Of a stretch of 64,000 nt of DNA, positions 1 to 64,000 are shown one piece after another. The DNA comes from Ruegeria halocynthiae. GTDB taxonomy: Bacteria; Pseudomonadota; Alphaproteobacteria; Rhodobacterales; Rhodobacteraceae. Both the position numbers and the translations under genes were made by a program. The stretch spans positions 244,243-308,242 of the forward strand of contig NZ_JQEZ01000005.1 of the NCBI RefSeq assembly GCF_000743705.1. Reading direction: 5' to 3'. Numbering within the stretch: position 1 is the stretch's first letter; every line of letters begins with the position of its first letter. A model generated the notes under the pieces. That model searched no databases, had not been told where the DNA came from, and saw only the letters and a program-made list of their open reading frames with translations.

Positions 1-719
1 CCGTTGCCGCCGCCATTGTTGCCGCCGTTGCCGCCGCCATTGTTGCCGCCGTTGCCGCCGCCATTGTTGCCGCCGTTACCGCCGCCATTGTTGCCGCCGC
101 CATTGTTGCCGCCGTTGCCGCCGCCATTGTTGCCGCCATTGCCGCCGCCACCGTCACCGGGATCGCCACCGCCATCACCGGGATCGCCACCACCGTCACC
201 GGGATCACCACCACCGTCACCGGGATCACCACCACCGTCACCGGGATCACCGCCGCCGTCACCGGGATCACCGCCGCCGTCACCCGGGCCACCGCCGCCG
301 TCACCCGGGCCACCGCCTCCGTCACCGGGGTTGTCGCCTCCGCCACCCCCGCCCGAGCCGCCGCCGCTGCCGGGATCGGCCTGGGCAAGCTGATCATTGT
401 CGCGATTTTCTCCGGAATTGAACGCAGTGCCGATCGACGCCGTCGGCTGGTCGCTCAGCAACGCCGCCAATCCGGGGCATTGCGCGCTGGTATTGCGCAA
501 CGTGGTGCCAAAGTCAGACCGGGTTTGAAGCCGCTTCAGAAAGCTGGGCGTCACATGCGTGCAATCGCACATCGCAGCATAATCCCCGTTGTTTGCGGCG
601 TCGCGCGCGGTCTTCCAGTTACAGACCTCGGGCGCGGCGGCGGCACTGCTGGCTGCCATCACACTCAGAATCGGCGCAGCGACCAGTGCGGATAGTCCAA
701 ACTTCATACTCTTAACCAT
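1..719 (-). CDS. Secreted Gly/Asn/Asp-rich repeat protein (3' end outside window)
   Basis: Read on the minus strand from ATG at 719, preceded by AAGGAG nine bases upstream; a second in-frame ATG lies at 707. The first ~25 residues form a signal peptide (hydrophobic, then an Ala-rich stretch ending before APEVC). A short globular part of ~100 residues with five or so cysteines follows. After it come tandem octapeptide repeats of the GDGGGDPG type (about 150-330) and then a Gly/Asn tract (GGN, GGNNG; 1-150) running off the edge. A secreted or surface role is inferred from signal and composition; no enzymatic domain is recognised. The repeats are 24-bp DNA units and could vary in number between strains. 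Confidence 0.75.
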   Translation of the reverse strand, partial: MVKSMKFGLSALVAAPILSVMAASSAAAAPEVCNWKTARDAANNGDYAAMCDCTHVTPSFLKRLQTRSDFGTTLRNTSAQCPGLAALLSDQPTASIGTAFNSGENRDNDQLAQADPGSGGGSGGGGGGDNPGDGGGGPGDGGGGPGDGGGDPGDGGGDPGDGGGDPGDGGGDPGDGGGDPGDGGGDPGDGGGGNGGNNGGGNGGNNGGGNNGGGNGGNNGGGNGGNNGGGNGGNNGGGN

Positions 720-863
720 AACGCTTCTCTCCTTGCGCGGCGTCTCGTCGACGCGTCATTTCGTTAGGTTTCGATGTGAGACTTGCGCATTAAGCACGCC
801 TAAAGATCACCTGAGAAAAGCTTGAGAAACGCCGCCCCGGCCTAAAAACCGGCGTAAATTTTG

Positions 864-892
864 TGGACAGAGTCTAAATCCCCGGATTAAAT
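864..892 (+). promoter_or_regulatory. Putative sigma70-like promoter of the SDR gene
   Basis: TGGACA (864-869), a 17-bp spacer and TTAAAT (887-892) lie about 40 bp before the ATG at 929. The -10 box overlaps the palindrome at 891-906, which would suit repression. Called by inspection only. Confidence 0.4.
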
Positions 893-906
893 GAACACAC
901 GTTCAT
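891..906. promoter_or_regulatory. Palindromic operator ATGAAC-N4-GTTCAT
   Basis: Perfect 6-bp inverted repeat with a 4-bp centre, placed on the putative -10/start region of the SDR gene. TetR-family regulators of acyl-CoA metabolism often bind palindromes of this kind. No regulator gene lies beside it, so the binding protein is unknown. Confidence 0.45.
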
Positions 907-928
907 ATCCAGACACGAGGGATCCGCC

Positions 929-1684
929 ATGCAATTGTCCACCACAGCCGCGATCATCACCGGCGGTGCATCGGGACTGGGCGAGGCCACCGCCCGCCAT
1001 TTCGCCGAACAGGGCGCGCAGGTCACCATCCTGGACCGGGATGCCGAGCGCGGCGCACAGGTTGCCGCAGACATCGGCGGGCATTTCGCGGAAACCGATG
1101 TGACCAACGAGGTATCCGTGGAGGCGGCGATTGCCCATGCGATGAACAAGATGGGTCGCATCACCGCAACTGTGAACTGTGCCGGGATTGCCTATGGCAT
1201 CAAGACGGTGGGCAGGGATGGCCCGCACCCTTTGGACGCATTTCAGCGCACAATCGACATCAATCTGGTGGGCACATTCAACGTCTCACGACTGGCCAGT
1301 GTCGAGATGGCCAAGAACGATCCCGAACCCGACGGCGCGCGCGGGGTGATCATCAACACCGCCTCAATCGCGGCCTTTGACGGGCAAAAGGGACAGGCGG
1401 CTTACTCCGCGTCCAAGGGTGGCGTGGTGGGCATGACGCTGCCCATGGCGCGCGATCTGGCCTCAACCGGTATCCGCGTGATGACCATCGCGCCGGGTAT
1501 CTTCATGACCCCGATGCTGGCCGACCTGCCGCAAGAGGTGCAACAGCAACTGGCTGGTGACGTCCCCAACCCCGCCCGTCTGGGTGACCCTCGCGAATAT
1601 GGGCGGTTGGCCGGTTTCATCGTCGAAATGGGCTACCTGAACGGAGAGGTCATCCGCATCGACGGCGCCCTGCGGATGCGCTAA
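929..1684 (+). CDS. SDR-family 3-hydroxyacyl-CoA dehydrogenase (type II-like)
   Basis: 251-residue classical short-chain dehydrogenase. It has the NAD-binding TGGASGLG at residues 11-18, NCAG near 83-86 and the catalytic Ser146, Tyr159 and Lys163 (YSASK). The C-terminal stretch with PNPARLGDP and NGEVIRIDGALRM is characteristic of the 3-hydroxyacyl-CoA dehydrogenase type-2 (HSD17B10-like) branch, which oxidises 3-hydroxyacyl-CoA with NAD in fatty-acid or branched-chain amino-acid breakdown. The substrate is inferred from similarity. It is the first gene after a palindromic operator, and the acetyltransferase gene starts nine bases after its stop. Confidence 0.8.
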   Translation: MQLSTTAAIITGGASGLGEATARHFAEQGAQVTILDRDAERGAQVAADIGGHFAETDVTNEVSVEAAIAHAMNKMGRITATVNCAGIAYGIKTVGRDGPHPLDAFQRTIDINLVGTFNVSRLASVEMAKNDPEPDGARGVIINTASIAAFDGQKGQAAYSASKGGVVGMTLPMARDLASTGIRVMTIAPGIFMTPMLADLPQEVQQQLAGDVPNPARLGDPREYGRLAGFIVEMGYLNGEVIRIDGALRMR

Positions 1685-1693
1685 GCCTGACAC

Positions 1694-2251
1694 ATGACAG
1701 AGCGGGAAAAGATGCAGGCCGGGCAGTGGTATTGCTGTCTGGACCCGGAACTGGATGCGCTGCGTGCACAGGCGCGGCGCGCGGTTCACGCGCATAACTG
1801 CTGCCCCCCGGATACGCGGGGTTCGATGGCACCTGATTTGCGTGCCTTATTCGCCAGAACCGGCAGCGATTGCTTGATCGAGGCACCGTTTCATTGTGCC
1901 TACGGAATGAATATCCACCTTGGTCACCGGGTATATTTCAACGCAGGCTGCACCATTCTGGACACCGCGCCCGTTCATGTCGGTGACGACACGATGTTCG
2001 GACCCAATGTGCAGATCTATTCCGCCCAGCACGCCAAAAACCCGGGCGAGCGCGCGCAGCGACTGGAGATCGCCCTGCCCGTGACAATCGGCCCAAATGT
2101 CTGGGTCGGTGGTGGGGCGATCCTGATGCCGGGCATCACCATCGGCGACGGTGCCACCATCGGCGCAGGCAGCGTGGTCACCAAAGACGTGGCCGCTGGC
2201 GAAACAGTGGTCGGCAACCCTGCCCGGCCCCTGAAAACAAAGCTGACCTAA
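1694..2251 (+). CDS. Maltose/galactoside O-acetyltransferase family protein
   Basis: 185 residues. An N-terminal maltose-acetyltransferase-type helical segment (residues 1-60) is followed by a left-handed beta-helix of hexapeptide repeats (about 75-180) ending in VVGNPARPLK. His113 in YSAQHAKN matches the catalytic histidine of the Maa/LacA/NodL group, which transfers acetyl from acetyl-CoA to a sugar hydroxyl. The sugar cannot be named. It follows the SDR gene closely and its stop overlaps the convergent uup stop by 4 nt. Confidence 0.8.
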   Translation: MTEREKMQAGQWYCCLDPELDALRAQARRAVHAHNCCPPDTRGSMAPDLRALFARTGSDCLIEAPFHCAYGMNIHLGHRVYFNAGCTILDTAPVHVGDDTMFGPNVQIYSAQHAKNPGERAQRLEIALPVTIGPNVWVGGGAILMPGITIGDGATIGAGSVVTKDVAAGETVVGNPARPLKTKLT

Positions 2252-4056
2252 GCGCCCTCGGCCTTTTCTTCGAGTGTCAGCCACTCTTCCTCGGCTGCGG
2301 CCAGTTTTTCCTGCCGCTCGACCAGCGCCTCTGTTGCCTTTTGAAACTTGACCGGCTCACGCGTGAACAGCGCGGGGTCGGACATAAGATCTTCCAGCTT
2401 CCCAATCTCTGCTTCGAGGCGGGCAATCTCGGCTGGCAGCTTTTCGAGCCGGTGCTTTTCGGAAAAGGACAGGCCCGATTTTGACTGCGTCTCTTGCTTT
2501 ACCTTCGGCTTGGAAGCTTTTGTTTTTTCTTCTTTCTTCGGAAGATCGCCGCCCCGTTGTGTGATGTAATCCGACCACCCGCCCGCATAGACGGTGGCGC
2601 GGCCGTTGCCTTCCATCGCGATGGTCGTTGTGGCCACCCGATCCAGAAAATCCCGGTCGTGGCTGACCAGCAGAACGGTGCCGTTATAATCGTTCAGCAA
2701 CTCTTGCAACAGGTCCAGCGTTTCAACATCCAGATCGTTTGTCGGCTCATCCAGCACCAAAAGATTCGAGGGCCTTGCCATCAGCTTGGCCAACAGCAGC
2801 CGCGCCTTTTCACCGCCGGACAAGGACTTTACTGCCGCTCTGGCCTGTCGCTCGTCAAACAGGAACTCTTTGAGGTAGCCGACCACATGCTTGGGCTGGC
2901 CCCCGACCATCACCTGATCGGCCTTGCCGGATACCCGCATCTCGGGGTCGCCGGTCAGGCTGTCCCAAAGGGTCATTTCCGGGTCCAGCTGCGCGCGGGT
3001 CTGGTCGAACACCGCAATCTCAAGGTTGGTGCCTTGAGTCACGCTGCCCTCGTCCGGTTGTTCCTGACCCAGCAGCATTTTCAGCAAGGTTGTCTTACCC
3101 ACACCATTGGGTCCGACAAAGGCAACCCGGTCGCCACGCAGCGCCAAAAGATCAAAGTTCCGGACAATTGTCTGCCCGCCAAAAGATTTGGACAAACCCT
3201 TGGCTTCAATTACTTTTCGACCGGATTTTGGGCCAGATTCCAGCGCCATTGCCGCGGAACCCTGCCGTTTGATCTGCGCCGATTTCTCGGCCCGTAACGC
3301 TTGCAAGGCACGCACCCGGCCCTGATTGCGCTTGCGCCGCGCACTGATGCCTTCAACAGCCCATTTCGCCTCGGACTTGATCAGACGATTCAGCTTGTGC
3401 CGCTGTTGATCTTCCTCTTCCCAGACCTTGTCGCGCCAGGATTCGAAGCCTTCAAACCCCTGCTCATGCCTTCGAACCATGCCACGGTCGATCCACAGCG
3501 TCGCGCGGGTCAAGGCGCGCAGAAAGGCACGGTCGTGCGAAATCAGCACATAAGCCGCCCGTGTCGCGCCCAACTCACGCTCCAGCCACGCGATGGCTTC
3601 GATATCCAGATGGTTGGTCGGCTCGTCCAGCAACATCAGATCCGGCGCTTCGGCCATCAGCTTGGCCAGGGCCGCGCGCCGGCGCTCTCCGCCCGAGGCG
3701 GTTTCAACTGGGCGGGACGGGTCGAATTTCAGCCCTTCACCGGCACGTTCAACCCGATACAGCTCACCCGGTTCCAACCCGCTTGAGGCATAATCCCCCA
3801 ACGTGGCAAACCCCTGCATTCCGGGGTCTTGCTCCATGTAACCCACCGACTTCCCGGGGGGAATTACGATGTCGCCACGGTCAGGTTCAACCAGACCGGC
3901 CATCACTTTCATCAAGGTGGATTTACCCGACCCGTTGCGCCCCACCAAAGCGACACGGTCGCCCGGTTGAACCACCAGGTCCAGTTCCGAAAACACCGGA
4001 TCACCCCCGAAGGTCAGGGAAATGCCGGACATCTGCAACAAAGGAATTCTCGCCAT
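2248..4056 (-). CDS. uup: ABC-F ATPase, Uup type
   Basis: 602 residues with two ABC domains and no membrane segment, the ABC-F layout. The first domain has Walker A GRNGSGKS (39-46), signature SGGE and Walker B LMLLDEPTNHLD. The second has GPNGVGKT, LSGGEKAR and LLVLDEPTNDLD. A charged linker is rich in Lys/Arg, and the last ~80 residues form a predicted coiled coil typical of Uup rather than EttA. Uup proteins act on ribosomes or DNA structures to suppress transposon excision and help ribosome quality; that role is family knowledge. It lies 41 nt downstream of olsB on the same strand, so co-transcription is likely. Confidence 0.85.
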   Translation of the reverse strand: MARIPLLQMSGISLTFGGDPVFSELDLVVQPGDRVALVGRNGSGKSTLMKVMAGLVEPDRGDIVIPPGKSVGYMEQDPGMQGFATLGDYASSGLEPGELYRVERAGEGLKFDPSRPVETASGGERRRAALAKLMAEAPDLMLLDEPTNHLDIEAIAWLERELGATRAAYVLISHDRAFLRALTRATLWIDRGMVRRHEQGFEGFESWRDKVWEEEDQQRHKLNRLIKSEAKWAVEGISARRKRNQGRVRALQALRAEKSAQIKRQGSAAMALESGPKSGRKVIEAKGLSKSFGGQTIVRNFDLLALRGDRVAFVGPNGVGKTTLLKMLLGQEQPDEGSVTQGTNLEIAVFDQTRAQLDPEMTLWDSLTGDPEMRVSGKADQVMVGGQPKHVVGYLKEFLFDERQARAAVKSLSGGEKARLLLAKLMARPSNLLVLDEPTNDLDVETLDLLQELLNDYNGTVLLVSHDRDFLDRVATTTIAMEGNGRATVYAGGWSDYITQRGGDLPKKEEKTKASKPKVKQETQSKSGLSFSEKHRLEKLPAEIARLEAEIGKLEDLMSDPALFTREPVKFQKATEALVERQEKLAAAEEEWLTLEEKAEGA

Positions 4057-4097
4057 GCCAGCCAGCTAAACCGGCAGACACAGGGCGTCAACGCCGA

Positions 4098-4832
4098 TTA
4101 CCTGACAACAGACCTGAGTAGACGTTTCCGCGCCGGTGGAATCGCCCCGATTTCAAGCCCGGTAAAGACGTGCAGCGTGTTCAAGTTTCGGTCGACCACC
4201 GCGTGATCGCTGACCCACCCCCCCATCATCAGATAGGTGCGCAACAGGGGCGGCATCCGCAGCATGGCTTTTTTCGCATCCGGCCTGCGGCGCAGACGTG
4301 CGGCAAAGCGGAATACATCCGGTGCCTTGACCCGTGGCAACCAGCGTTTGGGTGCCAGATGCCGGTGCTTTAACATGGCAAAGGCATCCAGATATTCCTC
4401 GGTCTCGGTTCCCGCAAACGAGGAACAGCCAAACAGCATCTCGACCTTGTTCTGATCCACATAGGCGGTCATCGCGCCCCAGGCGACACGCAGGATATCC
4501 GGGTCTGTCCGGTCGGGATGAATGCAGAATCGCCCCATCTCGACCAAACGCCCGCTGAACGCCGCAAGCGCAGAGAGGTCGTAGAATTGCGCAGAATAAC
4601 TGCGACCGATCTCGGACCCGTTCTCCATCGACAGCATTCGGAAACAACAGACCAACTGACCGCCGCTGCGCATGTCTTCGACCATAATATGGGCGCAGAG
4701 CGGATCGAAATCATCCTGATCGGTCTGTTCGGTACCAAAAGCCAGCGTACGCAGTTGCTGCGCTGCTGCCACATCCTGCGGCGATTGCGCCAGGCGTGCG
4801 CGATATCGGTCTTTGCCAGGCAGTAATGCCAT
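4098..4832 (-). CDS. olsB: L-ornithine N-alpha-acyltransferase (GNAT fold)
   Basis: 244 residues from ATG at 4832, chosen because GGAGG lies eight bases upstream; an in-frame start at 4913 would add 27 residues. The protein matches the OlsB family: an N-terminal QLRTLAFG-like segment, VEMGRFCIHPDRTDPDILR in the middle and GCSSFAGT, all in the acyl-ACP-dependent GNAT domain. OlsB transfers a 3-hydroxyacyl group from ACP to ornithine, giving lyso-ornithine lipid, the first step to ornithine lipids. The second-step enzyme OlsA is not adjacent here. Confidence 0.85.
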   Translation of the reverse strand: MALLPGKDRYRARLAQSPQDVAAAQQLRTLAFGTEQTDQDDFDPLCAHIMVEDMRSGGQLVCCFRMLSMENGSEIGRSYSAQFYDLSALAAFSGRLVEMGRFCIHPDRTDPDILRVAWGAMTAYVDQNKVEMLFGCSSFAGTETEEYLDAFAMLKHRHLAPKRWLPRVKAPDVFRFAARLRRRPDAKKAMLRMPPLLRTYLMMGGWVSDHAVVDRNLNTLHVFTGLEIGAIPPARKRLLRSVVR

Positions 4833-4932
4833 GGTCGCATCCTCCGCCGGTTGCTGACCCGTTCTCATCCTGCTGCGATCATACCACAGGCCGTGTGACC
4901 GTCGTATGACCATCGCAGGACGTGGCTGGAAT

Positions 4933-5409
4933 TTAATTCGACGCCCCGGGAATATTGGCCGGGTTGAAGTTGCCGATGTTGCCCAGCACTTGACGCAGGA
5001 AGCCCTGGCTCTGAATTGTGGATTCGGTTATGCGACGGTCCAGTGTAATGACGTTACCGTCCTCAAGCCCAAAGCGTTCGATATTGCGGACGACCCCACG
5101 ACTATCAAAACTGATGGCCACCAACTCGCGCGAGACGACCTCGGGCCGTTTCGGGCCATAGTGGCGAACGCGCGAGCGGACATAATAAAAGCCCGAGTCG
5201 CGAACCACCCCGGACGAACTGGGCGCCCCGATGGTTTCTTCAACGCTTTCACGGGTGTCGACGCCCACTTTGATCTCGGCCAGATCCTCGGCCGGGGGGA
5301 CATACCCGTGATTCTTAAAGATCGGGGTGCACGCCCCCGCTGCCGCCAGACAGGCCGCAAAGACAAGCGTTTTCGACGCTGGTTTCAACCTGTTCACAAC
5401 CTTCAACAT
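4933..5409 (-). CDS. bamE: Outer-membrane assembly lipoprotein BamE
   Basis: 158 residues. The N-terminal signal peptide ends in a lipobox (AAGAC, Cys near residue 27), so it is a lipoprotein. The body is the SmpA/OmlA (BamE) domain with the early IKVGVDTRESVEETIGAPSS helix-loop and the FYYV strand. BamE supports BamA/BamD in inserting outer-membrane beta-barrels. It is transcribed divergently from yceD across an 84-bp gap, an arrangement common in alphaproteobacteria. Confidence 0.88.
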   Translation of the reverse strand: MLKVVNRLKPASKTLVFAACLAAAGACTPIFKNHGYVPPAEDLAEIKVGVDTRESVEETIGAPSSSGVVRDSGFYYVRSRVRHYGPKRPEVVSRELVAISFDSRGVVRNIERFGLEDGNVITLDRRITESTIQSQGFLRQVLGNIGNFNPANIPGASN

Positions 5410-5493
5410 TTACACCCTCTTGCCTTGGCTCTCTGCGGCCCCTATCCGATTACAGAAACCACAGCCCCGGTTCAACACAGGAAAGGGTCACAA

Positions 5494-6030
5494 ATGAGCA
5501 ACCAGACATCTCTGCGGGTGGCCGACCTGCCCCAAAACGCACCAACACCGTTCGATCTGCGCCCTGACGCCAGCAGTTTAACAGCGATAAAAGACGATCT
5601 TGGGCTGCTTGGCCTGCGCAAACTCAGCTTTGTCGGCGACATTCGCGCGCAAGGGAAACGCGATTGGGCACTGACCGGGAAACTGGGCGCCACGGTGATT
5701 CAGCCCTGCATTGTGACATTGGAACCGGTGACCACACGCATCGACATTCCGGTGTCGCGCATTTTTCTGGCGGAATGGTCCAACCCCGATGAACCCGAAT
5801 TCGAGATTCCAGAAGGTGATGAGACCGAACCGCTTGGCCCCGAAATCGATCCGGGCATTGTTATGATCGAGGCGCTGTCCCTGGCCCTGCCCCTATACCC
5901 ACGCAAAGACGGCGCAGAACTTGAGCAGGCCGGCTATACGGAACCCGGAAAAAAGGCGATGACCGACGATGATGTTAAGCCCTTTGCCGGGCTTGCTGGC
6001 CTGAGGGACGCATTGAAAAAAGACGAGTGA
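5494..6030 (+). CDS. yceD: YceD family (DUF177) rRNA accumulation protein
   Basis: 178 residues from ATG at 5494, which has GGAAAGGG upstream; the frame is open far upstream but that part overlaps bamE and is rejected. The conserved DUF177 core includes the strand around the single Cys in VIQPCIVTLEPV and a C-terminal stretch of acidic residues before ALSLALPLYPR. YceD proteins precede rpmF in most bacteria and affect 23S rRNA levels. It begins the yceD-rpmF-plsX-fabH order. Confidence 0.85.
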   Translation: MSNQTSLRVADLPQNAPTPFDLRPDASSLTAIKDDLGLLGLRKLSFVGDIRAQGKRDWALTGKLGATVIQPCIVTLEPVTTRIDIPVSRIFLAEWSNPDEPEFEIPEGDETEPLGPEIDPGIVMIEALSLALPLYPRKDGAELEQAGYTEPGKKAMTDDDVKPFAGLAGLRDALKKDE

Positions 6031-6236
6031 CAGAGGCAGGAATTCCTGTCATAGCAGGCGCTCAGAAAAATCGCTTGAACATGTCGAGAATCCCAGTATT
6101 TTCGCGCGCTCATCGGAATTTGGGTTGGACATTGCGGGGCCCGTACCCTAAACGCGCGTCAAACCACGAGATAGACGAAGAATGAAACCCGGCCCGCAGC
6201 GAATCTGTCGGCCCTTAGTAGACAAAGGTTGAGACC

Positions 6237-6443
6237 ATGGCTGTCCAACAGAACAAAGTTTCCAAGTCGCGCCGCAACAACCGCCGCGCGCACGACGCTC
6301 TGGTTGCTGCAAACCCGAACGAATGCGCAAACTGCGGTGAGCTGAAGCGCCCGCACCACGTTTGTGCGTCCTGCGGCCACTATGATGATCGCGAAGTCGT
6401 CGCACAGGCCGACGAAATCGACCTGGACGAAGACGCGGCCTAA
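6237..6443 (+). CDS. rpmF: 50S ribosomal protein L32
   Basis: 68 residues beginning [19 protein letters not shown], the universal L32 start, with the zinc-ribbon cysteines in ECANCG and CASCG. The acidic tail is usual in this order. A 206-bp gap separates it from yceD and contains TTGGAC-like sequence near 6125, so it may have its own promoter; this is weak. plsX starts 24 nt later. Confidence 0.97.
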
Positions 6444-6467
6444 GCCTTTAAAAGCGCAGGCCAAGGC

Positions 6468-7556
6468 ATGACAGATCAGCCCACGCACGCCGAACGGATT
6501 GTAATCTCGGTTGACGCAATGGGCGGAGACGCGGGACCCACCGTCGTTGTGGCGGGTATTGCGAAATCAGCCAAAAAGAACCCGGACATCGGGTTTGTCC
6601 TGCACGGGCCGGAAAAAGCACTGCGCAAGCTTGTAGCAAAACGGCGCGTCCTTGACGGGCGCGTCGTTTTTCGTGACTGCCCGGATGTGGTCACGATGGA
6701 AGACAAGCCCAGTCAGGTTGTGCGCAACGGCAAGCAGACCTCGATGTGGTCAACGTTGGATTCGGTCCGTCAGGGAGAGGCGCACGGCGCTGTCTCCTGC
6801 GGCAATACCGGTGCGCTGATGGCCTTGTCGATGATGCGGCTGCGCAAATTGCCAGGCGTGAACCGCCCGGCCATTGCGATTCTGTGGCCGTCGCGCAACC
6901 CGCATGGGTTCAACGTGATGCTGGATGTGGGCGCGGATGTGCGTGCCGATGCCCAGGATCTGTTGCAATACGCGCTGATGGGCGCATCTTATGCCCGCAA
7001 CGGCATGGCGCTGGACCGTCCCCGCATCGGTCTGCTGAATGTTGGCACCGAAGAACACAAAGGCCGCGCTGAGCTGAAAGAAGCCCACGCAATGATCTCG
7101 GATTTCGCAGAGCAGGCAAATTTCGATTTTGTAGGTTTTGTCGAAGGCAGCGACATTCCCGGCGACAAGGCCGATGTCATTGTTACCGATGGCTTTACCG
7201 GCAATGTTGCCATCAAGACAGGCGAAGGTACGGCCAGCCTGATCGGTGATCTGCTGCGTGAGGCGTTCAAATACTCTCCTTTATCGCGGCTGGCCTCTGT
7301 TCTGGCGATCACATCGCTGCAACGTCTGAAAAAGCGCATTGATCCACGCCGTGTGAATGGCGGCGTATTCCTTGGCCTCAATGGCACAGTGATCAAGTCG
7401 CACGGCGGCGCAGACGCCACAGGGGTTTCGGCGGCAGTTAAACTGGCCTTCACCCTTGCCCAATCTGGTTTCGCCGAAAAATTGGCGGCACGGGTTGCAT
7501 CAACGACCGAGCTTGCACAAGATGCCGCGCAGACCCCGCCAAAGGCGGGAGAATAA
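6468..7556 (+). CDS. plsX: Phosphate acyltransferase PlsX
   Basis: 362 residues with the family start VISVDAMGGDAGP and later SCGNTGALMAL, LDVGAD and VTDGFTGNVAIKTGEG. PlsX makes acyl-phosphate from acyl-ACP for membrane phospholipid synthesis (used by PlsY). It is encoded between rpmF and fabH, the standard lipid cluster, with 21 nt to fabH. Confidence 0.95.
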   Translation: MTDQPTHAERIVISVDAMGGDAGPTVVVAGIAKSAKKNPDIGFVLHGPEKALRKLVAKRRVLDGRVVFRDCPDVVTMEDKPSQVVRNGKQTSMWSTLDSVRQGEAHGAVSCGNTGALMALSMMRLRKLPGVNRPAIAILWPSRNPHGFNVMLDVGADVRADAQDLLQYALMGASYARNGMALDRPRIGLLNVGTEEHKGRAELKEAHAMISDFAEQANFDFVGFVEGSDIPGDKADVIVTDGFTGNVAIKTGEGTASLIGDLLREAFKYSPLSRLASVLAITSLQRLKKRIDPRRVNGGVFLGLNGTVIKSHGGADATGVSAAVKLAFTLAQSGFAEKLAARVASTTELAQDAAQTPPKAGE

Positions 7557-7577
7557 CAAAAAAGGCAGTACCCCAAA

Positions 7578-8549
7578 ATGGCAGGCCGTTCAGTTGTCGT
7601 AGGCGTCGGACACTATTTGCCAGAGCGCATCGTTCCGAATTCCGAGTTCGAAGAAACGCTCGATACCACGGACGAGTGGATCAAGTCCCGGTCGGGAATC
7701 GAGCGGCGCCATTTTGCCGCCGAGGATGAGAATACGTCGGATCTGGCCACCAACGCGGCCGAGGCCGCGCTGGCCGATGCGGGGCTGACCGCTGATGACA
7801 TCGACGCGATCGTTCTGGCAACCTCGACCGCCGACCTGACCTTCCCTTCTGCCGCGACGATGGTTCAGGCGCGGCTGGGTATGACCAAAGGTTTTGCCTT
7901 TGACGTTCAGGCGGTCTGCGCCGGTTTTGTCTTTGCACTGAGCAACGCAAACGCCCTGATCGTGTCCGGTCAGGCCAAACGGGTTCTGGTTATTGGCGCC
8001 GAAACGTTTTCGCGAATCATGGATTGGTCGGATCGGTCGACTTGCGTGCTGTTTGGCGACGGGGCTGGTGCGCTGATTCTTGAACTGCAAGATGGTGCAG
8101 GAACCGCGCAGGATCGCGGTATTCTGGCAACCGACCTGAATTCGGATGGGCGGTACAAGGATCTGCTTTACGTTGATGGCGGCGTATCGACCCAATCGAC
8201 CGGCCATCTGCGAATGCAGGGCAACCAGGTCTTCCGCCACGCAGTCGAAAAGCTGACCAAGACGGCGGAAACGGCATTGGAACGCGCGGGCCTCGGCAAC
8301 GCCGATGTCGATTGGATCGTGCCGCATCAGGCCAATATCCGCATCATTCAGGGCACCGCCAAGAAGATGGGCCTGCCCATGGAAAACGTTGTTGTCACGG
8401 TTCAGGATCACGGAAACACGTCTGCCGCATCGATTCCCCTTGCGCTGTCCGTAGCCAAGCAACGTGGCCAGATAAAGCAGGATGATCTGATCGTAACCGA
8501 GGCAATCGGTGGTGGTTTGGCCTGGGGGTCGGTCGTTCTGCGCTGGTAA
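7578..8549 (+). CDS. fabH: Beta-ketoacyl-ACP synthase III
   Basis: 323 residues, usual length. The catalytic triad is visible: Cys114 (VQAVCAGF), His250 (VPHQANIRI) and Asn280 (DHGNTSAAS). It condenses acetyl-CoA with malonyl-ACP to start fatty-acid synthesis. Co-transcribed with plsX by spacing. Confidence 0.96.
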
Positions 8550-8592
8550 CTGGCGCAAAACAGCTTACACACCCGCGCGCAATTCATTGATA

Positions 8593-8622
8593 TTGACAGC
8601 GAATTTGCCCTGCCCCTATGCT
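8593..8622 (+). promoter_or_regulatory. Putative ihfA promoter
   Basis: A consensus -35 TTGACA (8593-8598) is followed after 18 bp by TATGCT (8617-8622), with a predicted start about 18 nt before the ihfA ATG region. It lies between fabH and ihfA. Confidence 0.5.
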
Positions 8623-8646
8623 TTGCTATCAACAGGGGAAAATGGC

Positions 8647-8949
8647 ATGAGCGACAAAACACTGACCCGTATGGATCTGAGCGAGGCCGTCTTTCGAGAA
8701 GTTGGCCTTTCACGCAATGAAAGCGCGCAGCTGGTTGAAAGCGTATTGAACCACATGTCCGACGCCTTGGTGCGCGGCGAACAGGTCAAGATTTCGTCTT
8801 TCGGCACGTTCAGTGTTCGGGACAAAACCGCTCGTATCGGTCGCAATCCGAAAACCGGCGAAGAGGTTCCGATTCAACCCCGCCGCGTTCTGACGTTCCG
8901 CCCATCGCACCTGATGAAGGATCGCGTCGCCGCAGGGAATCGCAAATAA
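8647..8949 (+). CDS. ihfA: Integration host factor alpha subunit
   Basis: 100 residues from ATG at 8647, with AGGGG upstream; the open frame reaches further upstream into fabH but lacks support. The HU/IHF fold is clear: [18 protein letters not shown] at the start, [14 protein letters not shown] and the DNA-inserting arm with [13 protein letters not shown]-alpha pairs with IHF-beta to bend DNA. Confidence 0.95.
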
Positions 8950-8967
8950 AATCAGGACGACAAGATC

Positions 8968-9582
8968 ATGAGCAAGTCCCCCGACGCCTTTCGCACCATC
9001 AGTGAAGTTGCGGACTGGTTAGGTGTGCAGGCGCATGTTCTGCGTTTCTGGGAAAGTCGCTTCAATCAAGTCAAACCCGTAAAGCGCGCAGGCGGGCGTC
9101 GATATTATCGGCCCAACGATATGCGTCTGCTGGGCGGCATCAAAAAGCTGCTGCACGAGGATGGGATCACGATCAAAGGCGTCCAGCGCATACTGCGTGA
9201 ACAGGGCGTGGCCCATGTGGCCGCGTTATCTCAGGGGTTGGATGAGGTCTCTGAGACGGACACAGCCGCACCCGAAAGCGTTGTTGTTCCCTTTGCCGCC
9301 AAGCCTGTCCCATCAAACGAACAGATCAAGCTGGACCTGGGCGAGGCCAAACCAGTGGCCAAGCCCCAGCAGGCCGCACCCGCCGTTACAACGCCGCAGG
9401 CCGAACCCGAGCCGCAAGAGCCAGAGGCCGCGTATCTGGACGAGGCGCCCTTGCTGGGCGGAATCGCAACCCGGGCCTGGAATCAAACCGATTTTGACGA
9501 AGACATTCTTCGGCAGATCGCGCCGGTCGCGAAAGAGCTGCGCGCCGTTTTGGACCGAATTGAAAACCGATCGGCGGGATAA
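8968..9582 (+). CDS. MerR-family transcriptional regulator
   Basis: 204 residues. A MerR winged-helix domain occupies residues 8-80 ([28 protein letters not shown]). A long Pro/Ala/Gln/Glu-rich linker and a short conserved C-terminal helix follow. There are no effector-binding cysteines, so it is not a metal sensor of the classical type. Its position right after ihfA is conserved in Rhodobacteraceae as I know them; target genes are unknown. Confidence 0.85.
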
Positions 9583-9643
9583 GAAAAAAGGCGATGATTT
9601 CCTCTTGCCCCTGCCGGGAAAGTCTTTATGAACACCTCAACGT

Positions 9644-9720
9644 CGGGCTATGGCGCAGCCTGGTAGCGCGTCCGTCTGGGGGACGGAAGGTCGCAGGTTC
9701 GAGTCCTGCTAGCCCGACCA
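9644..9720 (+). tRNA. tRNA-Pro(GGG)
   Basis: 77-nt cloverleaf with an encoded CCA. The acceptor CGGGCTA pairs with TAGCCCG, the D-stem is GCGC/GCGC, and the anticodon stem TCCGT/ACGGA holds the loop CTGGGGG with anticodon GGG. The T-arm is GCAGG-TTCGAGT-CCTGC. No variable-arm anomaly is seen. Confidence 0.95.
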
Positions 9721-9781
9721 AATTACACCGACGTTTATGGCACACAGGCCGGATCCCGCTCTGGCATCAGGGGGGATCGGA

Positions 9782-10861
9782 ATGACTGGTGTATGCCCAA
9801 ACCAGCAGCTAGAGGCGATGATTGCGCGCGGCGAGATTACCGCCAGCCCCAAGATCATCCCTGCGCAAGTTCAACCGGCCAGCCTTGATTTACGCCTTGG
9901 AACAGTGGCTTACCGCGTTCGCGCATCCTTTCTGGCCGGCGAAGGACGTTCAGTCGCTGATCGACTGGCCGAGTTCGAGATGCACCAAATCGACATCTCG
10001 GACGGTGCGGTTCTGGAAAAAGGCTGCGTCTATCTGGTGCCGCTGATGGAATCACTGGCCCTGCCCGATGACGTTACTGCCGTGGCCAACGCCAAAAGCT
10101 CGACCGGGCGGTTGGATCTGCTGACCCGTACCATCACCGATGGCGGCACCGAGTTCGACCGTGTACCCGCGGGTTATGCCGGACCACTTTACGCCGAAAT
10201 CTGTCCCCGCTCTTTCTCGGTTCTGGTGCGCCCCGGAATGCGATTGAACCAGATTCGGTTCCGTCAGGGTCAGGCTGTGCTCAGCGACGCTGAACTGAAG
10301 GCGCTGCACACAGAATCGCCGCTGGTGGACGGGCCTGCCGTCATTCAGGATGGGCTGGGGTTTTCCGTCGATCTGCGCCTGCCCGAAACCGATCTGGTCG
10401 GGTATCGCGCCAAGCCGCATACGGGTGTGATCGACCTTGACCGGATCGGCGAATACGACCCGCAGGAATACTGGGAGGAAGTGCGCACCAAGGACGGCCG
10501 CATCATCCTGGACCCCGGTGCGTTCTACATTCTTGTCAGCCGCGAGGCCGTGCACATCCCGCCCCTCTATGCCGCCGAAATGGCACCCTATCTGGCGATG
10601 GTGGGTGAGTTCCGGGTGCATTACGCGGGCTTCTTCGACCCCGGTTTCGGTCACGCAGCCGCCGGGGGCGAGGGTTCGCGCGGTGTGCTTGAGGTCCGCT
10701 GCCACGAGGCGCCTTTCGTGCTGGAACACGGTCAGGTCGTCGGGCGGCTGGTCTATGAAAGAATGGCCGAGATGCCCACCCAGCTATACGGTGCTGGCAT
10801 TGCATCCAACTATCAGGGGCAAGGCCTGAAACTGTCCAAGCATTTCAAAGCCGTCAGTTAA
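9782..10861 (+). CDS. dcd: 2'-deoxycytidine 5'-triphosphate deaminase, double-domain form
   Basis: 359 residues from ATG at 9782, which has a GGGGGG run just upstream. Two tandem dCTP deaminase/dUTPase-like folds are present, about twice the length of E. coli Dcd. The first carries VQPASLDLRLG and NAKSSTGRLDL, the second GFSVDLRLPETD and FFDPGFGH. This long form is typical of alphaproteobacteria and converts dCTP to dUTP for dTTP synthesis. Its stop directly abuts the convergent small gene. Confidence 0.88.
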   Translation: MTGVCPNQQLEAMIARGEITASPKIIPAQVQPASLDLRLGTVAYRVRASFLAGEGRSVADRLAEFEMHQIDISDGAVLEKGCVYLVPLMESLALPDDVTAVANAKSSTGRLDLLTRTITDGGTEFDRVPAGYAGPLYAEICPRSFSVLVRPGMRLNQIRFRQGQAVLSDAELKALHTESPLVDGPAVIQDGLGFSVDLRLPETDLVGYRAKPHTGVIDLDRIGEYDPQEYWEEVRTKDGRIILDPGAFYILVSREAVHIPPLYAAEMAPYLAMVGEFRVHYAGFFDPGFGHAAAGGEGSRGVLEVRCHEAPFVLEHGQVVGRLVYERMAEMPTQLYGAGIASNYQGQGLKLSKHFKAVS

Positions 10862-11095
10862 TCAGAATCGCATGAACCGGCGCATCTGGCGGGTCATCCG
10901 CTGCGCCTGTTTAATGCCCGGCGATTGATGACCGGGGGTTTCCTGCACGCGCCGGGATGATTCCGGGTCGTCTGACGGCTGCCCCGGCTTTCGGGTCATC
11001 TTGCCCGCCATGTCAAAACCTTTGTCCACGCCCTTGGTGACAAGGCGGCGCATGACCTGACGTACGATCATGTCGATGATCCGATTGGCGTTCAT
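10862..11095 (-). CDS. Small basic conserved hypothetical protein
   Basis: 77 residues, strongly basic, with a helical N-terminus (MNANRIIDMIVRQVMRRLV) and a C-terminal QRMTRQMRRFMRF. GGAG lies eight bases before the ATG. No known domain is recognised. The basic ends could bind nucleic acid or membrane; this is only inference from charge. Confidence 0.65.
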   Translation of the reverse strand: MNANRIIDMIVRQVMRRLVTKGVDKGFDMAGKMTRKPGQPSDDPESSRRVQETPGHQSPGIKQAQRMTRQMRRFMRF

Positions 11096-11159
11096 TGTTC
11101 AACTCCGTTTCCTGTGCCCTAACATAGGCGATCTGTGCGGCAACAAAAGGGCCGCGCGA

Positions 11160-11816
11160 TCACTCTTCCTCGAACAGTTCGGTCTGATCTTCGTCTTCGA
11201 GGTCTTCCTGCCCCTCGCCCAGGGGCATCGCCCCCGGAGGCGGCCGGTTTTCCAGCAACCCGGCCGAGCGCAATTCCTTCAGGCCCGGCAGGTCGCGGGC
11301 GTTTTCCAGCCCGAAGTGATCCAGAAATTGCGGCGTGACCACAAAGGTCACCGGACGGCCCGGCGTCATCCTGCGGCGACCCAGCCTGATCCACTCCATT
11401 TCCAGCAGTTGATCAATGGTGCCGCGCGACACCGAAACGCCGCGGATTTCCTCAATCTCGGCCCGGGTGCAGGGCTGGTGATAAGCCACGATCGCCAGCG
11501 TCTCGATCGCGGCGCGGCTGAGCTTTCGGGTTTCAACCGTTTCCTTCTGCATCAGAAAGCCCAGATCGGGGGCGGTACGGATGGCCCAGGCATCCCCAAC
11601 CCGCACGACGCGCACGCCGCGTCCTTCATACCGTTTCTGAAGCATTTCAACCGCTTGCGCCGCAGTACTGCCATGGGGCATCCGCGCCTCAAGATCGGCG
11701 ATTGTCACCGGCTCGGCGCTGGCGAACAGCACGGCCTCGACCATGCGTTCCTGTTCGGCCAATGGGGGGGCTTCGAACAGGGTGCCGGTGCCGTCGTCTT
11801 GGGGGGGGTCAGTCAC
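11160..11816 (-). CDS. scpB: Segregation and condensation protein B
   Basis: 218 residues from GTG at 11816, chosen because GAGGA lies nine bases upstream and the start overlaps the scpA stop by 8 nt; an upstream TTG at 11852 is less likely. Two winged-helix domains occupy residues ~20-180, with the family segment AAIETLAIVAYHQPCTRAEIEEIRG. The tail is acidic. ScpB binds ScpA and SMC to form the bacterial condensin. The overlap implies translational coupling with scpA. Confidence 0.93.
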   Translation of the reverse strand: MTDPPQDDGTGTLFEAPPLAEQERMVEAVLFASAEPVTIADLEARMPHGSTAAQAVEMLQKRYEGRGVRVVRVGDAWAIRTAPDLGFLMQKETVETRKLSRAAIETLAIVAYHQPCTRAEIEEIRGVSVSRGTIDQLLEMEWIRLGRRRMTPGRPVTFVVTPQFLDHFGLENARDLPGLKELRSAGLLENRPPPGAMPLGEGQEDLEDEDQTELFEEE

Positions 11817-12603
11817 GTGTGTCAGTCCTCTTGCGCAAATGGATCGTGGCAAAGCTCTCGCTTTGCTTGATCTCCATATGTCCTTCTTTCACCAGCTCCA
11901 GCGAGGCCGCAAATGTCGCCGCCGTGGCCGAGCGTCGGCGCATCGGGTCAACATCCCAGCCCTCGGGCAGATAAGTTTCCATATCCGTCCAGGTGCCCGC
12001 AAAACCCATCAGCGGGCGCATTCGTTCCAACGCCTGCTCCATCGTGAACACGGCATCACGGTCCATCACAAACGGGCGGAATTCGTCGCGGGTACGAATG
12101 CGTGCATAGCCTTGCATCAGATCCAGCAGGGTCGCCGAATAGGTCACGGTGCGGATGCGGGTGATATCCTCGCCCTGCCCGCGCTTGAAAAAGTCACGCC
12201 CCAGCTGGTCACGTGCCATCAGGCGGGCCGCTGAATCCCGCATCGCCTGCAAGCGTTCAAGTTGGAACGCCAGATGCGCGGCCAATTCTTCGCCTGACGG
12301 GCCTTCGTCATCCGGGTCGGGCGGCAGCAGAAGGCGCGATTTCAGAAACGCCAGCCATGCGGCCATCACAAGGTAGTCGGCAGCCAGTTCGATCCGCAGG
12401 GCGCGCGCCTTTTCGACAAAGGCCAGATATTGCAGCGCCAGCGCCAGAACCGAGATTTTCCGCAGATCGACCTTTTGCGTACGCGACAAGGTCAGCAGCA
12501 CGTCCAACGGGCCTTCAAACCCGTCGACGTCCACAATAAGGGCCTCGGCCGCAAGGCGATCCGCGACCGAGACCGGGTCTTCGCTAAAAAGGTTATCCGA
12601 CAT
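11809..12603 (-). CDS. scpA: Segregation and condensation protein A (kleisin)
   Basis: 264 residues with the ScpA core: FEGPLDVLLTLSRTQKVDLR, then the YLVMAAWLAFLKSRLLLP helix, and a C-terminal winged helix. It bridges SMC heads and ScpB. The start overlaps the end of nagZ by 11 nt, so nagZ, scpA and scpB are read as one operon. Confidence 0.93.
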   Translation of the reverse strand: MSDNLFSEDPVSVADRLAAEALIVDVDGFEGPLDVLLTLSRTQKVDLRKISVLALALQYLAFVEKARALRIELAADYLVMAAWLAFLKSRLLLPPDPDDEGPSGEELAAHLAFQLERLQAMRDSAARLMARDQLGRDFFKRGQGEDITRIRTVTYSATLLDLMQGYARIRTRDEFRPFVMDRDAVFTMEQALERMRPLMGFAGTWTDMETYLPEGWDVDPMRRRSATAATFAASLELVKEGHMEIKQSESFATIHLRKRTDTRD

Positions 12604-13600
12604 ACACCTGCCCGCCCATTAGGGCAGATAGTTCCGCCTCGGCGGCTTGGATGTCAAGTTCCGCAGGCTTTTGACGCATCGACAGCGCCTTTTCCGCGCG
12701 TTTCTGTGCTGGCACGGTCATCTGCCCGGCGGCCTCAAGCACCTTGGCCCGGGCCGCGAACGGACCGTTGCAATGCAAAACCACATCACACCCGGCGTTC
12801 AGCGCCTGTCCGGCGATGTCCTCGGGTTCACCGCTAAGCGCCTTCATCGAGATATCGTCCGTCATGATCAGCCCGTCAAAGCCGATCTTTTCCCGGATCA
12901 GGCCAATCATGGTGGGTGAAATCGTCGCTGGTTGCGGGTCAATCCGGTCATAGACCAGATGCGCGGTCATCCCCATCGGCAGATCGTTCAGCGCCCGGAA
13001 CGGGGCGAAATCAGCTTGCTCCAACGCGTCTTGCGTTAGATCGACGTGTGGCAAGTCATGATGGCTGTCCAAGGTTGACAGCCCATGCCCCGGCATGTGT
13101 TTCAGCACCGGCAGCACCCCGCCATCCAGATGCCCCTTGGCCGCAGCCTTGCCCAGTCGGGAAACCGATTTGGGATCAGAGCCATAGCAACGATTTTTCA
13201 GGAACGGATGGGTTTCATTCCGCGCAAGATCGACCATGGGGGCGCAGTTGCTGTCGATGCCCAAACCGAACAACTCATGCGCAATCAGGCGATAGCGTAG
13301 GTACATGGCCCGTTCCGCCTGCTCGCCCGCCTTTTCCACGTGCTCCAGCGGTGGCAGCCATTCGCGGGCCAACGGTGCGCGCAGGCGCTGAACGCGGCCG
13401 CCTTCCTGATCAATGGTGATCGGGCAATTGCGCCCCACGGCCTCGCGGAAATCGTCGCACAAGGCGCGAACCTGATCCGCGTTGTCGATATTGCGGGCAA
13501 ACAGAATGAACCCAAACGGGTTCATCTGACGAAACAGGGCCTTTTCCTCGGGCGTCAGGCGCAGACCTTCGGCATCTGTGATCGTAGCGCCAAAGGTCAC
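12593..13600 (-). CDS. nagZ: Beta-N-acetylhexosaminidase NagZ (GH3)
   Basis: 335 residues from GTG at 13600, which overlaps the upstream TGA as GTGA; a TTG at 13621 with AAGGGG close by is an alternative. GH3 hallmarks are present: FGFILFARNI, IDQEGGRVQRL, KHMPGHG followed by SHHDLP (catalytic His loop) and the nucleophile in MTDDISM. NagZ removes GlcNAc from anhydro-muropeptides in peptidoglycan recycling. It sits between a SPOR protein and scpA, a usual Rhodobacteraceae order. Confidence 0.92.
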   Translation of the reverse strand: MTFGATITDAEGLRLTPEEKALFRQMNPFGFILFARNIDNADQVRALCDDFREAVGRNCPITIDQEGGRVQRLRAPLAREWLPPLEHVEKAGEQAERAMYLRYRLIAHELFGLGIDSNCAPMVDLARNETHPFLKNRCYGSDPKSVSRLGKAAAKGHLDGGVLPVLKHMPGHGLSTLDSHHDLPHVDLTQDALEQADFAPFRALNDLPMGMTAHLVYDRIDPQPATISPTMIGLIREKIGFDGLIMTDDISMKALSGEPEDIAGQALNAGCDVVLHCNGPFAARAKVLEAAGQMTVPAQKRAEKALSMRQKPAELDIQAAEAELSALMGGQVYVG

Positions 13601-14661
13601 CGAATAGCTACCGGGATGCAATCAGCCCCTTGCGCCTGCAACGCGGCACAAAACTGGCGCGAGTCGCTCAGATCGGCAAACCCCAGAACGCGCAAGCGAT
13701 AGAAGGTGCGTCCACCACTTGAGGTTTTCTGGATAACGCGCTGTTTTCCATTCATATACTCGCCAAAGCGCCCATTCAGACGATCCCATTCAGCCTGGGC
13801 CACATCCGAGCTTTCATAAGCCCCCAACTGGGCCAGACGCGTCCCCTTGGACAGGGTGTCCGGATCAACATCCAACCCTACGGCCGCCTTGACGGCCACA
13901 TTGATCGAGGTTTCGGTATTGCTGTTGGTGGCGATCCCGCCAGGTGTGGCCCGCGCCGGGCGCGTGATCGGACGCAATGACCGGCGCACACCGGGCAGCG
14001 CGGCCAATTCAGGATCGGGCAATTGCGCCGCCAGATCGGCAGGGTCAATTGCAGGTTCTTCATCAGGGGTCGACAATGCGGCCAGTTGCACGCCCTGCTG
14101 CGCAGGTGTGTCTGTCTTTGCCGCCTCGCCCGCCAGTTCTGCAACAAGGGCGTCAACCGCGCCCTGACGCAGTTGTGCGGCCTCTTGGTTGGTGATCTCT
14201 TCCTCAACGACATGAACGGCTTTGGTCGGCTTCAGTGCCTCAACCGGCGTATCCTCGTCAGTCAGAGAAACCGGACGCGGGGCCAGGATCAGACGATCCG
14301 CCGGGGGGGCCGCCGAACCGACGGCTGCCACCGTATTGACGGCCAGACCCTGATGGTCCGCAGGCGTTCCACCGGGGTTTTCGGGTTGAATGCGCATCGG
14401 TCCTTCGATGGCGCGGACGACCGGCACGCCACTGACATCCCGCATCACCAGCTTATAGCCCCAAACGCCAATTCCGGCCACCAAAGCCAGCGAAGCAACA
14501 GCGCCCAGTGCATTGACGATGCGGCCCAGCCCGGCTGCGCGCGGGGCCTCGTCATAACCATAGGCGTCATCGGGATAGTCATAGCTATCCACGGGATGGG
14601 TTTGATTCGTGTAATGCATATGCTCGGGGCTTGCCTGCCCCGAGTAATCGTAACTCGCCAT
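13597..14661 (-). CDS. SPOR-domain inner-membrane protein
   Basis: 354 residues. A cytoplasmic Asp/Tyr/Pro-rich head is followed by one membrane segment near residues 50-70 (ALGAVASLALVAGIGVWGY), a long low-complexity periplasmic linker and a C-terminal SPOR domain (about 275-354, starting TRLAQLGAYESSDVAQAEW). SPOR domains bind denuded septal peptidoglycan, so a divisome or cell-wall role is likely. GAGGCGG precedes the ATG. It lies 88 nt below argS on the same strand. Confidence 0.85.
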   Translation of the reverse strand: MASYDYSGQASPEHMHYTNQTHPVDSYDYPDDAYGYDEAPRAAGLGRIVNALGAVASLALVAGIGVWGYKLVMRDVSGVPVVRAIEGPMRIQPENPGGTPADHQGLAVNTVAAVGSAAPPADRLILAPRPVSLTDEDTPVEALKPTKAVHVVEEEITNQEAAQLRQGAVDALVAELAGEAAKTDTPAQQGVQLAALSTPDEEPAIDPADLAAQLPDPELAALPGVRRSLRPITRPARATPGGIATNSNTETSINVAVKAAVGLDVDPDTLSKGTRLAQLGAYESSDVAQAEWDRLNGRFGEYMNGKQRVIQKTSSGGRTFYRLRVLGFADLSDSRQFCAALQAQGADCIPVAIR

Positions 14662-14749
14662 GTCCGCCTCACTGCCCGTTTTGCGCCTGAAAATAGGGCG
14701 CGCGGGTCATTTCTTGCCTACCTCGTACCGGCGACTTGGGCGGTGTTGG

Positions 14750-16495
14750 TCACCGCATCTCCTGCGCCGGAGTGACTCCAAGAATACCCAAGCCCGCTGA
14801 AATCACAACAGAAACAGCCCGGGCCAGTGCGATTTTTGACTGGCTTGTGGCAACATCGCCATCCTGAATGAAACGCAGCTGGGTTTCATCGTTACCCTTG
14901 TTCCACAGCGCATGGAAATCTCCGGCGAGTTCATAAAGGTAGAAGGCAACGCGGTGCGGCTCATTGGTCCGCGCAGCGATTTCAACCAAACGTGGCCATT
15001 CGGCCAGTTTCTTGGCCACGGTCAGTTCCGAGGTATGGTCGATCTTGCCCAGATCAGCGCCCTTCAGGGTCGTATCGTCCGTCGCGATGGCGGCCTCGGC
15101 CGCACGGCGCAGCACACTCATGACGCGGGCATGGGCGTATTGCACATAGAACACGGGGTTCTCGCGGCTCTGCTCCAGCACTTTGTCGAAATCGAAATCC
15201 AACGGCGCGTCATTCTTGCGGGTCAGCATCACAAAGCGGGTCACATCCGGGCCAACCTGATCGACCACATCGCGCAGAGTGACAAAGTTCCCGGCCCGCT
15301 TGGACATCTTGAACGGCTCGCCATTCTTCCACAGCTTCACCAACTGCGTCAGTTTGATATCCAACGACACCTTGCCATCAGACAGCGCCGACACAGCCGC
15401 CTTCATCCGTTTGACATAGCCGCCATGATCCGCGCCGAACACGTCGATCAGCGCGTCGAACCCACGGCCTACCTTGTCATAGTGATAGGCGATGTCCGGG
15501 GCGAAATAGGTCCAGCTGCCATCCGATTTCTTGACCGGGCGGTCGACGTCATCACCGTGCTCGGTCGATTTGAACAGGGTCTGCTCGCGCGGTTCCCAAT
15601 CCTCGGGCTTTTTGCCCTTGGGTGGTTCCAGCACGCCCTCATAGATCAAGCCCTTGTCGGTCAGCGACTGCAACGCAGCTTCGATCTGACCAGTGCCATA
15701 GAGTGATTTTTCCGAGTAGAACACATCCATCTCGACACCCAGCGCCTTCAGGTCGGCCCGGATCAGGTCCATCATCGCGTCGGTGGCAAAGTTCCGCAGA
15801 TCTTCCAGCCATTCGCTTTCCGGCTTGTCGATCAGGCTGTCGCCATATTTCTCTTTCAGCGCCTCACCGATTGGGATCAGGTAGTCACCGGGGTACAGAC
15901 CCTCGGCAATCTCGGGGCTCAGGCCATTGGCCTCGCGATACCGCTCGAACGCGGACCGCGCCAGCACATCGACCTGCGCGCCACCGTCGTTGATATAATA
16001 TTCGCGGGTCACATCATGACCGGCATAGGCCAGCAGGCTGGCCAGCGCGTCGCCGAACACAGCGCCCCGCGTATGGCCCACATGCAGCGGCCCGGTCGGG
16101 TTGGCCGAGACGTATTCCACGTTGACCTTCTGCCCCTGCCCCATGGTCGAGCGGCCATAGTCTGTGCCCTTCTCCAGCACAGTCGCCAGCACGCCCTGCC
16201 AGACGGATGGGGCCAAACGCAGGTTCAAAAACCCCGGGCCTGCCACCTCGGCACTGGTGATCCGGTCATCTGCCGCCAGCTTTCCGGCCAAGGCGTCGGC
16301 AATGTTGCGCGGCTTCATCTTGGCAGGTTTCGCCAGCACCATCGCCGCGTTGGTCGCCATGTCGCCATGCGCCGCATCGCGCGGCGGTTCAACCGCCACG
16401 TTGTCAAAGCTCAGCCCCTCGGGCAGAGCACCATCGGACTGCATCTGCGTCAGCGCGTCCAATACAAGGCCACGGATCTCGGAAAACAGGTTCAT
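14750..16495 (-). CDS. argS: Arginyl-tRNA synthetase
   Basis: 581 residues from ATG at 16495 (AGGA eight bases upstream; a longer frame to 16549 is rejected). It has the N-terminal Add-1 domain, class I motif HVGH in [14 protein letters not shown], a KMSK-type loop FKMSKRAGN and the C-terminal anticodon-binding DALR domain ending near the ILGVTP segment. It charges tRNA-Arg. Confidence 0.96.
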
Positions 16496-16628
16496 TTCGG
16501 ATGTCCTTTTGCTTGTCCGGCGGTTTACCACGCAGCACGGCAAGGTCAATGGAAGCGATCAGTTTGGGCTTGGATTAGCCGCAAACCGGGCTAAGGTCGG
16601 AAAAAATTCCCCAACAGGAGACCACCCA

Positions 16629-17180
16629 ATGCGCCTCGCCCTGCCCCTGAGCCTGCTGCTGACCACCGCCATGCCCGTTTGGGCCGACATGCCCGCGCCA
16701 CAGGGCCATGTGCTGCTGACACTGGGCGGTGCCGTGACCGAGACAAACCTGCCCGCGCGCGGCGAAAACGACGGTGGGCTTCTGGGATATCTTGAGGTCC
16801 AGCATGACGGCGCCGCCGGTTTGGACGCCGCAATGCTGGATGGGCTGGAGCAGGTTGAAATCACCATCACCTATGGCCCCGAGGATAATCAACGCGACAT
16901 CGCGTTTTCAGGCCCCCGCCTGTCGGATGTCATGGTGCTGGCCGGGGCTGAGGGGAAGACCGCCAAACCCATGGCCATGGACGGCTATCAGGCCGAGATT
17001 ACATGGGACAGCATCACTGCGCATCAACCGATTGTCGCCACCCATGCGGACGGTGCCCCGATGGGGATTGGCGGCTATGGCCCGACAATGATTGTCTTTC
17101 CGCCCATAGATGACGAAGACCTGGCGCAGGAACAGGCCGGGCAACAGGTCTGGGCTCTGGCATACATCGCGGTCGAATAA
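16629..17180 (+). CDS. Exported protein with a molybdopterin-oxidoreductase-like fold
   Basis: 183 residues from ATG at 16629 (GGAG upstream). A signal peptide of ~20 residues ends in PVWA. The rest resembles the small oxidoreductase molybdopterin-binding (sulfite oxidase) domain: LEVQHDGA, FSGPRLSDVMVLAGAEG and GGYGPTMIVFPP. There is no cysteine anywhere, so the Mo-liganding Cys of true sulfite oxidases is missing and catalysis is unlikely. Function is unknown; a binding or structural role is possible. Convergent with dgt, with no gap. Confidence 0.65.
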   Translation: MRLALPLSLLLTTAMPVWADMPAPQGHVLLTLGGAVTETNLPARGENDGGLLGYLEVQHDGAAGLDAAMLDGLEQVEITITYGPEDNQRDIAFSGPRLSDVMVLAGAEGKTAKPMAMDGYQAEITWDSITAHQPIVATHADGAPMGIGGYGPTMIVFPPIDDEDLAQEQAGQQVWALAYIAVE

Positions 17181-18329
17181 TCAACCCACGGCTTGACCGG
17201 TCAGCCTTGCGTGATCCTGCAGGGCGAACCGGTCGGTCATACCCGCAATGTAATCCGAAACGATACGCGCCAATCCGGTTTCGTCCACTGCCGCCTCGAT
17301 ATCGCTATGCCAGTGCCGGGGCATTTGTCTCGGATCGCTCAGATAGATCGGGAACAGGTCTTCGACCACTTTTCCGACCTCGGCCCGAACTTTCATGACA
17401 CTGGGCGCACGGTACATTTGTGAAAACAAAAAGGCGCGGATTTCTTTCAACTGGGTCCAGAGACCGGCCGAAAACTGAATCACCGGATACCCCAGATCAC
17501 GAATATCCTCGACCGTTTCAGCGCCGGACCCGGCGATCAGATCGCGCGAGGTGTCGATGACATCCGCCACCATGACACCAAACACCCGCCGCAACGCCTC
17601 GTGCCTGCGACGATAGGCGTCCAGGCCGGGATACTTGCGATCCACCTCGGCGTAGCAATCGACGACAATGGGCAATTGGCAGATCTCTTCATCCGTGAAC
17701 AGCCCCGCCCGCAACCCGTCCAACAGATCGTGGTTGTTGTACGCAATATCATCGGACAACGCAGCCACCTGCGCTTCGGCGCTGGCGTGGGTGTGTAATT
17801 CCAGATCGAAACCGTGGTTGCATTCGGCCAAGGCCCAAGGCAAATCGCCCGTGACCGGACCATTGTGCTTTGCGATGCCCTCAAGGCATTCCCAGGTCAG
17901 GTTGCAGCCATCAAATTCGGCATAGTGACGTTCCAGTTTCGTAACGATCCGTATGGCTTGGGCATTGTGGTCGAACCCGCCGTAGGGCTCCATCAAAGCG
18001 TGCAAGGCGTCCTCACCTGTGTGGCCAAACGGCGTGTGCCCCAGATCATGCGCAAGGGCGACAGCCTCAGTCAGTTCCGGGTTCAGTCCCAAAGCCCCGG
18101 CAATCGTGCGCGCCACCTGCGCCACTTCGATGGAATGGGTCAGGCGCGTCCGATAGCTGTCCCCTTCATGTTCCACAAAGACCTGGGTCTTGTGCTTGAG
18201 GCGACGAAACGCGCTGGCGTGAATGATCCGATCCCGGTCACGCTGGAAACATGACCGGAAACTGCTCTCCTCCTCCGGCACCAGCCGCCCCCGCGCCCGC
18301 CCCGGATCCGAGGCAAAACCTTCTCGCAT
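17181..18329 (-). CDS. dgt: dGTP triphosphohydrolase-like HD protein
   Basis: 382 residues from ATG at 18329 (AAGGA upstream); a GTG at 18362 adds 11 residues without a ribosome site. HD-domain metal residues are visible: FRRLKHKTQVF, TRLTHSIEVAQ, the HD pair in ALAHDLGHTPFGH and a later Asp in ALSDDIAYNNHDL. It matches the type 2 deoxyguanosinetriphosphate triphosphohydrolase-like group, which hydrolyses dNTPs to nucleoside and PPPi. Divergent from erpA. Confidence 0.9.
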   Translation of the reverse strand: MREGFASDPGRARGRLVPEEESSFRSCFQRDRDRIIHASAFRRLKHKTQVFVEHEGDSYRTRLTHSIEVAQVARTIAGALGLNPELTEAVALAHDLGHTPFGHTGEDALHALMEPYGGFDHNAQAIRIVTKLERHYAEFDGCNLTWECLEGIAKHNGPVTGDLPWALAECNHGFDLELHTHASAEAQVAALSDDIAYNNHDLLDGLRAGLFTDEEICQLPIVVDCYAEVDRKYPGLDAYRRRHEALRRVFGVMVADVIDTSRDLIAGSGAETVEDIRDLGYPVIQFSAGLWTQLKEIRAFLFSQMYRAPSVMKVRAEVGKVVEDLFPIYLSDPRQMPRHWHSDIEAAVDETGLARIVSDYIAGMTDRFALQDHARLTGQAVG

Positions 18330-18343
18330 CAATGCTCTTGTCC

Positions 18344-18372
18344 TTGTCGCCTGTCCTTGCACTTTCTATATT
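18344..18372 (+). promoter_or_regulatory. Putative promoter of the A-type Fe-S carrier gene
   Basis: TTGTCG (18344-18349), an exact 17-bp spacer and TATATT (18367-18372) stand 36 bp before the ATG at 18409. The -35 half lies over the divergent dgt 5' end. Confidence 0.45.
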
Positions 18373-18408
18373 GTAAGGCGTAAGGGAAATAAACCTTTGG
18401 AGACCGGC

Positions 18409-18732
18409 ATGAATCTGCCCCCAACAGTCACGGAACGCGCCTTTGATCGCCTGGCCGAAATCGGCGCGGCAAATCAGGGTCAAGCCCTGCGCGTCGCAGT
18501 GGAAGGCGGCGGATGTTCCGGTTTTCAATATGAAATTGCACTGGACTCGCCGAAAGACGATGACCTTGTGCTTGAGGGCAAAGGTCAAAAGGTCATTGTT
18601 GATGCGATTTCGCTGCCATTTCTTGAAAATGCGGTGATTGATTTCACTCAGGAACTGATCGGCGCGCGGTTCGTTATCGAAAACCCCAACGCCACCTCAT
18701 CCTGTGGCTGCGGCACGTCTTTCTCAATGTAA
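18409..18732 (+). CDS. erpA: A-type iron-sulfur carrier (HesB/IscA/ErpA family)
   Basis: 107 residues. It has the family domain with three conserved cysteines: one in GGGCSGFQY and two in the C-terminal SSCGCGTSFSM. Such proteins carry Fe-S clusters or iron to apo-enzymes. The exact paralogue (ErpA or IscA) is not decided by sequence alone; ErpA is favoured because no isc/suf genes are near. Divergent from dgt. Confidence 0.82.
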   Translation: MNLPPTVTERAFDRLAEIGAANQGQALRVAVEGGGCSGFQYEIALDSPKDDDLVLEGKGQKVIVDAISLPFLENAVIDFTQELIGARFVIENPNATSSCGCGTSFSM

Positions 18733-18737
18733 ACACC

Positions 18738-18785
18738 GTGGGGGCTTTGCCCCCACACCCCCAGGATATTTTCAGCCAGATGAAG
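18738..18785 (+). repeat. Hairpin plus conserved tail, copy A
   Basis: A perfect 8-bp stem GTGGGGGC/GCCCCCAC with loop TTT is followed by the tail GATATTTTCAGCCAGATGA. It begins five bases after the erpA stop, so it may act as a terminator. Two further copies occur at 18897-18941 and 27366-27415. Confidence 0.7.
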
Positions 18786-18896
18786 CAGGGGTCCGCTCTC
18801 CGACATTGATGCCGGAGAGCTTCACCTGGCGCGGTCATCGGCGTCCCCGCCTGTACCGCAGGACCAATTCAACCCAATTTGATTAAAAATCCGTTT

Positions 18897-18941
18897 CTTC
18901 ATCTGGCCAAAAATATCCCGGAGCGCGAGGCAGAGCCTCGC
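18897..18941 (-). repeat. Hairpin plus conserved tail, copy B
   Basis: On the minus strand: stem GCGAGGC/GCCTCGC with loop TCT, then GCTCCGG and the tail GATATTTTTGGCCAGATGA. It faces copy A across ~110 bp and does not follow a minus-strand gene, so it is not simply that gene's terminator. Confidence 0.7.
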
Positions 18942-19012
18942 AAACCCGCTCACCACCTTGCCGCTGGGTCTATTCTGAGCGATAGGTTGCCAAAGGCTTC
19001 GGAGGATCGCGC

Positions 19013-19792
19013 ATGAAAATCGCCACATTTAACATCAACGGCATCAAGGCGCGGGCCGAAGCCCTGCCCCGCTGGCTTGATGATGCTCAACCCGATGTGG
19101 TGCTGCTGCAGGAAATCAAATCGGTCGACGAGAATTTTCCGCGCGAGATATTCGAAGAGCGCGGCTACAACGTCGAAACGCATGGTCAAAAAAGTTTTAA
19201 CGGTGTGGCGATCCTGTCAAAACTGCCGCTTGAGGACGTTTCACGCGGCCTGCCAGGCGACGATGATGATGAACAGGCGCGCTGGATTGAGGCTACGGTG
19301 GTCGGCAAACAGGCGTTGCGCATCTGCGGGTTGTACCTGCCGAACGGAAATCCGGTTCCTGGCCCAAAGTACGATTATAAACTGGCGTGGATGGAGCGGT
19401 TGCATCACCGGGCGCGCGATCTGATGGCTGCAGAAGAACCTGCCCTAATGGCGGGCGACTACAATATCATTCCGCAAGCCGAAGATGCCGCGCGCCCCGA
19501 CGCCTGGCGCGAGGATGCCCTGTTCCGCCCCGAAAGCCGTGCGGCGTTTCGGAAGATCCTGAACCTTGGTTTTACCGAGGCCTTCCGGGCCCGAACCCAA
19601 GGGCCCGGTCATTATTCATTCTGGGACTATCAGGCCGGTGCGTGGAACCGAAATGACGGCATTCGTATCGACCATTTCCTGCTGACACCGCCAGCCGCTG
19701 ATCTGTTACGCGATTGCCGCATTGATTCCGAGGTGCGTGGGCACGAGAAGCCCTCGGACCACGTTCCTGTCTGGGTCGAACTAGATCTGTAA
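19013..19792 (+). CDS. xthA: Exodeoxyribonuclease III
   Basis: 259 residues, usual length. EEP-fold motifs: MKIATFNINGIKAR, the metal-binding Glu34 in LLQEIK, GDYNIIPQ, IDHFLLT and the catalytic SDHVPVW near the end. It cuts DNA at abasic sites in base-excision repair. GGAGG precedes the ATG. Convergent with the flavoprotein gene, 3 nt apart. Confidence 0.93.
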   Translation: MKIATFNINGIKARAEALPRWLDDAQPDVVLLQEIKSVDENFPREIFEERGYNVETHGQKSFNGVAILSKLPLEDVSRGLPGDDDDEQARWIEATVVGKQALRICGLYLPNGNPVPGPKYDYKLAWMERLHHRARDLMAAEEPALMAGDYNIIPQAEDAARPDAWREDALFRPESRAAFRKILNLGFTEAFRARTQGPGHYSFWDYQAGAWNRNDGIRIDHFLLTPPAADLLRDCRIDSEVRGHEKPSDHVPVWVELDL

Positions 19793-19795
19793 CGC

Positions 19796-20947
19796 TCAGG
19801 CGGTTGCGTCGTAGGAATAGATCCACTCATATTTTCGCGCCAGCCGGGACCCTATCGCCATCAGCGCCATTTGCGCACCCAGTCGCATCGGCCCGCGCAG
19901 GTGGAAATTGCGCGCGTTTGCGCCGGCGGCGGCGACAACCTGTGTCGCCCTTGGACGGCGGCGCGTTTCATAGGCTTCAAGCGCCTGTGCCACCCCGGAT
20001 TGTTCCTCAAAGGAGCGGATCAAAACCCACGCATCCTCGAGCGCGAGGCATGCGCCCTGCGCCATGAAAGGCAACGTGGGATGCGCGGCATCGCCCAACA
20101 GCGCCAATCTTCCGTTTTGCCAGGTTTGCGCCACAGGGCGAAGGAACAGGGCCCAAATGTGGGTTTCGCTCACCTCGGCTAGGATGTCACGCACCGGACC
20201 GCCAAAATCCGCGAACCGGGTTCGCAATTCGTCCGGGTCCCCCGGCAGACGCCAGCCTTCGTTTTGCCAATCAGACCGTTCTTCAATCGCGACGACGTTC
20301 ATCAGGGTTTGATCCCGCAACGGATATGTCACCACATGCCGCCCCGGCCCCATTGTCAGCGAGGCGCGCGGGGATAGTTGGGATTGCGACCAGGGAATGG
20401 TCGCCCGCCAGGCGACCTGATGGGTGAATTTCGGGGTCTCGGCCCCGTTCAGGATCGGCCGGATCTGACTGCGCCCGCCATCGGCGGCGATGACGCATTC
20501 GGAGCGCAACCGCTCACCGTTCTCCAGTATCACTTCCGCTTCCGAAGGGTGTTTCAGAACCTGTTTGACACGCGCACCCAGCCGAACCTCGACACCAGCG
20601 CGCAGGGCTGCCTGATGCAGCAGGTTCAAAAGGTCCGCCCGGTGGTAATAATAGGTCGGCCCCGCGGTTGGCCCAGAAAGTTGGCTTATTATCCGGCCCT
20701 TGCGGTAATCTCGCACCATGGTTCCGTGGGAAAGCTGTCCACCCTCGGGCACAACGCCGACGACCTTCAGCGCACGCAGGACCACCATCCCGTTGGCACT
20801 GATCTGCAGCCCCGCGCCAACCTCGGCCAGTTCGGGTGCTTGTTCCAGAACCGTCACGATGGCACCGCGTTGCTGCAACGCCAGCGCAGCGGCCAGACCG
20901 CCTATTCCGCCGCCAACGACACTGAATTTCCGACCGTCTAATTTCAT
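19796..20947 (-). CDS. FAD-dependent aromatic-ring monooxygenase
   Basis: 383 residues of the p-hydroxybenzoate hydroxylase fold. The FAD Rossmann motif is VVGGGIGGLAAALAL near the start, the DG motif is IAADGGRS and the second FAD motif is LLGDAAHPTLPF. Closest in feel to salicylate or 3-hydroxybenzoate 6-hydroxylases, which hydroxylate phenolic acids with NAD(P)H and O2. The substrate is not known and no ring-cleavage genes adjoin it. Confidence 0.8.
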   Translation of the reverse strand: MKLDGRKFSVVGGGIGGLAAALALQQRGAIVTVLEQAPELAEVGAGLQISANGMVVLRALKVVGVVPEGGQLSHGTMVRDYRKGRIISQLSGPTAGPTYYYHRADLLNLLHQAALRAGVEVRLGARVKQVLKHPSEAEVILENGERLRSECVIAADGGRSQIRPILNGAETPKFTHQVAWRATIPWSQSQLSPRASLTMGPGRHVVTYPLRDQTLMNVVAIEERSDWQNEGWRLPGDPDELRTRFADFGGPVRDILAEVSETHIWALFLRPVAQTWQNGRLALLGDAAHPTLPFMAQGACLALEDAWVLIRSFEEQSGVAQALEAYETRRRPRATQVVAAAGANARNFHLRGPMRLGAQMALMAIGSRLARKYEWIYSYDATA

Positions 20948-20963
20948 GGTCCCGGCTTAACGC

Positions 20964-20992
20964 AAAAACGCCGGAGCGAAAGGCCCCGGCGT
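20964..20992 (-). terminator. Rho-independent terminator of dksA
   Basis: On the minus strand: stem ACGCCGG/CCGGCGT (20968-20992) followed by a T-run (A-run 20964-20968 on plus). It sits 26 nt past the dksA stop and before the flavoprotein gene, so the two are probably separate units. Confidence 0.7.
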
Positions 20993-21017
20993 CAAAGATT
21001 TTCCGATTTCCCAGCGA

Positions 21018-21494
21018 TCAATCGTCGCGGTGAACTTTTTCCCGGCGCTCGTGGCGTTCCTGCGCCTCAAGCGTCATGGTCGCGATCGGACGCGCGTCCA
21101 GGCGTTTCAGCGAGATCGGATCGCCCGTCATCTCGCAATAGCCGTACTCGCTCTCTTCGATGCGACGCAAGGCCGAGTCGATCTTGGCGACCAGCTTGCG
21201 CTGACGGTCACGCGTGCGCAATTCCAGCGCACGATCGGTTTCCTCGCTTGCGCGGTCAGCGACGTCTGGAATGTTTCGGGTGTTATCCTGCAGCCCTTCG
21301 ATCGTGTCGCGGCTGCCTGCCAGAAGCTCGGTCTTCCAGTCCAACAGCTTGCGGCGAAAATACTCAAGCTGCTTGTCGTTCATAAATGGTTCGTCTTCGG
21401 CTGGACGATAATCCTCGGGCAGAAATACTTCCTGCTTCATTTTTGCTCCCTCGGTGTGGCCTGCAACGCGGGTTACTTTTTCTTCACCTGACAT
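21018..21494 (-). CDS. dksA: RNA polymerase-binding factor DksA
   Basis: 158 residues from ATG at 21494 (AAGGGA upstream); an internal ATG at 21440 (AGGGAG upstream) gives 140 residues and is equally plausible. The long coiled coil has the tip acidic residues in IPDVADRASEE (DxxDRA), the part that enters the polymerase channel. The globular end keeps only one cysteine (YGYCEMTGDPI) of the four that bind zinc in E. coli DksA. DksA works with ppGpp in the stringent response. Confidence 0.9.
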   Translation of the reverse strand: MSGEEKVTRVAGHTEGAKMKQEVFLPEDYRPAEDEPFMNDKQLEYFRRKLLDWKTELLAGSRDTIEGLQDNTRNIPDVADRASEETDRALELRTRDRQRKLVAKIDSALRRIEESEYGYCEMTGDPISLKRLDARPIATMTLEAQERHERREKVHRDD

Positions 21495-21812
21495 GCGGCA
21501 TTCCCTTCTGCGGAGCGTTTATCTGACAGCGCAAAGAATGTCACTATGCAAACGTCGCCCCGGTGATGCGTCATCGCGCTGTGTCTAAATATGAGACATC
21601 AAACAACAAAACCTTGTTTTTCTGTGAAAATTAGCGGGCCTTTTCGGGGCACTCTCATAAAATTCAAACCTGATGTTAGCGCCCGAATCAACCAAAAGCA
21701 TTGGAGTTGCACGTCATTTTTGCACGTGGCGACGCAGCGACCTGCCTTGTCAAATTTTTCGCCCCGCTATAACCCCGGTAACCGATGCCGCGCGACACTT
21801 AATGAGGGGCCA
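21495..21812. other. Divergent dksA/moxR intergenic region
   Basis: 318 bp between two divergent starts. An A+T-rich patch with no gene lies at about 21590-21640. A frame open on the plus strand here is rejected as coding since moxR has GAGGGG before ATG 21813. I see no clear -35/-10 pair. Confidence 0.5.
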
Positions 21813-22658
21813 ATGACCGCACGTTTCCAAGGTACTGCAGAATATGTTGCCACAGACGACCTGACCATTGCGGTGAATGCCGCCGTGACGCTGGAACGTC
21901 CCCTGCTGGTCAAGGGCGAACCCGGCACCGGCAAGACCGAGCTGGCCAAGCAGGTCGCTGGCGCGCTGGGTTTGAATATGATCGAGTGGAACGTGAAATC
22001 CACCACCCGCGCGCAGCAGGGTCTGTATGAATATGACGCGGTCAGCCGGTTGCGTGACAGCCAGCTGGGCGATGAGCGCGTGCATGACGTGTCGAACTAT
22101 ATCCGCAAGGGCAAGTTGTGGCAGGCATTTGATGCGGACGAAAAAGTGGTCCTGCTGATCGACGAGATCGACAAGGCCGATATCGAATTTCCCAACGACC
22201 TGCTGCAGGAACTCGATAAGATGGAGTTCCACGTTTATGAGACGGGTGAGACGATCCGGGCCAAGCAGCGCCCCATCGTTATCATCACCTCGAACAACGA
22301 AAAGGAACTGCCCGACGCATTCCTGCGCCGCTGTTTCTTTCACTATATCCGCTTCCCGGACGACGCGACCATGCGCCGGATCGTCGAGGTGCATCACCCC
22401 GGCATCAAGGACGCGCTGCTGACCACCGCCCTGACCCAGTTCTATGAAATCCGCGAGACACAGGGCCTGAAGAAAAAGCCCTCGACCTCGGAGGTGCTGG
22501 ACTGGCTCAAGCTGCTGCTGGCCGAGGATCTGAGCGCCGAAGACCTTAAGCGCGACGGAGCCAATGCCCTGCCCAAACTGCACGGGGCGCTGCTGAAGAA
22601 CGAACAGGATGTGCATCTGTTCGAACGTTTGGCCTTTATGGCGCGCAGCAAGCGTTGA
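21813..22658 (+). CDS. MoxR-family AAA+ ATPase
   Basis: 281 residues. Walker A GEPGTGKTEL (residues ~36-45), Walker B VVLLIDEIDKAD, sensor 1 ITSNNEKELPDAF and an arginine-finger FLRRCFF identify a MoxR-type AAA+ protein. These act as chaperones with a vWA partner to mature enzyme complexes or envelope proteins. Its likely partner is the CoxE-like vWA gene at 24763, three genes downstream. Confidence 0.88.
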   Translation: MTARFQGTAEYVATDDLTIAVNAAVTLERPLLVKGEPGTGKTELAKQVAGALGLNMIEWNVKSTTRAQQGLYEYDAVSRLRDSQLGDERVHDVSNYIRKGKLWQAFDADEKVVLLIDEIDKADIEFPNDLLQELDKMEFHVYETGETIRAKQRPIVIITSNNEKELPDAFLRRCFFHYIRFPDDATMRRIVEVHHPGIKDALLTTALTQFYEIRETQGLKKKPSTSEVLDWLKLLLAEDLSAEDLKRDGANALPKLHGALLKNEQDVHLFERLAFMARSKR

Positions 22659-22771
22659 ACCGCTGACTATCCGATGATGACGGCTTGCCTTGGGGTGGGC
22701 CTGATGTCAGCATTGCTGAACGGATGCCCGGTCTTGCGCCGGGCATAATCTGATATGATGGGACATAAATT

Positions 22772-23221
22772 TTGCCAAACTCTCTGACGATCCGCGCACT
22801 GCGGCCCGAAGACCGCGCTGAATGGTCTGAAATGTGGTGCGATTACCTTGCGTTTTATGAAACCTCTGTCCCGGACGAGATTTACGAGAGCACCTTTGCC
22901 CGCCTTTTGGGGGACGACGCCCAGGATTTTTCTTGTTTTGTGGCAGAATCCGGTGGGCGGCTTGTTGGCCTGACACACTATCTGTTTCACCGCCACGCCT
23001 GGAAGGTTGAATCGGTGTGCTATCTTCAGGACCTCTTTGCCCGCCCCGAGACGCGCGGAACGGGTGTCGGGCGCGCACTTATTCAGGCAGTCTATGACGA
23101 GGCTGACAAACAGGGGGCGCCGTCGGTTTACTGGCTGACGCAGGATTTCAATCACACCGCCCGCAAACTGTATGATCGTATCGCCAAGCAGACGCCATTC
23201 ATCAAATATCAGCGCCCATGA
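22772..23221 (+). CDS. GNAT-family N-acetyltransferase
   Basis: 149 residues starting at TTG 22772; the frame is closed by a stop at 22766, so no upstream start exists, and GGGA lies ~10 bases before. The GNAT acetyl-CoA site is seen in LQDLFARPETRGTGVGRALI (R/QxxGxG/A). Substrate unknown. Its stop overlaps the next ATG as ATGA. Confidence 0.78.
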   Translation: MPNSLTIRALRPEDRAEWSEMWCDYLAFYETSVPDEIYESTFARLLGDDAQDFSCFVAESGGRLVGLTHYLFHRHAWKVESVCYLQDLFARPETRGTGVGRALIQAVYDEADKQGAPSVYWLTQDFNHTARKLYDRIAKQTPFIKYQRP

Positions 23222-24585
23222 TACGATGGGCGGTGATCCTTGCAGGCGTCGTTCTGGCGGGCTGCACATCGGTCGAACCGACCGAAGTTCCGACCCGCGT
23301 TAAGGCGGTCGAAGCAACCCTGCCCCCGCCCAAGGTGTTTACCCGCGCGTTTCCGACGCCACCCGCCCGATCCAATCAGAACATAGCGTCTGATTTCGTG
23401 TCTTTGCACTTTGCGCTGGAAAGCGGCGCAGAGCTGCCGACGTTCACACGCTTCGAAACCCCGATTACGGTGCGTCTGACCGGGACGACCACCCCGTCGA
23501 TGCAGCGCGATCTGAACCGTTTGCTGAACCGTCTGCGGCGCGAAGCCGGAATTGATATCACCCAGATATCCGAAGGGCAGGCAAACATCACAATCGAATC
23601 TGTCAGCCAGGCCCAGATTCAACGCATCCTGCCGCAAGCCGCCTGTTTCGTTGTGCCCAATTCCTCAAGCTTTGAGGAATACAGCCGCGACCGACGCAAA
23701 GCCAAAAGCAGCTGGACCCGGCTTCGCAGCCGCGAACGTCTGGGCATCTTTATCCCCTATGACGCCAGCCCGCAGGAAAAACGCGATTGCCTGCACGAGG
23801 AAATCGCTCAGGCGCTGGGGCCGCTGAACGATCTGTATCACCTGCCGGATTCAGTGTTCAACGATGACAATTTCCACACCGTTCTGACCGGGTTCGACAT
23901 GCTGATCCTGCGGGCGGCCTATGCGCCCGAACTGCGCAGCGGCATGACTCGCGATCAGGTTCAGGCCGTGATCCCCGGCGTTCTCAGCCGCCTGAACCCA
24001 CGCGGGGACAACCTGCCCGCGCAACCGAGATCAGAAACACCGCGCGACTGGGTGAATGCAATTCAGAAATCCCTGCGCCCATCACGTAGCGCCCAAAGAC
24101 GTCTGCAATCTGCGCAACAGGCCGCGCGGATCGGAAAAGAACAAGGTTGGACCGACCACCGCCGCGCCTATCCGTATTATCTGATGGGGCGAATGGGACA
24201 GTTCGACAACCCGCAAGAAGCCTTGCGTCAGTATCAGATCGCCTTGCAATTCCTGCGCGCCACACCGGGCACCGAACTGCATCAAGCCTATGTGACGACA
24301 CAGACGGCGGCCTATGCGCTGGCGCAGGGAAAAGGCCCCCAAGTCCTGCCCGAGCTGGACAAAGCGATTGACGTGATGACCCGGGCCGAAAATGCCTCGC
24401 AGTTGGCCACGCTGCTGTTGTTGAAATCCGAAGCGCTCAATCAGGCTGGCCGCACCAGCCAGGCACGTTCCGTCAGGCTGGACAGTCTTGGGTGGGCGCG
24501 CTACGGCTTCGGCTCGGACGTGGTGGCCCGGTCGCTGATGCAGGACGTCGCGGAAGGATCGCCCAACAACAACATAGGCGGGTAA
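23218..24585 (+). CDS. DUF2927-family lipoprotein
   Basis: 455 residues with a signal peptide and lipobox LAGC (Cys16). The DUF2927 region covers ~60-260 and includes CLHEEIAQALGPLND, a HExx-like motif that recalls metallopeptidases; zinc binding is not established. The C-terminal ~170 residues are helical and TPR-like. Membrane attachment is predicted. It is translationally coupled to the GNAT gene and precedes a small membrane protein and the vWA gene. Confidence 0.75.
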   Translation: MIRWAVILAGVVLAGCTSVEPTEVPTRVKAVEATLPPPKVFTRAFPTPPARSNQNIASDFVSLHFALESGAELPTFTRFETPITVRLTGTTTPSMQRDLNRLLNRLRREAGIDITQISEGQANITIESVSQAQIQRILPQAACFVVPNSSSFEEYSRDRRKAKSSWTRLRSRERLGIFIPYDASPQEKRDCLHEEIAQALGPLNDLYHLPDSVFNDDNFHTVLTGFDMLILRAAYAPELRSGMTRDQVQAVIPGVLSRLNPRGDNLPAQPRSETPRDWVNAIQKSLRPSRSAQRRLQSAQQAARIGKEQGWTDHRRAYPYYLMGRMGQFDNPQEALRQYQIALQFLRATPGTELHQAYVTTQTAAYALAQGKGPQVLPELDKAIDVMTRAENASQLATLLLLKSEALNQAGRTSQARSVRLDSLGWARYGFGSDVVARSLMQDVAEGSPNNNIGG

Positions 24586-24588
24586 CGC

Positions 24589-24759
24589 ATGGTAGTGGTT
24601 CTGGGAATGGCGGTACTGGGGGCGATCCTTGGGGCGCTGACAGCACGCAAACGCAACGGCAGCGGTGCGGATTTGGCGCAATACGCGGCCGGTTATGGCA
24701 TCGCCTTTGCCCTGGTCGGGCTGGTGCTGTCTCTGATCCTTGTCCGTCTGGTGAGTTAA
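24589..24759 (+). CDS. Small two-helix membrane protein
   Basis: 56 residues from ATG 24589 to TAA 24757. Two hydrophobic helices (about 1-17 and 34-55) are separated by a short charged loop (TARKRNGSG). It lies 3 nt after the lipoprotein stop and 3 nt before the vWA ATG, so it is almost surely translated in this operon. No family is recognised. Confidence 0.7.
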   Translation: MVVVLGMAVLGAILGALTARKRNGSGADLAQYAAGYGIAFALVGLVLSLILVRLVS

Positions 24760-24762
24760 CCC

Positions 24763-25947
24763 ATGTTTCTGCCCTTTTTCGATAACCTCCGCAAAGCTGG
24801 CATTCCGGTTTCGCTACGCGAGTATCTGACCTTTCTGGAAGGCATGAAAAAGGGCCTCGCCACTTACGATGTCGAAGCTTTCTATTACCTCGCCCGTGTG
24901 TCGATGGTGAAGGACGAGCGTAATATCGACAAATTCGACCGCGCCTTTGCCGCCAGTTTCGAAGGGTTGGGCGAGATCTCATTCGATCAGGTTCTCGAGG
25001 CTGTCGACATCCCCGCCGAGTGGCTGGCCAAGATGGCTGAAAAGCACCTTTCGGCTGAGGAAAAAGCCGAGATCGAAGCCCTAGGCGGGTTCGACAAGCT
25101 GATGGAGACGTTGAAAGAGCGCCTCAAGGAACAGCAGGGCCGCCATCAGGGCGGCAACAAGTGGATCGGCACCGCCGGGACCTCTCCGTTCGGGGCTTAC
25201 GGGTATAATCCCGAAGGCGTCCGCATCGGTCAGAAGGAAAGCCGCCACCAACGCGCAGTCAAGGTCTGGGACAAACGTGAATTCCGGAACCTGGACGACA
25301 CTGTTGAGCTGGGCACCCGCAACATCAAGGTCGCCCTGAAACGCTTGCGCCGCTGGGCGCGCGAAGGTGCCGCAGACGAGCTGGATTTGGACGGTACCAT
25401 CAAGGCCACAGCCGAGCACGGCTATCTGGACGTCAAAACCCGCCCCGAACGCCACAACGCGGTCAAAGTCCTGCTGTTTCTGGACGTAGGCGGATCAATG
25501 GACCCGCATATCAAAGTGGTCGAAGAGCTGTTTTCGGCCGCGCGGACCGAGTTCAAGCATCTCGAATATTACTATTTCCACAATTGCCTGTACGAAGGCG
25601 TCTGGCGCGACAATTCCCGCCGTTGGGATCAGCAAACGCCCACACATGAAGTACTGCGCACCTATGGCCCGGACTACAAGTGCATCTTCGTCGGGGACGC
25701 CTCGATGAGCCCTTACGAGATCGCCTACCCCGGCGGCGCGAACGAGCATTGGAACCAGGAGGCCGGTCAGGTCTGGCTGCAACGTGCGCGTGAACAATGG
25801 GCGTCAAATCTGTGGATCAACCCGGTGCCCGAGAAATACTGGGAATACACCCATTCCATCGGCATGATCCGCGAAGTTTTCGAGGATCGCATGGTGCCAA
25901 TGACACTGGCCGGGCTGGAACAAGGGATGCGCGAGCTGACGCGGTAG
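24763..25947 (+). CDS. CoxE-like vWA-domain protein
   Basis: 394 residues. The N-terminal helical part is typical of CoxE/YehP-like proteins (FFDNLRKAGIPVSLREYL), and a vWA-like domain has a degenerate MIDAS LDVGGSMD (residues ~242-249). The repeated neighbour of MoxR AAA+ ATPases, it likely forms a chaperone pair with 21813-22658. The target complex is not encoded nearby. Confidence 0.85.
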   Translation: MFLPFFDNLRKAGIPVSLREYLTFLEGMKKGLATYDVEAFYYLARVSMVKDERNIDKFDRAFAASFEGLGEISFDQVLEAVDIPAEWLAKMAEKHLSAEEKAEIEALGGFDKLMETLKERLKEQQGRHQGGNKWIGTAGTSPFGAYGYNPEGVRIGQKESRHQRAVKVWDKREFRNLDDTVELGTRNIKVALKRLRRWAREGAADELDLDGTIKATAEHGYLDVKTRPERHNAVKVLLFLDVGGSMDPHIKVVEELFSAARTEFKHLEYYYFHNCLYEGVWRDNSRRWDQQTPTHEVLRTYGPDYKCIFVGDASMSPYEIAYPGGANEHWNQEAGQVWLQRAREQWASNLWINPVPEKYWEYTHSIGMIREVFEDRMVPMTLAGLEQGMRELTR

Positions 25948-25994
25948 CGCGCCTGGCTGGTTCGAATTAGTGCAGTTTGTGCTGCTAGCCGGAG

Positions 25995-26477
25995 TTACTG
26001 CTGCTGGCGTATGCAGCGCGTTCTTGTGAGAGTCGCGCGTTCACCGGGCCGTGCATCAATGAACTCGAACTCTCCGGGCTTAATCAGGCGACCGGTCTTG
26101 CGTGCCTCATCTGCGGCGTCGACCATGTGCAGGTTGTATTCCCCCCACCCGATCATACCCAGCAATTCCTCGCGGATCGTAACTTTGCTGCCTTCCTCGG
26201 ATACTATCGTCTGGCCGGGGCGGTCGATCTGCTCATCCGGCAGGGTCTTGCGGTCGCCGACCCAAATGAAATACCCCTCAAAAGCCGCACCCAGCTGACT
26301 TGTGATGCCAAGCTCGTAAGCATATGGCCCCTGGAGCAGGCCAAAAAACATAGCGCCATATTCAATGTTACACTCGTACGTCCCAAGCATATCCGGAAAG
26401 TCATCGGATGACTGGCCATAAGACGCGACCGGGCATACCGCTGCAACCGCAGCTGAAATCAGTGTTTTGAAGCGCAT
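25995..26477 (-). CDS. Exported hypothetical protein
   Basis: 160 residues from ATG 26477 (GAGG six bases upstream; a TTG two codons earlier is possible). Signal peptide ends around PVASYGQS. The mature part has two cysteines (YECNIEY, RTRCIRQ) that could pair, and a GYFIWVGDRKTL strand. No family recognised; periplasmic location inferred. Confidence 0.65.
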   Translation of the reverse strand: MRFKTLISAAVAAVCPVASYGQSSDDFPDMLGTYECNIEYGAMFFGLLQGPYAYELGITSQLGAAFEGYFIWVGDRKTLPDEQIDRPGQTIVSEEGSKVTIREELLGMIGWGEYNLHMVDAADEARKTGRLIKPGEFEFIDARPGERATLTRTRCIRQQQ

Positions 26478-26667
26478 GATCAACCTCGCAATTTCATTTC
26501 ATCCCTCCGCCGCGCTTACGGGATGGTGACAGTCTATGCGTGGTACAGAAGAGGTTTTTTGGCAAGGAATTTCAGAAGGATGAATTTTCGCCGTTACCTT
26601 GTGTCAAATGAACCCCATTTTGCCTTTTCTGTTTGCTTCAATGGGATATGAAACCCATATCTAGCCT

Positions 26668-27357
26668 ATGCTTCGTCTGACCCCGATCTTGTTGGCCATC
26701 GCCTATGCCGTTGTGATGTACCGGATATCCGTCTGGCGCACGCATCGCGAGTTGGATGTCAAATCGACCGAACTGGCCGATCCGGCCCTCAATCGCATGA
26801 CCGATCGGCTGGCGGCGGCGCTGGAGATCGAACGGGTGCCCGTCTACATCTATGAGATTGACCCGGTGAACGGGTTGGCCGCGGCCGATGGGCGGATTTT
26901 CATCACGCGCGGATTTTACCGCAAGTTCCGCAACGGAGAGGTTTCGGCCGAAGAAATGGCCAGCGTCATCGCCCATGAGCTGGGGCATGTGGCACTGGGT
27001 CACGCGCGGCGGCGGATGATCGACTTTTCAGGGCAGAACGCGCTGCGTGCAGCGCTGATGATGCTGTTGAACCGGTTCATTCCTTTCATCGGCGCATGGA
27101 TCGCCAATATGCTGACGCACCTTCTGGCCTCGCGCCTGTCGCGGGGGGATGAATATGAGGCGGACGAGTATGCCGCCGCATTGCTGACCAAGGCCGGGAT
27201 CGGGATCGGACCGCAGAAATCGCTGTTTCATAAGCTCGAAGAGCTGACACAACAGCGGTCGGGCGTGACGCCCGCGTGGCTGATGAGCCACCCAAAGACG
27301 GATGAACGGATTGCGGCACTGGAGGCGCTGGAACAGCGTTGGGGCGCAGATGGATAG
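26668..27357 (+). CDS. M48-family membrane metalloprotease
   Basis: 229 residues. One N-terminal membrane segment (3-20) and the zinc motif HELGH at 103-107, with the third ligand Glu in RGDEYEADEYA. A second hydrophobic stretch lies near 125-150. HtpX/M48 enzymes degrade misfolded membrane proteins; the shorter length suggests a reduced HtpX-like form. It is followed by repeat copy C. Confidence 0.83.
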   Translation: MLRLTPILLAIAYAVVMYRISVWRTHRELDVKSTELADPALNRMTDRLAAALEIERVPVYIYEIDPVNGLAAADGRIFITRGFYRKFRNGEVSAEEMASVIAHELGHVALGHARRRMIDFSGQNALRAALMMLLNRFIPFIGAWIANMLTHLLASRLSRGDEYEADEYAAALLTKAGIGIGPQKSLFHKLEELTQQRSGVTPAWLMSHPKTDERIAALEALEQRWGADG

Positions 27358-27365
27358 GTTGGGCA

Positions 27366-27415
27366 GCGAGAGGCCAGCCTCTCGCGCTCTCCGGGATATT
27401 TTTAGCCAGATGAAG
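27366..27415 (+). repeat. Hairpin plus conserved tail, copy C
   Basis: Perfect 9-bp stem GCGAGAGGC/GCCTCTCGC (27366-27385), loop CA, then GCTCTCCGG and the tail GATATTTTTAGCCAGATGA. It starts nine bases after the M48 stop. Same layout as copies at 18738 and 18897. Confidence 0.72.
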
Positions 27416-27427
27416 AGGGGACTGGTC

Positions 27428-27970
27428 TTAGGTGGTAAGCGCTTTGCCTAGCCGTGGCAGGCGCGCTTTTTTCATCAGGGCGCGCAGGGTCCATTGGTCG
27501 CCCGATAGCCGGTTGGCCTCGGCCAACACACGGTTGGCGGTTTCGGTCATGCCGTCGGGGTCAGCCTGCCAGAAACCTTGCAGCAACCCATCGGGGTCGT
27601 GGCGGTCCAGGCCTTCTTCGGACAGGATATTTTTTGGGAAATCTTTAGCGTTGAGAGTGACAATCACATCCGCCGAAGTTGAGATCGCTGTCGCCAGAAC
27701 GTGAATATCGGCGCTGTCGGGCAGCCAGAGTCGATTTTCCAACCCCGGGGCTTCGGGGCGTTCAGCATTTGACCAATGCGCCTGGGCCAGGGCGATTTCG
27801 GCGCGGGCCTGCGCCTCGCCCTCGGGGCCGAGTTTGCGGGCGGCGCGGGCCCATTCTTCGAGGATGCGGGCGGACCAGATGGGTGTGAAATGACCCAGCT
27901 TGGCGGCGCCCAGCAACATCTCTCGCATCACCGTGGGATAGATGACGCAGGTATCCAGAACCGCCTTCAC
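27428..27970 (-). CDS. PIN-domain protein
   Basis: 180 residues from GTG 27970, which overlaps the rlmI stop as GTGA. The PIN fold shows VLDTCVIYP (first metal Asp), and PDSADIHVLATAI and VIVTLNAKDFP further on. PIN proteins are usually Mg-dependent RNases, often toxins; no antitoxin gene accompanies this one. The coupling to an rRNA methyltransferase suggests a housekeeping RNA role, but this is inference. Confidence 0.75.
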   Translation of the reverse strand: MKAVLDTCVIYPTVMREMLLGAAKLGHFTPIWSARILEEWARAARKLGPEGEAQARAEIALAQAHWSNAERPEAPGLENRLWLPDSADIHVLATAISTSADVIVTLNAKDFPKNILSEEGLDRHDPDGLLQGFWQADPDGMTETANRVLAEANRLSGDQWTLRALMKKARLPRLGKALTT

Positions 27971-29169
27971 AACCGGTAGAACGCTGCTTTGAGATACCCG
28001 CTTTCTGCCAGCTGCGGCAATTGCGGGTGGTCCGGCCCGGCAAAGCCGGTGTGGATCAATTGGGCCTGTCGCCCGGCCCGACCAATTCCGCGGGAAGACG
28101 CATCGCGGAACCGGCCCAGATCGGCGGCATGCGAGCACGAGCACAGGCCCAGATAGCCACCTGGTTTCACCAGAGCAGCGGCAAGGCGAGCCACGCGTTC
28201 ATAAGCACGCAGTCCCGCGTCCAATGCCTGCCTTGAAGGGGCAAAAGCAGGTGGGTCGCAGATCACGACGTCGAATTGCACGCCCTCTTCCCCCAATTGG
28301 GTCAGCACGTCGAAGGCGTCGCCCTGTCGGGTCTGGAACTGGCCGTCAAATCCTGACGCCTGTGCGCCCTGCGTGGCCAAATCCAGCGCGGCGGCCGATC
28401 CGTCGACCGCCACCGCCTGCCCTGCTCCGCCAGCCAGCATCGCCAGACCGAACCCGCCCACGTGGCTGAACACATCCAGCACCTGCGCGCCGGGTTGCAC
28501 CAGCCGCGCAGCGAAGGCGTGATTGGGGCGCTGGTCATAGAACAGACCGGTTTTCTGACCACCGGTCAGGTCGGCCATGTAGGTGGCGCTGTTCATGGGC
28601 ACCGGCAGCGGTGCGTCGGGCGCGGTGCCGCGCAGAGTCTTGTTTACATCATCCAGCCCCTCAAGCCCGCGGGTGCGGCCCGAGGCGTTCTTTAGCACAG
28701 TCGTCACGCCGGTCACGGTGACCAGCGCATCGGTCAGCGTGTCCAGATGTGCCTCGGCCCAGGCGGCGTTGGGTTGGATCACGCAAGCATCGCCGAAACG
28801 GTCGATGATCACGCCGGGAAAACCATCCGCCTCGGCGTGGATCAGGCGGTAATAGGGCGCGTCGAACAGGCGTTCGCGCATCGCCAGCGCACGGCGCAGG
28901 CGGGTTTCGAACCACGAGGCGTTCAGTTCCGCATCAACGTCGCGGTCCAGCACGCGGCACATGATCTTTGACTCGGGGTTGACCGCAACCAGCGCAATGG
29001 GCGCGCGTTTCTCATCCTCAAGCACAGCCAGCGCACCGGTCGGTATCTTGCGGGTACGGCGGTCGGTGACAATGTCATTGGCATAAACCCAAGGGAAGCC
29101 ATGGCGCAGGCCGCGCGCATTGGCTTTGGGCTTTAGTCGGATACGGGGGCGGTCGATGGTTTGGGTCAT
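27967..29169 (-). CDS. rlmI: 23S rRNA (cytosine-C5)-methyltransferase RlmI-like
   Basis: 400 residues from ATG 29169 (GAGGG upstream). An N-terminal PUA domain (RIRLKPKANARGLRHGFPWVY) is joined to a class I SAM-dependent methyltransferase with VLDVFSHVGGFGLAML, the catalytic-loop DPPAFAPS and the CSCSH segment containing the nucleophilic cysteine. RlmI methylates C1962 of 23S rRNA in E. coli. Followed with overlap by the PIN gene. Confidence 0.85.
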   Translation of the reverse strand: MTQTIDRPRIRLKPKANARGLRHGFPWVYANDIVTDRRTRKIPTGALAVLEDEKRAPIALVAVNPESKIMCRVLDRDVDAELNASWFETRLRRALAMRERLFDAPYYRLIHAEADGFPGVIIDRFGDACVIQPNAAWAEAHLDTLTDALVTVTGVTTVLKNASGRTRGLEGLDDVNKTLRGTAPDAPLPVPMNSATYMADLTGGQKTGLFYDQRPNHAFAARLVQPGAQVLDVFSHVGGFGLAMLAGGAGQAVAVDGSAAALDLATQGAQASGFDGQFQTRQGDAFDVLTQLGEEGVQFDVVICDPPAFAPSRQALDAGLRAYERVARLAAALVKPGGYLGLCSCSHAADLGRFRDASSRGIGRAGRQAQLIHTGFAGPDHPQLPQLAESGYLKAAFYRL

Positions 29170-29207
29170 GACGCCCTCATAGTGGTGAACGCGCCCGGGG
29201 AAAAGCC

Positions 29208-29480
29208 CTAGCGGGCGCGCGACCGCCAGCCACCACGTCGTTTCGGTGCCTGCGCCGACTGCAACCCTTCGGCCAATACCTGTGTCATCGGGTGCTCGGC
29301 CTCTTGCGCCGCGTAAGACGCGTGCAGCTCGGTCAGGGCCTGCGCCTGATCCCGGTCCGCAGGCAGGCTGAGCGCCCAGTCCAGAAAGATGCTGCGGCAT
29401 TCGGGCAGCGTGATGCCGTCGATCCGATAGGCTTCGCGGATCAGGCCCTTGTGGTCGTTTGGGTCGTCACTGCGCGGCAT
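29208..29480 (-). CDS. Small conserved hypothetical protein after glnE
   Basis: 90 residues from ATG 29480, which lies inside the last glnE codons (14-nt overlap) and uses the GGAGGGG of glnE as ribosome site. Mostly helical, with DHKGLIREAYRIDGITLPECRS near the start and a basic Arg-rich end. No family recognised, though its overlap with glnE suggests it is real. Confidence 0.65.
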   Translation of the reverse strand: MPRSDDPNDHKGLIREAYRIDGITLPECRSIFLDWALSLPADRDQAQALTELHASYAAQEAEHPMTQVLAEGLQSAQAPKRRGGWRSRAR

Positions 29481-32256
29481 CCCGCCCCTCCTCGACTGCG
29501 CAGCCGATGATGTCGGCGGCAATGGCATAGCTTTCCTGCAAGGCGGCCTGCAGCTGTTCGACCTGTTCGAATCCGGTGGCGCGGCACAGGAAGGCCGTGC
29601 CGCCCTCGCCGATCTTGTCGGCTTCGATCACTTTACCCGACAGCAGCCGCGCGGCGCATTGCACCGACCAGCATAGATCGTAGCAACCCTTGAGCGTTTG
29701 CGCCTGAGCGACGTCCAGCAGTTCGGCAGCGACAGCCCCGTCCAGCCCGGCAGATACGTCGCGCTGGGTGACACTGGCCAGCAACGCGCCGGTTTCTGCC
29801 AGCAGTTCGATATCCATCATTCGGCCGGGGCCATTCTTGGCATCCCATATCCCTGCGGGCGCTTTGGCTGCTGCCAAACGCGCGCGCATGTCAGCCACTT
29901 CGCGCAGCGCCTTCTGCCGGTCCTCGGGCTGCGATAGAAAATCGGCGCGGAAGGTTTCGATATCCTGCGCCAGCCCGGCATCCCCCGCGACCACGCGCGC
30001 GCGGGTCAGAGCCAGATGCTCCCACACCCAGGCTTCTTTCTGCTGGTAGTTGGTGAAACTGGCCCAGCTGGTCGCCACCGGTCCCTGATTGCCCGAGGGG
30101 CGCAGGCGCATGTCGACCTCATACAGTCGCCCCTGAGACATCGGTGCCGACAAAGCGGTGATCAGCGCCTGCGTGAACCGCGCGTAATAAGTGCGCGTGG
30201 CCAGGGGACGCGGACCATCGGACATATCCTGATCCTGCGGGTCGTAGATCACGATCATATCCAGATCGGATTGGGAATTGATCCGCCCCGCCCCAAGCGA
30301 GCCCATGCCCAACACCGCAGCACCCCGGCCCGGCGCAGGCCCGTGTTTGCGGGTGAATTGCGCGACCACACAGGGCAGGATGGCGGTGATCACGGCACCG
30401 GCCAATTCAGCATACTGCTGCCCGGCCTGCGCCCCGTCGATCAACCCCCGCAGGTGGTGAACACCAATGCGGAAATGCCATTCCTTGCACCAGCGGCGCG
30501 CGAAATCGAGTTGCGTTTCATAGTCCGCCTCGTGCGACAGCGCCTGTTGCAGCTCGGCCTGCAACACCGCCTGCCCCGGCCAGTCGTCGAAAAAGCTGCC
30601 ACCAATGACTGCGTCGAATACACTGGCGTTGCGCGACAGATGCGTCGCCAGCGCGTGCGATGTGCCGACGATATCCACCAGCAGGTCGATCAGATGCGGG
30701 TTGGCCTCGAACAGGGAAAACAGCTGCACCCCGGCGGGCAGGCCGGACAGGAAGCCGTCCAGCGCCTGCAACGCCTCATCCGGTTTGGCGGTTTTCGACA
30801 GGCGCGACAGCAGCTCGGGCTTGAGCCTTTCGAATATCCGCGCACCGCGTTGCGAACGCAGCGCCGGATAGGTCGGCCAGCGGGCCAAAACATTCTGGTC
30901 GAATTCGACCTCTTGGGCGGGTGCAGGTGGCGATGCACCGGGCGCAAAGAACCCTTCGGTCAGCTCGTGCACCTCGGTCAGGCGGCGGGTCAGATCAGCG
31001 GTCAACTGGGCGGTGTCCATGCCCATCAGACAGGCGACGCGTTCAATGCCATCAGGCGATTGCGGCACCTTATGGGTCTGGGCGTCATGGATCATCTGGA
31101 TGCGATGCTCGACCTCGCGGTGGGCGCGGTAGTGATCTGTCAGCTTGTCGGCCACATCCTGCGGCACCCACTCTTTGGCGGCCAGCGCGGCCAGACCGGG
31201 CACAGTCCCCCGCAGGCGCAGATCGGGATCACGCCCGCCCGCAATCAACTGGCGGGTCTGGGTAAAAAACTCGATCTCGCGAATTCCACCCTGCCCCAGC
31301 TTCATGTCGTGGCCAGGAATGGCCAGCGCGCCACCCGTTCCCTTGTTCTCGCGTATGCGCAGGCGCATGTCATGGGCGTCCTGAATCGCCGCGAAATCCA
31401 GATGCCGCCGCCAGACAAAGGGGCGCAGAGTTTCAAGAAACCGCTCACCTGCCGCAATATCGCCAGCACAGGGGCGGGCTTTGATGTAAGCGGCGCGCTC
31501 CCACGTGCGGCCCAGGCTTTCATAGTACCGCTCGGCGGCTTCGGCGGCCAGACAGACCGGGGTTACAGCCGGATCGGGGCGCAGGCGCAGATCGGTGCGG
31601 AACACATACCCATCCGCAGTCTTGTCGCTGAGAGTTGCGCAGAAATTCCGCGTGGCCCGCACCATACCCTGCCGCGCATCATAGAAATCGTCGGGGTCAA
31701 AGCGGGTCTCGTCAAACAGCACAATCAAGTCGATATCCGAGCTGTAGTTCAGCTCGTGCGCGCCCATCTTGCCCATGGCCAGAATGATCATTCCAGCGGC
31801 GGTTTCGACATCATCCGCCGTCATCCCCGGCAGTTTGCCGCGCCGGATCAGGGCCGCGATTTCGGCTTTGGCCGCCACATCTGCTGACAGGGCGCCGAAA
31901 TCCGTCAGGGCTCCGGTCACTTTTTCCAGCGGCCATGCGCCCGCCAAATCCGCCAGCGCCGTCAACAGCGCAACGCGGCGCTTGGCCTGCCGCAATCCCG
32001 GCTTCAACTGATCCGGCGGCAGCGTCCGCACCCCGGCCATAACCTCGGCCAGCGCCTGATCGGACTGGTGCAAAGCCTGCGGCAGCCAGTCTTTTTCGTG
32101 CTCGATCAACCCTTTCAGATAAGGGCTGGACCCCGCCGTACCTGCGATCAACTCACCCTGCTCTGCCGGAACATCAGGAACCAAAGCCTGCGCCTCATCC
32201 CCAAGGGACGGGTCAAAGGGGCGTGGCAGCCGGTGAATGGGTAATGGGCCGGTCAT
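29467..32256 (-). CDS. glnE: Bifunctional glutamine synthetase adenylyltransferase/deadenylase
   Basis: 929 residues from ATG 32256 (GGAGGGG upstream; the start overlaps the preceding stop as ATGA). Two nucleotidyltransferase domains are visible, each with a G-x-D-x-D pair: YSSDIDLIVLFDE in the first and NSQSDLDMIVIYDP in the second. GlnE attaches or removes AMP on glutamine synthetase according to PII/nitrogen status. Confidence 0.93.
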   Translation of the reverse strand: MTGPLPIHRLPRPFDPSLGDEAQALVPDVPAEQGELIAGTAGSSPYLKGLIEHEKDWLPQALHQSDQALAEVMAGVRTLPPDQLKPGLRQAKRRVALLTALADLAGAWPLEKVTGALTDFGALSADVAAKAEIAALIRRGKLPGMTADDVETAAGMIILAMGKMGAHELNYSSDIDLIVLFDETRFDPDDFYDARQGMVRATRNFCATLSDKTADGYVFRTDLRLRPDPAVTPVCLAAEAAERYYESLGRTWERAAYIKARPCAGDIAAGERFLETLRPFVWRRHLDFAAIQDAHDMRLRIRENKGTGGALAIPGHDMKLGQGGIREIEFFTQTRQLIAGGRDPDLRLRGTVPGLAALAAKEWVPQDVADKLTDHYRAHREVEHRIQMIHDAQTHKVPQSPDGIERVACLMGMDTAQLTADLTRRLTEVHELTEGFFAPGASPPAPAQEVEFDQNVLARWPTYPALRSQRGARIFERLKPELLSRLSKTAKPDEALQALDGFLSGLPAGVQLFSLFEANPHLIDLLVDIVGTSHALATHLSRNASVFDAVIGGSFFDDWPGQAVLQAELQQALSHEADYETQLDFARRWCKEWHFRIGVHHLRGLIDGAQAGQQYAELAGAVITAILPCVVAQFTRKHGPAPGRGAAVLGMGSLGAGRINSQSDLDMIVIYDPQDQDMSDGPRPLATRTYYARFTQALITALSAPMSQGRLYEVDMRLRPSGNQGPVATSWASFTNYQQKEAWVWEHLALTRARVVAGDAGLAQDIETFRADFLSQPEDRQKALREVADMRARLAAAKAPAGIWDAKNGPGRMMDIELLAETGALLASVTQRDVSAGLDGAVAAELLDVAQAQTLKGCYDLCWSVQCAARLLSGKVIEADKIGEGGTAFLCRATGFEQVEQLQAALQESYAIAADIIGCAVEEGRDAAQ

Positions 32257-32654
32257 GTCCCCTCCAGCGGCGTATCCTGACTGAAACTGTTCAGCCACGC
32301 ATCGTGGCGACGTTCCCACATTGATGAGATCAGCGCCACCTCGCGCCGTGGCGACCCAGGGCGCTGAAACTCGGCGCGATAGGACAGTAGTACAATGTCT
32401 GGCGTCATCACACGCAACTGCGTCTGGCTCAACTCGTAATTCTGGATGGTCGGCGCATCGGCGAACTGCCCAACGTGATCATCACGATTGGCAAAACCCG
32501 TAGGGTATACCCCAAGGAAATCCGCGCTCAGCAGCGCCCGGTCCGCCGCACCGTTACCTTCAACCAGAGCTGCCCAAACCTGCTTTTCCAGATTCAGGAT
32601 TTCATCAAGTGTCGGGGGTGAGGAATTTTTGGTTTCAAGTGTAGTTTGACACAT
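32253..32654 (-). CDS. SnoaL/DUF4440-type NTF2-like protein
   Basis: 133 residues. The fold has an N-terminal helix (LEKQVWAALVEGNGAADRALLS), a conserved FLGVYPTG turn and alternating strands to the end, typical of the DUF4440/NTF2-like group. Catalytic function unknown. The stop overlaps the glnE start by 4 nt, so it is the first gene of the glnE run. Confidence 0.75.
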   Translation of the reverse strand: MCQTTLETKNSSPPTLDEILNLEKQVWAALVEGNGAADRALLSADFLGVYPTGFANRDDHVGQFADAPTIQNYELSQTQLRVMTPDIVLLSYRAEFQRPGSPRREVALISSMWERRHDAWLNSFSQDTPLEGT

Positions 32655-32871
32655 TCATTTACAGTAACCCGGAACATGCCGAATTATCCCGGAAGAATAC
32701 GGATGGGTGTTTAAAATTAGGGGTCAACTGCGCCTCCTGTGATTCAGATGTGTGTCAGCCTATTGCGTTTCAAACATTGTTAAAACCGGCCTGTAAGGTC
32801 TACCCCTCAATAACGCGACACTAAAGCCTGCAAACGCACATGAAGCAGGCTTACCCGCTCCGATTCGGAAG

Positions 32872-33162
32872 TTGATCACCAAATCGGCGAGTTGGTTTTT
32901 CAAAGATGCCAGCTGGCGGCATCACGATTTTGGCTATGACGTCGGCGGTGATCGCTGGGACCGCGCCCGCTGCGATTGGAAGTTCTTTGTCGCCATGACC
33001 AAGGACGCGCTGACACAGCGCTGGCCGTTGGCCCTGATCACCATCCCGGCCGCGCTGATCCTTTCGGTGGCTTTCTACCTGGCTGTGCGGATCGGCGGGC
33101 AGTTCGGGTCGTTTGAGTACCGCGACGGATACGCCACGCTGGAAGAGATTTTGGTCGCTTAA
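32872..33162 (+). CDS. Phospholipase A2-like membrane protein, possibly N-truncated
   Basis: 96 residues from TTG 32872. The segment WRHHDFGYDVGGDRWDRARCD resembles the Ca/catalytic His-Asp loop of PLA2 folds (HD.GY followed by CD..F), and a membrane helix follows at ~53-75. The frame stays open back to 32797 without an ATG (it reads ...HEAGLPAPIRKL), so the real N-terminus may be lost or use an unusual start. It stands at the edge where composition shifts to A+T-rich DNA. The activity is inferred from a motif only. Confidence 0.5.
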   Translation: MITKSASWFFKDASWRHHDFGYDVGGDRWDRARCDWKFFVAMTKDALTQRWPLALITIPAALILSVAFYLAVRIGGQFGSFEYRDGYATLEEILVA

Positions 33163-33427
33163 ATTTCGGAGTAAGCGCGTCACAGGGCCACCAAGCTGCC
33201 ATTCGCTGCGGTCACAGGATTGATCATCTCAAATGGCAGCTGAGCGCAGATAGTGACCTTTGCATAGTTTGGAAAACCGTCCAGACCTGACCTTGTGCAA
33301 AATACGATTGACGGAAGCACCCATTCCTAAGTGGAGTTTAAGATCCAGCTTCCTGACTATTCTCTTATTGAGTCCGCATTTATGTCCAACCGCCGATCAA
33401 GATTTGCTGAGTTAGTATGGTATCCTT

Positions 33428-34129
33428 TTAGCTTTTAGACAGCTTTTCCAAGGCACCAACAATGAAATGTACTCGCGTTGAAGGGTTTTCATGGTGCTCT
33501 TTGTCACCTGCCTGTCTAGCTCGCTGCAAAATACGCTCTGCTCGTTGCTTTGCGACTTCACGCTGAGGGGCAATCTCAAAAAATTGCTTTTTACAACCTG
33601 ATTTTTCATACTCAGAAAACAAGGCAACTCCGTTTAGTTTCGCCCTCTTCAGATCCGATATTAGAGATTTGGCGGGGGAACCACCTGTTGAAGTCGAACA
33701 ATATGGCTTGCAGCTTTCCGATACGTGGAGTGAGTACCAAATCTCAAAGCACGGCACCGATGTCACAGCGACAACAGTTTTGTCATCAAAACCGGAACGC
33801 CCCTTCAAGATTGCGGTTTTTGCAATCGCGTCGTCATAGCTAGCATGACGGTCACGATCAAAAACCATATAAATCTGCTCATAGTCATCATCGTGTTCTA
33901 GAATGCCTTCAGCCATCTCGACGACACTGATTGGCGCTGATCCCCCTTCTCCGGTAATCCTTACTTTGGCTGTGGTTAGGCCCAATTCAGAAATAAGTCG
34001 ACGAAAATAGTCTGGTTCAGTCTTTTCGCCCTCGGTCACGATCAAGACCTTATCGCGCTCCTGGCGTTTCGCACGGCCTCGCGCAAAATCTTCTTTACCC
34101 TTCGCCCGGCGGCGGCCTCTTTTAACCAT
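33428..34129 (-). CDS. rloB: RloB-family protein
   Basis: 233 residues. Basic start, then VLIVTEGEKTEPDYF and later YMVFDRDRHASYDDA, the acidic Toprim-like motifs of the RloB family, followed by VPCFEIWYSLHV and a Lys-rich helix. RloB is the partner of RloA-type ATPases in restriction-linked or abortive-infection (AbiL) defence pairs; the nuclease role is inferred from the Toprim-like motif. Its ATG is 2 nt after the rloA stop. Confidence 0.8.
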   Translation of the reverse strand: MVKRGRRRAKGKEDFARGRAKRQERDKVLIVTEGEKTEPDYFRRLISELGLTTAKVRITGEGGSAPISVVEMAEGILEHDDDYEQIYMVFDRDRHASYDDAIAKTAILKGRSGFDDKTVVAVTSVPCFEIWYSLHVSESCKPYCSTSTGGSPAKSLISDLKRAKLNGVALFSEYEKSGCKKQFFEIAPQREVAKQRAERILQRARQAGDKEHHENPSTRVHFIVGALEKLSKS

Positions 34130-34131
34130 GA

Positions 34132-35412
34132 TCAGCGCTCCACCCTAGGAACCCCACCGAAACGACCATCCAGGTACTTCTTCTGAAAACCCTTCGCTCC
34201 TCGCTCCTTAAAATCAGTCAAGGGAACAAGCGCTGCAGCCAAATCCCTAGCCTTTTCCACAATCCATATTTGGTCCCTACCCAAGCATTCCTGCTCGCTG
34301 ATGGACGTATCGTGCGTGGTAAAAACTAGCTGTGCGCCCTTATCATTAACTTCAGGATCAGCAAAAAGACCGACCAAATACTGAAAGGCCAGTGGATGCA
34401 AACCCGTATTCAATTCATCAACTACAAGCGTACTTCCAGAATCCAGTGCCTTCAAAATAGGACCAGCAAGACTAAATAATGCCTTTGTTCCTGTGGATTC
34501 CTCGTCCATTGGCAAGCTCGTTGGTTTGTCCGAGTTGTCCATTCTGAAAGTAGAAACTGAAGGGATTTTAATTGTTGGAAATTCAGACGCGTCTTTCTTA
34601 CCGTCAAGTGCTTTATACATGGCTATAGCTAAATCTCTCACCTCTGAATCTGGTTCCTGCTCCTCCAAATGCAGATCGTACAAAGATATGTCAGCTTTTC
34701 TAAGGAACTCCAGAATACGCTTTTTTTCACCGTCATCCTTGAGCCACTCCACGGTCGACCCGTTTCTGAAACCATTAGAATTAGGCACGAGCAAACGCCA
34801 ATCACTTGTAATCCACTTGAATGGCTTTGCTAACACTTCTGCATTCAATCGAACTGCGGTACTTAAAAACAAAGCATTTGGTAGTGTTTGGGTCCGCCAG
34901 CTTTCACGTGGACCCCTTAATTGGACCGCGTTCAACTCCCATTCATATTCGTCGTTCTCTTCGTCGTATATGCGAGAAAAAAGCTGCCTCTCACGCCCTG
35001 TGGTTTTGGGGCGCGAGAAAAGCCATTCTTCCAACACTCGCTCACGGCTTACAACAAAACCGTATTGGTACAATGTGCCATCAAGTACGAACACTACCTC
35101 AAACTCAGTTGGTTTCTCCCTCCAGTCGCTGTGAAAAATAAAAGGTTTTGTAGGAATTTCGTCTTCCGGAGAATTTTTCCCAGACTCCCTTACAATTCTC
35201 TTCATCACCGACATCGCAGAAATTAACGAGGATTTCCCTGAACCATTTGCTCCAAAAATACAGGCTTCACTTAGCACCTGAGGAACAACGGACAACCCCG
35301 TCTGCAACACATGGCCATGACCTGACCTTTCTGTAGTGGTGCTCGCTGCCAACGAAAAAGTCTGCTTTTCGCGGAAAGCTCGATGGTTCTCAACTGAAAA
35401 TTCGATCAACAC
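34132..35412 (-). CDS. AAA ATPase, RloA/AbiLi-like
   Basis: 426 residues from GTG 35412 (GGAG eight bases upstream), beginning VLIEFSVENHRAF, the usual start of this family; an ATG at 35448 adds 12 residues. Walker A ACIFGANGSGKSSL, Walker B LVVDELNTGLHP and LVFTTHDTSI define the AAA_15/AAA_21 ABC-like ATPase. With RloB it makes a two-gene defence pair. A+T-rich compared with the preceding genes. Confidence 0.8.
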   Translation of the reverse strand: MLIEFSVENHRAFREKQTFSLAASTTTERSGHGHVLQTGLSVVPQVLSEACIFGANGSGKSSLISAMSVMKRIVRESGKNSPEDEIPTKPFIFHSDWREKPTEFEVVFVLDGTLYQYGFVVSRERVLEEWLFSRPKTTGRERQLFSRIYDEENDEYEWELNAVQLRGPRESWRTQTLPNALFLSTAVRLNAEVLAKPFKWITSDWRLLVPNSNGFRNGSTVEWLKDDGEKKRILEFLRKADISLYDLHLEEQEPDSEVRDLAIAMYKALDGKKDASEFPTIKIPSVSTFRMDNSDKPTSLPMDEESTGTKALFSLAGPILKALDSGSTLVVDELNTGLHPLAFQYLVGLFADPEVNDKGAQLVFTTHDTSISEQECLGRDQIWIVEKARDLAAALVPLTDFKERGAKGFQKKYLDGRFGGVPRVER

Positions 35413-35891
35413 CTGAGTGACTCCATGTTTCAGGTTGCTTTTTTGCATCTTTTTGCAAGAATGGCTACCAGTTTTCTTTTAAAAGTAAATTAACCGGGGG
35501 ACGATCACCTTTGGCAAAGTAGCCGCTACCGATGCAAGTCTGATGCAAGTCTAGTGTGTCGGTCAGTATTTAGTATGACCAACGACTTCCCTGCGAGCCA
35601 ACGCCGGACAGGCAAGAACATCATCGGTAGGCGACTAATTTTGCCGTCGCCGCAAACAGATTCAGGACCTGGGGGCCTTAATATCCACCTGGACAAACGC
35701 TTCAGCTCGGCAGTCATATAATCCAAGCGCCGACAAGGTATTCTGCTGGAAAGAAAAAACCCTTGCAACGCAGGAGCTACCGAAAGCTGCCGAATGCATC
35801 CGCAGCGCCTACGCTAAGCGGCAATGACCGCTGTGGGCTCGGAGCAGAGAGTGGCGGCAGCGAGACCAGATCACCCAATTCTCATCGCGGT
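35413..35891. other. Non-coding A+T-rich gap with tandem 11-mer
   Basis: No convincing gene. Contains GATGCAAGTCT twice in tandem (35531-35541, 35542-35552) and, at about 35785-35885, decayed G+C-rich sequence resembling other gaps of the island. A minus frame at 35526-35768 lacks coding character. Confidence 0.5.
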
Positions 35892-36317
35892 TTACTGAAG
35901 CCGAGACATGTAGCAGGCAAGTCTTGATTTGAGTTGAGGGACCGCTTTCGGGTGTTCCAAAAACTCTAGGATATCCATCATTCGCCAGAACTGCCCTTCT
36001 TTGCCAAACTTTATCTCTGAAACCTCAGTCTTCGAAATCTGCGCGACCATGAAGTAAGCATGCTCGCTCGGCGCGCTGGCATTTGGGTATCGCCGTCTCC
36101 ACACAATGCGGGCAATATCTAGTTTTAAATCAAATTCTTCTTCAGTTTCCCTAAGCACGCATTGTTCCGGTGTCTCGTTCCCCTCTCGTCCCCCGCCCGC
36201 CAGGTCCCAATGGTCCGGAAATGGGATTGATGGTTTGTTGTCACGCAAGTAGGTGACAACCTTTTCTTCACAGATGAGCGCGATTTTTGCACCAGATAAG
36301 CTATCAAAACGCTTCAT
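35892..36317 (-). CDS. NUDIX hydrolase
   Basis: 141 residues. The Nudix box reads GGGREGNETPEQ...RETEEEFDL (about residues 41-64); it fits GX5EX7REUXEEXGU except that Asp replaces the last Gly. These enzymes hydrolyse nucleoside diphosphate-linked substrates; the substrate is unknown. GGAGAC precedes the ATG. Confidence 0.8.
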   Translation of the reverse strand: MKRFDSLSGAKIALICEEKVVTYLRDNKPSIPFPDHWDLAGGGREGNETPEQCVLRETEEEFDLKLDIARIVWRRRYPNASAPSEHAYFMVAQISKTEVSEIKFGKEGQFWRMMDILEFLEHPKAVPQLKSRLACYMSRLQ

Positions 36318-36737
36318 GGCATTTGTCTCCTGAGGCCATCTTGCTACGCATTCTAATGCAAGATTTCAAAGCAGTCACATGACCGTTTCGTTCGCTTACC
36401 GGACGCATGCACGCGCAAAGATCAAGTAACTTGGGAAAGGCAGGAAGGGGCTCTACGCACCAGCTCGGGCACGTCGCAGAGAAAGTCGGCAGTGAGCCCA
36501 ACCCAGAAGTGTTGATTTGTTGCTGCGTGCACTCGCGGCGCTGATTTTTCTGCAACGGCAAAATGTTTCATGCCGTCTTGCAGAGGTGAGATCGGGCATT
36601 CGTTGGTCGCGCAGTAATTCAAAGAGGGCCGTGTCACAGGTCACTGACTTTGCTGCCGTTGCGCATCCTCCCGTGAAAACATTACAATTTGGAAGCAATG
36701 ATCGATACAAAATAGCTGTATTTGAGGTGAGGGATTG
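36318..36737. other. Intergenic region with island repeat
   Basis: Holds the palindromic repeat copy at 36474-36550. Short minus frames across 36304-36782 overlap the repeat and are rejected. A+T-rich stretch 36680-36725 probably carries the promoter of the next gene. Confidence 0.5.
36474..36550 (+). repeat. Island palindromic repeat, copy 1
   Basis: Reads CGCAGAGAAAG..AGTGAGCCCAACC..GAAGTGTTGATTT, then GCTGCGTGCACTCGCGGC, a hairpin-like core. Aligns with copies at 45899-45955 and 55975-56030 (both minus). Confidence 0.6.
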
Positions 36738-37199
36738 ATGGTTGATATTTTTGCGAGCGTCGAACACCCCATAGCCGTGCACGTAAATAGGGGAAAAAAT
36801 TGGCTAACCAAGCAGATACAACCGATCAATCAACGCCTGCTAGTTGTCGACATAGCCGCCGCCATCGTTAACGATGAAACGACTAGTTTGGCTGGAATTG
36901 AAAATGTTCATTCTCTTGAAGTAAAACCAGAAAGCGAAGCTGTTAGGTTGAGCTTCGCGGATTTTGTATGTTACGCTGTAACAGAAGAAATGTTCGCCCA
37001 ACAAAATGATGAGGAAGTTTCGACAGGGCTATGGTTGCGAATTTTTTCCAAATCCTTTTTCTTGGATTTTGTAGGCCACACTACGTGGGCGACATCAGAC
37101 TTTCCGGGCCAACTCGTTCATTATCAGATCAACACACTCGACCACACTGTCAACGTGGTAACAGCTAACCCTCCTGAAATTCTCAAGTTGAGCCGATGA
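36738..37199 (+). CDS. Hypothetical protein
   Basis: 153 residues from ATG 36738 (GAGG upstream). Soluble, with hydrophobic strand-like segments, VDIAAAIVNDE and LWLRIFSKSFFLDFVGHTTW. Acidic overall. No family recognised. Its size and setting among immunity-like genes suggest a similar type, but no motif proves this. Confidence 0.5.
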   Translation: MVDIFASVEHPIAVHVNRGKNWLTKQIQPINQRLLVVDIAAAIVNDETTSLAGIENVHSLEVKPESEAVRLSFADFVCYAVTEEMFAQQNDEEVSTGLWLRIFSKSFFLDFVGHTTWATSDFPGQLVHYQINTLDHTVNVVTANPPEILKLSR

Positions 37200-37315
37200 C
37201 ATGTGGCCAATAAGGGCTCACCACCGCTATTTCTGCGGTGGGCATCGATTGGAGACAGAAGCCCGAAGCGGGCTGCTTCGGAGTTAACCCTGCGAAACTA
37301 ATGGAAAAAGAGAAC

Positions 37316-37711
37316 TCACCATTGGCCATCGGATGAATAGCTAATTAAAATAGAAATTTCTTCATCGTTCTCACCGCCTATCCATTGGTAGCTCCCAACT
37401 TCCGCGCGCTCGGCAATAGGTTTGATCAGTTCCGCAACTTTGCTCCAACTGTTCCGCGTTAGGGACCAGATAAATGCACCATCGCCTGATGATCGAACTG
37501 GACCACTGTCGGCGTCGCCAAGCTTCATGACCAAGTGGCAATTTTCAAATGCCTGCGCCCCGAATAGCTCCGCCGTTGTGATGGTCTCTTTAACGCCGTT
37601 CGACAGCAGACACGCCGCCTCAAATAGCCGTTTGTGTTCGATTTGCCGCTCACCAAATATCCGAATTAACGGACAATCAGGCGATCCAGACGCGAGGAAT
37701 TCCACGTTCAT
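37316..37711 (-). CDS. Hypothetical protein
   Basis: 131 residues from ATG 37711; a longer open frame to 37849 lacks support. Alternating strands, ending YQWIGGENDEEISILISYSSDGQW. Two or three cysteines. No family recognised. Confidence 0.5.
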   Translation of the reverse strand: MNVEFLASGSPDCPLIRIFGERQIEHKRLFEAACLLSNGVKETITTAELFGAQAFENCHLVMKLGDADSGPVRSSGDGAFIWSLTRNSWSKVAELIKPIAERAEVGSYQWIGGENDEEISILISYSSDGQW

Positions 37712-37981
37712 TTTACAAAGACCTTTTCGTGAAGGCATGGAGCGCACAGTACTAGACTTCAATCGAAAAGGGAAAGGCGCCAAAACAGTCTTTTTCCCTT
37801 GGACCAGGGAGCAGACTATTTTGTTAATTGGTCGAGAATTAGGCAACACGGCATAAGGTTAATGGCTCAACTTTCTGATCCGGGCTAGTCGAGCCCTGAG
37901 CTCAGGGTTGTCGGACGCCTGGTCGTAGCAGCATTTTCGGAAGTCGAGGGGGCATACGAGTTCCAGTTCCAAGATTGGAGC

Positions 37982-38302
37982 TCAATGACCCTTCCAAACC
38001 AACGGTTCAGCAGAAATCACTTGAACTAGCGCCAGAAGCTTTGCGCGAGTTTCGACCCCACCTACCGCGGGCGCCAAGCCCATGTGCTCAGTTTCAATGA
38101 AAAAAAGATAGTCGCCAACTTCGTTTGCATCGAGTTGATTTCGCAGAATTTCTACCGCTTTTACCAGGTATGTGTCGTACTCGTCCTCGAAAGGTTGGCC
38201 CTTCCAGCCACCCATCGTATAGTTCAGTCCGATTGGGTCCCATAGAGACCAACCAATTTCCCTAAGTCTTTCAATATTGATTTTGGGATGAACTTTTTTC
38301 AT
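37982..38302 (-). CDS. Small WDPIGL-motif protein, DUF1871-like
   Basis: 106 residues. IREIGW-type start (RLREIGWSLWDPIGL) followed by DEYDTYLVKAVEILR and a YLFFIETEHMGL stretch. This layout recalls the small DUF1871-like proteins found next to polymorphic toxin loci; the assignment is by eye. No membrane segment. Confidence 0.55.
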   Translation of the reverse strand: MKKVHPKINIERLREIGWSLWDPIGLNYTMGGWKGQPFEDEYDTYLVKAVEILRNQLDANEVGDYLFFIETEHMGLAPAVGGVETRAKLLALVQVISAEPLVWKGH

Positions 38303-38555
38303 AGGTCAGAATTTGCCCGTCGGTTGCCGAAATGGCAACCGACATCCATTGAGCTTCCTATCACCAGAGTGTTCGATAGCGACGCAGGCAAACAGGTCAT
38401 TGGGTGCGTTGCAAAGCCGGTTGGTTTCTGCTTGTCCTGTTCTCCAGCCATTGTTTCTGCACTCCTATTGAGGAGTGCTGACTGGCAGGGCCGTATTGCC
38501 GGTATTTTTGTCATGTAATAGAACTCAGCGGTCGACCCTGATTTGGAAATTCACG

Positions 38556-38984
38556 ATGGCGGAACTCAAAGAAACAGCTGCTTGTCTACAAATAATCGGT
38601 GATAGCCTCATTCCCGAGCTAATAACCACCGCTTTGGGAAAGCCGCCCACGTCGGCCCACCACAAAGGGGACCATGTTCCCCTTCCCAAAGGAGGATATA
38701 GAATTGCTCGATCAGGTTCATGGTGCATAGATGTACAACGTAGAAAACCCGGCGATCTTGACGGTCAAATATCTGAAATCCTGAAGGGAACTAGCTTGGA
38801 CCTTGAGGTCTGGAAAGAACTGGCAAACCAGTTCGAATTGAGAATTTTCTGCGGGATTTTTTTACAGGAATTCAACGAGGGGCTGTACATCTCTGCCGCG
38901 ACAACGAAGCTGCTCGGTTCGCGATGTATTGCTTTAGATTTGGACGTCTATAGCTCGTACAATGACGAGCCTGACTCCTTTTGA
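38556..38984 (+). CDS. DUF4279-family protein
   Basis: 142 residues from ATG 38556. Matches the DUF4279 pattern: LQIIGDSLIPELITTALGKPPTSAHHKGD, then GSWCIDV, DGQISEILKG and the end ALDLDVYSSY. DUF4279 genes are commonly found among immunity genes for polymorphic toxins. No toxin gene is next to it. Confidence 0.7.
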   Translation: MAELKETAACLQIIGDSLIPELITTALGKPPTSAHHKGDHVPLPKGGYRIARSGSWCIDVQRRKPGDLDGQISEILKGTSLDLEVWKELANQFELRIFCGIFLQEFNEGLYISAATTKLLGSRCIALDLDVYSSYNDEPDSF

Positions 38985-39105
38985 ACCGATATCGACACAC
39001 ATAGAAGACGCCCCAATTGTCCTTTACCCGAAAACAAGCGCCTAGCCAGGCAACGTTTTCTGGCCATCCAAGTCCGTTACCTTTGTACAGCAGAAAACCC
39101 TAGAC

Positions 39106-39531
39106 ATGAATGAAGTTGATTTTTCACAGTTGATAGATTGCCGTTTTCCGTACGATAACGCCAGCTCGGCGGAAGCGCTGATCAGAACAGCCAAATCCAT
39201 TTCCACGCCAGCTATGTTTATGCTTCTAGAAGAAATTTGCAGACCGCCAAAAGGTAGCACGGCATCAATTGAAGATGTCTCACGCCTTATAGAAACTTGG
39301 CGCAAACACATTGACCATGCTTTGGCGGATTCTATGGCCAATGCGGCGCGCACACTGGCAAGCGGACTGTCATATTCCGCTCCTGATTCATTGGCCTTGT
39401 TGGAAGAAATCGCTCCACACCAAGGGTTCTATTCAGCTCTCAATATCGCTTACTTTGTCTGTAACGATGCTGAGGGCGCAGTTGAACAAAGAGCGGATCA
39501 GATTAGAGCCATCTGGGAGCGGCAAACTTGA
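39106..39531 (+). CDS. Hypothetical helical protein
   Basis: 141 residues, mostly helical (RTAKSISTPAMFMLLEEI, RKHIDHALADSMANAARTLA), acidic, soluble. Not recognised. Sits head-on with the DUF3885 gene. Confidence 0.5.
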   Translation: MNEVDFSQLIDCRFPYDNASSAEALIRTAKSISTPAMFMLLEEICRPPKGSTASIEDVSRLIETWRKHIDHALADSMANAARTLASGLSYSAPDSLALLEEIAPHQGFYSALNIAYFVCNDAEGAVEQRADQIRAIWERQT

Positions 39532-39607
39532 TTCCATAAACATCGTCTGCGTGAAGTAGAGATACTAACGTGGGCGGAAATTGCACAGCAGTTCTAAATC
39601 GCAGCAC

Positions 39608-40240
39608 CTATGTCTCCTCAAATGCCACCTTCATCCGGGGCATATCGAAATCGAGAAGCCAAGAGTGTCGCGACCAGTACAAATCCAAGAGCGCTTCTCT
39701 TCGCATAGTGATAACATCCAGTCCCCGATCATCATACGGGTGCAGAGCAATCTGATTGTCGAAGTCAACGAAGTACAGGCTAGCGCTAACCGCAGGTCGA
39801 ATGCCAAGTTCAGAACCAAGCGCCAACCAAAGCACCTCCCTGACTAAATCAGGTCCTGCCAACGATACCGCAGCCCAGTGACGATACAGGTCGCTGCCAA
39901 ACTCTTCGATATTATCGTCGTCTTTCTGGGCAACTGCCCCCAGATCGATAAAATCACTCCGAGAAAGCCCAATGGTCTCGTATGGCTTCAAATGCTCCTT
40001 CGGTGGGCTGGCCCCGCCGAAGGTAGAACTCACCAGCCAGACCGATGATTGGGCAAATAGGTCTGCGGCTACAGCGTCGGCTCGCTCAAACGCTTGAATA
40101 AATCGCTTTATTGATCGGTCAGTACTTACGTCCTCTCCACCAAGTTCAAACCTTAGAGCCATCTCAAACTCGTAGAACAATCCGTGGGGCAGTTCCGCAC
40201 AACCAAATACGGACTCAATCTCTTTTTTGGGATCAATCAT
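39608..40240 (-). CDS. DUF3885-type protein
   Basis: 210 residues. The C-terminal third carries the DUF3885 pattern: SLYFVDFDNQIALHPYDDRGLDV followed by LLDLYWSRHSWLLDFD. Near the start is ALRFELGGEDVS and QAFERADAVA. DUF3885 often occurs next to Rhs/toxin immunity arrays, so an immunity role is possible. AAGG precedes the ATG. Confidence 0.65.
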   Translation of the reverse strand: MIDPKKEIESVFGCAELPHGLFYEFEMALRFELGGEDVSTDRSIKRFIQAFERADAVAADLFAQSSVWLVSSTFGGASPPKEHLKPYETIGLSRSDFIDLGAVAQKDDDNIEEFGSDLYRHWAAVSLAGPDLVREVLWLALGSELGIRPAVSASLYFVDFDNQIALHPYDDRGLDVITMRREALLDLYWSRHSWLLDFDMPRMKVAFEET

Positions 40241-40329
40241 AGGGCCTTATTAGCAGCCAGAAACCGTGAAACGCCAGTACAACAAGGAACGCGACCTTAA
40301 TTTGAAGAACGGCGACAAAGTGCTTTTGC

Positions 40330-40719
40330 CTACCCAAACCGATGGTACTGTGAACGCATGTACGGCGTGACCTGCCAAGCATCCTCGATGTCTATGTCAA
40401 AAGCTGACCAATACCATATTTGATGAGCATGCAATTCCGGTCTTGTCGCAAGGTCGTCCAAGAACGCGTTCCACCTGTCGTCGCCCTCCAAGTTCTCGCC
40501 ATACTCTTCAAACGCTTGGATAATTACGTCTGCCAATGTGAAGCGTACATCATCGTCCTGAACTTCTGAGAAAAGCGCCAAATAATCATTCAGGTTTGTT
40601 GGATCGGCGATTTCATAGGCCCAATCTTGCATCCAAGGCTCATTCTGAACACCAAGCCTCTCCGCAAGATAATCTATCGCTGCTTTGGTCCAATACCTTT
40701 CTGGCGGCTTCGCAACCAT
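40330..40719 (-). CDS. Hypothetical protein, coupled to zinc-ribbon gene
   Basis: 129 residues from ATG 40719, which lies 2 nt after the preceding stop with GCGGGGG as ribosome site. Tryptophan-rich (RYWTKAAIDYL, EPWMQDWAYEI, QIWYWSAFDIDIEDAW), acidic, soluble. No family recognised. Confidence 0.55.
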   Translation of the reverse strand: MVAKPPERYWTKAAIDYLAERLGVQNEPWMQDWAYEIADPTNLNDYLALFSEVQDDDVRFTLADVIIQAFEEYGENLEGDDRWNAFLDDLATRPELHAHQIWYWSAFDIDIEDAWQVTPYMRSQYHRFG

Positions 40720-40721
40720 CT

Positions 40722-41426
40722 TCAAATCCCCCGCAATAAGCTGTTGAGTTTCTTCAAAATAGGTTGGCGTGCACGCGCCTGGAGAAAGCGACTTGGTACA
40801 TGCCGCAAAAATCCACCCCAGTTGCCAGTTTTCTTTCGATCCCGCGATCCAAGGAAGTCTATCAGCACCGAAGTTGTTTCCCGGTCGTAAGCCCACAAGG
40901 TATGTTGATTGTGCTCGATCTGGAAATAGGCGTCATCTGGCCAACTCAAGTCGTGTTTTCTGCGGAGCAAACAGGATCTGCACACGACCGTCCCAATATC
41001 CAAACCGTGAGACCGATACAGATACTTGCTGTGAAGCCAGTCTTCGGGCCTGTAGCCGTCTGGCAAGTCTTCTATATCGCTCATGTCGTTGCTACTCAGG
41101 CCATGGTAATAGATGGCAGCGTGCCAGCTGCCATGACCGGTATTTTCCACGAGCTTGTATTCAAAAGCCTTACTCTTCCGAAAAAAGCCGACATCCTTTT
41201 TCAGCCTAATTATAACCAATTCTGCGAACTCAAATTTAGCCTCTGCATTGCAGCATGGGCACCTGATTGCCAGGCGATGAGGCATTGGGTTCCAGTCATA
41301 AAAGCCGGTCATATTCGATGATGCCTGCTCAAACTCGAAGACTTCAACGCGAGCAGCATCGCATAACAAACAAACCCAACGACTGCTCTCTTCGCATTCG
41401 GCTCGGTTCCTATGCCAGTCCTGCAT
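40722..41426 (-). CDS. Cys-rich zinc-ribbon-like hypothetical protein
   Basis: 234 residues. Three CxxC-type pairs, VCLLCDAA, IRCPCCNAEA and VCRSCLLRRKH, could bind zinc. The end HTLWAYDRETTSVLIDFLG...RFLQARARQPILKKL is helical. Likely co-transcribed with the 129-residue gene downstream. Function unknown. Confidence 0.6.
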   Translation of the reverse strand: MQDWHRNRAECEESSRWVCLLCDAARVEVFEFEQASSNMTGFYDWNPMPHRLAIRCPCCNAEAKFEFAELVIIRLKKDVGFFRKSKAFEYKLVENTGHGSWHAAIYYHGLSSNDMSDIEDLPDGYRPEDWLHSKYLYRSHGLDIGTVVCRSCLLRRKHDLSWPDDAYFQIEHNQHTLWAYDRETTSVLIDFLGSRDRKKTGNWGGFLRHVPSRFLQARARQPILKKLNSLLRGI

Positions 41427-41494
41427 GCCGATTCCTTAGCATGATATGATGACTTAGCCGTCATATTCGTCGTCCTTGTACAGAGGCGGGTGGG

Positions 41495-42100
41495 TTAAGC
41501 GCAGCGCAATTGCAAAAAATAGTGCAACACAATGGGCAACACAGAGAGCGCCGCCACTCTGGTGGCCAAAGTGGTATTCAGGACCAACAGAGTTTCATTG
41601 ACCACAATGACAAGAATGACGACCAAAGCGCTGAGCATCAGCACATGCCGTCTAAATTCGAGAGAGACATCGGAGTCTTTTGATGCCGGGGCGAAACGGT
41701 TCAAGATATCCCGGTCACCCCAAACGCCCAACGCCATGACCGCAGCATACACCGCACAGTAGATAGTGACCAATTTCTGACTCAACCAAGGTTCGCACCA
41801 CCAAACTTGGATTACCAATACACAAATTTGTATTGCCAAAGCCCAACTTGCAGTCGAGCGTGTGAAATCAAATGTATGGTGATGCCGCCGAGTTGTGACA
41901 GGGAGCGCGCCCCAGATCTGCGCTGCTTGTGCAAATACACCTGCCCAAACAAAGGCCACAGGTGCGGAAACCTGAGCCGCCTGCAATACCGTCCAACTAC
42001 TGAGGAATATGACAGGCATCAGCAATCTGCCTACCGAAATCGGGGGCAAGTTGCTTAGCAATATCCACAAATACAGTGAAAAACGGCGCAGTGGGTTCAT
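41495..42100 (-). CDS. Integral membrane protein
   Basis: 201 residues with five or six hydrophobic helices (for example LLMPVIFLSSWTVL, ALAIQICVLVIQVWW, VLMLSALVVILVIVV) and a His-rich cytoplasmic-type loop TTRRHHHTFDF. No family recognised. It follows the large DUF3857 protein by 26 nt on the same strand. Confidence 0.6.
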   Translation of the reverse strand: MNPLRRFSLYLWILLSNLPPISVGRLLMPVIFLSSWTVLQAAQVSAPVAFVWAGVFAQAAQIWGALPVTTRRHHHTFDFTRSTASWALAIQICVLVIQVWWCEPWLSQKLVTIYCAVYAAVMALGVWGDRDILNRFAPASKDSDVSLEFRRHVLMLSALVVILVIVVNETLLVLNTTLATRVAALSVLPIVLHYFLQLRCA

Positions 42101-42126
42101 AGATTCTTCGCTTAGCTAAGGCGGCG

Positions 42127-45100
42127 TCAGGGTGCGCAACCTTCATCCTCTTCCTGTTTGGCTTTTGCAGCAAGTACCTCCGCTCGTATTCCTTGCCGAA
42201 AGAACAACAGCATGAGCATCGCAACCAACAAGAAGACCGGAAAAATCATCAACTGCGTCGCATTCAAGCCCATATAGATCGGTTTGTTTTCCACGGCTTC
42301 AAACAGCCGTCGATGCAGGTAGACGTAATACCCATCGTTATTGTCGACGTAGTCCTCACCCTCTCTCCAGGCGTCTTCATCGCCCGGTTTGAGCGTTGTT
42401 TGTTTTGTTTTGAGGCTCCACTGGTATGTCCAGGTTGCGTCTACCTCATTCCACTCGCCGCCGGTATTGAATTGGATAAAGTCATTTTCGAACTCAAGCG
42501 CGTTTGGCTTTTTGATTGGGGCGGGAACATTGCGCATAACGACCCTATGGACGTTGTGCATCGGAGCGTTTACGCGAGATTGCCCTTCCAGCACCTCGTC
42601 GTCATCAAACTCATAGAGCTCACCAGAAATAGCATAGCCGGAGTGGTTCAGTTTGTTCCAAAGGTCTTTTTCCTCAAACCCGTCGCGAGGCAACGTGTAA
42701 CGCTGGACGAGGCTAAAAACATTGGCGTCGAGATCGTCCTCAATGATCAATGCCTCTGAGTGCGTGGCTCCGGGAAACCGCTTGGCGTACCACTTTTCAT
42801 ACTGTTTGCGCCGGTCTTCCATGTCTTCGCCGTCATAGCGCCAGCGCATGTTGTCCGCTTCGACACCCTGCCATGTGTCTGTGACATTGAGTACGGCGGC
42901 AATCGGGCCTTCATCCAAGAACACATATTCCTGCACAGCCTCTCGGGTCGGTTCATCAGAAAGATTCGTTACAACTTCAACAAGTCCGGTGCTGTCCTCT
43001 GCCAATGGCAGGCCCCAGGCGAAATCCCTCAGTGGGATCTCGCGACCTACGCCGCCTTGCAGTAGATCGGTTGCGTCTACAAACCAGTCACCTTGCGGAT
43101 CGCGGACACGTACAATGGCGTGATCAAAGATAAACGGAGAAGGCAACATGCGCGGCAAAGCAGGCCCCATGTCGTGGTCGACGAGAACGACATCGGCCTC
43201 AATCTGCAAATACGCCAGCATGGAAATCAGAAGAAGCGCCTTGTCCTTGCAATCGCCATATGCGCTCAGCCAGACCTCATTGGGGGATCGAGGTATCCAG
43301 CCGCCTTCGCCAATTGAAACGCTGAAATACCGGACCCGGTCCTGTACCAAACGCAAAGCTTGCGTCGCGCGCCATTGCGGATCTTCGGACTGCTCCAGCA
43401 TTTCATCAAGCAGTTTGATCAGGTCACCGGGCAGCAAGTCCGGTCTGGGTTTGTAGTCGCTGGTTAGTCTCTGGATGATCTGAAACCAATCCTGAAAGGT
43501 CGAGAGTTGCAACCCATCGTTGGAGACATCCCAATCATCCGCAGAGCGTGTGTTTCTGTCATCTGCTTCAGCCTTTTCCAAGGACCAACTCAAGATCGTT
43601 CTGCCGGCAGCCTCTTCACGCTGCACATCAAATTCATCTGTGTGGTTCAGCTCAAAACGCATTGCAGTGGGCAAGTCTATGGAAGTGCGCCTTTGTTCCC
43701 AGCCCCAGTCTCTGAGCCCGTCTGAACGATAGTGAAACTGATCCGGGAAAACGGGTGTGGTGGCTGTAGTTGACCAGATCATCTCGACGGTGTCGCCAAC
43801 ACGAAGATCCACGATTTGACCGAAATACTCGATGTCGCCCAGCATCACGCCTGAGTTGAGCTCCGGTTCGCGCCGGAGTTCTTCGAACGGCAAGTCGAGT
43901 TGATCTAATACTTTGCCATCTCTGTGTATCTGCAATCGATGAAGAGTGGCGCGTTCAAAATTCGGATCCACCATCAACTGAACCTCGCCATAGAGTTCCA
44001 GCGTTGAGCGATCATGCACGGCAAAGAAGCTCTGCCTGACCCTCTGGTATTCGTTGTCTTCCAATCGAATCTTTTCGTCATGAATGGGTAGGTTAACGGG
44101 TGCGTCGGTATTCACAGCCGCTACTCGATCCTGCTGCGAAACTTCCTCGTACCACTCAGGTAGGTTTTCATCGCGCAGCAGTTCCGTTGATGCAGGTTTG
44201 GCGCCGGCCAAATTAAACAAGCCCAATATGACAAGAAAGACGATGACCCAAATTGCAATGTTGACGAATGTGGATTGCCACCACCTTTTTTTCTCAATTT
44301 TCGGCGCCGCGGATCGTTTAGTATCTGTCCATAGGCCCAGCCCCTGAGACACCCTGTAAGCGGAAAGAAGATTTGCCGCAGCGGGTATTTCCGGCACGAC
44401 ATGCAAACGATCATCTTTCGTTTCGATAATGGTCAGATCATTTTCATTGTGAACAGAACGAACCGCTGACCAATTGAGGCGCAATCGTTTGCCTTCGCGC
44501 CAGATTTCGACGGCTGTCTTGTCGCAACTCACTGCCGTCGGGCCCCAGTCGAAACCACGCAAAAGTCCGTGACGGTAGTAATGAAGATGGCGCAGTTTCG
44601 GCAGATAAGGCCAATCATTTACCGCTGCTGTGGTCATCGCGATAAATAGCAATATGACACCGATTTGATTAAACAACGGAAAACCCGCATCCAATGACTT
44701 CCCGGTCAACAAAACAAAGAAGAGAAAAATAGAGAGACCCGAGATCCATGCATACGCCAAATAGTTGAATACTGAGTCCAGCCAGGCGGGACAGGGTGTC
44801 CCCAGTTTTTTGGATAGTCCTTCCAAGGCATGAAAAACTGCGGTCGCGGATATTTCTTGGTAATTGGCCGCTGCTGGGGCGTTTCTTGGGTCAAAACCCT
44901 TCGAGTTTTTCGCTGCCCTTTTCTTTTTCACTTTCTCTACAAGTCGCCTGGCATCTTCTTCTGACGGCAATGGAAGAAAAAACAGTCCGTAGTTCGCTCT
45001 TTTCCAGATCACAAACCGTCCGACACGTAACGGTTTGGATACATGCGCGAAGTGCCAGGCTTCTGTCTGGTCAATTTCAACGGCTTCGACGTAGTCTTTC

Positions 45101-45525
45101 TTGACTATGTACCGCGTTTTACCACTTGAATGTTCAGCCGCACTAAGAACCACAGGGGCGCGACCCCTCCAAACTGCCCAAACGCTTCCGGCGCTCAAAG
45201 CATGGGACCGCGCAAGAAAAAAACAAAATAAACCAAGTGGTATTGGTGCCCAGAGTTTGGCTCCAGCTACACTCAAATCGAGCCCAGAATTCCAGGCGGC
45301 GACAAAGCCTCCAAGTAGTTCAGCAAGAAACGTTACTGCCAGGCATCCGACAGCTATCGCCAATAGGAGAAACTGCTTAAATGCCCTGCGAGCATCCAGC
45401 CGATACCGCTCAAAACGTACTTCGCTCGTCAGTTCGGTTTCGAAGATCAGTATTGACGAATTGTCTGGTGCTGGCACCAGCTCCGAATGAATCGCATTCA
45501 CAACAGTATTTCCCAACAAATTCAA
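42127..45525 (-). CDS. DUF3857 and transglutaminase-like membrane protein
   Basis: 1,132 residues from TTG 45525; GTG codons a few residues in (GGGA upstream) are alternative starts. Hydrophobic segments near ~50-85, 260-310, 425-445 and 1095-1115. A DUF3857-type beta domain at about 490-700 precedes a papain-like transglutaminase core: Cys in AYGDCKDKALLL (~755), His in FDHAIVRV (~804) and Asp in WFVDATD (~820). Such proteins face the periplasm and may modify or cleave peptides; the substrate is not known. Confidence 0.75.
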   Translation of the reverse strand: MNLLGNTVVNAIHSELVPAPDNSSILIFETELTSEVRFERYRLDARRAFKQFLLLAIAVGCLAVTFLAELLGGFVAAWNSGLDLSVAGAKLWAPIPLGLFCFFLARSHALSAGSVWAVWRGRAPVVLSAAEHSSGKTRYIVKKDYVEAVEIDQTEAWHFAHVSKPLRVGRFVIWKRANYGLFFLPLPSEEDARRLVEKVKKKRAAKNSKGFDPRNAPAAANYQEISATAVFHALEGLSKKLGTPCPAWLDSVFNYLAYAWISGLSIFLFFVLLTGKSLDAGFPLFNQIGVILLFIAMTTAAVNDWPYLPKLRHLHYYRHGLLRGFDWGPTAVSCDKTAVEIWREGKRLRLNWSAVRSVHNENDLTIIETKDDRLHVVPEIPAAANLLSAYRVSQGLGLWTDTKRSAAPKIEKKRWWQSTFVNIAIWVIVFLVILGLFNLAGAKPASTELLRDENLPEWYEEVSQQDRVAAVNTDAPVNLPIHDEKIRLEDNEYQRVRQSFFAVHDRSTLELYGEVQLMVDPNFERATLHRLQIHRDGKVLDQLDLPFEELRREPELNSGVMLGDIEYFGQIVDLRVGDTVEMIWSTTATTPVFPDQFHYRSDGLRDWGWEQRRTSIDLPTAMRFELNHTDEFDVQREEAAGRTILSWSLEKAEADDRNTRSADDWDVSNDGLQLSTFQDWFQIIQRLTSDYKPRPDLLPGDLIKLLDEMLEQSEDPQWRATQALRLVQDRVRYFSVSIGEGGWIPRSPNEVWLSAYGDCKDKALLLISMLAYLQIEADVVLVDHDMGPALPRMLPSPFIFDHAIVRVRDPQGDWFVDATDLLQGGVGREIPLRDFAWGLPLAEDSTGLVEVVTNLSDEPTREAVQEYVFLDEGPIAAVLNVTDTWQGVEADNMRWRYDGEDMEDRRKQYEKWYAKRFPGATHSEALIIEDDLDANVFSLVQRYTLPRDGFEEKDLWNKLNHSGYAISGELYEFDDDEVLEGQSRVNAPMHNVHRVVMRNVPAPIKKPNALEFENDFIQFNTGGEWNEVDATWTYQWSLKTKQTTLKPGDEDAWREGEDYVDNNDGYYVYLHRRLFEAVENKPIYMGLNATQLMIFPVFLLVAMLMLLFFRQGIRAEVLAAKAKQEEDEGCAP

Positions 45526-46059
45526 TACTCGCCAATAGATTGAACATTCATGGCAAAAATATGGTCTGAGTGTAGCAAATGGCGCTACTGGGGATTATTG
45601 TAACCCGCTGACAATGGAGGTTTATCTCCACTCCACGAGGTTGATCTTGATCACGGCAAAGGGCTAATTGAAATCCGTGCTTCCGCGTAGTTTGCAATAA
45701 CTGATTTGGCGACACATGCTGCTACACAGCGAAAATCATAATGCGCTTGCGAACAATTTCTGCGCCAGCATTACCTTCAAGAGCAAAAGGCAGGTTTGTC
45801 CGCGACCTGTGAATTCGACGCCTGTTTCATGCTGCGATCGGCACGAACGGCCGTTTATTCTGCTGCACACCGGCACGGAGTTTTTCGCTCGTGCCGCAAT
45901 TTTCACGCTGCGAGCACGCGCAGCGAAAATCGAACACTTCCGGTGTGGGCTCACTTTTCACCAGTCCATGCAATCTGCAGAGAATGGCTGTAGCGTGCGC
46001 ATTTTACATTTTTTTGGTGTTTGATAGGTTTCTTGTAATTGGTTCAAAAGGACTACTTC
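45526..46059. other. Intergenic region with two hairpins
   Basis: 534 bp without a gene. It holds the CGGCACG/CGTGCCG stem (45871-45896) and repeat copy 2 (45899-45955). A plus frame 45716-46024 overlaps the palindromes and is rejected. Confidence 0.55.
45899..45955 (-). repeat. Island palindromic repeat, copy 2
   Basis: On the minus strand AGTGAGCCCACACCGGAAGT is followed by TTCGATTTTCGCTGCG, TGC and CTCGCAGCG, a 7-bp stem (CGCTGCG/CGCAGCG). The closest copy to consensus. Confidence 0.62.
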
Positions 46060-47085
46060 ATGCGCTGTCTCGTTGTGGGTGGAACAGGATTTCTGGGTGG
46101 CGCAATTGTCGATGCCTTATTGGATGGCGGCTATTCTGTCTCGATCCTCTCACGTGGGATAACAGATTCAACAAATGCGGCAGTCGTCGAAGTGATCCAG
46201 GCTGACCGATATGAAGACCTGACAATGCTGAAAAAGCAGTCATTTGATTGGGTGTTCGATACCTGTGCCTATACTCCAGAAGCTGTAGAACGGCTGTTGA
46301 AAGCGGTAGGTCATACCATCACAAGGTATGTTCTGATTTCATCTGTGTCTGCCTACGGGACGTTCAAAGAAGATCGTCAAAATGAAACGGCGACCGTTCC
46401 GGACGCTACGTCGTTAGATTTTGAAATCGCTGCGGGCCTACCCCCTAAAGATCGTGCATCCGCGTTTGCCTATGGGGCATCCTATGGTCCGCTCAAACGT
46501 GCCTGCGAGCGCAAGGCCGATGAGATGTTGGGTGAGCGCGCAACTTCTTTACGAGTTGGGCTATTGATAGGTGCAGGTGACTATTCTGATCGGTTGACGT
46601 GGTGGGTCCGCAGGTTGGATCAAGCACGCGAGGGACGCGAGCGCGTGCCAGCACCTGCACCCAAAGACCGTTTAGTACAAATGATAGACGTTAAAGATGT
46701 TGCACAGTTTGCCGTACAATGCGGGAACGATGCACTGTCTGGAATTTGGAATGTGACCGGCGAGCCCATTCCGATGGGGGAGGTGCTTTCACAGATTGCA
46801 GAGGTGAGCAATTCCGAAGCAGAATTTGTGTGGGTCGAGGAAAGTTCTATTGTGGCGGCAGGTGTTGCGCCGTGGTCAGACATTCCGCTAATGGCGCCTT
46901 CGTTACCCGAGTTCCGTTATTTTCTCTCCATTGGGACTGAAAAGGCAAAATTGGCAGGTCTAACCTGCCGACCGTTGCGTGAGACAATAACGCCATTGCT
47001 AAAGTGGGATCGAGCAAGGCAAGATGTGCCGCTAAAGTGCGGAATGACAAGAGATCAAGAGGCGGAGCTACTCAAAGCATCCTAA
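46060..47085 (+). CDS. NAD-dependent epimerase/dehydratase-like protein
   Basis: 341 residues from ATG 46060 (AAGGA upstream). Rossmann start MRCLVVGGTGFLGGA, later VLISSVSAYG (catalytic Ser area) and YGPLKRACE (Tyr/Lys of YxxxK). Resembles the atypical SDR group that includes isoflavone-reductase-like or RNA-binding CSP41-like proteins. Substrate unknown. Confidence 0.7.
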   Translation: MRCLVVGGTGFLGGAIVDALLDGGYSVSILSRGITDSTNAAVVEVIQADRYEDLTMLKKQSFDWVFDTCAYTPEAVERLLKAVGHTITRYVLISSVSAYGTFKEDRQNETATVPDATSLDFEIAAGLPPKDRASAFAYGASYGPLKRACERKADEMLGERATSLRVGLLIGAGDYSDRLTWWVRRLDQAREGRERVPAPAPKDRLVQMIDVKDVAQFAVQCGNDALSGIWNVTGEPIPMGEVLSQIAEVSNSEAEFVWVEESSIVAAGVAPWSDIPLMAPSLPEFRYFLSIGTEKAKLAGLTCRPLRETITPLLKWDRARQDVPLKCGMTRDQEAELLKAS

Positions 47086-47336
47086 TTATGGATCAGTCGC
47101 TTGTCCGCACAACCGCCGTTGGTCATGTCAGGACAAGTCGCAAGCCCGACAGAAAGCGTCGGATGACCGGTGTGAGCCCACTTTACTAATTTTCTGCGCA
47201 GCAGCGAATGTCCGGTACCGGAAGGCCACCAAGACAATCAACTAAATTCAGCGCTGAGCGAACTTTGATCTAAACGAATTATTGGCCATTTTTTTTGAAT
47301 GAGTTATTCATCAGGACGCAACCGCGGGAGTGTTGG

Positions 47337-48536
47337 ATGTACTACGTTGCCGAGACCGAAAGCTTGATCGCGGATGGTGTGATTTCAGAAGGCCAAGCCG
47401 ATGAAATAAAATCGCGTGCGCGAACTGCGATGGTTGCTCTTTGCGTCAACGCCTTGTTGATCGCAGGCATTATTGCTGCGACGCTGGGACTCGTTTTTTA
47501 TCTTGCTTCAGCGCTCAGTGTAGCAATTTGTGGTGGGCTGTTTCTAGCCGTCGGCCTACTGATTTTGCGGCATGCGGCCTCGCTCTATCGAATGTTTGGC
47601 AATGCCAGCTCTTTGATTGGGGCGGGCATGTTGATTAGCGGAACTGGCATTGAACTGGCGGACAAGATACCTGATGCCGCTGGGTGGTTGATGATTGTCA
47701 TTGGGGCTGTAATTTTCGGCCTTTGTACATGGCGTTTCAGGGCTGTTCCTTCGCAGTTGCGCTTTGCATACGGGGCTGTGCTCTTGATGGGTGGAGCGCT
47801 GCATATCGTCGGTATCTATTTTTCTTTCAACCACGCTGGTATTAGCGGTTGGCCCATGCCTTTCGTACATTTCTACGTGTTTGCATTTATCGTGGCACTC
47901 GGCGTGTTTCTTGATACCCGGTTGATCACGGCGTTGGCGATTGCGCCCTTCGCGCAGATGCTGGACACAGGAACTTATTATTTCTCGGCGGCCTATGTGT
48001 TCTACTCGCCAGAACCGACACTCAGTATTTTGCAGATGTCGCTGCTAATTGGTGCCTGTCTGTGGGCGGCAAACCGATGGGGAGGTCGCATCTCTCGACA
48101 GGCTGGCATCCTGATGATCATGGCATTTGTAGTGGCGAACCTATGTTTCCTTGTCGGCAGCATCTGGGGGGACGTCTTGGGTGAAACCTGGTGGGGGCCA
48201 ACGCGGGACGATTTTGACGATTACAGCGCATATTTCGCCGAGCGCGATACCTTCCGCGCGGCAGCTTTCAACATCAGCGAGCAAGTGTACGCGGTCATCT
48301 GGGCTGTCCTGCTGGCAATTTTAATTATCTGGACGGCGTTGAGTAACCGAAGAGGGCTTTTCAATACGGGCATGACCTTCGCGGCCATCCACGGCTATAC
48401 GCAGATGTTTGAGAGTTTTTCCGACGAGCCGTTGGCCTATGTCATCGGCGGGCTAGCCGCGATCCCTCTAGCCTTTGGACTATGGCGTTTAAACAACGTT
48501 TGGTTTCAGCCATTGGATGTAGCAGGGGCACGTTGA
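47337..48536 (+). CDS. Polytopic membrane protein, DUF2157-like
   Basis: 399 residues from ATG 47337 (GGGAG upstream). A short cytoplasmic N-terminus (ESLIADGVISEGQADEI) recalls DUF2157, and ten or so membrane helices follow. No catalytic motif. Function unknown. Confidence 0.65.
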   Translation: MYYVAETESLIADGVISEGQADEIKSRARTAMVALCVNALLIAGIIAATLGLVFYLASALSVAICGGLFLAVGLLILRHAASLYRMFGNASSLIGAGMLISGTGIELADKIPDAAGWLMIVIGAVIFGLCTWRFRAVPSQLRFAYGAVLLMGGALHIVGIYFSFNHAGISGWPMPFVHFYVFAFIVALGVFLDTRLITALAIAPFAQMLDTGTYYFSAAYVFYSPEPTLSILQMSLLIGACLWAANRWGGRISRQAGILMIMAFVVANLCFLVGSIWGDVLGETWWGPTRDDFDDYSAYFAERDTFRAAAFNISEQVYAVIWAVLLAILIIWTALSNRRGLFNTGMTFAAIHGYTQMFESFSDEPLAYVIGGLAAIPLAFGLWRLNNVWFQPLDVAGAR

Positions 48537-48744
48537 GGGGATCGGCGAGCAGATACAAAACGGACATTGGTGCAGCCGCAGCAAATGGCAACAAAGTCCC
48601 GCATATTGTCGGTTGATGGCTGACACATAGAATGACCGCATCGGTGCCGAGCAAGAGATTTTACCCTTTGGATTTGGCCTTATGTTGGGGGCAAATCGTG
48701 CGCACCTTACTCATGTCCTCCAATAAGGTCGCTTTGGAAACACC

Positions 48745-48984
48745 TCATGGTTTTACCATCTCGGTAAGAATTTCGGTGAATGCTTCGATGCCGGTTGTCG
48801 CCTCTGCCCATCTCGCAAACTCAACTACATCCATCCGTCTTTCGCCAGTTTCGGACTTAGCAACAAACGACTGAACAGTGCCCAAACGTTCCGCAAGCCC
48901 AGCCTGTGTCAAGCCCGCTTGGAGTCTGGCTTCTTTGAGGCCAGTTATCAAAATTTGATGCTCTCTGGTTCTGAGGGATTTCAA
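48745..48984 (-). CDS. XRE-family helix-turn-helix protein
   Basis: 79 residues from TTG 48984. The HTH spans GLKEARLQAGLTQAGLAERLGTVQSFVAKSE, a classical lambda-repressor-type domain. It may be an antitoxin or small regulator; no toxin partner is seen on the same strand. No good ribosome site. Confidence 0.68.
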   Translation of the reverse strand: MKSLRTREHQILITGLKEARLQAGLTQAGLAERLGTVQSFVAKSETGERRMDVVEFARWAEATTGIEAFTEILTEMVKP

Positions 48985-49067
48985 TGTCAGGTGCCGTATT
49001 GATCAGTTGTTGGCAACCTGATAATCCCAAGTTAGAATAATCCCATTTTGGAATAAGGTTAGCTAAC

Positions 49068-49718
49068 TTGCTGAGAATTATACTTACATTCCTTCTGCTT
49101 GCTTGCGGCAGCGTTGTTTCTGCACAGGCAGCGACCGAGCGTCACAACCTCGAAACTGCATTCCGCGCCCTAGACCATGCCTCGCGTGAAGCGGCACAAA
49201 TTGAACTTCAACAGCAGAACTTGTACCTGCAGCAGATTGACGGCCTCTGGGGTGCTGGAACCGAGCGGGCTCTATTGGCTGCACTATTTATGTTGATCGA
49301 AGTTGGAACTGATGTTTCGGTAGAGACAGAAGCCGACGCACGGCATTTCCTCGACTTCATTATTGCCGGTTCTTCGCGAGGTCTCATTTTTGGTGAAGCC
49401 GATGAGCCTGAGGATAGCATTGGCTTGCCAGCCAACTTGGCAAGCTATCTATCGTTTGGCGCACAGATCGCCGATTGGCGACAAGCAACTCAACAGATCA
49501 GAGTCGCATCTGCCGCGAACTATTACACAGCCTTGATTCCTTCCGACGCACAAGTTCAACACCTGATCCAAAGTGGACAGTTGCAGATGATCGCGGAACG
49601 CATCGCTCCATGCATGGATGAGATGATCGAGTTCGGTTTGCAGACCGGGCAAAAACGCGCGTCTGATCTTATCTACCCTGATTTTTCGCAAGTGTGCGCA
49701 GCGCTGGTCCTTCAATAG
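49068..49718 (+). CDS. Exported protein with peptidoglycan-binding-like segment
   Basis: 216 residues from TTG 49068. Signal peptide ends SVVSAQA. The segment LYLQQIDGLWGAGTERALL resembles PG-binding domain 1 (IDG.WG..T). Two cysteines near the C-terminus (APCMDE, SQVCAAL). Periplasmic location predicted. Followed by a terminator hairpin. Confidence 0.6.
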   Translation: MLRIILTFLLLACGSVVSAQAATERHNLETAFRALDHASREAAQIELQQQNLYLQQIDGLWGAGTERALLAALFMLIEVGTDVSVETEADARHFLDFIIAGSSRGLIFGEADEPEDSIGLPANLASYLSFGAQIADWRQATQQIRVASAANYYTALIPSDAQVQHLIQSGQLQMIAERIAPCMDEMIEFGLQTGQKRASDLIYPDFSQVCAALVLQ

Positions 49719-49742
49719 ACCCTAAAACCTGCGGGTCTTTTT
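49716..49742 (+). terminator. Possible Rho-independent terminator
   Basis: GACCC (49718-49722) and GGGTC (49733-49737) with a 10-nt loop, then five T. Overlaps the stop codon of the preceding gene. Short stem, so only moderate. Confidence 0.45.
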
Positions 49743-49787
49743 GTGCCCGAACCTTCCAAAAAACTCCCCGCTAAAACAGGATACGAA

Positions 49788-49973
49788 ATGAAGCTCTTGA
49801 TAGGCGCAACCGCCATGTTGGTCTGTTTTTACTTTGGTCAATGGATGTTCCGCAGTGGAATGCGATTGCAGAACAATGGTCAAAAGATCGGTGGGTGGTT
49901 CCGAATATTCTGCTCCATACAATTTTTCATATATCCGATGATCGGCATGGCAACAATTCTATCCTCAAAGTAG
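49788..49973 (+). CDS. Small membrane protein
   Basis: 61 residues from ATG 49788 (AGGA upstream; a GTG at 49743 is rejected). Two hydrophobic helices (LLIGATAMLVCFYFGQW and FFIYPMIGMATIL) with a basic loop between. No family recognised. Confidence 0.5.
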   Translation: MKLLIGATAMLVCFYFGQWMFRSGMRLQNNGQKIGGWFRIFCSIQFFIYPMIGMATILSSK

Positions 49974-50149
49974 CGGATCGCCTGCAAGGCTAACGAGAAC
50001 ACCAAATACGCGTTCAGTGATGCGCTCGTTGGTAAAGCCGAAGGCTTCGGAAAAAGCCCGCCGGGGACGTACTCGACAGCTAAGTTGGCTCCCTTCCGAA
50101 TACCTCTTCAATCACACCATTCAAACAAACCAAAGACGAGCGGTACAAG

Positions 50150-50653
50150 ATGGCCCTTACCACCTGCTACGAATGCAAAACTGAAATCTCTGATCAAGCC
50201 ACAGCCTGTCCTAACTGTGGTGCCCCGCAACACTCTGGCAATGAGGACGCAACCAGCAAAAGCACTGCCCATGAGTTTGTGAGAGTGGTTGTCGGTTTCG
50301 TTGTCGCTAGCTTTGTCTTGACCTATGGACTGAATTGGCTGTCACAAGGTGAACCACCAAACCCCGTCGCAATGGTGACTGATCTATTGAGGCAAATGGA
50401 TTTTGAAGTCGGCGATCTGGATTGCGAGAGCATTCACGACGAGATCATCGCGCTTTCCAAAGAGCATGCTATTCAGAATAGTGGTGTCACGATGCAGGCC
50501 CTTGTGAACATATCGACGGAGTCTCAATCGCCAAAGGAAGTCACATGCATTGGTCGCGCAACTTGGTCGAATAGCACCAACAGCCGGGTCGAATACTCGA
50601 AAACGTACAGGGACGGAGAGGCGTGGCTTGAATTCCAAGAACTACTGTTTTGA
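50150..50653 (+). CDS. Zinc-ribbon membrane protein
   Basis: 167 residues. N-terminal zinc ribbon CYECKTEISDQATACPNCG, one membrane helix (VRVVVGFVVASFVLTYGL, 44-61), then an outside domain with two cysteines (DCES, TCIGRATW). Typical of small zinc_ribbon plus DUF proteins. Function unknown. Confidence 0.65.
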   Translation: MALTTCYECKTEISDQATACPNCGAPQHSGNEDATSKSTAHEFVRVVVGFVVASFVLTYGLNWLSQGEPPNPVAMVTDLLRQMDFEVGDLDCESIHDEIIALSKEHAIQNSGVTMQALVNISTESQSPKEVTCIGRATWSNSTNSRVEYSKTYRDGEAWLEFQELLF

Positions 50654-50975
50654 TATTCAGCGCTACCCCTCAGAATATCGCGTTCCGACAGACGGCAGCC
50701 AAACTGATAACCCATTGTTAATGCGGAGTATGTGCTGAGCGGCGCTCTAACGCGCAGAGCGTGGCCGTTCAGCAGTTTTAAGTGTGTTGTGGCATTGGCG
50801 CGTAGTTCGCGCGTCAGTGGCTTGCTCTCGCCGTCTCAATTGGAAATAAGAGCCCCATTGCCGCCGTTAGTCACGCGTCAGTCTTTTGCTCGCGCGGCGG
50901 GTTGCGAAGCGCACAGACCGGACATTAGCCGCGCCACGATTGAACTGGTAGAGCGCGGACAAAGTGACCTAGGGC
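50654..50975. other. Intergenic decayed sequence
   Basis: G+C-rich, palindrome-rich remnants (GCGCGTAG..CGCGCGTC) typical of the island gaps. A plus frame 50732-51094 has no coding look. Confidence 0.45.
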
Positions 50976-51467
50976 TCAAAGAGATTTTACTAACCGATGC
51001 AGCTCTTGTTGGTTGTCTCCAACAACGCTCATTCCACTCAATCCAGTCGCTGAAAAGCCTTCGCGTTCCCAGAAAGCGCGCCCCTTTGAGTTGATCGTCA
51101 TGACAGCAAGATACAGGCACTTGGCCTCGCCTGCTCTCGCAAGACCCTCCACTTGGGAGAGGAAGCTCTTACCCATACCTTGGTTCCGTGCCCATGGGCC
51201 GAGCATCATGAGGCCGATGTAGGCGTCGCCAGCTTCAGGAAAACCAAAGAATAAGTCCGCTATTCCTGACAATCGTTCACCCAGGAAAAGGCCCAGTCGG
51301 CGGGCATCTTTAGGGTCGCAGTCTGGCGGGAGATCCTTGAAAAACTCCTTAGCCTTTTCGAGGCCCGGTCGACTACCTTCCGCAATTTCCCAGTAGTCGG
51401 GTGCATCAACATAGAATTCGACAACCCTGTTCAGGTCAGACGCCATATCAAGAGGACGGATCAGCAT
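50976..51467 (-). CDS. GNAT-family N-acetyltransferase
   Basis: 163 residues from ATG 51467. LIRPLDMASDLNRVVEF start, acetyl-CoA loop WARNQGMGKSFLSQ and GRAFWEREGF near the end. Substrate unknown. Lies alone between decayed gaps. Confidence 0.75.
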   Translation of the reverse strand: MLIRPLDMASDLNRVVEFYVDAPDYWEIAEGSRPGLEKAKEFFKDLPPDCDPKDARRLGLFLGERLSGIADLFFGFPEAGDAYIGLMMLGPWARNQGMGKSFLSQVEGLARAGEAKCLYLAVMTINSKGRAFWEREGFSATGLSGMSVVGDNQQELHRLVKSL

Positions 51468-51592
51468 ATTCACCGGGAAACTTTCTGAGCTTTCGTCAGC
51501 GTTCTGGCCTGCCTCTGGAAGGTTGTCAATTTGAGCCCTAAATGACCGCAGGTTCGGATCGGTTCAACCCGGTTTCTGCCAAAGAAAACGAC

Positions 51593-51931
51593 CTAGAAAG
51601 TGCTCGCAATGAATGAGGCGACGAGCATCGCAGGGGGAGCAGCAGCGGCGACATGATACCAGCGTCTGAACTCTTCTTCCTCTTGCTCGATCGACAATCC
51701 ACCTTTGTCCCTATCACCGTAGGCTCGCTTGGATTCGCGAAACAAGGATAGTAAAAATGGAGTTGTCGTCACTATTTGTCCATTGCTAATGCGGTAACCG
51801 CCTAACAAAAGAAGGAAAATGGAACAAACTAGTGCAAACAAAATCAAGACAATGTAGGCCACACTGAGTTTCTTAGCAGGAAGAATGCTTGTCGGCAACG
51901 TAGCGACGGAACGGCGTTCAAATGCCCTCAA
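51593..51931 (-). CDS. Small membrane protein (uncertain)
   Basis: 112 residues from TTG 51931; no convincing ribosome site. Two hydrophobic segments (VAYIVLILFALVCSIFLLLL and AAAAPPAMLVASFIA) around a Glu-rich cytoplasmic-type loop. Could be a real gene with wrong start. Confidence 0.4.
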   Translation of the reverse strand: MRAFERRSVATLPTSILPAKKLSVAYIVLILFALVCSIFLLLLGGYRISNGQIVTTTPFLLSLFRESKRAYGDRDKGGLSIEQEEEEFRRWYHVAAAAPPAMLVASFIASTF

Positions 51932-52237
51932 AATGGCAGGGGAAATGGCAACATAGCTACCGCTCGACCAAGGTTAAGTCGAACGGCGGCAAAGTCCCGC
52001 ACAGCTGCTGTCCACGGCTCCAAAACACTGTTTCTTTGATCGAAAGTCCGCTTCCTATTCATTGCCGCCGTCGCTGAGGCCCAGTGCTGCAAGGGCAGCG
52101 AACGGCGGCTTGGTGGCCTTCGAGTTTTTTAGATCAGACTTGGCAAACATTAACTTCCAACCGAAGCCGCAGTTAAGAAGTGTTTGCCAAGCGCTGAGAC
52201 TGGCCACCTCAATGCCTATCATCAATGAACACTGCGT
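51932..52237. other. Intergenic region beside integrase
   Basis: 306 bp with decayed sequence and no gene; a plus frame at 52062-52316 overlaps the integrase end and is rejected. Confidence 0.45.
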
Positions 52238-53413
52238 CTATACGATGGAGTCGCTAACAACTTTGCCAATTGCATTGGCCGCAGCCAGTGCTGGGTCGTT
52301 GTCAACATGCGCGTAGCGAGCGGTCGTTTGAGTTTGCGTATGGCCTAGCAAACGCCCAATAACAGGAAGGGCGACGCCTTGCCCGACTGCGATGCTGGCG
52401 GCTGTGTGGCGCAGATCGTGTATTCTGATGTCCGTCAGTTCAGCCGCTTCGCAGATCACTCTCCAAGGTTTTGACAAGTTAACCAGCGGTGAGTCTGGCT
52501 TCTTGCCGGGAAATACGTAGCTCGATTCTGGGTCGCGCGTAGTCACCTTCTGCGATTCTAGAACCTGAATAGCGTCGTCCCCTAAGAACAGTGGTTTCGC
52601 CCCAGTTTTACTATCGGGCAGCGAGATGAGTTTTAGGTCCCAATTAATCCAATCCCATTCGCAGGTAGCGACTTCGTTTCTGCGTGCGCCTGTTAGCAAC
52701 AGGAGCCTGATTAGGTTGGCTACATCCGGCCAAATTGTGCCGTCGTCTACCAGATCGCGCAGCGCCTTCCCGAGCCGTTCGAGTTCAGGACCGGACAAGA
52801 ACCGTTCCCGTGGCTGTTCTCCAAATTTCTTTACAAAGCGGCATGGATTGGTTCCTTGCTCTCGCCACTCCCATGCTTCGCATCTGTTCATCAACGATGA
52901 CAGCAAGGCTAGCATTCGATTTGCCAAATATGGTGTGTTACTCAGCGACTGATGTAAGCGGCTAACGTCTGATCGCGAAACATCTACAGCTTTGGTGCTG
53001 CCCAACCTAGGGCCAATGTGCCGCTCCCAACACGAGGTATAATCTCGAATGGTCGCGGGCTTCTTGTTGGCCAGTTCCTCACGCTGGAATTTCTCCCACG
53101 CGTCAACAAGTTTTGGAGCACCTCGTATGGCTTGCCTTTCACCTTGCGGGTCAGCACCTCGTTTCACGGCCGCTAATATCTGTCGGGCATGTTCCTTTGC
53201 TTGGTCAAACGGGATTTGCCCATGAGTGCCAATCGTCACCGAACGTTGTTTAGCGCTGCGTCCGCCGCCGCCTGAACGATATTTGACAACGTATCGCTTT
53301 GCGCCTGAGGGCAACAGTCTGACACCAAACCCAGATAGCGTGTCATCCCAAAGATAAAGGGGCTTATCTTCGCGGCATGTGGCGTTGTCGATTTGTCGTT
53401 TAGTCAATTTCAT
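52238..53413 (-). CDS. Tyrosine recombinase / integrase
   Basis: 391 residues from ATG 53413; an upstream part to 53521 looks non-coding. N-terminal DUF4102-type arm (MKLTKRQIDNATCREDKPLYLWDDTLSGFGVRL), SAM-like core and the catalytic domain: first Arg in LTGARRNEV, HDLRHTAA (His/Arg), LLGHTQ and the nucleophile Tyr in ARYAHV. It integrates elements at tRNA genes. A tRNA-Lys 3' fragment starts 178 nt from its start codon. Confidence 0.92.
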   Translation of the reverse strand: MKLTKRQIDNATCREDKPLYLWDDTLSGFGVRLLPSGAKRYVVKYRSGGGGRSAKQRSVTIGTHGQIPFDQAKEHARQILAAVKRGADPQGERQAIRGAPKLVDAWEKFQREELANKKPATIRDYTSCWERHIGPRLGSTKAVDVSRSDVSRLHQSLSNTPYLANRMLALLSSLMNRCEAWEWREQGTNPCRFVKKFGEQPRERFLSGPELERLGKALRDLVDDGTIWPDVANLIRLLLLTGARRNEVATCEWDWINWDLKLISLPDSKTGAKPLFLGDDAIQVLESQKVTTRDPESSYVFPGKKPDSPLVNLSKPWRVICEAAELTDIRIHDLRHTAASIAVGQGVALPVIGRLLGHTQTQTTARYAHVDNDPALAAANAIGKVVSDSIV

Positions 53414-54444
53414 TAGCTTTGGTTCCTCAAAACAGCCACAGCAACCACCTAGCAACCACCAGGCATAGCACTTTGTGACAAACAGTATGAGGAGAGTGCG
53501 GGTGAATCTCAATAAAAACAAAGGTATTTCAAATGGTTATGCACCAGTATGGCGCAACATGGAAAACCGTGGAAAAGCCGTTTGAACTAACTTTTAATCA
53601 GTGGGTCGCAGGTTCGAATCCTGCACGGCTCACCACTTTTTTCAATAATAACAAATATTTACACTGAGTCTTGTAGAGCGCGCTTCGGGACGTTCGGCTT
53701 GCCGGAAGCAATACGGAAGCACTGTGACAAAGATTGAAGTGTGCCTATTGGATCACAATGGTATCGCGCGGCGGCAGCTCTTGGACACGGATGTGCAATC
53801 TCCCGGACAAACTCAAGCGGGAATTGAGCAGGTCGGCCACCAAGCAGACCTTCGCTGCTAATGCAGGACTGGGCCTCAGCGACGGCGGCAATGCACTGGA
53901 AGCGGACTTTAAATCAAAGATGCAGTGATTTGGGGCCTTGGACAGCGGCTATGCGGACTTTGCCGACATTCACTTTTCTTGCTTCGCTGACGCAGCATCG
54001 GTTCGCATCTGCAGCACGTCTGTGGTTGCGGCGCGGCGCAAGCCGCCAATCCGGTCGTTCGCAGACGTCGATTTCGCCTAAACCAAGACCGCACTTTCGC
54101 TGCGAGCAGGTTGGGCAAGCGAGACGCGGACAAACCGGACTTGTGCAGCTTCGGATAATGCTTACGCAGAAAGCTTTGGTATGCACGGCAGAGGCCATTC
54201 TGCCTTGCGGCACGCATCATCGAACCGGTCCTTCAAATGGGGTAGCCCATGCGAATTTCAAACGACCCATTCGCTGCGCCAAAACTCAGGAAAGCCACTT
54301 GTATTATCGTCTCCTACCTTGGCACTTCTCACCGAACATTAACAGTCAACGCTGACATCAACCGATTTGCGTGATGATTTTGGTTGCCATCTCAATATCA
54401 CCTGCGCTACCAAAGGTAGAGTTGACTTGTCCAGAAATATTAAT
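53414..54444. other. Region between integrase and TPR gene
   Basis: Carries the tRNA-Lys 3' fragment and, from about 53840 to 54250, decayed G+C-rich sequence like other island gaps (for example CGACGGCGGCAATGCACTGG). Short frames on both strands overlap; none has a ribosome site or domain. No gene called. Confidence 0.5.
53591..53635 (+). other. 3' fragment of tRNA-Lys(UUU), probable attachment site
   Basis: CTTTTAATCAGTGGGTCGC and the following bases run from the first base of the anticodon loop (position 32) through T-arm GCAGG-TTCGAAT-CCTGC and acceptor strand ACGGCTC to ACCA. The 5' half of the tRNA is missing. Integrases that recombine at the anticodon loop leave exactly such a fragment at the far end of the element. 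No intact tRNA-Lys was found in the window. Confidence 0.75.
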
Positions 54445-55569
54445 ATGCGTGTATCGACACTTGCCGCTCTTGGAGTTCCTATCGCGGCAGTAATTTTTGT
54501 AGCTTCATGGTATGCATTGCGGCCTTTCGAAATTGATGAAGCAACGTTGCGCGCGGACTGCGAAACGTACGCGATACCACCGATTAGAACAGTGGAAGCG
54601 TGTACTGCTCTTCTATCAAAGGGTGAAGCTTCAGTTGCAGATCGAACGAATTTCCTGCTTTGGCGAGGTCATGCCTATAGAAATTTGGGGGAAGTTCAGA
54701 AAGCAAACGCTGACGTAACCGAAGTTCTAAACTTCGATCCAAATCACCTGAATGCATTGATCTCGAGAGGCTATCTGAGAAGCGACGCTGGCCGCTTTAG
54801 CGAAGCAATTGAGGATTTTTCGCGCGCCATTTCAGTTGATCCGCAGAAAGCTACTACGTTTAAACGCAGGGCCACAATTTATTACAATAATGGGAAGATG
54901 GATTTGGCGCTTGCAGATTATACCAGAGCCTTGGAACTGGATCCTACATATGAGGAAGCCGCAGGCGATATCGCTAATGTTCTATTTGTCCAAGAACGTT
55001 ACGATGAAGCGATTGAGAATTTGCGTCGGTTCGTTGTGAAATGGCCAGAAAATGCCGGGTTCCAGGGGACGCTTGGCTTCTTACTCTACAATTACACAGA
55101 CGAGTATGCCGAAGCGTTGGAAGCGTTTTATAAGCACGATGAGCTTCTACCCAGTCTGGTGAGCAAATATATTTTTCCGGCGATGGTCTACTTTAAGGCA
55201 AGAGAACCTCTAAAAGCGCGAAAACTCATTGAAATATACGCGGAAAAGTTGGACGAGAAAAACCGCCAAAACGCCCCTGCCGCTGCACGTTTCTTTCGGT
55301 CCTTCGGGCTCGACGGAGAATTTGGTAGAGACATTCAGATTTTTTACAGAAGCCAAGCCTTAGCGCGGGCCGGTCAAGTTGAAGCCGCAACACGCGAATA
55401 TAATGTGTTCGAAAAGAAATTCGGCGTCGCAGCACGCCTCGCAGCTTCGGAAGAAATCTTACGAAATGGGGTAACCCTCGACAAAAAGAGGGCTACTCAG
55501 GAAAATGACTACTTTGCTGAAAAACTGGAGCTTTATTTCACTGAGCTCTCGAAGCTTGGAAATTGGTAG
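54445..55569 (+). CDS. Membrane-anchored TPR protein
   Basis: 374 residues from ATG 54445. An N-terminal membrane anchor (ALGVPIAAVIFVASWYAL) and tandem TPR units from ~75 (HAYRNLGEVQKANADVTEVLNFDP, SRGYLRSDAGRFSEAIEDFSRAISVDP, RRATIYYNNGKMDLALADYTRALELDP). The last part is less regular and helical. Likely periplasmic protein-protein scaffold. No recognised partner. Confidence 0.75.
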   Translation: MRVSTLAALGVPIAAVIFVASWYALRPFEIDEATLRADCETYAIPPIRTVEACTALLSKGEASVADRTNFLLWRGHAYRNLGEVQKANADVTEVLNFDPNHLNALISRGYLRSDAGRFSEAIEDFSRAISVDPQKATTFKRRATIYYNNGKMDLALADYTRALELDPTYEEAAGDIANVLFVQERYDEAIENLRRFVVKWPENAGFQGTLGFLLYNYTDEYAEALEAFYKHDELLPSLVSKYIFPAMVYFKAREPLKARKLIEIYAEKLDEKNRQNAPAAARFFRSFGLDGEFGRDIQIFYRSQALARAGQVEAATREYNVFEKKFGVAARLAASEEILRNGVTLDKKRATQENDYFAEKLELYFTELSKLGNW

Positions 55570-55618
55570 TTAAAACCTAATCAACTCGACATTCGAACTA
55601 GTCTACAGGATGCAATAA

Positions 55619-55927
55619 ATGGCCAATCCGGAAACCAACGATTCATTTGTTCCCCCTATATCTGCGGAAGAGGGTCAAAAACTTATTGATATGGCACTGG
55701 GAGCTAGAGAGGAAGTAGTAGGTGATGCGATTTGCAGCACTGGTCAAGGCATGATGGGAATACTGCTAGGCTTACCTATCGGTGGAGCAATTGGATATGG
55801 CGCTCGCGTACTTGGCTTTGTAAAAAATGGACAGGTAGGTGCCGCAGCAGGTGGCGCAGCTGGTAGCGCCATTGGTTACGGGGCTACGAACGACCCTGAC
55901 GATCCTCGCTGCGACGCCCACGAATGA
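55619..55927 (+). CDS. Small glycine-zipper membrane protein
   Basis: 102 residues (AGGA upstream). Gly/Ala-rich segments LLGLPIGGAIGYGA and GAAAGGAAGSAIGYGA match glycine-zipper helices. Acidic ends. Membrane insertion likely; function unknown. Confidence 0.6.
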   Translation: MANPETNDSFVPPISAEEGQKLIDMALGAREEVVGDAICSTGQGMMGILLGLPIGGAIGYGARVLGFVKNGQVGAAAGGAAGSAIGYGATNDPDDPRCDAHE

Positions 55928-55974
55928 CCGAGTTTGTAGCCGCGATGCGGCACAGCAATTTGAGCACCTGCAGA

Positions 55975-56030
55975 GATTTCCACGCTGCGAGCGCACGCAG
56001 CACAAAATCGCGATAGCCGCGTTGGGCTCA
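55975..56030 (-). repeat. Island palindromic repeat, copy 3
   Basis: On the minus strand TGAGCCCAACGCGG, then CGATTTTGTGCTGCG, TGCG and CTCGCAGCGTGG. Same layout as copies at 36474 and 45899. A weaker partial match lies near 56948-57000. Confidence 0.6.
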
Positions 56031-56140
56031 GACCGGTCATCTGACGGTTTCAGTGGGTCATCGGGTCGGTTCAGACGGCATCAAGGTCAGTAACGCGGAC
56101 AAAGCGGCCATACTATGTACCTGAACTAAGTCCGGGGATG

Positions 56141-56680
56141 TTATTTCATCTGGTCATGGACAACAACTTTCCAATAGCTGGTAACCAGATGTTGGAACAA
56201 GCAAGAAGCTTCTAATCGATTTAGATCGTCCAATTCTTTTTGTTCAAGGTCTCGTAACCACGGTTGATATGGTATTTCACTAAAATCGCGAAGAAACTCG
56301 CACCCAAGCTTTGCGCGCTTATTTGCATATTCAATTGCCAGTTTTCTGAGGTGATGACCGGTTGTTTTTACGTCGGGATAGTTGCTGTGCAAAAAACCGG
56401 TCATCTTGGACCTAGTTTGTTCCGAAAATGCGGAAAGACATTCTTCCCCAGTATGTTCCACAATTCCATCCGTGACTCTTATGTCCAATAGATAGCATTC
56501 TGAAAGAACTTCTTTCGTGCATTCCAAAACCGCCTGCTCATCGACTTTCTTATTTTTTGTTAAGGGCGCTTCGTGAAGGCAGTTAAACATAGAGGACAAA
56601 ATATCAATGTCTTGCGCGCCAGCACTTTTGGGACCAAATAACAAGCTTACCAATACCAGAGAAACTATAAGGTTTTTCAA
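56141..56680 (-). CDS. Exported Cys-rich hypothetical protein
   Basis: 179 residues from TTG 56680, preferred because AAGGAA is nine bases upstream; a GTG at 56689 is too close to it. Signal peptide ends SAGAQ. Six or so cysteines in the mature part (FNCLHE, LECTKE, SECYLL, EECLSA, GCEFLR, SCLFQH), suggesting disulfides. No family recognised. Confidence 0.6.
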   Translation of the reverse strand: MKNLIVSLVLVSLLFGPKSAGAQDIDILSSMFNCLHEAPLTKNKKVDEQAVLECTKEVLSECYLLDIRVTDGIVEHTGEECLSAFSEQTRSKMTGFLHSNYPDVKTTGHHLRKLAIEYANKRAKLGCEFLRDFSEIPYQPWLRDLEQKELDDLNRLEASCLFQHLVTSYWKVVVHDQMK

Positions 56681-57109
56681 CGTGTTCACTTCCTTTGAGT
56701 GCAGGGATAAGGCAGATCACTCTTGTTGTCAGGTGAGAAATTCAATGTATGCTCGCGAACAAAGCCAAGCAATAGCTCGTGACCGCTTTGGGCTCGGAGC
56801 CGACATTCGATCAATTCACTCTGACATTTGACTGGCATCTAGGCGGCCAACGTCGGCAAAGTGCTGAAAGCGGCCTAATGCAGCGGCAGCAACCAGATCA
56901 CTCGGCTATGTCCGGTCAGGGGCTCTGACCGCCAGTCGGCGCGAGCCGCAGAGAAAGGTGGGAGAGAGCCCGAAAGAATCAACTTTTGCGTTGTGTCTCA
57001 ACTGTCGGACTGTAGCAGCAACAGGTCAGTGGTTTTGGCAAGCTTCGCAGTCTGATCGCGGGCCGAACAAATACGGAGTTTAGATGCATACAAAGTCCAA
57101 TGGACCTGT
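56681..57109. other. Intergenic decayed sequence at island end
   Basis: 429 bp with a partial repeat copy (CGCAGAGAAAG..GAGAGAGCCCG near 56948) and no gene. Composition rises toward the following chromosome-like genes. Confidence 0.45.
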
Positions 57110-57802
57110 CTAAGCGCCCAACCTGGCGGTGGTATCTTCATGCGCGATCCCATCTGCCATACGCGCGAATGCCGCACGCCAGCCCGGTGCAAGATCCTCG
57201 ATATTGGCGAGTATTTCGGCCTCATGCGGGCTTACGCGCCGGGTCAACCGAGCCTGTGTGACGCGCTTGACGCTCCAGTCTTGGTGACGCCGTTCAACAA
57301 GCGCTATCACGTCTCCGGGCGCTACAGATCCAGGTTCCAATACTCTGTAATACCAACCCGTCCGGCCCGTTTTCTGAAACAGATAAGGCATCTTTTTATT
57401 GCCCGTATGCAGACCAAGTTTCCAACAAGGCTGGCGGCCCTGGCTGATCTGAACCGTGGCAGTGCCAAGTGTCAGGATATCACCGATGCAGAGGTTGTCC
57501 TCGGTCAATCCTCGGGTGGAGATGTTTTCCCCAAAGGCAGCAGGGTTTGTATTCGGTGCCAAATGCCCTTCTGACTGCCATGCGCTGTAGTGATCAAAGG
57601 CATAGTGATGAATGGCCTTTTCGGCGCCACCATGCACCGTCAGGTCTGCCTGTTCGTCCCCGGAAAACCCGTTAAACGAAATATCCTGTGGACCGCTGAC
57701 CCGATCTTTTTGAATGGCTGATGGCGGCTTACCTTCCCACCGATCTTTAGCCGCGCCGAGGAACAGGCCATTTACTCGGGCAGTCAAGTCAGGATGCGCC
57801 AT
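57110..57802 (-). CDS. MOSC-domain protein, YiiM-like
   Basis: 230 residues from ATG 57802, inside the marR end (14-nt overlap; GAGGTG upstream). MOSC domain with FGENISTRGL and the Cys in SQGRQPCWKLG, followed by the 3-alpha domain (GWYYRVLEPG onward) found in YiiM. YiiM-type proteins use molybdenum cofactor to reduce N-hydroxylated bases. Coupled translation with MarR. Confidence 0.82.
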   Translation of the reverse strand: MAHPDLTARVNGLFLGAAKDRWEGKPPSAIQKDRVSGPQDISFNGFSGDEQADLTVHGGAEKAIHHYAFDHYSAWQSEGHLAPNTNPAAFGENISTRGLTEDNLCIGDILTLGTATVQISQGRQPCWKLGLHTGNKKMPYLFQKTGRTGWYYRVLEPGSVAPGDVIALVERRHQDWSVKRVTQARLTRRVSPHEAEILANIEDLAPGWRAAFARMADGIAHEDTTARLGA

Positions 57803-58346
57803 TCGCCACCTCTTTGTGTTCAACGCAGATCTTGTTGTTTTCGCCCACTGACAGCGAAACCGACAGGAGTTTGCAAAAACCATTCACCTCTTGCGGGTCA
57901 TAGTGCTCGCACGTCTTGCACAGGCCAAAGGACTGACCGCCGTTAGCCTTCAGGGCCAGTTGCAAGCCGCGCCTCAAAGCGTTTTCCAGCTCGGCCTGTT
58001 CATCAAGGTTAAGCGACTCGAACGCGACAGCTATGGGGTTTGAAGCCGTCAAAACCTCGCGCCCTGCCTCAGTCGGCGTATACGAGATCGACCGCTTGTC
58101 AGACTTCGAAGTCTCTTCAGCAATGTATCCCTTGCGGGAAAGCACTTTCAGAGTCTGAGACATCGTGCCCCGGGTCGTTCCGAGATACTCAGCCACATGG
58201 GATGGGGCCCGGGAATACCTATTGGCCTGAACCAAATACTCTAAGGCACCCCGTTGCGCAGGGTTCAGATCACCGCCCCAACTGTGAGCGGCATCAAGTC
58301 TGGCGATCCGGTTGATAAGCGCGCGAATGCGGTGACTGGTATCCAT
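57789..58346 (-). CDS. MarR-family regulator with C-terminal Cys/His cluster
   Basis: 185 residues from ATG 58346; a GTG at 58373 would lie in the operator. Winged helix ~40-110 (SHVAEYLGTTRGTMSQTLKVL). The last 45 residues add Cys143, Cys146, Cys158, Cys174 and His177, a possible Zn or Fe-S site. It probably controls itself, the MOSC gene and the divergent secreted protein through the CGAGTCG palindromes. Confidence 0.82.
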   Translation of the reverse strand: MDTSHRIRALINRIARLDAAHSWGGDLNPAQRGALEYLVQANRYSRAPSHVAEYLGTTRGTMSQTLKVLSRKGYIAEETSKSDKRSISYTPTEAGREVLTASNPIAVAFESLNLDEQAELENALRRGLQLALKANGGQSFGLCKTCEHYDPQEVNGFCKLLSVSLSVGENNKICVEHKEVANGAS

Positions 58347-58355
58347 CCATAACTC

Positions 58356-58370
58356 ATAGCGAGTCGATAT
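58356..58370. promoter_or_regulatory. MarR operator, site 1
   Basis: ATAGCGAGTCGATAT, an imperfect palindrome centred on CGAGTCG, just upstream of the marR ATG. A second site with the same core lies ~40 bp away. Confidence 0.55.
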
Positions 58371-58393
58371 CACCCTTGCAATCAGTTTCGGAA

Positions 58394-58413
58394 AATAGTA
58401 TCGAGTCGCTATT
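58394..58413. promoter_or_regulatory. MarR operator, site 2
   Basis: AATAGTATCGAGTCGCTATT, an imperfect palindrome (AATAG..CGA-TCG..CTATT) 23 bp before the start of the secreted-protein gene. Confidence 0.55.
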
Positions 58414-58435
58414 AATGAAATTCAGGAGAAATCAC

Positions 58436-59188
58436 ATGAAACTGTCCCTGCCCAAAATCACGGCCGCGGTCGTACTGATTGCAAACGGAGCCCTTGCTGA
58501 TGGTGACCACGCGGTAGACATGCACGATGCTGTCACCTCACCCGCCGATGAAACCAAGGTGGCTGACTTTGACATATTGGCCGCCCACGCCCACCGGAAC
58601 GGCAATGTTGTAACCTTCCACATGACAACAAACGGCGTAGCCGGAGCTTCTACGCCTGCCTCGACCGGATCTGTTGGCGGCTCAGACGTGTGGTCCTACG
58701 TCTGGCCAACCTCACTCGATCCGTCTGCGGTCGGTTTTGAAGGCGGAACGGGCATTCTGGCCATGGCTGCGACGAGCCACCCGGACTTCGATGATACGCC
58801 ACTTTACGACGAAAACGGGGATGGCGATCCCGCGAATGACGGTATTGAGTGGCACAGTCACTGGGTTGTCCTTACACCAACCGAGGAATGTGGGCCCGGC
58901 GCGCTTGCGGTTCGCGACATACCCGAGGGCACTAACCCAAAACTACCCGCAACCTGGCCAGGGTTTCCGATCTTTCTCGACAGCCCAGGCTTCACACCGC
59001 TGTTCGACGGCCCGGAAATAAAGGTGAACGCGGGTTTCGCCAACGATGTCGAGCTTGCTGATGTTGCCTATGACGGTGTTACGTCCGCTCTGCGCGTCAA
59101 CGTCAATGTCCACGCACCGCTGCTCTGCGTAACCGATGTGTTTGACATCGCATCTGGGAATCTGAGCCTGCCCGGCAAGGTGAAATAG
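58436..59188 (+). CDS. Secreted protein of unknown function
   Basis: 250 residues from ATG 58436 (AGGAG upstream). Signal peptide to about residue 21. The mature part is acidic and beta-rich with DGIEWHSHWVVL, a His/Trp/Asp cluster that might bind metal, and two cysteines (EECGPGA, LLCVTD) that may pair. No family recognised. Divergent from MarR. Confidence 0.7.
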   Translation: MKLSLPKITAAVVLIANGALADGDHAVDMHDAVTSPADETKVADFDILAAHAHRNGNVVTFHMTTNGVAGASTPASTGSVGGSDVWSYVWPTSLDPSAVGFEGGTGILAMAATSHPDFDDTPLYDENGDGDPANDGIEWHSHWVVLTPTEECGPGALAVRDIPEGTNPKLPATWPGFPIFLDSPGFTPLFDGPEIKVNAGFANDVELADVAYDGVTSALRVNVNVHAPLLCVTDVFDIASGNLSLPGKVK

Positions 59189-59213
59189 GCTGATCCTGTT
59201 GCTATCGAGTCCG

Positions 59214-59261
59214 CGAAAAAACTACAGCTGCCGTAGAAACAACCCCGTGTTACGGCAGCTG
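59214..59261 (-). terminator. Terminator of arsR
   Basis: Perfect 11-bp stem CAGCTGCCGTA/TACGGCAGCTG (59225-59235, 59251-59261) and, on the minus strand, a following T-run (A-run 59215-59221 on plus). Placed 35 nt past the arsR stop. Confidence 0.8.
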
Positions 59262-59295
59262 CTCTAAGCGTGTGGTTGCGGCCCAACAACGAGGA

Positions 59296-59625
59296 TCAGC
59301 ACTCAAAGTTCGGCAGGCCGCAATGTTCCCGAATGTCGGGGTGATTACTGCAACAATCATTTAGAATGAATGAGAGAAGCCCACCCAGCCCAAGAAAGCT
59401 CACCCGATAGATGATCTTCCGGGATTGGCGTTCCGAGGTTATCAGGCCAGCGCGCTCCAACGCCGATAGATGAAAAGATGCTTTCGAAGATATTGCATCC
59501 ATCGCCTCTGCAATCTCGCCAGCCGAAGCGCCATCGTCGCCGCGCCCGATCAGAAATCGAATGATGCGCAATCGCATTTCCTGAGACAGGGCACCAAGCA
59601 TGGCAATCGCGTCTTTCTCATCCAT
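59296..59625 (-). CDS. ArsR-family regulator with paired cysteines
   Basis: 109 residues. Winged helix with SSKASFHLSALERAGLI. The end carries Cys91, Cys92, Cys102 and Cys109 (DCCSNHP, EHCGLP). ArsR sensors often bind metalloid, metal or sulfur species through such cysteines. AGAGAGG precedes the ATG. Divergent from the GST gene, with inverted repeats in between. Confidence 0.85.
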   Translation of the reverse strand: MDEKDAIAMLGALSQEMRLRIIRFLIGRGDDGASAGEIAEAMDAISSKASFHLSALERAGLITSERQSRKIIYRVSFLGLGGLLSFILNDCCSNHPDIREHCGLPNFEC

Positions 59626-59626
59626 A

Positions 59627-59652
59627 TTTCAACCTCTCTTGAAATGTTGAAT
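59627..59652. promoter_or_regulatory. Putative ArsR operator
   Basis: TTTCAA-CCTCTC-TTGAAA inverted repeat and overlapping TTCAAC..GTTGAA pair across the arsR ribosome site. Immediately followed by TTGAATAGTTA, nearly the same as TTGAATAGCTA before soxC. Confidence 0.5.
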
Positions 59653-59725
59653 AGTTATCCATATAACACCTTCGACTCATCACAAACAACCCGACAGCCC
59701 TCTGCCTCACCAAATTGGACATGCC

Positions 59726-60427
59726 ATGAAAATTGTCAGCCTCACCATATGCCCATTCGTCCAGCGCGTCGCCGCATTGCTCGAAGCAAAGAACCTGTCC
59801 TACGAGATCGAGTTCATCAGCTTGCAAGACAAGCCCCAATGGTTTCTCGACATCTCGCCCAATGGTCAGGTGCCAGTCCTCATTACTGATGGTGGGCAGG
59901 CGCTTTTTGAAAGCGATGCTATCGTTGAGTATCTCGAAGAGGCATATCCACCTCTGCAAGCCGACTTGTCGCCGGAAGAAAAGGCAACGAACCGTGCCTG
60001 GAGCTATCTGGCGACCAAGAACTATCTGGTTCAATGCAGTGCTCAGCGCAGCGCGGATGCAGCTACCCTCTCTGAGCGCGCGGCGAAGCTGGACACCGCT
60101 TTTGACCGGATCGAAGCTAAGCTAAGCGATACTCCTTACTTTGCTGGAGACGAGATCGGCATGGTGGATATTGCATGGTTGGTCCTGCTGCATCGTGCTG
60201 ACATCATCGAGAAAAACACCGGCTACGATTTCGTTGGTGATCGACCAAAGCTGAAATCATGGCAGAAGCACCTGATGCAGACGGTCTTGGCAGAAAAGTC
60301 AGTGTCACCGGAGTTTGAGGGCGCATTTTCTGAATTTTACCTGTCGGGCCAGACTTTTCTTGGCCAATGCAAAGAAGATGGCGGGTGCCAGCAGCGTGTG
60401 CCTGAACTGGCGGACGGGTGCTGCTGA
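59726..60427 (+). CDS. Glutathione S-transferase family protein
   Basis: 233 residues. N-terminal thioredoxin-fold with Cys9-Pro-Phe (CPF, the site used by omega/dehalogenase-like GSTs), cis-Pro in NGQVPVL and ESDAIVEYL for glutathione binding. The helical C-terminal domain ends in a Cys-rich tail: Cys215, Cys221, Cys232, Cys233. The tail is unusual. Probably conjugates or deconjugates thiols. Confidence 0.82.
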   Translation: MKIVSLTICPFVQRVAALLEAKNLSYEIEFISLQDKPQWFLDISPNGQVPVLITDGGQALFESDAIVEYLEEAYPPLQADLSPEEKATNRAWSYLATKNYLVQCSAQRSADAATLSERAAKLDTAFDRIEAKLSDTPYFAGDEIGMVDIAWLVLLHRADIIEKNTGYDFVGDRPKLKSWQKHLMQTVLAEKSVSPEFEGAFSEFYLSGQTFLGQCKEDGGCQQRVPELADGCC

Positions 60428-60490
60428 CAGATGCACCAGTCATCCACCCTGAATTCTGATCCCGACACCTCTCTCCAAAGGAATCCTCTC

Positions 60491-61735
60491 GTGAGCCCGT
60501 TTGACACAGCCCCTGCAAAAACCGGTGACACCTTTGTCCGGCATGATCCCAATTTCCTGAATATGGTATTTGGCACCGATCAGGTAACGCCCTTGTGGGT
60601 TGCCGACATGGATTTTGCCGTCGCAAATCCAATCCAGGAAGAGCTTCTGCGTTTGGCAAACCGCGGTCAGTTTTCCTATGAGTTCAACTCAAAAGGCGTT
60701 TTTGCGGCGATCTCGAACTGGTTCAAACGCCGTCACAACCTTTCGCTGGACCCCGACAAGTTTGAACAAGTTCCCGGAGTGCTCACCGCCATTGCGATGC
60801 TGATCCGCGAGTTGACCGAGCTCGGTGACAGTGTGTTGATGCAGGTCCCGGCCTATCATCAGTTTGGCAAGGTCATCAGCACCGCCGGCCGGAACATCAT
60901 CAAAAGCCCGCTTCGGAACATCGATGGCTCATACGAGATGGATTACACCGATCTCGAAGAGAAGCTGAGCGCACCAGATGTCAAAGCCATGATCCTGTGC
61001 AACCCGCACAACCCGGTCGGTCGCGTGTGGCGCAGAGACGAGCTGGAACAGTTGGTGAGTGTCGCCAACCGCCACAGCGTGACAATCATCAGCGATGAGA
61101 TCCATTCCGACATCATCTATGCGGGTCATCGCTTCACCAGCATGATGGCCGTGGATCACGAAAACCACGTATCGGTGATCGGCTCGCCGGCAAAGACCTT
61201 TGGTATGCACAGCATCTCAAACGGTTATGTCTACACCGGGAACGAGGTGCTTCTGGAGCGTTTCAAGAAGACGGCAGACTCCATGTACCTCACGCATGGG
61301 AACGCTTTCACGACTTTTGCGACCATTGCAGCTTACGAAAATGGCGAGGCCTGGGTGGATGAATTGCTCACCTATCTGGAAGGCACGTTGGCGTGGATTG
61401 ATCAATTTCTGAAAGAGGACTTGCCTGCCATCAGGATGTCTCCGGTCGAGGGCACCTATCAGATTTGGCTCGATTGTTCCGCGACCGGGCTGGCAGGCGA
61501 TGATCTGAAGGCCACGCTCGGCGACTCCGGCTTTGGTGCCACGCCAGGCACCTGGTTTGATCAGGACGCCACTCAGTTCATTCGCGTTAATATAGCAGCG
61601 CCCAGAGCAGATATCGAAAAGGCGTTCAGACAGTTCAAAACGGTGTTGGATCGGATTGCGGAAGACCGCGCCAAAGGACATGTTCCGGCGGACCAGAAAG
61701 CATGTTCCGGCGCTTCAACAAATTCCTGCTGCTGA
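60491..61735 (+). CDS. MalY/PatB-type PLP C-S lyase (aminotransferase fold)
   Basis: 414 residues from GTG 60491 (AAAGGA nine bases upstream; ATG 60431 is the alternative). PLP fold-type I: NPHNPVGR, SDEIHSDI and the PLP lysine in GSPAKTFG (Lys235). MalY/PatB enzymes cleave cystathionine or cysteine S-conjugates to thiol, pyruvate and ammonia. It ends in ACSGASTNSCC, a Cys pair like that of the GST. Confidence 0.85.
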   Translation: MSPFDTAPAKTGDTFVRHDPNFLNMVFGTDQVTPLWVADMDFAVANPIQEELLRLANRGQFSYEFNSKGVFAAISNWFKRRHNLSLDPDKFEQVPGVLTAIAMLIRELTELGDSVLMQVPAYHQFGKVISTAGRNIIKSPLRNIDGSYEMDYTDLEEKLSAPDVKAMILCNPHNPVGRVWRRDELEQLVSVANRHSVTIISDEIHSDIIYAGHRFTSMMAVDHENHVSVIGSPAKTFGMHSISNGYVYTGNEVLLERFKKTADSMYLTHGNAFTTFATIAAYENGEAWVDELLTYLEGTLAWIDQFLKEDLPAIRMSPVEGTYQIWLDCSATGLAGDDLKATLGDSGFGATPGTWFDQDATQFIRVNIAAPRADIEKAFRQFKTVLDRIAEDRAKGHVPADQKACSGASTNSCC

Positions 61736-61811
61736 TCGAAGCCACATGAGCCGGCTTGCGGTCTGCACATCAAGTGATGTGCGCGGGTCCCGATCAGCCT
61801 CATTCCAACAA

Positions 61812-61822
61812 TTGAATAGCTA
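61812..61822. promoter_or_regulatory. Possible second ArsR site
   Basis: TTGAATAGCTA, sharing 10 of 11 bases with the site before the GST gene (59647-59657), located 22 bp before the soxC start. Confidence 0.35.
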
Positions 61823-61843
61823 CCAATTCAGGAGGTTACTCAG

Positions 61844-63100
61844 ATGACAAAGACAACCGGTTTCGTGGGGAGGCGTGACTTTCTGAGGGCGGGTGCCACG
61901 TTTCTGACCGCAAGTTCCGCGGCCCTTCCGGCAGCGCTTGCTGCGACACGCGCGTCCGCTGCGCCGGAATTCCCAGATAACATGCTCTATCCTGGTGTGG
62001 AGGACGAGGCCTACGGCAGACCGTCTCCTCATGAGGCTGAGGTTGCGCGAAAGATTTTTCCGCAAAATGAAAAATCGACGCTGACCGCATCTTTCACACC
62101 TCTGCACAATCAAAAAGGCATCATCACACCTTCAGGGCTTCACTTTGGTGCCCATCACTCGGGCGTTCCCGACATCGATCCGGAAACACATGAGTTGTTC
62201 ATTCATGGAATGACTGACCGCCCCTTGAAGTTCACAACGCGTGATCTCATGCGATACCCATTGTCAGGTGGCATAAATTTTCTGGAGTGCGGGGGAAATA
62301 GCGCGCCACAGGGCTATTATCCTGAGGCGCAACCGATGCCCCTGCAATACCTTCACGGGTTGGTGTCCGGGTCCGAATGGATTGGTGTCCCGGTCAAACT
62401 GCTTTTGCAAGAAGCAGGTCTAAATCCCAAGGCCAAGTGGGTGATTGCCGAAGGTGCGGACGCGGGTTCACTTGCACGTAGCATTCCTCTGCAAAAGCTG
62501 ATGGATGATGCGATCATCGCGCTTTACCAAAACGGTGAACGATTGCGACCCGCGCAAGGGTATCCCATGCGTCTGTTCCTTCCCGGGTGGGAAGGCAATA
62601 CCAGCATCAAGTGGCTCAGACGTCTCGAAGTCACCGACCGCCCGGCCTACACCCGCGAAGAAAGCCGCCACTATTCTGAAACCCTTGCCGATGGCTCAAT
62701 TGAAGGCTTCAGCATGTATATGGGCGTCAAGTCGGTGATCACCCATCCCTCGGCAGGGCAGGTCCTGCCTGAGAAAGGGTATTACCAGGTTAACGGATTG
62801 GCGTGGTCCGGGTTCGGGAAAATTTCCAGGATCGAAGTGTCTGATGATGGCGGCAAGAACTGGATACCTGCTGACATCGAGGGGCCCGTGCTGAGCAAAT
62901 CCTTGACACGTTTCACTCTGCCCTGGCGTTGGGATGGAAATCCAGTGCGCCTGCAAAGTCGTGCATTCGACGAATGGGATAACGTCCAGCCGACCCATGA
63001 AACTTGGAAAAGCAGGTACTTTGAGGGAAGTCGCAACCACTACAACGCAATCCAGACCTGGTTCATCGACGCACAGGGAGCCATCTCAAATGTCTTCTAA
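61844..63100 (+). CDS. soxC: SoxC-like molybdenum sulfite/sulfane dehydrogenase
   Basis: 418 residues with a Tat signal (GRRDFLRAG), GGAGG before the ATG. Mo-binding domain with the ligand Cys149 in LECGGNS, GIITPSGLHFGAHHSGVPDIDP and the dimerisation domain at the end (IEVSDDGGKNW, TLPWRWDG). It matches the SoxC/sulfite oxidase group that oxidises sulfite or protein-bound sulfane in the periplasm. No soxXYZAB is near. Confidence 0.85.
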   Translation: MTKTTGFVGRRDFLRAGATFLTASSAALPAALAATRASAAPEFPDNMLYPGVEDEAYGRPSPHEAEVARKIFPQNEKSTLTASFTPLHNQKGIITPSGLHFGAHHSGVPDIDPETHELFIHGMTDRPLKFTTRDLMRYPLSGGINFLECGGNSAPQGYYPEAQPMPLQYLHGLVSGSEWIGVPVKLLLQEAGLNPKAKWVIAEGADAGSLARSIPLQKLMDDAIIALYQNGERLRPAQGYPMRLFLPGWEGNTSIKWLRRLEVTDRPAYTREESRHYSETLADGSIEGFSMYMGVKSVITHPSAGQVLPEKGYYQVNGLAWSGFGKISRIEVSDDGGKNWIPADIEGPVLSKSLTRFTLPWRWDGNPVRLQSRAFDEWDNVQPTHETWKSRYFEGSRNHYNAIQTWFIDAQGAISNVF

Positions 63101-63635
63101 AAAACAAATGCTACACTTGATCGCTCTTGGACTTCTCGCGGCAAGTGGGGCCACCGCTGAAGATACACCCGCACTTGGTCAAACCATCCCGACAGAAGAG
63201 CTGGCAGGTCTCAGCACAACGGTTTACCCGGACGGCGAAGGGCTGCCGCCGGGCGGCGGTACTGTGCGGCAGGGCAAGGTCGTGTACGAGGACCAATGCT
63301 CAGTTTGCCATGGTGAAAACGGGGAAGGTGATATGAGCATGTATATCCCAATCCTTGCCGGCAATGGCAAACCCGATCACGGCTTTCACTGGTCAACGGG
63401 CTATTCCTGGCCCTATGCAACGAGCATCTTTGAATATGTCCGCACTGCAATGCCACCCTTCAATCCCAAAGAGCTGAGCACGGCAGAAATCTATGCGGTC
63501 ACTGCGTATATTCTCCACATGAATGGTTTCCTGCCAGAAGACGGAGAAGTGAGCCAAAGCACGCTTCCGAAGGTCAAGATGCCCGCGCAGGATTACTTCA
63601 GCAGCAAATGGGAGAAAGAGGAAAGCCAGCACTGA
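63090..63635 (+). CDS. Monoheme cytochrome c, SoxD-like partner
   Basis: 181 residues from ATG 63090 (overlap of 11 nt with soxC). Signal peptide ends TAEDT. One heme motif CSVCHG (Cys70, Cys73, His74), with the axial Met probably in RTAMPPF. SoxD of Paracoccus has two hemes; only one is seen here. Likely takes electrons from the SoxC-like enzyme. Confidence 0.82.
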   Translation: MSSKKQMLHLIALGLLAASGATAEDTPALGQTIPTEELAGLSTTVYPDGEGLPPGGGTVRQGKVVYEDQCSVCHGENGEGDMSMYIPILAGNGKPDHGFHWSTGYSWPYATSIFEYVRTAMPPFNPKELSTAEIYAVTAYILHMNGFLPEDGEVSQSTLPKVKMPAQDYFSSKWEKEESQH

Positions 63636-63711
63636 TCCTGGTTTCAAAACAGGACGGATCGCCGTCGTCTCGGACACTTCTACATACTCAAACAACTGGG
63701 GAGGCACCTTC

Positions 63712-64000
63712 GTGCTTGAAGGAAAAACAGCTCTTGTAACGGGCGGATCCAGCGGCATTGGCTTGGCATCAGCCAAAATGTTGAAGGACAATGGCGCCCG
63801 CGTTGCAATCACCGGAACAAATGCGGACAAACTCAAGTTGGCGCATGAAAAACTCGGCGATGACAGCATCGCAATCCAGGCAGATGTCAGCAATCTGGAT
63901 GATCTAGACCGAACGCGATCTGAGTTGCAGCAGGCCTTCGGCAAGCTGGATATTCTTTTTGCCAACGCAGGTGTCGCCTTCAATACGCCACTCGGGAAGA
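63712..64000 (+). CDS. SDR-family oxidoreductase (3' end outside window)
   Basis: Starts at GTG 63712 (GGGAGG eight bases upstream) and runs off the edge after 96 codons. VTGGSSGIG at 9-17 and LFANAGV are the NAD-binding motifs of a classical SDR. Substrate unknown. It follows the cytochrome in the same direction. Confidence 0.8.
   Translation, partial: MLEGKTALVTGGSSGIGLASAKMLKDNGARVAITGTNADKLKLAHEKLGDDSIAIQADVSNLDDLDRTRSELQQAFGKLDILFANAGVAFNTPLGK

Follow-up and report, generated by a model that had tools for sequence, protein, structure and literature searches.

The question raised by this locus is what joins an ArsR-type regulator, a glutathione transferase (GST), a pyridoxal phosphate (PLP) lyase, a SoxC-like enzyme, a cytochrome c and a short-chain dehydrogenase (SDR), all encoded at the end of a 64,000-nucleotide stretch of the Ruegeria halocynthiae genome (hereafter the window; contig NZ_JQEZ01000005.1, positions 244,243 to 308,242). 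The original prediction was an organosulfur pathway in which a thiol conjugate is made or processed by the GST, cut by the lyase, and its sulfur oxidized in the periplasm by the SoxC-like enzyme with the cytochrome; a search for a conserved cluster was proposed as a check. All six genes are present where they had been placed, and a further gene follows beyond the window.

59296..59625, minus strand: ArsR/SmtB-family regulator (HTH_metalloreg 57.8 bits, cut-off 55)
59626..59645, no strand assigned: perfect 7-base palindrome ATTTCAA-N6-TTGAAAT, immediately before the arsR start
59639..59667, plus strand: putative promoter TTGAAA-N17-TATAAC, read by eye, overlapping the palindrome
59726..60427, plus strand: omega-like Cys glutathione transferase (Pfam GST_N/GST_C; catalytic-type Cys9; tail ...DGCC)
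60431..61735, plus strand: PatB/MalY-type PLP C-S lyase-like enzyme (TIGR04350 325.7 bits, cut-off 340; Lys255; tail ...NSCC)
61844..63100, plus strand: SoxC-like molybdenum oxidoreductase (TIGR04555 511.9 bits, cut-off 420; RRDFLRAG leader; Cys149 as Mo ligand; pocket Arg replaced by Ala103)
63090..63635, plus strand: SoxD-like cytochrome c (one CxxCH, CSVCH; Pfam Cytochrome_CBB3; 2xts_B 88 bits)
63712..64000 in the window, plus strand: SDR-family oxidoreductase (GTG start; cut by the window end)
about 64516-64872 in window numbering, beyond the window: DUF3088 gene (CRQC motif), separated from the SDR gene by 60 bases

Three bases separate the GST stop from the lyase start, and the end of soxC overlaps the cytochrome c gene by 11 bases. 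The SDR gene is whole in the contig, where it encodes 247 amino acids and reaches position 64455 (window numbering). The Pfam DUF3088 match of the gene after it was obtained on the homologue in locus L037.

The set is conserved, in support of the original prediction. The lyase, SDR, cytochrome and DUF3088 genes are each found in seven of the eight loci that share the SoxC clade (the window and L035-L041; DUF3088 is a fragment in L035) and the GST in six, with differing gene arrangements; these loci are not independent, the SoxCs of L035 and L036 being 93-94% identical to that of the window and L037 and L038 being mutually close. The exception is L040, in which soxC is truncated. A unit of lyase and GST occurs without SoxC in four sister loci, and SoxCD is therefore an optional module. 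No relative of SoxC, the lyase or the GST was found at 60% identity or above in plasmid searches.

The SoxC-like enzyme and the cytochrome find their nearest solved chains in the two halves of one structure (2xts_A, 325 bits, and 2xts_B). The predicted pairing of a periplasm-type enzyme with a cytochrome is supported by the twin-arginine-type leader (RRDFLRAG) and the overlapping cytochrome gene. SoxD of Paracoccus pantotrophus is said to be di-heme. The separation from soxXYZAB proved stronger than had been stated: the window's genome (99.96% complete) has no PF13501 match for SoxY and no second SoxC above cut-off. The SorA and SorT sulfite dehydrogenase models gave 114.4 bits each, against cut-offs of 600 and 570. 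The pocket Arg, an active-site residue of SoxC and sulfite oxidases that lines the anion pocket, is absent from all eight SoxCs of the clade, which have Ala or Val there (Ala103 in the window), and is retained in 32 of 42 compared SoxC rows (31 of 41 distinct rows, L034 and L035b1 being identical); L042 and L043 (52% identical) likewise lack it. In a tree that omitted the truncated L040 and the duplicate L034, the window's SoxC group forms its own clade with 100/100 support. A structure model of the SoxC-like protein was of no use (pLDDT 41.6 from eight sequences). Because SoxY is absent and the pocket Arg lost, an ordinary Sox role is unlikely, and for the same reasons the annotation of the gene as a sulfite dehydrogenase is probably misleading.

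The GST motif CPFVQR, present in 34 of 34 GST open reading frames (ORFs), is that of the Cys (omega-like) type, and the nearest solved relatives are human GSTO1 and Leishmania TDR1. Glutathione transferases of this type mostly reduce or deglutathionylate, and the motif and kinship speak against the GST as a maker of conjugates. GSTO1 is described as a methylarsonate reductase in PMC12608789. The PLP enzyme is PatB-like, as predicted, with its PLP-binding Lys255 in SPAKTF aligned with the KTF of 4dgt and 6qp3, but falls narrowly short of the PatB-family cut-off (325.7 against 340 bits).

Two adjacent Cys residues stand among the six C-terminal residues of 32 of 34 GST ORFs, 10 of 12 lyase ORFs and 2 of 822 other ORFs; the counts hold two duplicate loci (L057 repeats L035, and L085 is L037), without which they become 30 of 32 and 8 of 10, and the lyase genes in L064 and in L087 fall outside them, being hidden by longer ORFs on the opposite strand. 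The same GST clade has a second context, in which the gene for a SigZ sigma factor (TIGR02959 178.6, cut-off 168.65) adjoins it in 24 of 27 loci.

The only Cys residues of the ArsR are 91, 92, 102 and 109. The vicinal pair aligns with the CC of 6j05, the best solved match, and Cys102 and Cys109 fall outside the aligned part. In an anti-phage library this protein had only weak winged-helix matches. The palindrome before arsR occurs at one place in the window and is identical in five of five aligned ArsR-GST intergenic regions; on this pattern it is the probable operator of ArsR. The overlapping putative promoter was not listed by a consensus scan, whose last base was stricter. Another motif, TTGAATAG, found in the window before both the GST gene and soxC, was ruled out as a shared operator, as it is not kept before soxC in relatives.

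The original prediction did not consider a metalloid; we do so because of the regulator type, the Cys-Cys tails and an ArsP_1 permease encoded, together with ArsR2, in five of the eight loci of the SoxC clade (in L039 and L041 these genes immediately precede soxC). L039 also encodes a Cys-rich flavoprotein and an ArsK-like MFS protein (168.6 bits, cut-off 400). An ArsO-type flavoprotein is found in three of the four sister clusters without SoxC, over cut-off in one (481, cut-off 425) and as 82-83% relatives in two further clusters.

Our favoured reading, put forward tentatively, is an inducible operon that detoxifies a thiophilic toxicant, arsenicals first, with SoxCD recruited as a periplasmic oxidase. 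In its favour stand the ArsR Cys pair and the invariant palindrome, a Cys-type GST akin to GSTO1 and TDR1, the tails, the ArsR2, ArsP_1 and ArsO genes of relatives, the two L039 genes, and the absent SoxY and lost Arg, which set the enzyme apart from an ordinary Sox role. We infer the toxicant, the activities and the order of steps as follows. The toxicant would most likely be a trivalent or pentavalent (organo)arsenical or a thio-arsenical, and ArsR would leave its palindrome once the vicinal Cys pair had bound it. The GST, with glutathione, would reduce the toxicant or take it off a thiol, as with GSTO1 and methylarsonate, and the tails of the GST and the lyase may hold or pass on the thiophilic element, as the paired C-terminal cysteines of MerA do with mercury. 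The lyase would act on a cysteine conjugate or on cystine to release sulfide or a thiol, the SDR and the DUF3088 protein may carry out redox steps, and the permease, where present (five of eight loci), would export the product for periplasmic oxidation by the SoxCD-like pair, with cytochrome c as electron acceptor.

A narrower and rather unlikely version is a thiolation-oxidation route for metalloids built on a relay between the two Cys-Cys-tailed enzymes. Cysteine-derived sulfide or thiol would come from the lyase, the arsenical would be loaded or reduced by the GST, and a SoxCD deprived of its carrier protein and its anion-binding Arg would oxidize, in the periplasm, thio-arsenicals or the sulfur they carry. 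If true, sulfur oxidation and arsenic resistance would be linked biochemically by genes carried on a mobile island in marine Roseobacters.

Several observations weigh against arsenicals. The window's genome has no TIGR00832 match for the arsenite pump Acr3, and the ArsK and SaoE-type matches lie far under their cut-offs. ArsO-type matches number five in 265 family genomes, two of them over cut-off, and no ars genes were recognized within 4.5 kb of the five, where ten neighbours were scanned for families (none of them ars) and the others judged by eye from longest-ORF lists, which may hide small genes in GC-rich DNA; these neighbours weaken ArsO as proof of an arsenic role. Nor were known ars genes recognized in the stretches read around the GST in its second context, where a cysteine desulfhydrase-like gene, Cds1, adjoins the GST in two loci (L097 and L101). 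The closest ArsR-ArsP_1 pair elsewhere in the window's genome adjoins a MocR-type regulator and xsc, a sulfonate setting.

The Cds1 genes beside the GST and the xsc setting also favour metabolism of reactive sulfur or organosulfur compounds, a possibility close to the original prediction and one that we consider nearly as likely. Here the GST would shift or reduce mixed disulfides or persulfides, the lyase (with Cds1 in one relative) would free a thiol or sulfide from cysteine compounds, and the sulfur would be oxidized by the periplasmic SoxCD or, in the sister clusters, by a cytosolic flavin monooxygenase. The equivalog score of SoxC and its SoxD-like partner fit, as does the PatB-like lyase; Cds1, in two pieces, adjoins the L039 cluster, and a rhodanese adjoins ArsR2 and the permease in L040 and L041. 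Heteroatom oxidation could be the common function of SoxCD and the ArsO-type flavoprotein, which belong to alternative clusters. Against it are the missing pocket Arg in all eight clade SoxCs and the missing SoxY, which also leave oxidation of the sulfite or thiosulfate type unsupported (there is no SoxYZ carrier). The ArsR, moreover, scored 22 bits with the model of the sulfite sensor BigR (cut-off 155) and has its Cys residues confined to the C-terminal part, and plain organosulfur catabolism would not predict the Cys-Cys tails.

Detoxification of a carbon electrophile is improbable. The GST would reduce or deglutathionylate a conjugate, the lyase cleave a cysteine conjugate, the SDR reduce a carbonyl and SoxCD dispose of the sulfur; omega-type GSTs do reduce phenacyl conjugates, and the PatB-like lyase and the SDR fit, but the ArsR Cys pair, the tails and the ArsP_1 permease are left unexplained.

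Somewhat less probable still is that the genes are chance neighbours collected on an island. The cluster appears to sit on a mobile island: an integrase (52238-53521) lies beside tRNA-Lys (53564-53635), the only Rfam match, an IS transposase stands at the contig end past the DUF3088 gene, and IS elements flank the L035 cluster on both sides. An adjacent secreted-MarR-MOSC module, at first counted in, was left out of the cluster because it occurs without it in eight more loci (seven genomes and a second copy in G018); a structure model of its secreted protein was of no use (pLDDT 37.5 from five sequences). Yet the set recurs in seven of eight loci in differing orders, with genes three bases apart or overlapping, and the GST and lyase share their tails. 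A sulfur-containing metabolite made by the GST, lyase and oxidase is very improbable: the tropodithietic acid pathway also uses a GST and a C-S lyase, but this GST scored 18.6 bits with the beta-etherase model (cut-off 440), and biosynthetic core genes are absent from the stretches read.

The original prediction is supported in part: it keeps its conserved set, its periplasmic SoxC-like enzyme paired with a cytochrome and its location outside any Sox system, and is left unsupported on GST conjugation and on oxidation of the sulfite or thiosulfate type. Its statement that no described pathway has this set agrees with searches of the open-licence PMC literature, including those on tropodithietic acid and arsenic, which yielded no description of the gene set. 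The Cys-Cys tails, shared by two unrelated operon enzymes and by a GST clade otherwise paired with SigZ, suggest that marine bacteria widely carry a thiol-based defence not yet described, and the locus provides a SoxCD-type enzyme, with an altered pocket, working outside the Sox system.

The closest known systems compare with the cluster as follows. SoxCD sulfane dehydrogenase of P. pantotrophus (2xts) shares the enzyme family, the gene pair and a TIGR04555 score over cut-off, but the cluster's genome lacks SoxY, its pocket has Ala or Val for Arg, its clade is separate, and its neighbours are a GST and a lyase rather than sox genes. The PatB/MalY C-S lyases agree with the cluster lyase in fold type and in the motif region that holds the PLP lysine, whereas the cluster lyase lies under the TIGR04350 cut-off and has its own Cys-Cys tail. 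Operons with ArsR, ArsP and ArsO resemble the cluster in the ArsR Cys pair, the ArsP_1 of relatives and the ArsO of sister clusters; in contrast to classical ars operons, acr3 is absent from the window's genome, and neither a classical pump nor an arsenate reductase was recognized in the loci read. GSTO1 and TDR1 share the Cys of the CPF..R motif, although the cluster GST has a short Cys-Cys tail and sits in a bacterial operon. Finally, the SigZ-GST pairs of Rhodobacterales, Vibrio and others have a SigZ-type ECF sigma factor as partner in place of the lyase and SoxCD, but carry the same GST clade with the same Cys-Cys tail.

All six genes that the original prediction had placed here were confirmed in position by gene calls and family profile scores, and the set extends past the window:

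59296-59625, minus strand: arsR, regulator
following, in order: GST gene; PatB-like PLP lyase gene; soxC-like gene; cytochrome c gene
from 63712: SDR gene
outside the window's reach, 60 bases past the SDR gene: DUF3088 gene

The window lies on contig C5 of a 4.3-Mb genome (G000; completeness 99.96%), and its close relatives in a genome scan with the SoxC protein are Ruegeria. The GST and lyase genes are separated by 3 bases, the soxC and cytochrome genes overlap by 11 bases, and the contig end beyond DUF3088 is an IS transposase. The arsR gene is divergent from GST, and the region between them contains, immediately before the arsR start codon, a perfect palindrome (ATTTCAA-N6-TTGAAAT) that is identical in five of five aligned ArsR-GST intergenic regions. 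It is overlapped by a candidate promoter, TTGAAA-N17-TATAAC, which was read by eye and is not among the consensus-scan results.

Scanning the SoxC protein against 84,980 species genomes recovered seven loci (L035-L041), eight counting the window. Lyase, SDR, cytochrome, and DUF3088 (only a fragment in L035) are present in seven of the eight and GST in six; the exception is L040, in which soxC is truncated. The window and L035-L038 have an ArsR regulator and carry soxC and the cytochrome gene between lyase and SDR; in L039 and L041 the regulator is a PadR-type protein with Cys pairs, and soxC and the cytochrome gene come after an ArsR2-ArsP_1 permease pair (PF03773), a pair located after DUF3088 in L037 and L038. 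Persistence of the same genes together despite rearrangement is stronger evidence for a joint job than a single frozen operon would be. The clade is rare: a clade SoxC at 93% identity or higher occurs in 3/54 genus genomes, the window's own genome alone exceeds 52% among 394 family genomes (393 genera) at the threshold used, and the SDR reaches E 1e-95 or better in two of those 394. The cluster is a real, conserved module, notable for its altered SoxC and its conspicuous Cys-Cys tails, and is probably mobile; no paper describing the gene set was found in open-licence PMC text.

The cluster seems to belong to an island: a tyrosine integrase (52238-53521, minus strand) adjoins tRNA-Lys (53564-53635), and G+C is 48.9% at 53.5-57 kb and, within 59296-64000, 54.0%, versus 56.5% for bases 1-52000. 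Positions 57110-59188 hold a separate module of MOSC, a secreted protein without a Pfam family, and a MarR protein that has Cys residues clustered at its C-terminus; it occurs without the cluster in eight further loci, and at least three of those inspected (L126, L131, L132) add a redoxin-like gene.

The SoxC-like enzyme exceeds the SoxC family cut-off, has the Paracoccus pantotrophus SoxCD structure (2xts) as its closest solved structure, retains the Mo ligand Cys149, and bears a twin-arginine-type leader. What it lacks is the pocket Arg of sulfite oxidases and SoxC, which we take to be the anion-binding residue. This Arg (ERHHSG in canonical SoxC, FTRNH in the aligned sulfite oxidase) is present in 32 of 42 aligned rows; the ten with Ala or Val are the eight clade members plus L042 and L043, both 52% identical to the window's SoxC. 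The clade separates with 100/100 support in a midpoint-drawn tree with several weak deeper forks. SoxY, found in 25/54 genus genomes, had no match in the window's genome; two other carriers of the clade SoxC (G018, G049) have it, but on different contigs. We conclude that its role is not that of SoxCD in a Sox system and that it would probably be a poor sulfite dehydrogenase. Its predicted structure was of too poor quality for reading the pocket.

Other SoxC-like genes were seen in passing. Ruegeria haliotis has a second one (L035:14856-18164), of ERSHGG type and 44% identical; it lies some 4 kb away from the cluster and is accompanied by a cytochrome and by another cytochrome protein. Such a set also occurs in G004, G013, and G044, genomes without SoxY. 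L048 and L049 encode a SoxC with EVHHGG, likewise missing the Arg and 52% identical to the window's, which in L048 adjoins a methyltransferase.

In four sister loci (L064, L086, L087, L088), PadR, GST, and lyase occur together and SoxC is missing from the stretch covered; three of the four also carry, between them, SDR, DUF3088, and a flavoprotein. The single flavoprotein tested, from L064, scores over the ArsO cut-off (481 versus 425 bits). The SoxCD of the one group and the ArsO-type monooxygenase of the sister loci may thus perform comparable oxidations. PMC6514093 reports ars clusters that include ArsO. In a control covering 265 family genomes, five ArsO matches (two over the cut-off) were found and an ars gene was recognised around none, so the name is a poor guide to arsenic in this setting.

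The GST belongs to the Cys type, with CPFVQR in 34/34 ORFs; its closest solved relatives are Leishmania TDR1, an antimonial reductase, and human GSTO1. The latter is a methylarsonate reductase, according to PMC12608789. The GST and the lyase share a C-terminal Cys-Cys. Among 868 longest-first ORFs of at least 150 aa from the loci at hand, Cys-Cys falls within the last six residues in 32/34 GSTs (30/32 after removing duplicates), 10/12 lyases (8/10), and 2/822 others, one of these a Cys-rich flavoprotein of L039.

The wider GST clade occurs in 22/390 order genomes (E 1e-60) and 11/378 phylum genomes (E 1e-55). Of the 27 loci with no lyase nearby, 24 have close to the GST a SigZ-type sigma factor whose tail contains CC and CxxC; its pairs with Cys-Cys-tailed GSTs (L089-L107, L117-L121) span Rhodobacterales, Vibrionaceae, and others, and no description of the pair was found in the literature searched. 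An ArsR2-like gene immediately precedes the SigZ-type gene in L106, L118, and L119, and Cds1 adjoins the GST in L097 and L101.

We favour detoxification of a thiophilic toxicant, and tentatively suggest that thiophilic metalloids may be the class: the GST type, the ArsP_1 permease, the Cys-Cys tails, and an ArsR Cys pair aligned with that of the solved ArsR 6j05 all point there. Reactive sulfur or organosulfur as substrate is nearly as likely; SoxCD, lyase, and Cds1 speak for it, rhodanese occurs in L040 and L041, and a related ArsR-permease pair lies beside xsc (922 bits versus a cut-off of 676) at another place in the same genome. At that locus (L144:7066-11896, contig C4), ArsR and an ArsP_1-type permease adjoin xsc, the gene for sulfoacetaldehyde acetyltransferase, and a gene for a MocR-type regulator, and the permease may be part of sulfonate or sulfite handling; taurine and sulfite genes are treated in PMC4334477 and PMC5320631. 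Classical arsenic resistance is disfavoured by the lack of any Acr3 match in the window's genome. Thio-arsenicals would unite the metalloid and sulfur readings; passages of PMC4220137 report thioarsenates and sox genes co-occurring in one hot spring, not a SoxC-like enzyme acting on thioarsenates.

The substrate is one that we infer. Of the original prediction the observed gene set stands, and its interpretation as a new thiol or organosulfur pathway is half borne out. The Cys pairs common to regulators and enzymes fit the sensing and handling of a thiol-binding agent; in MerA, a C-terminal Cys pair delivers the thiophilic ion to the active site.
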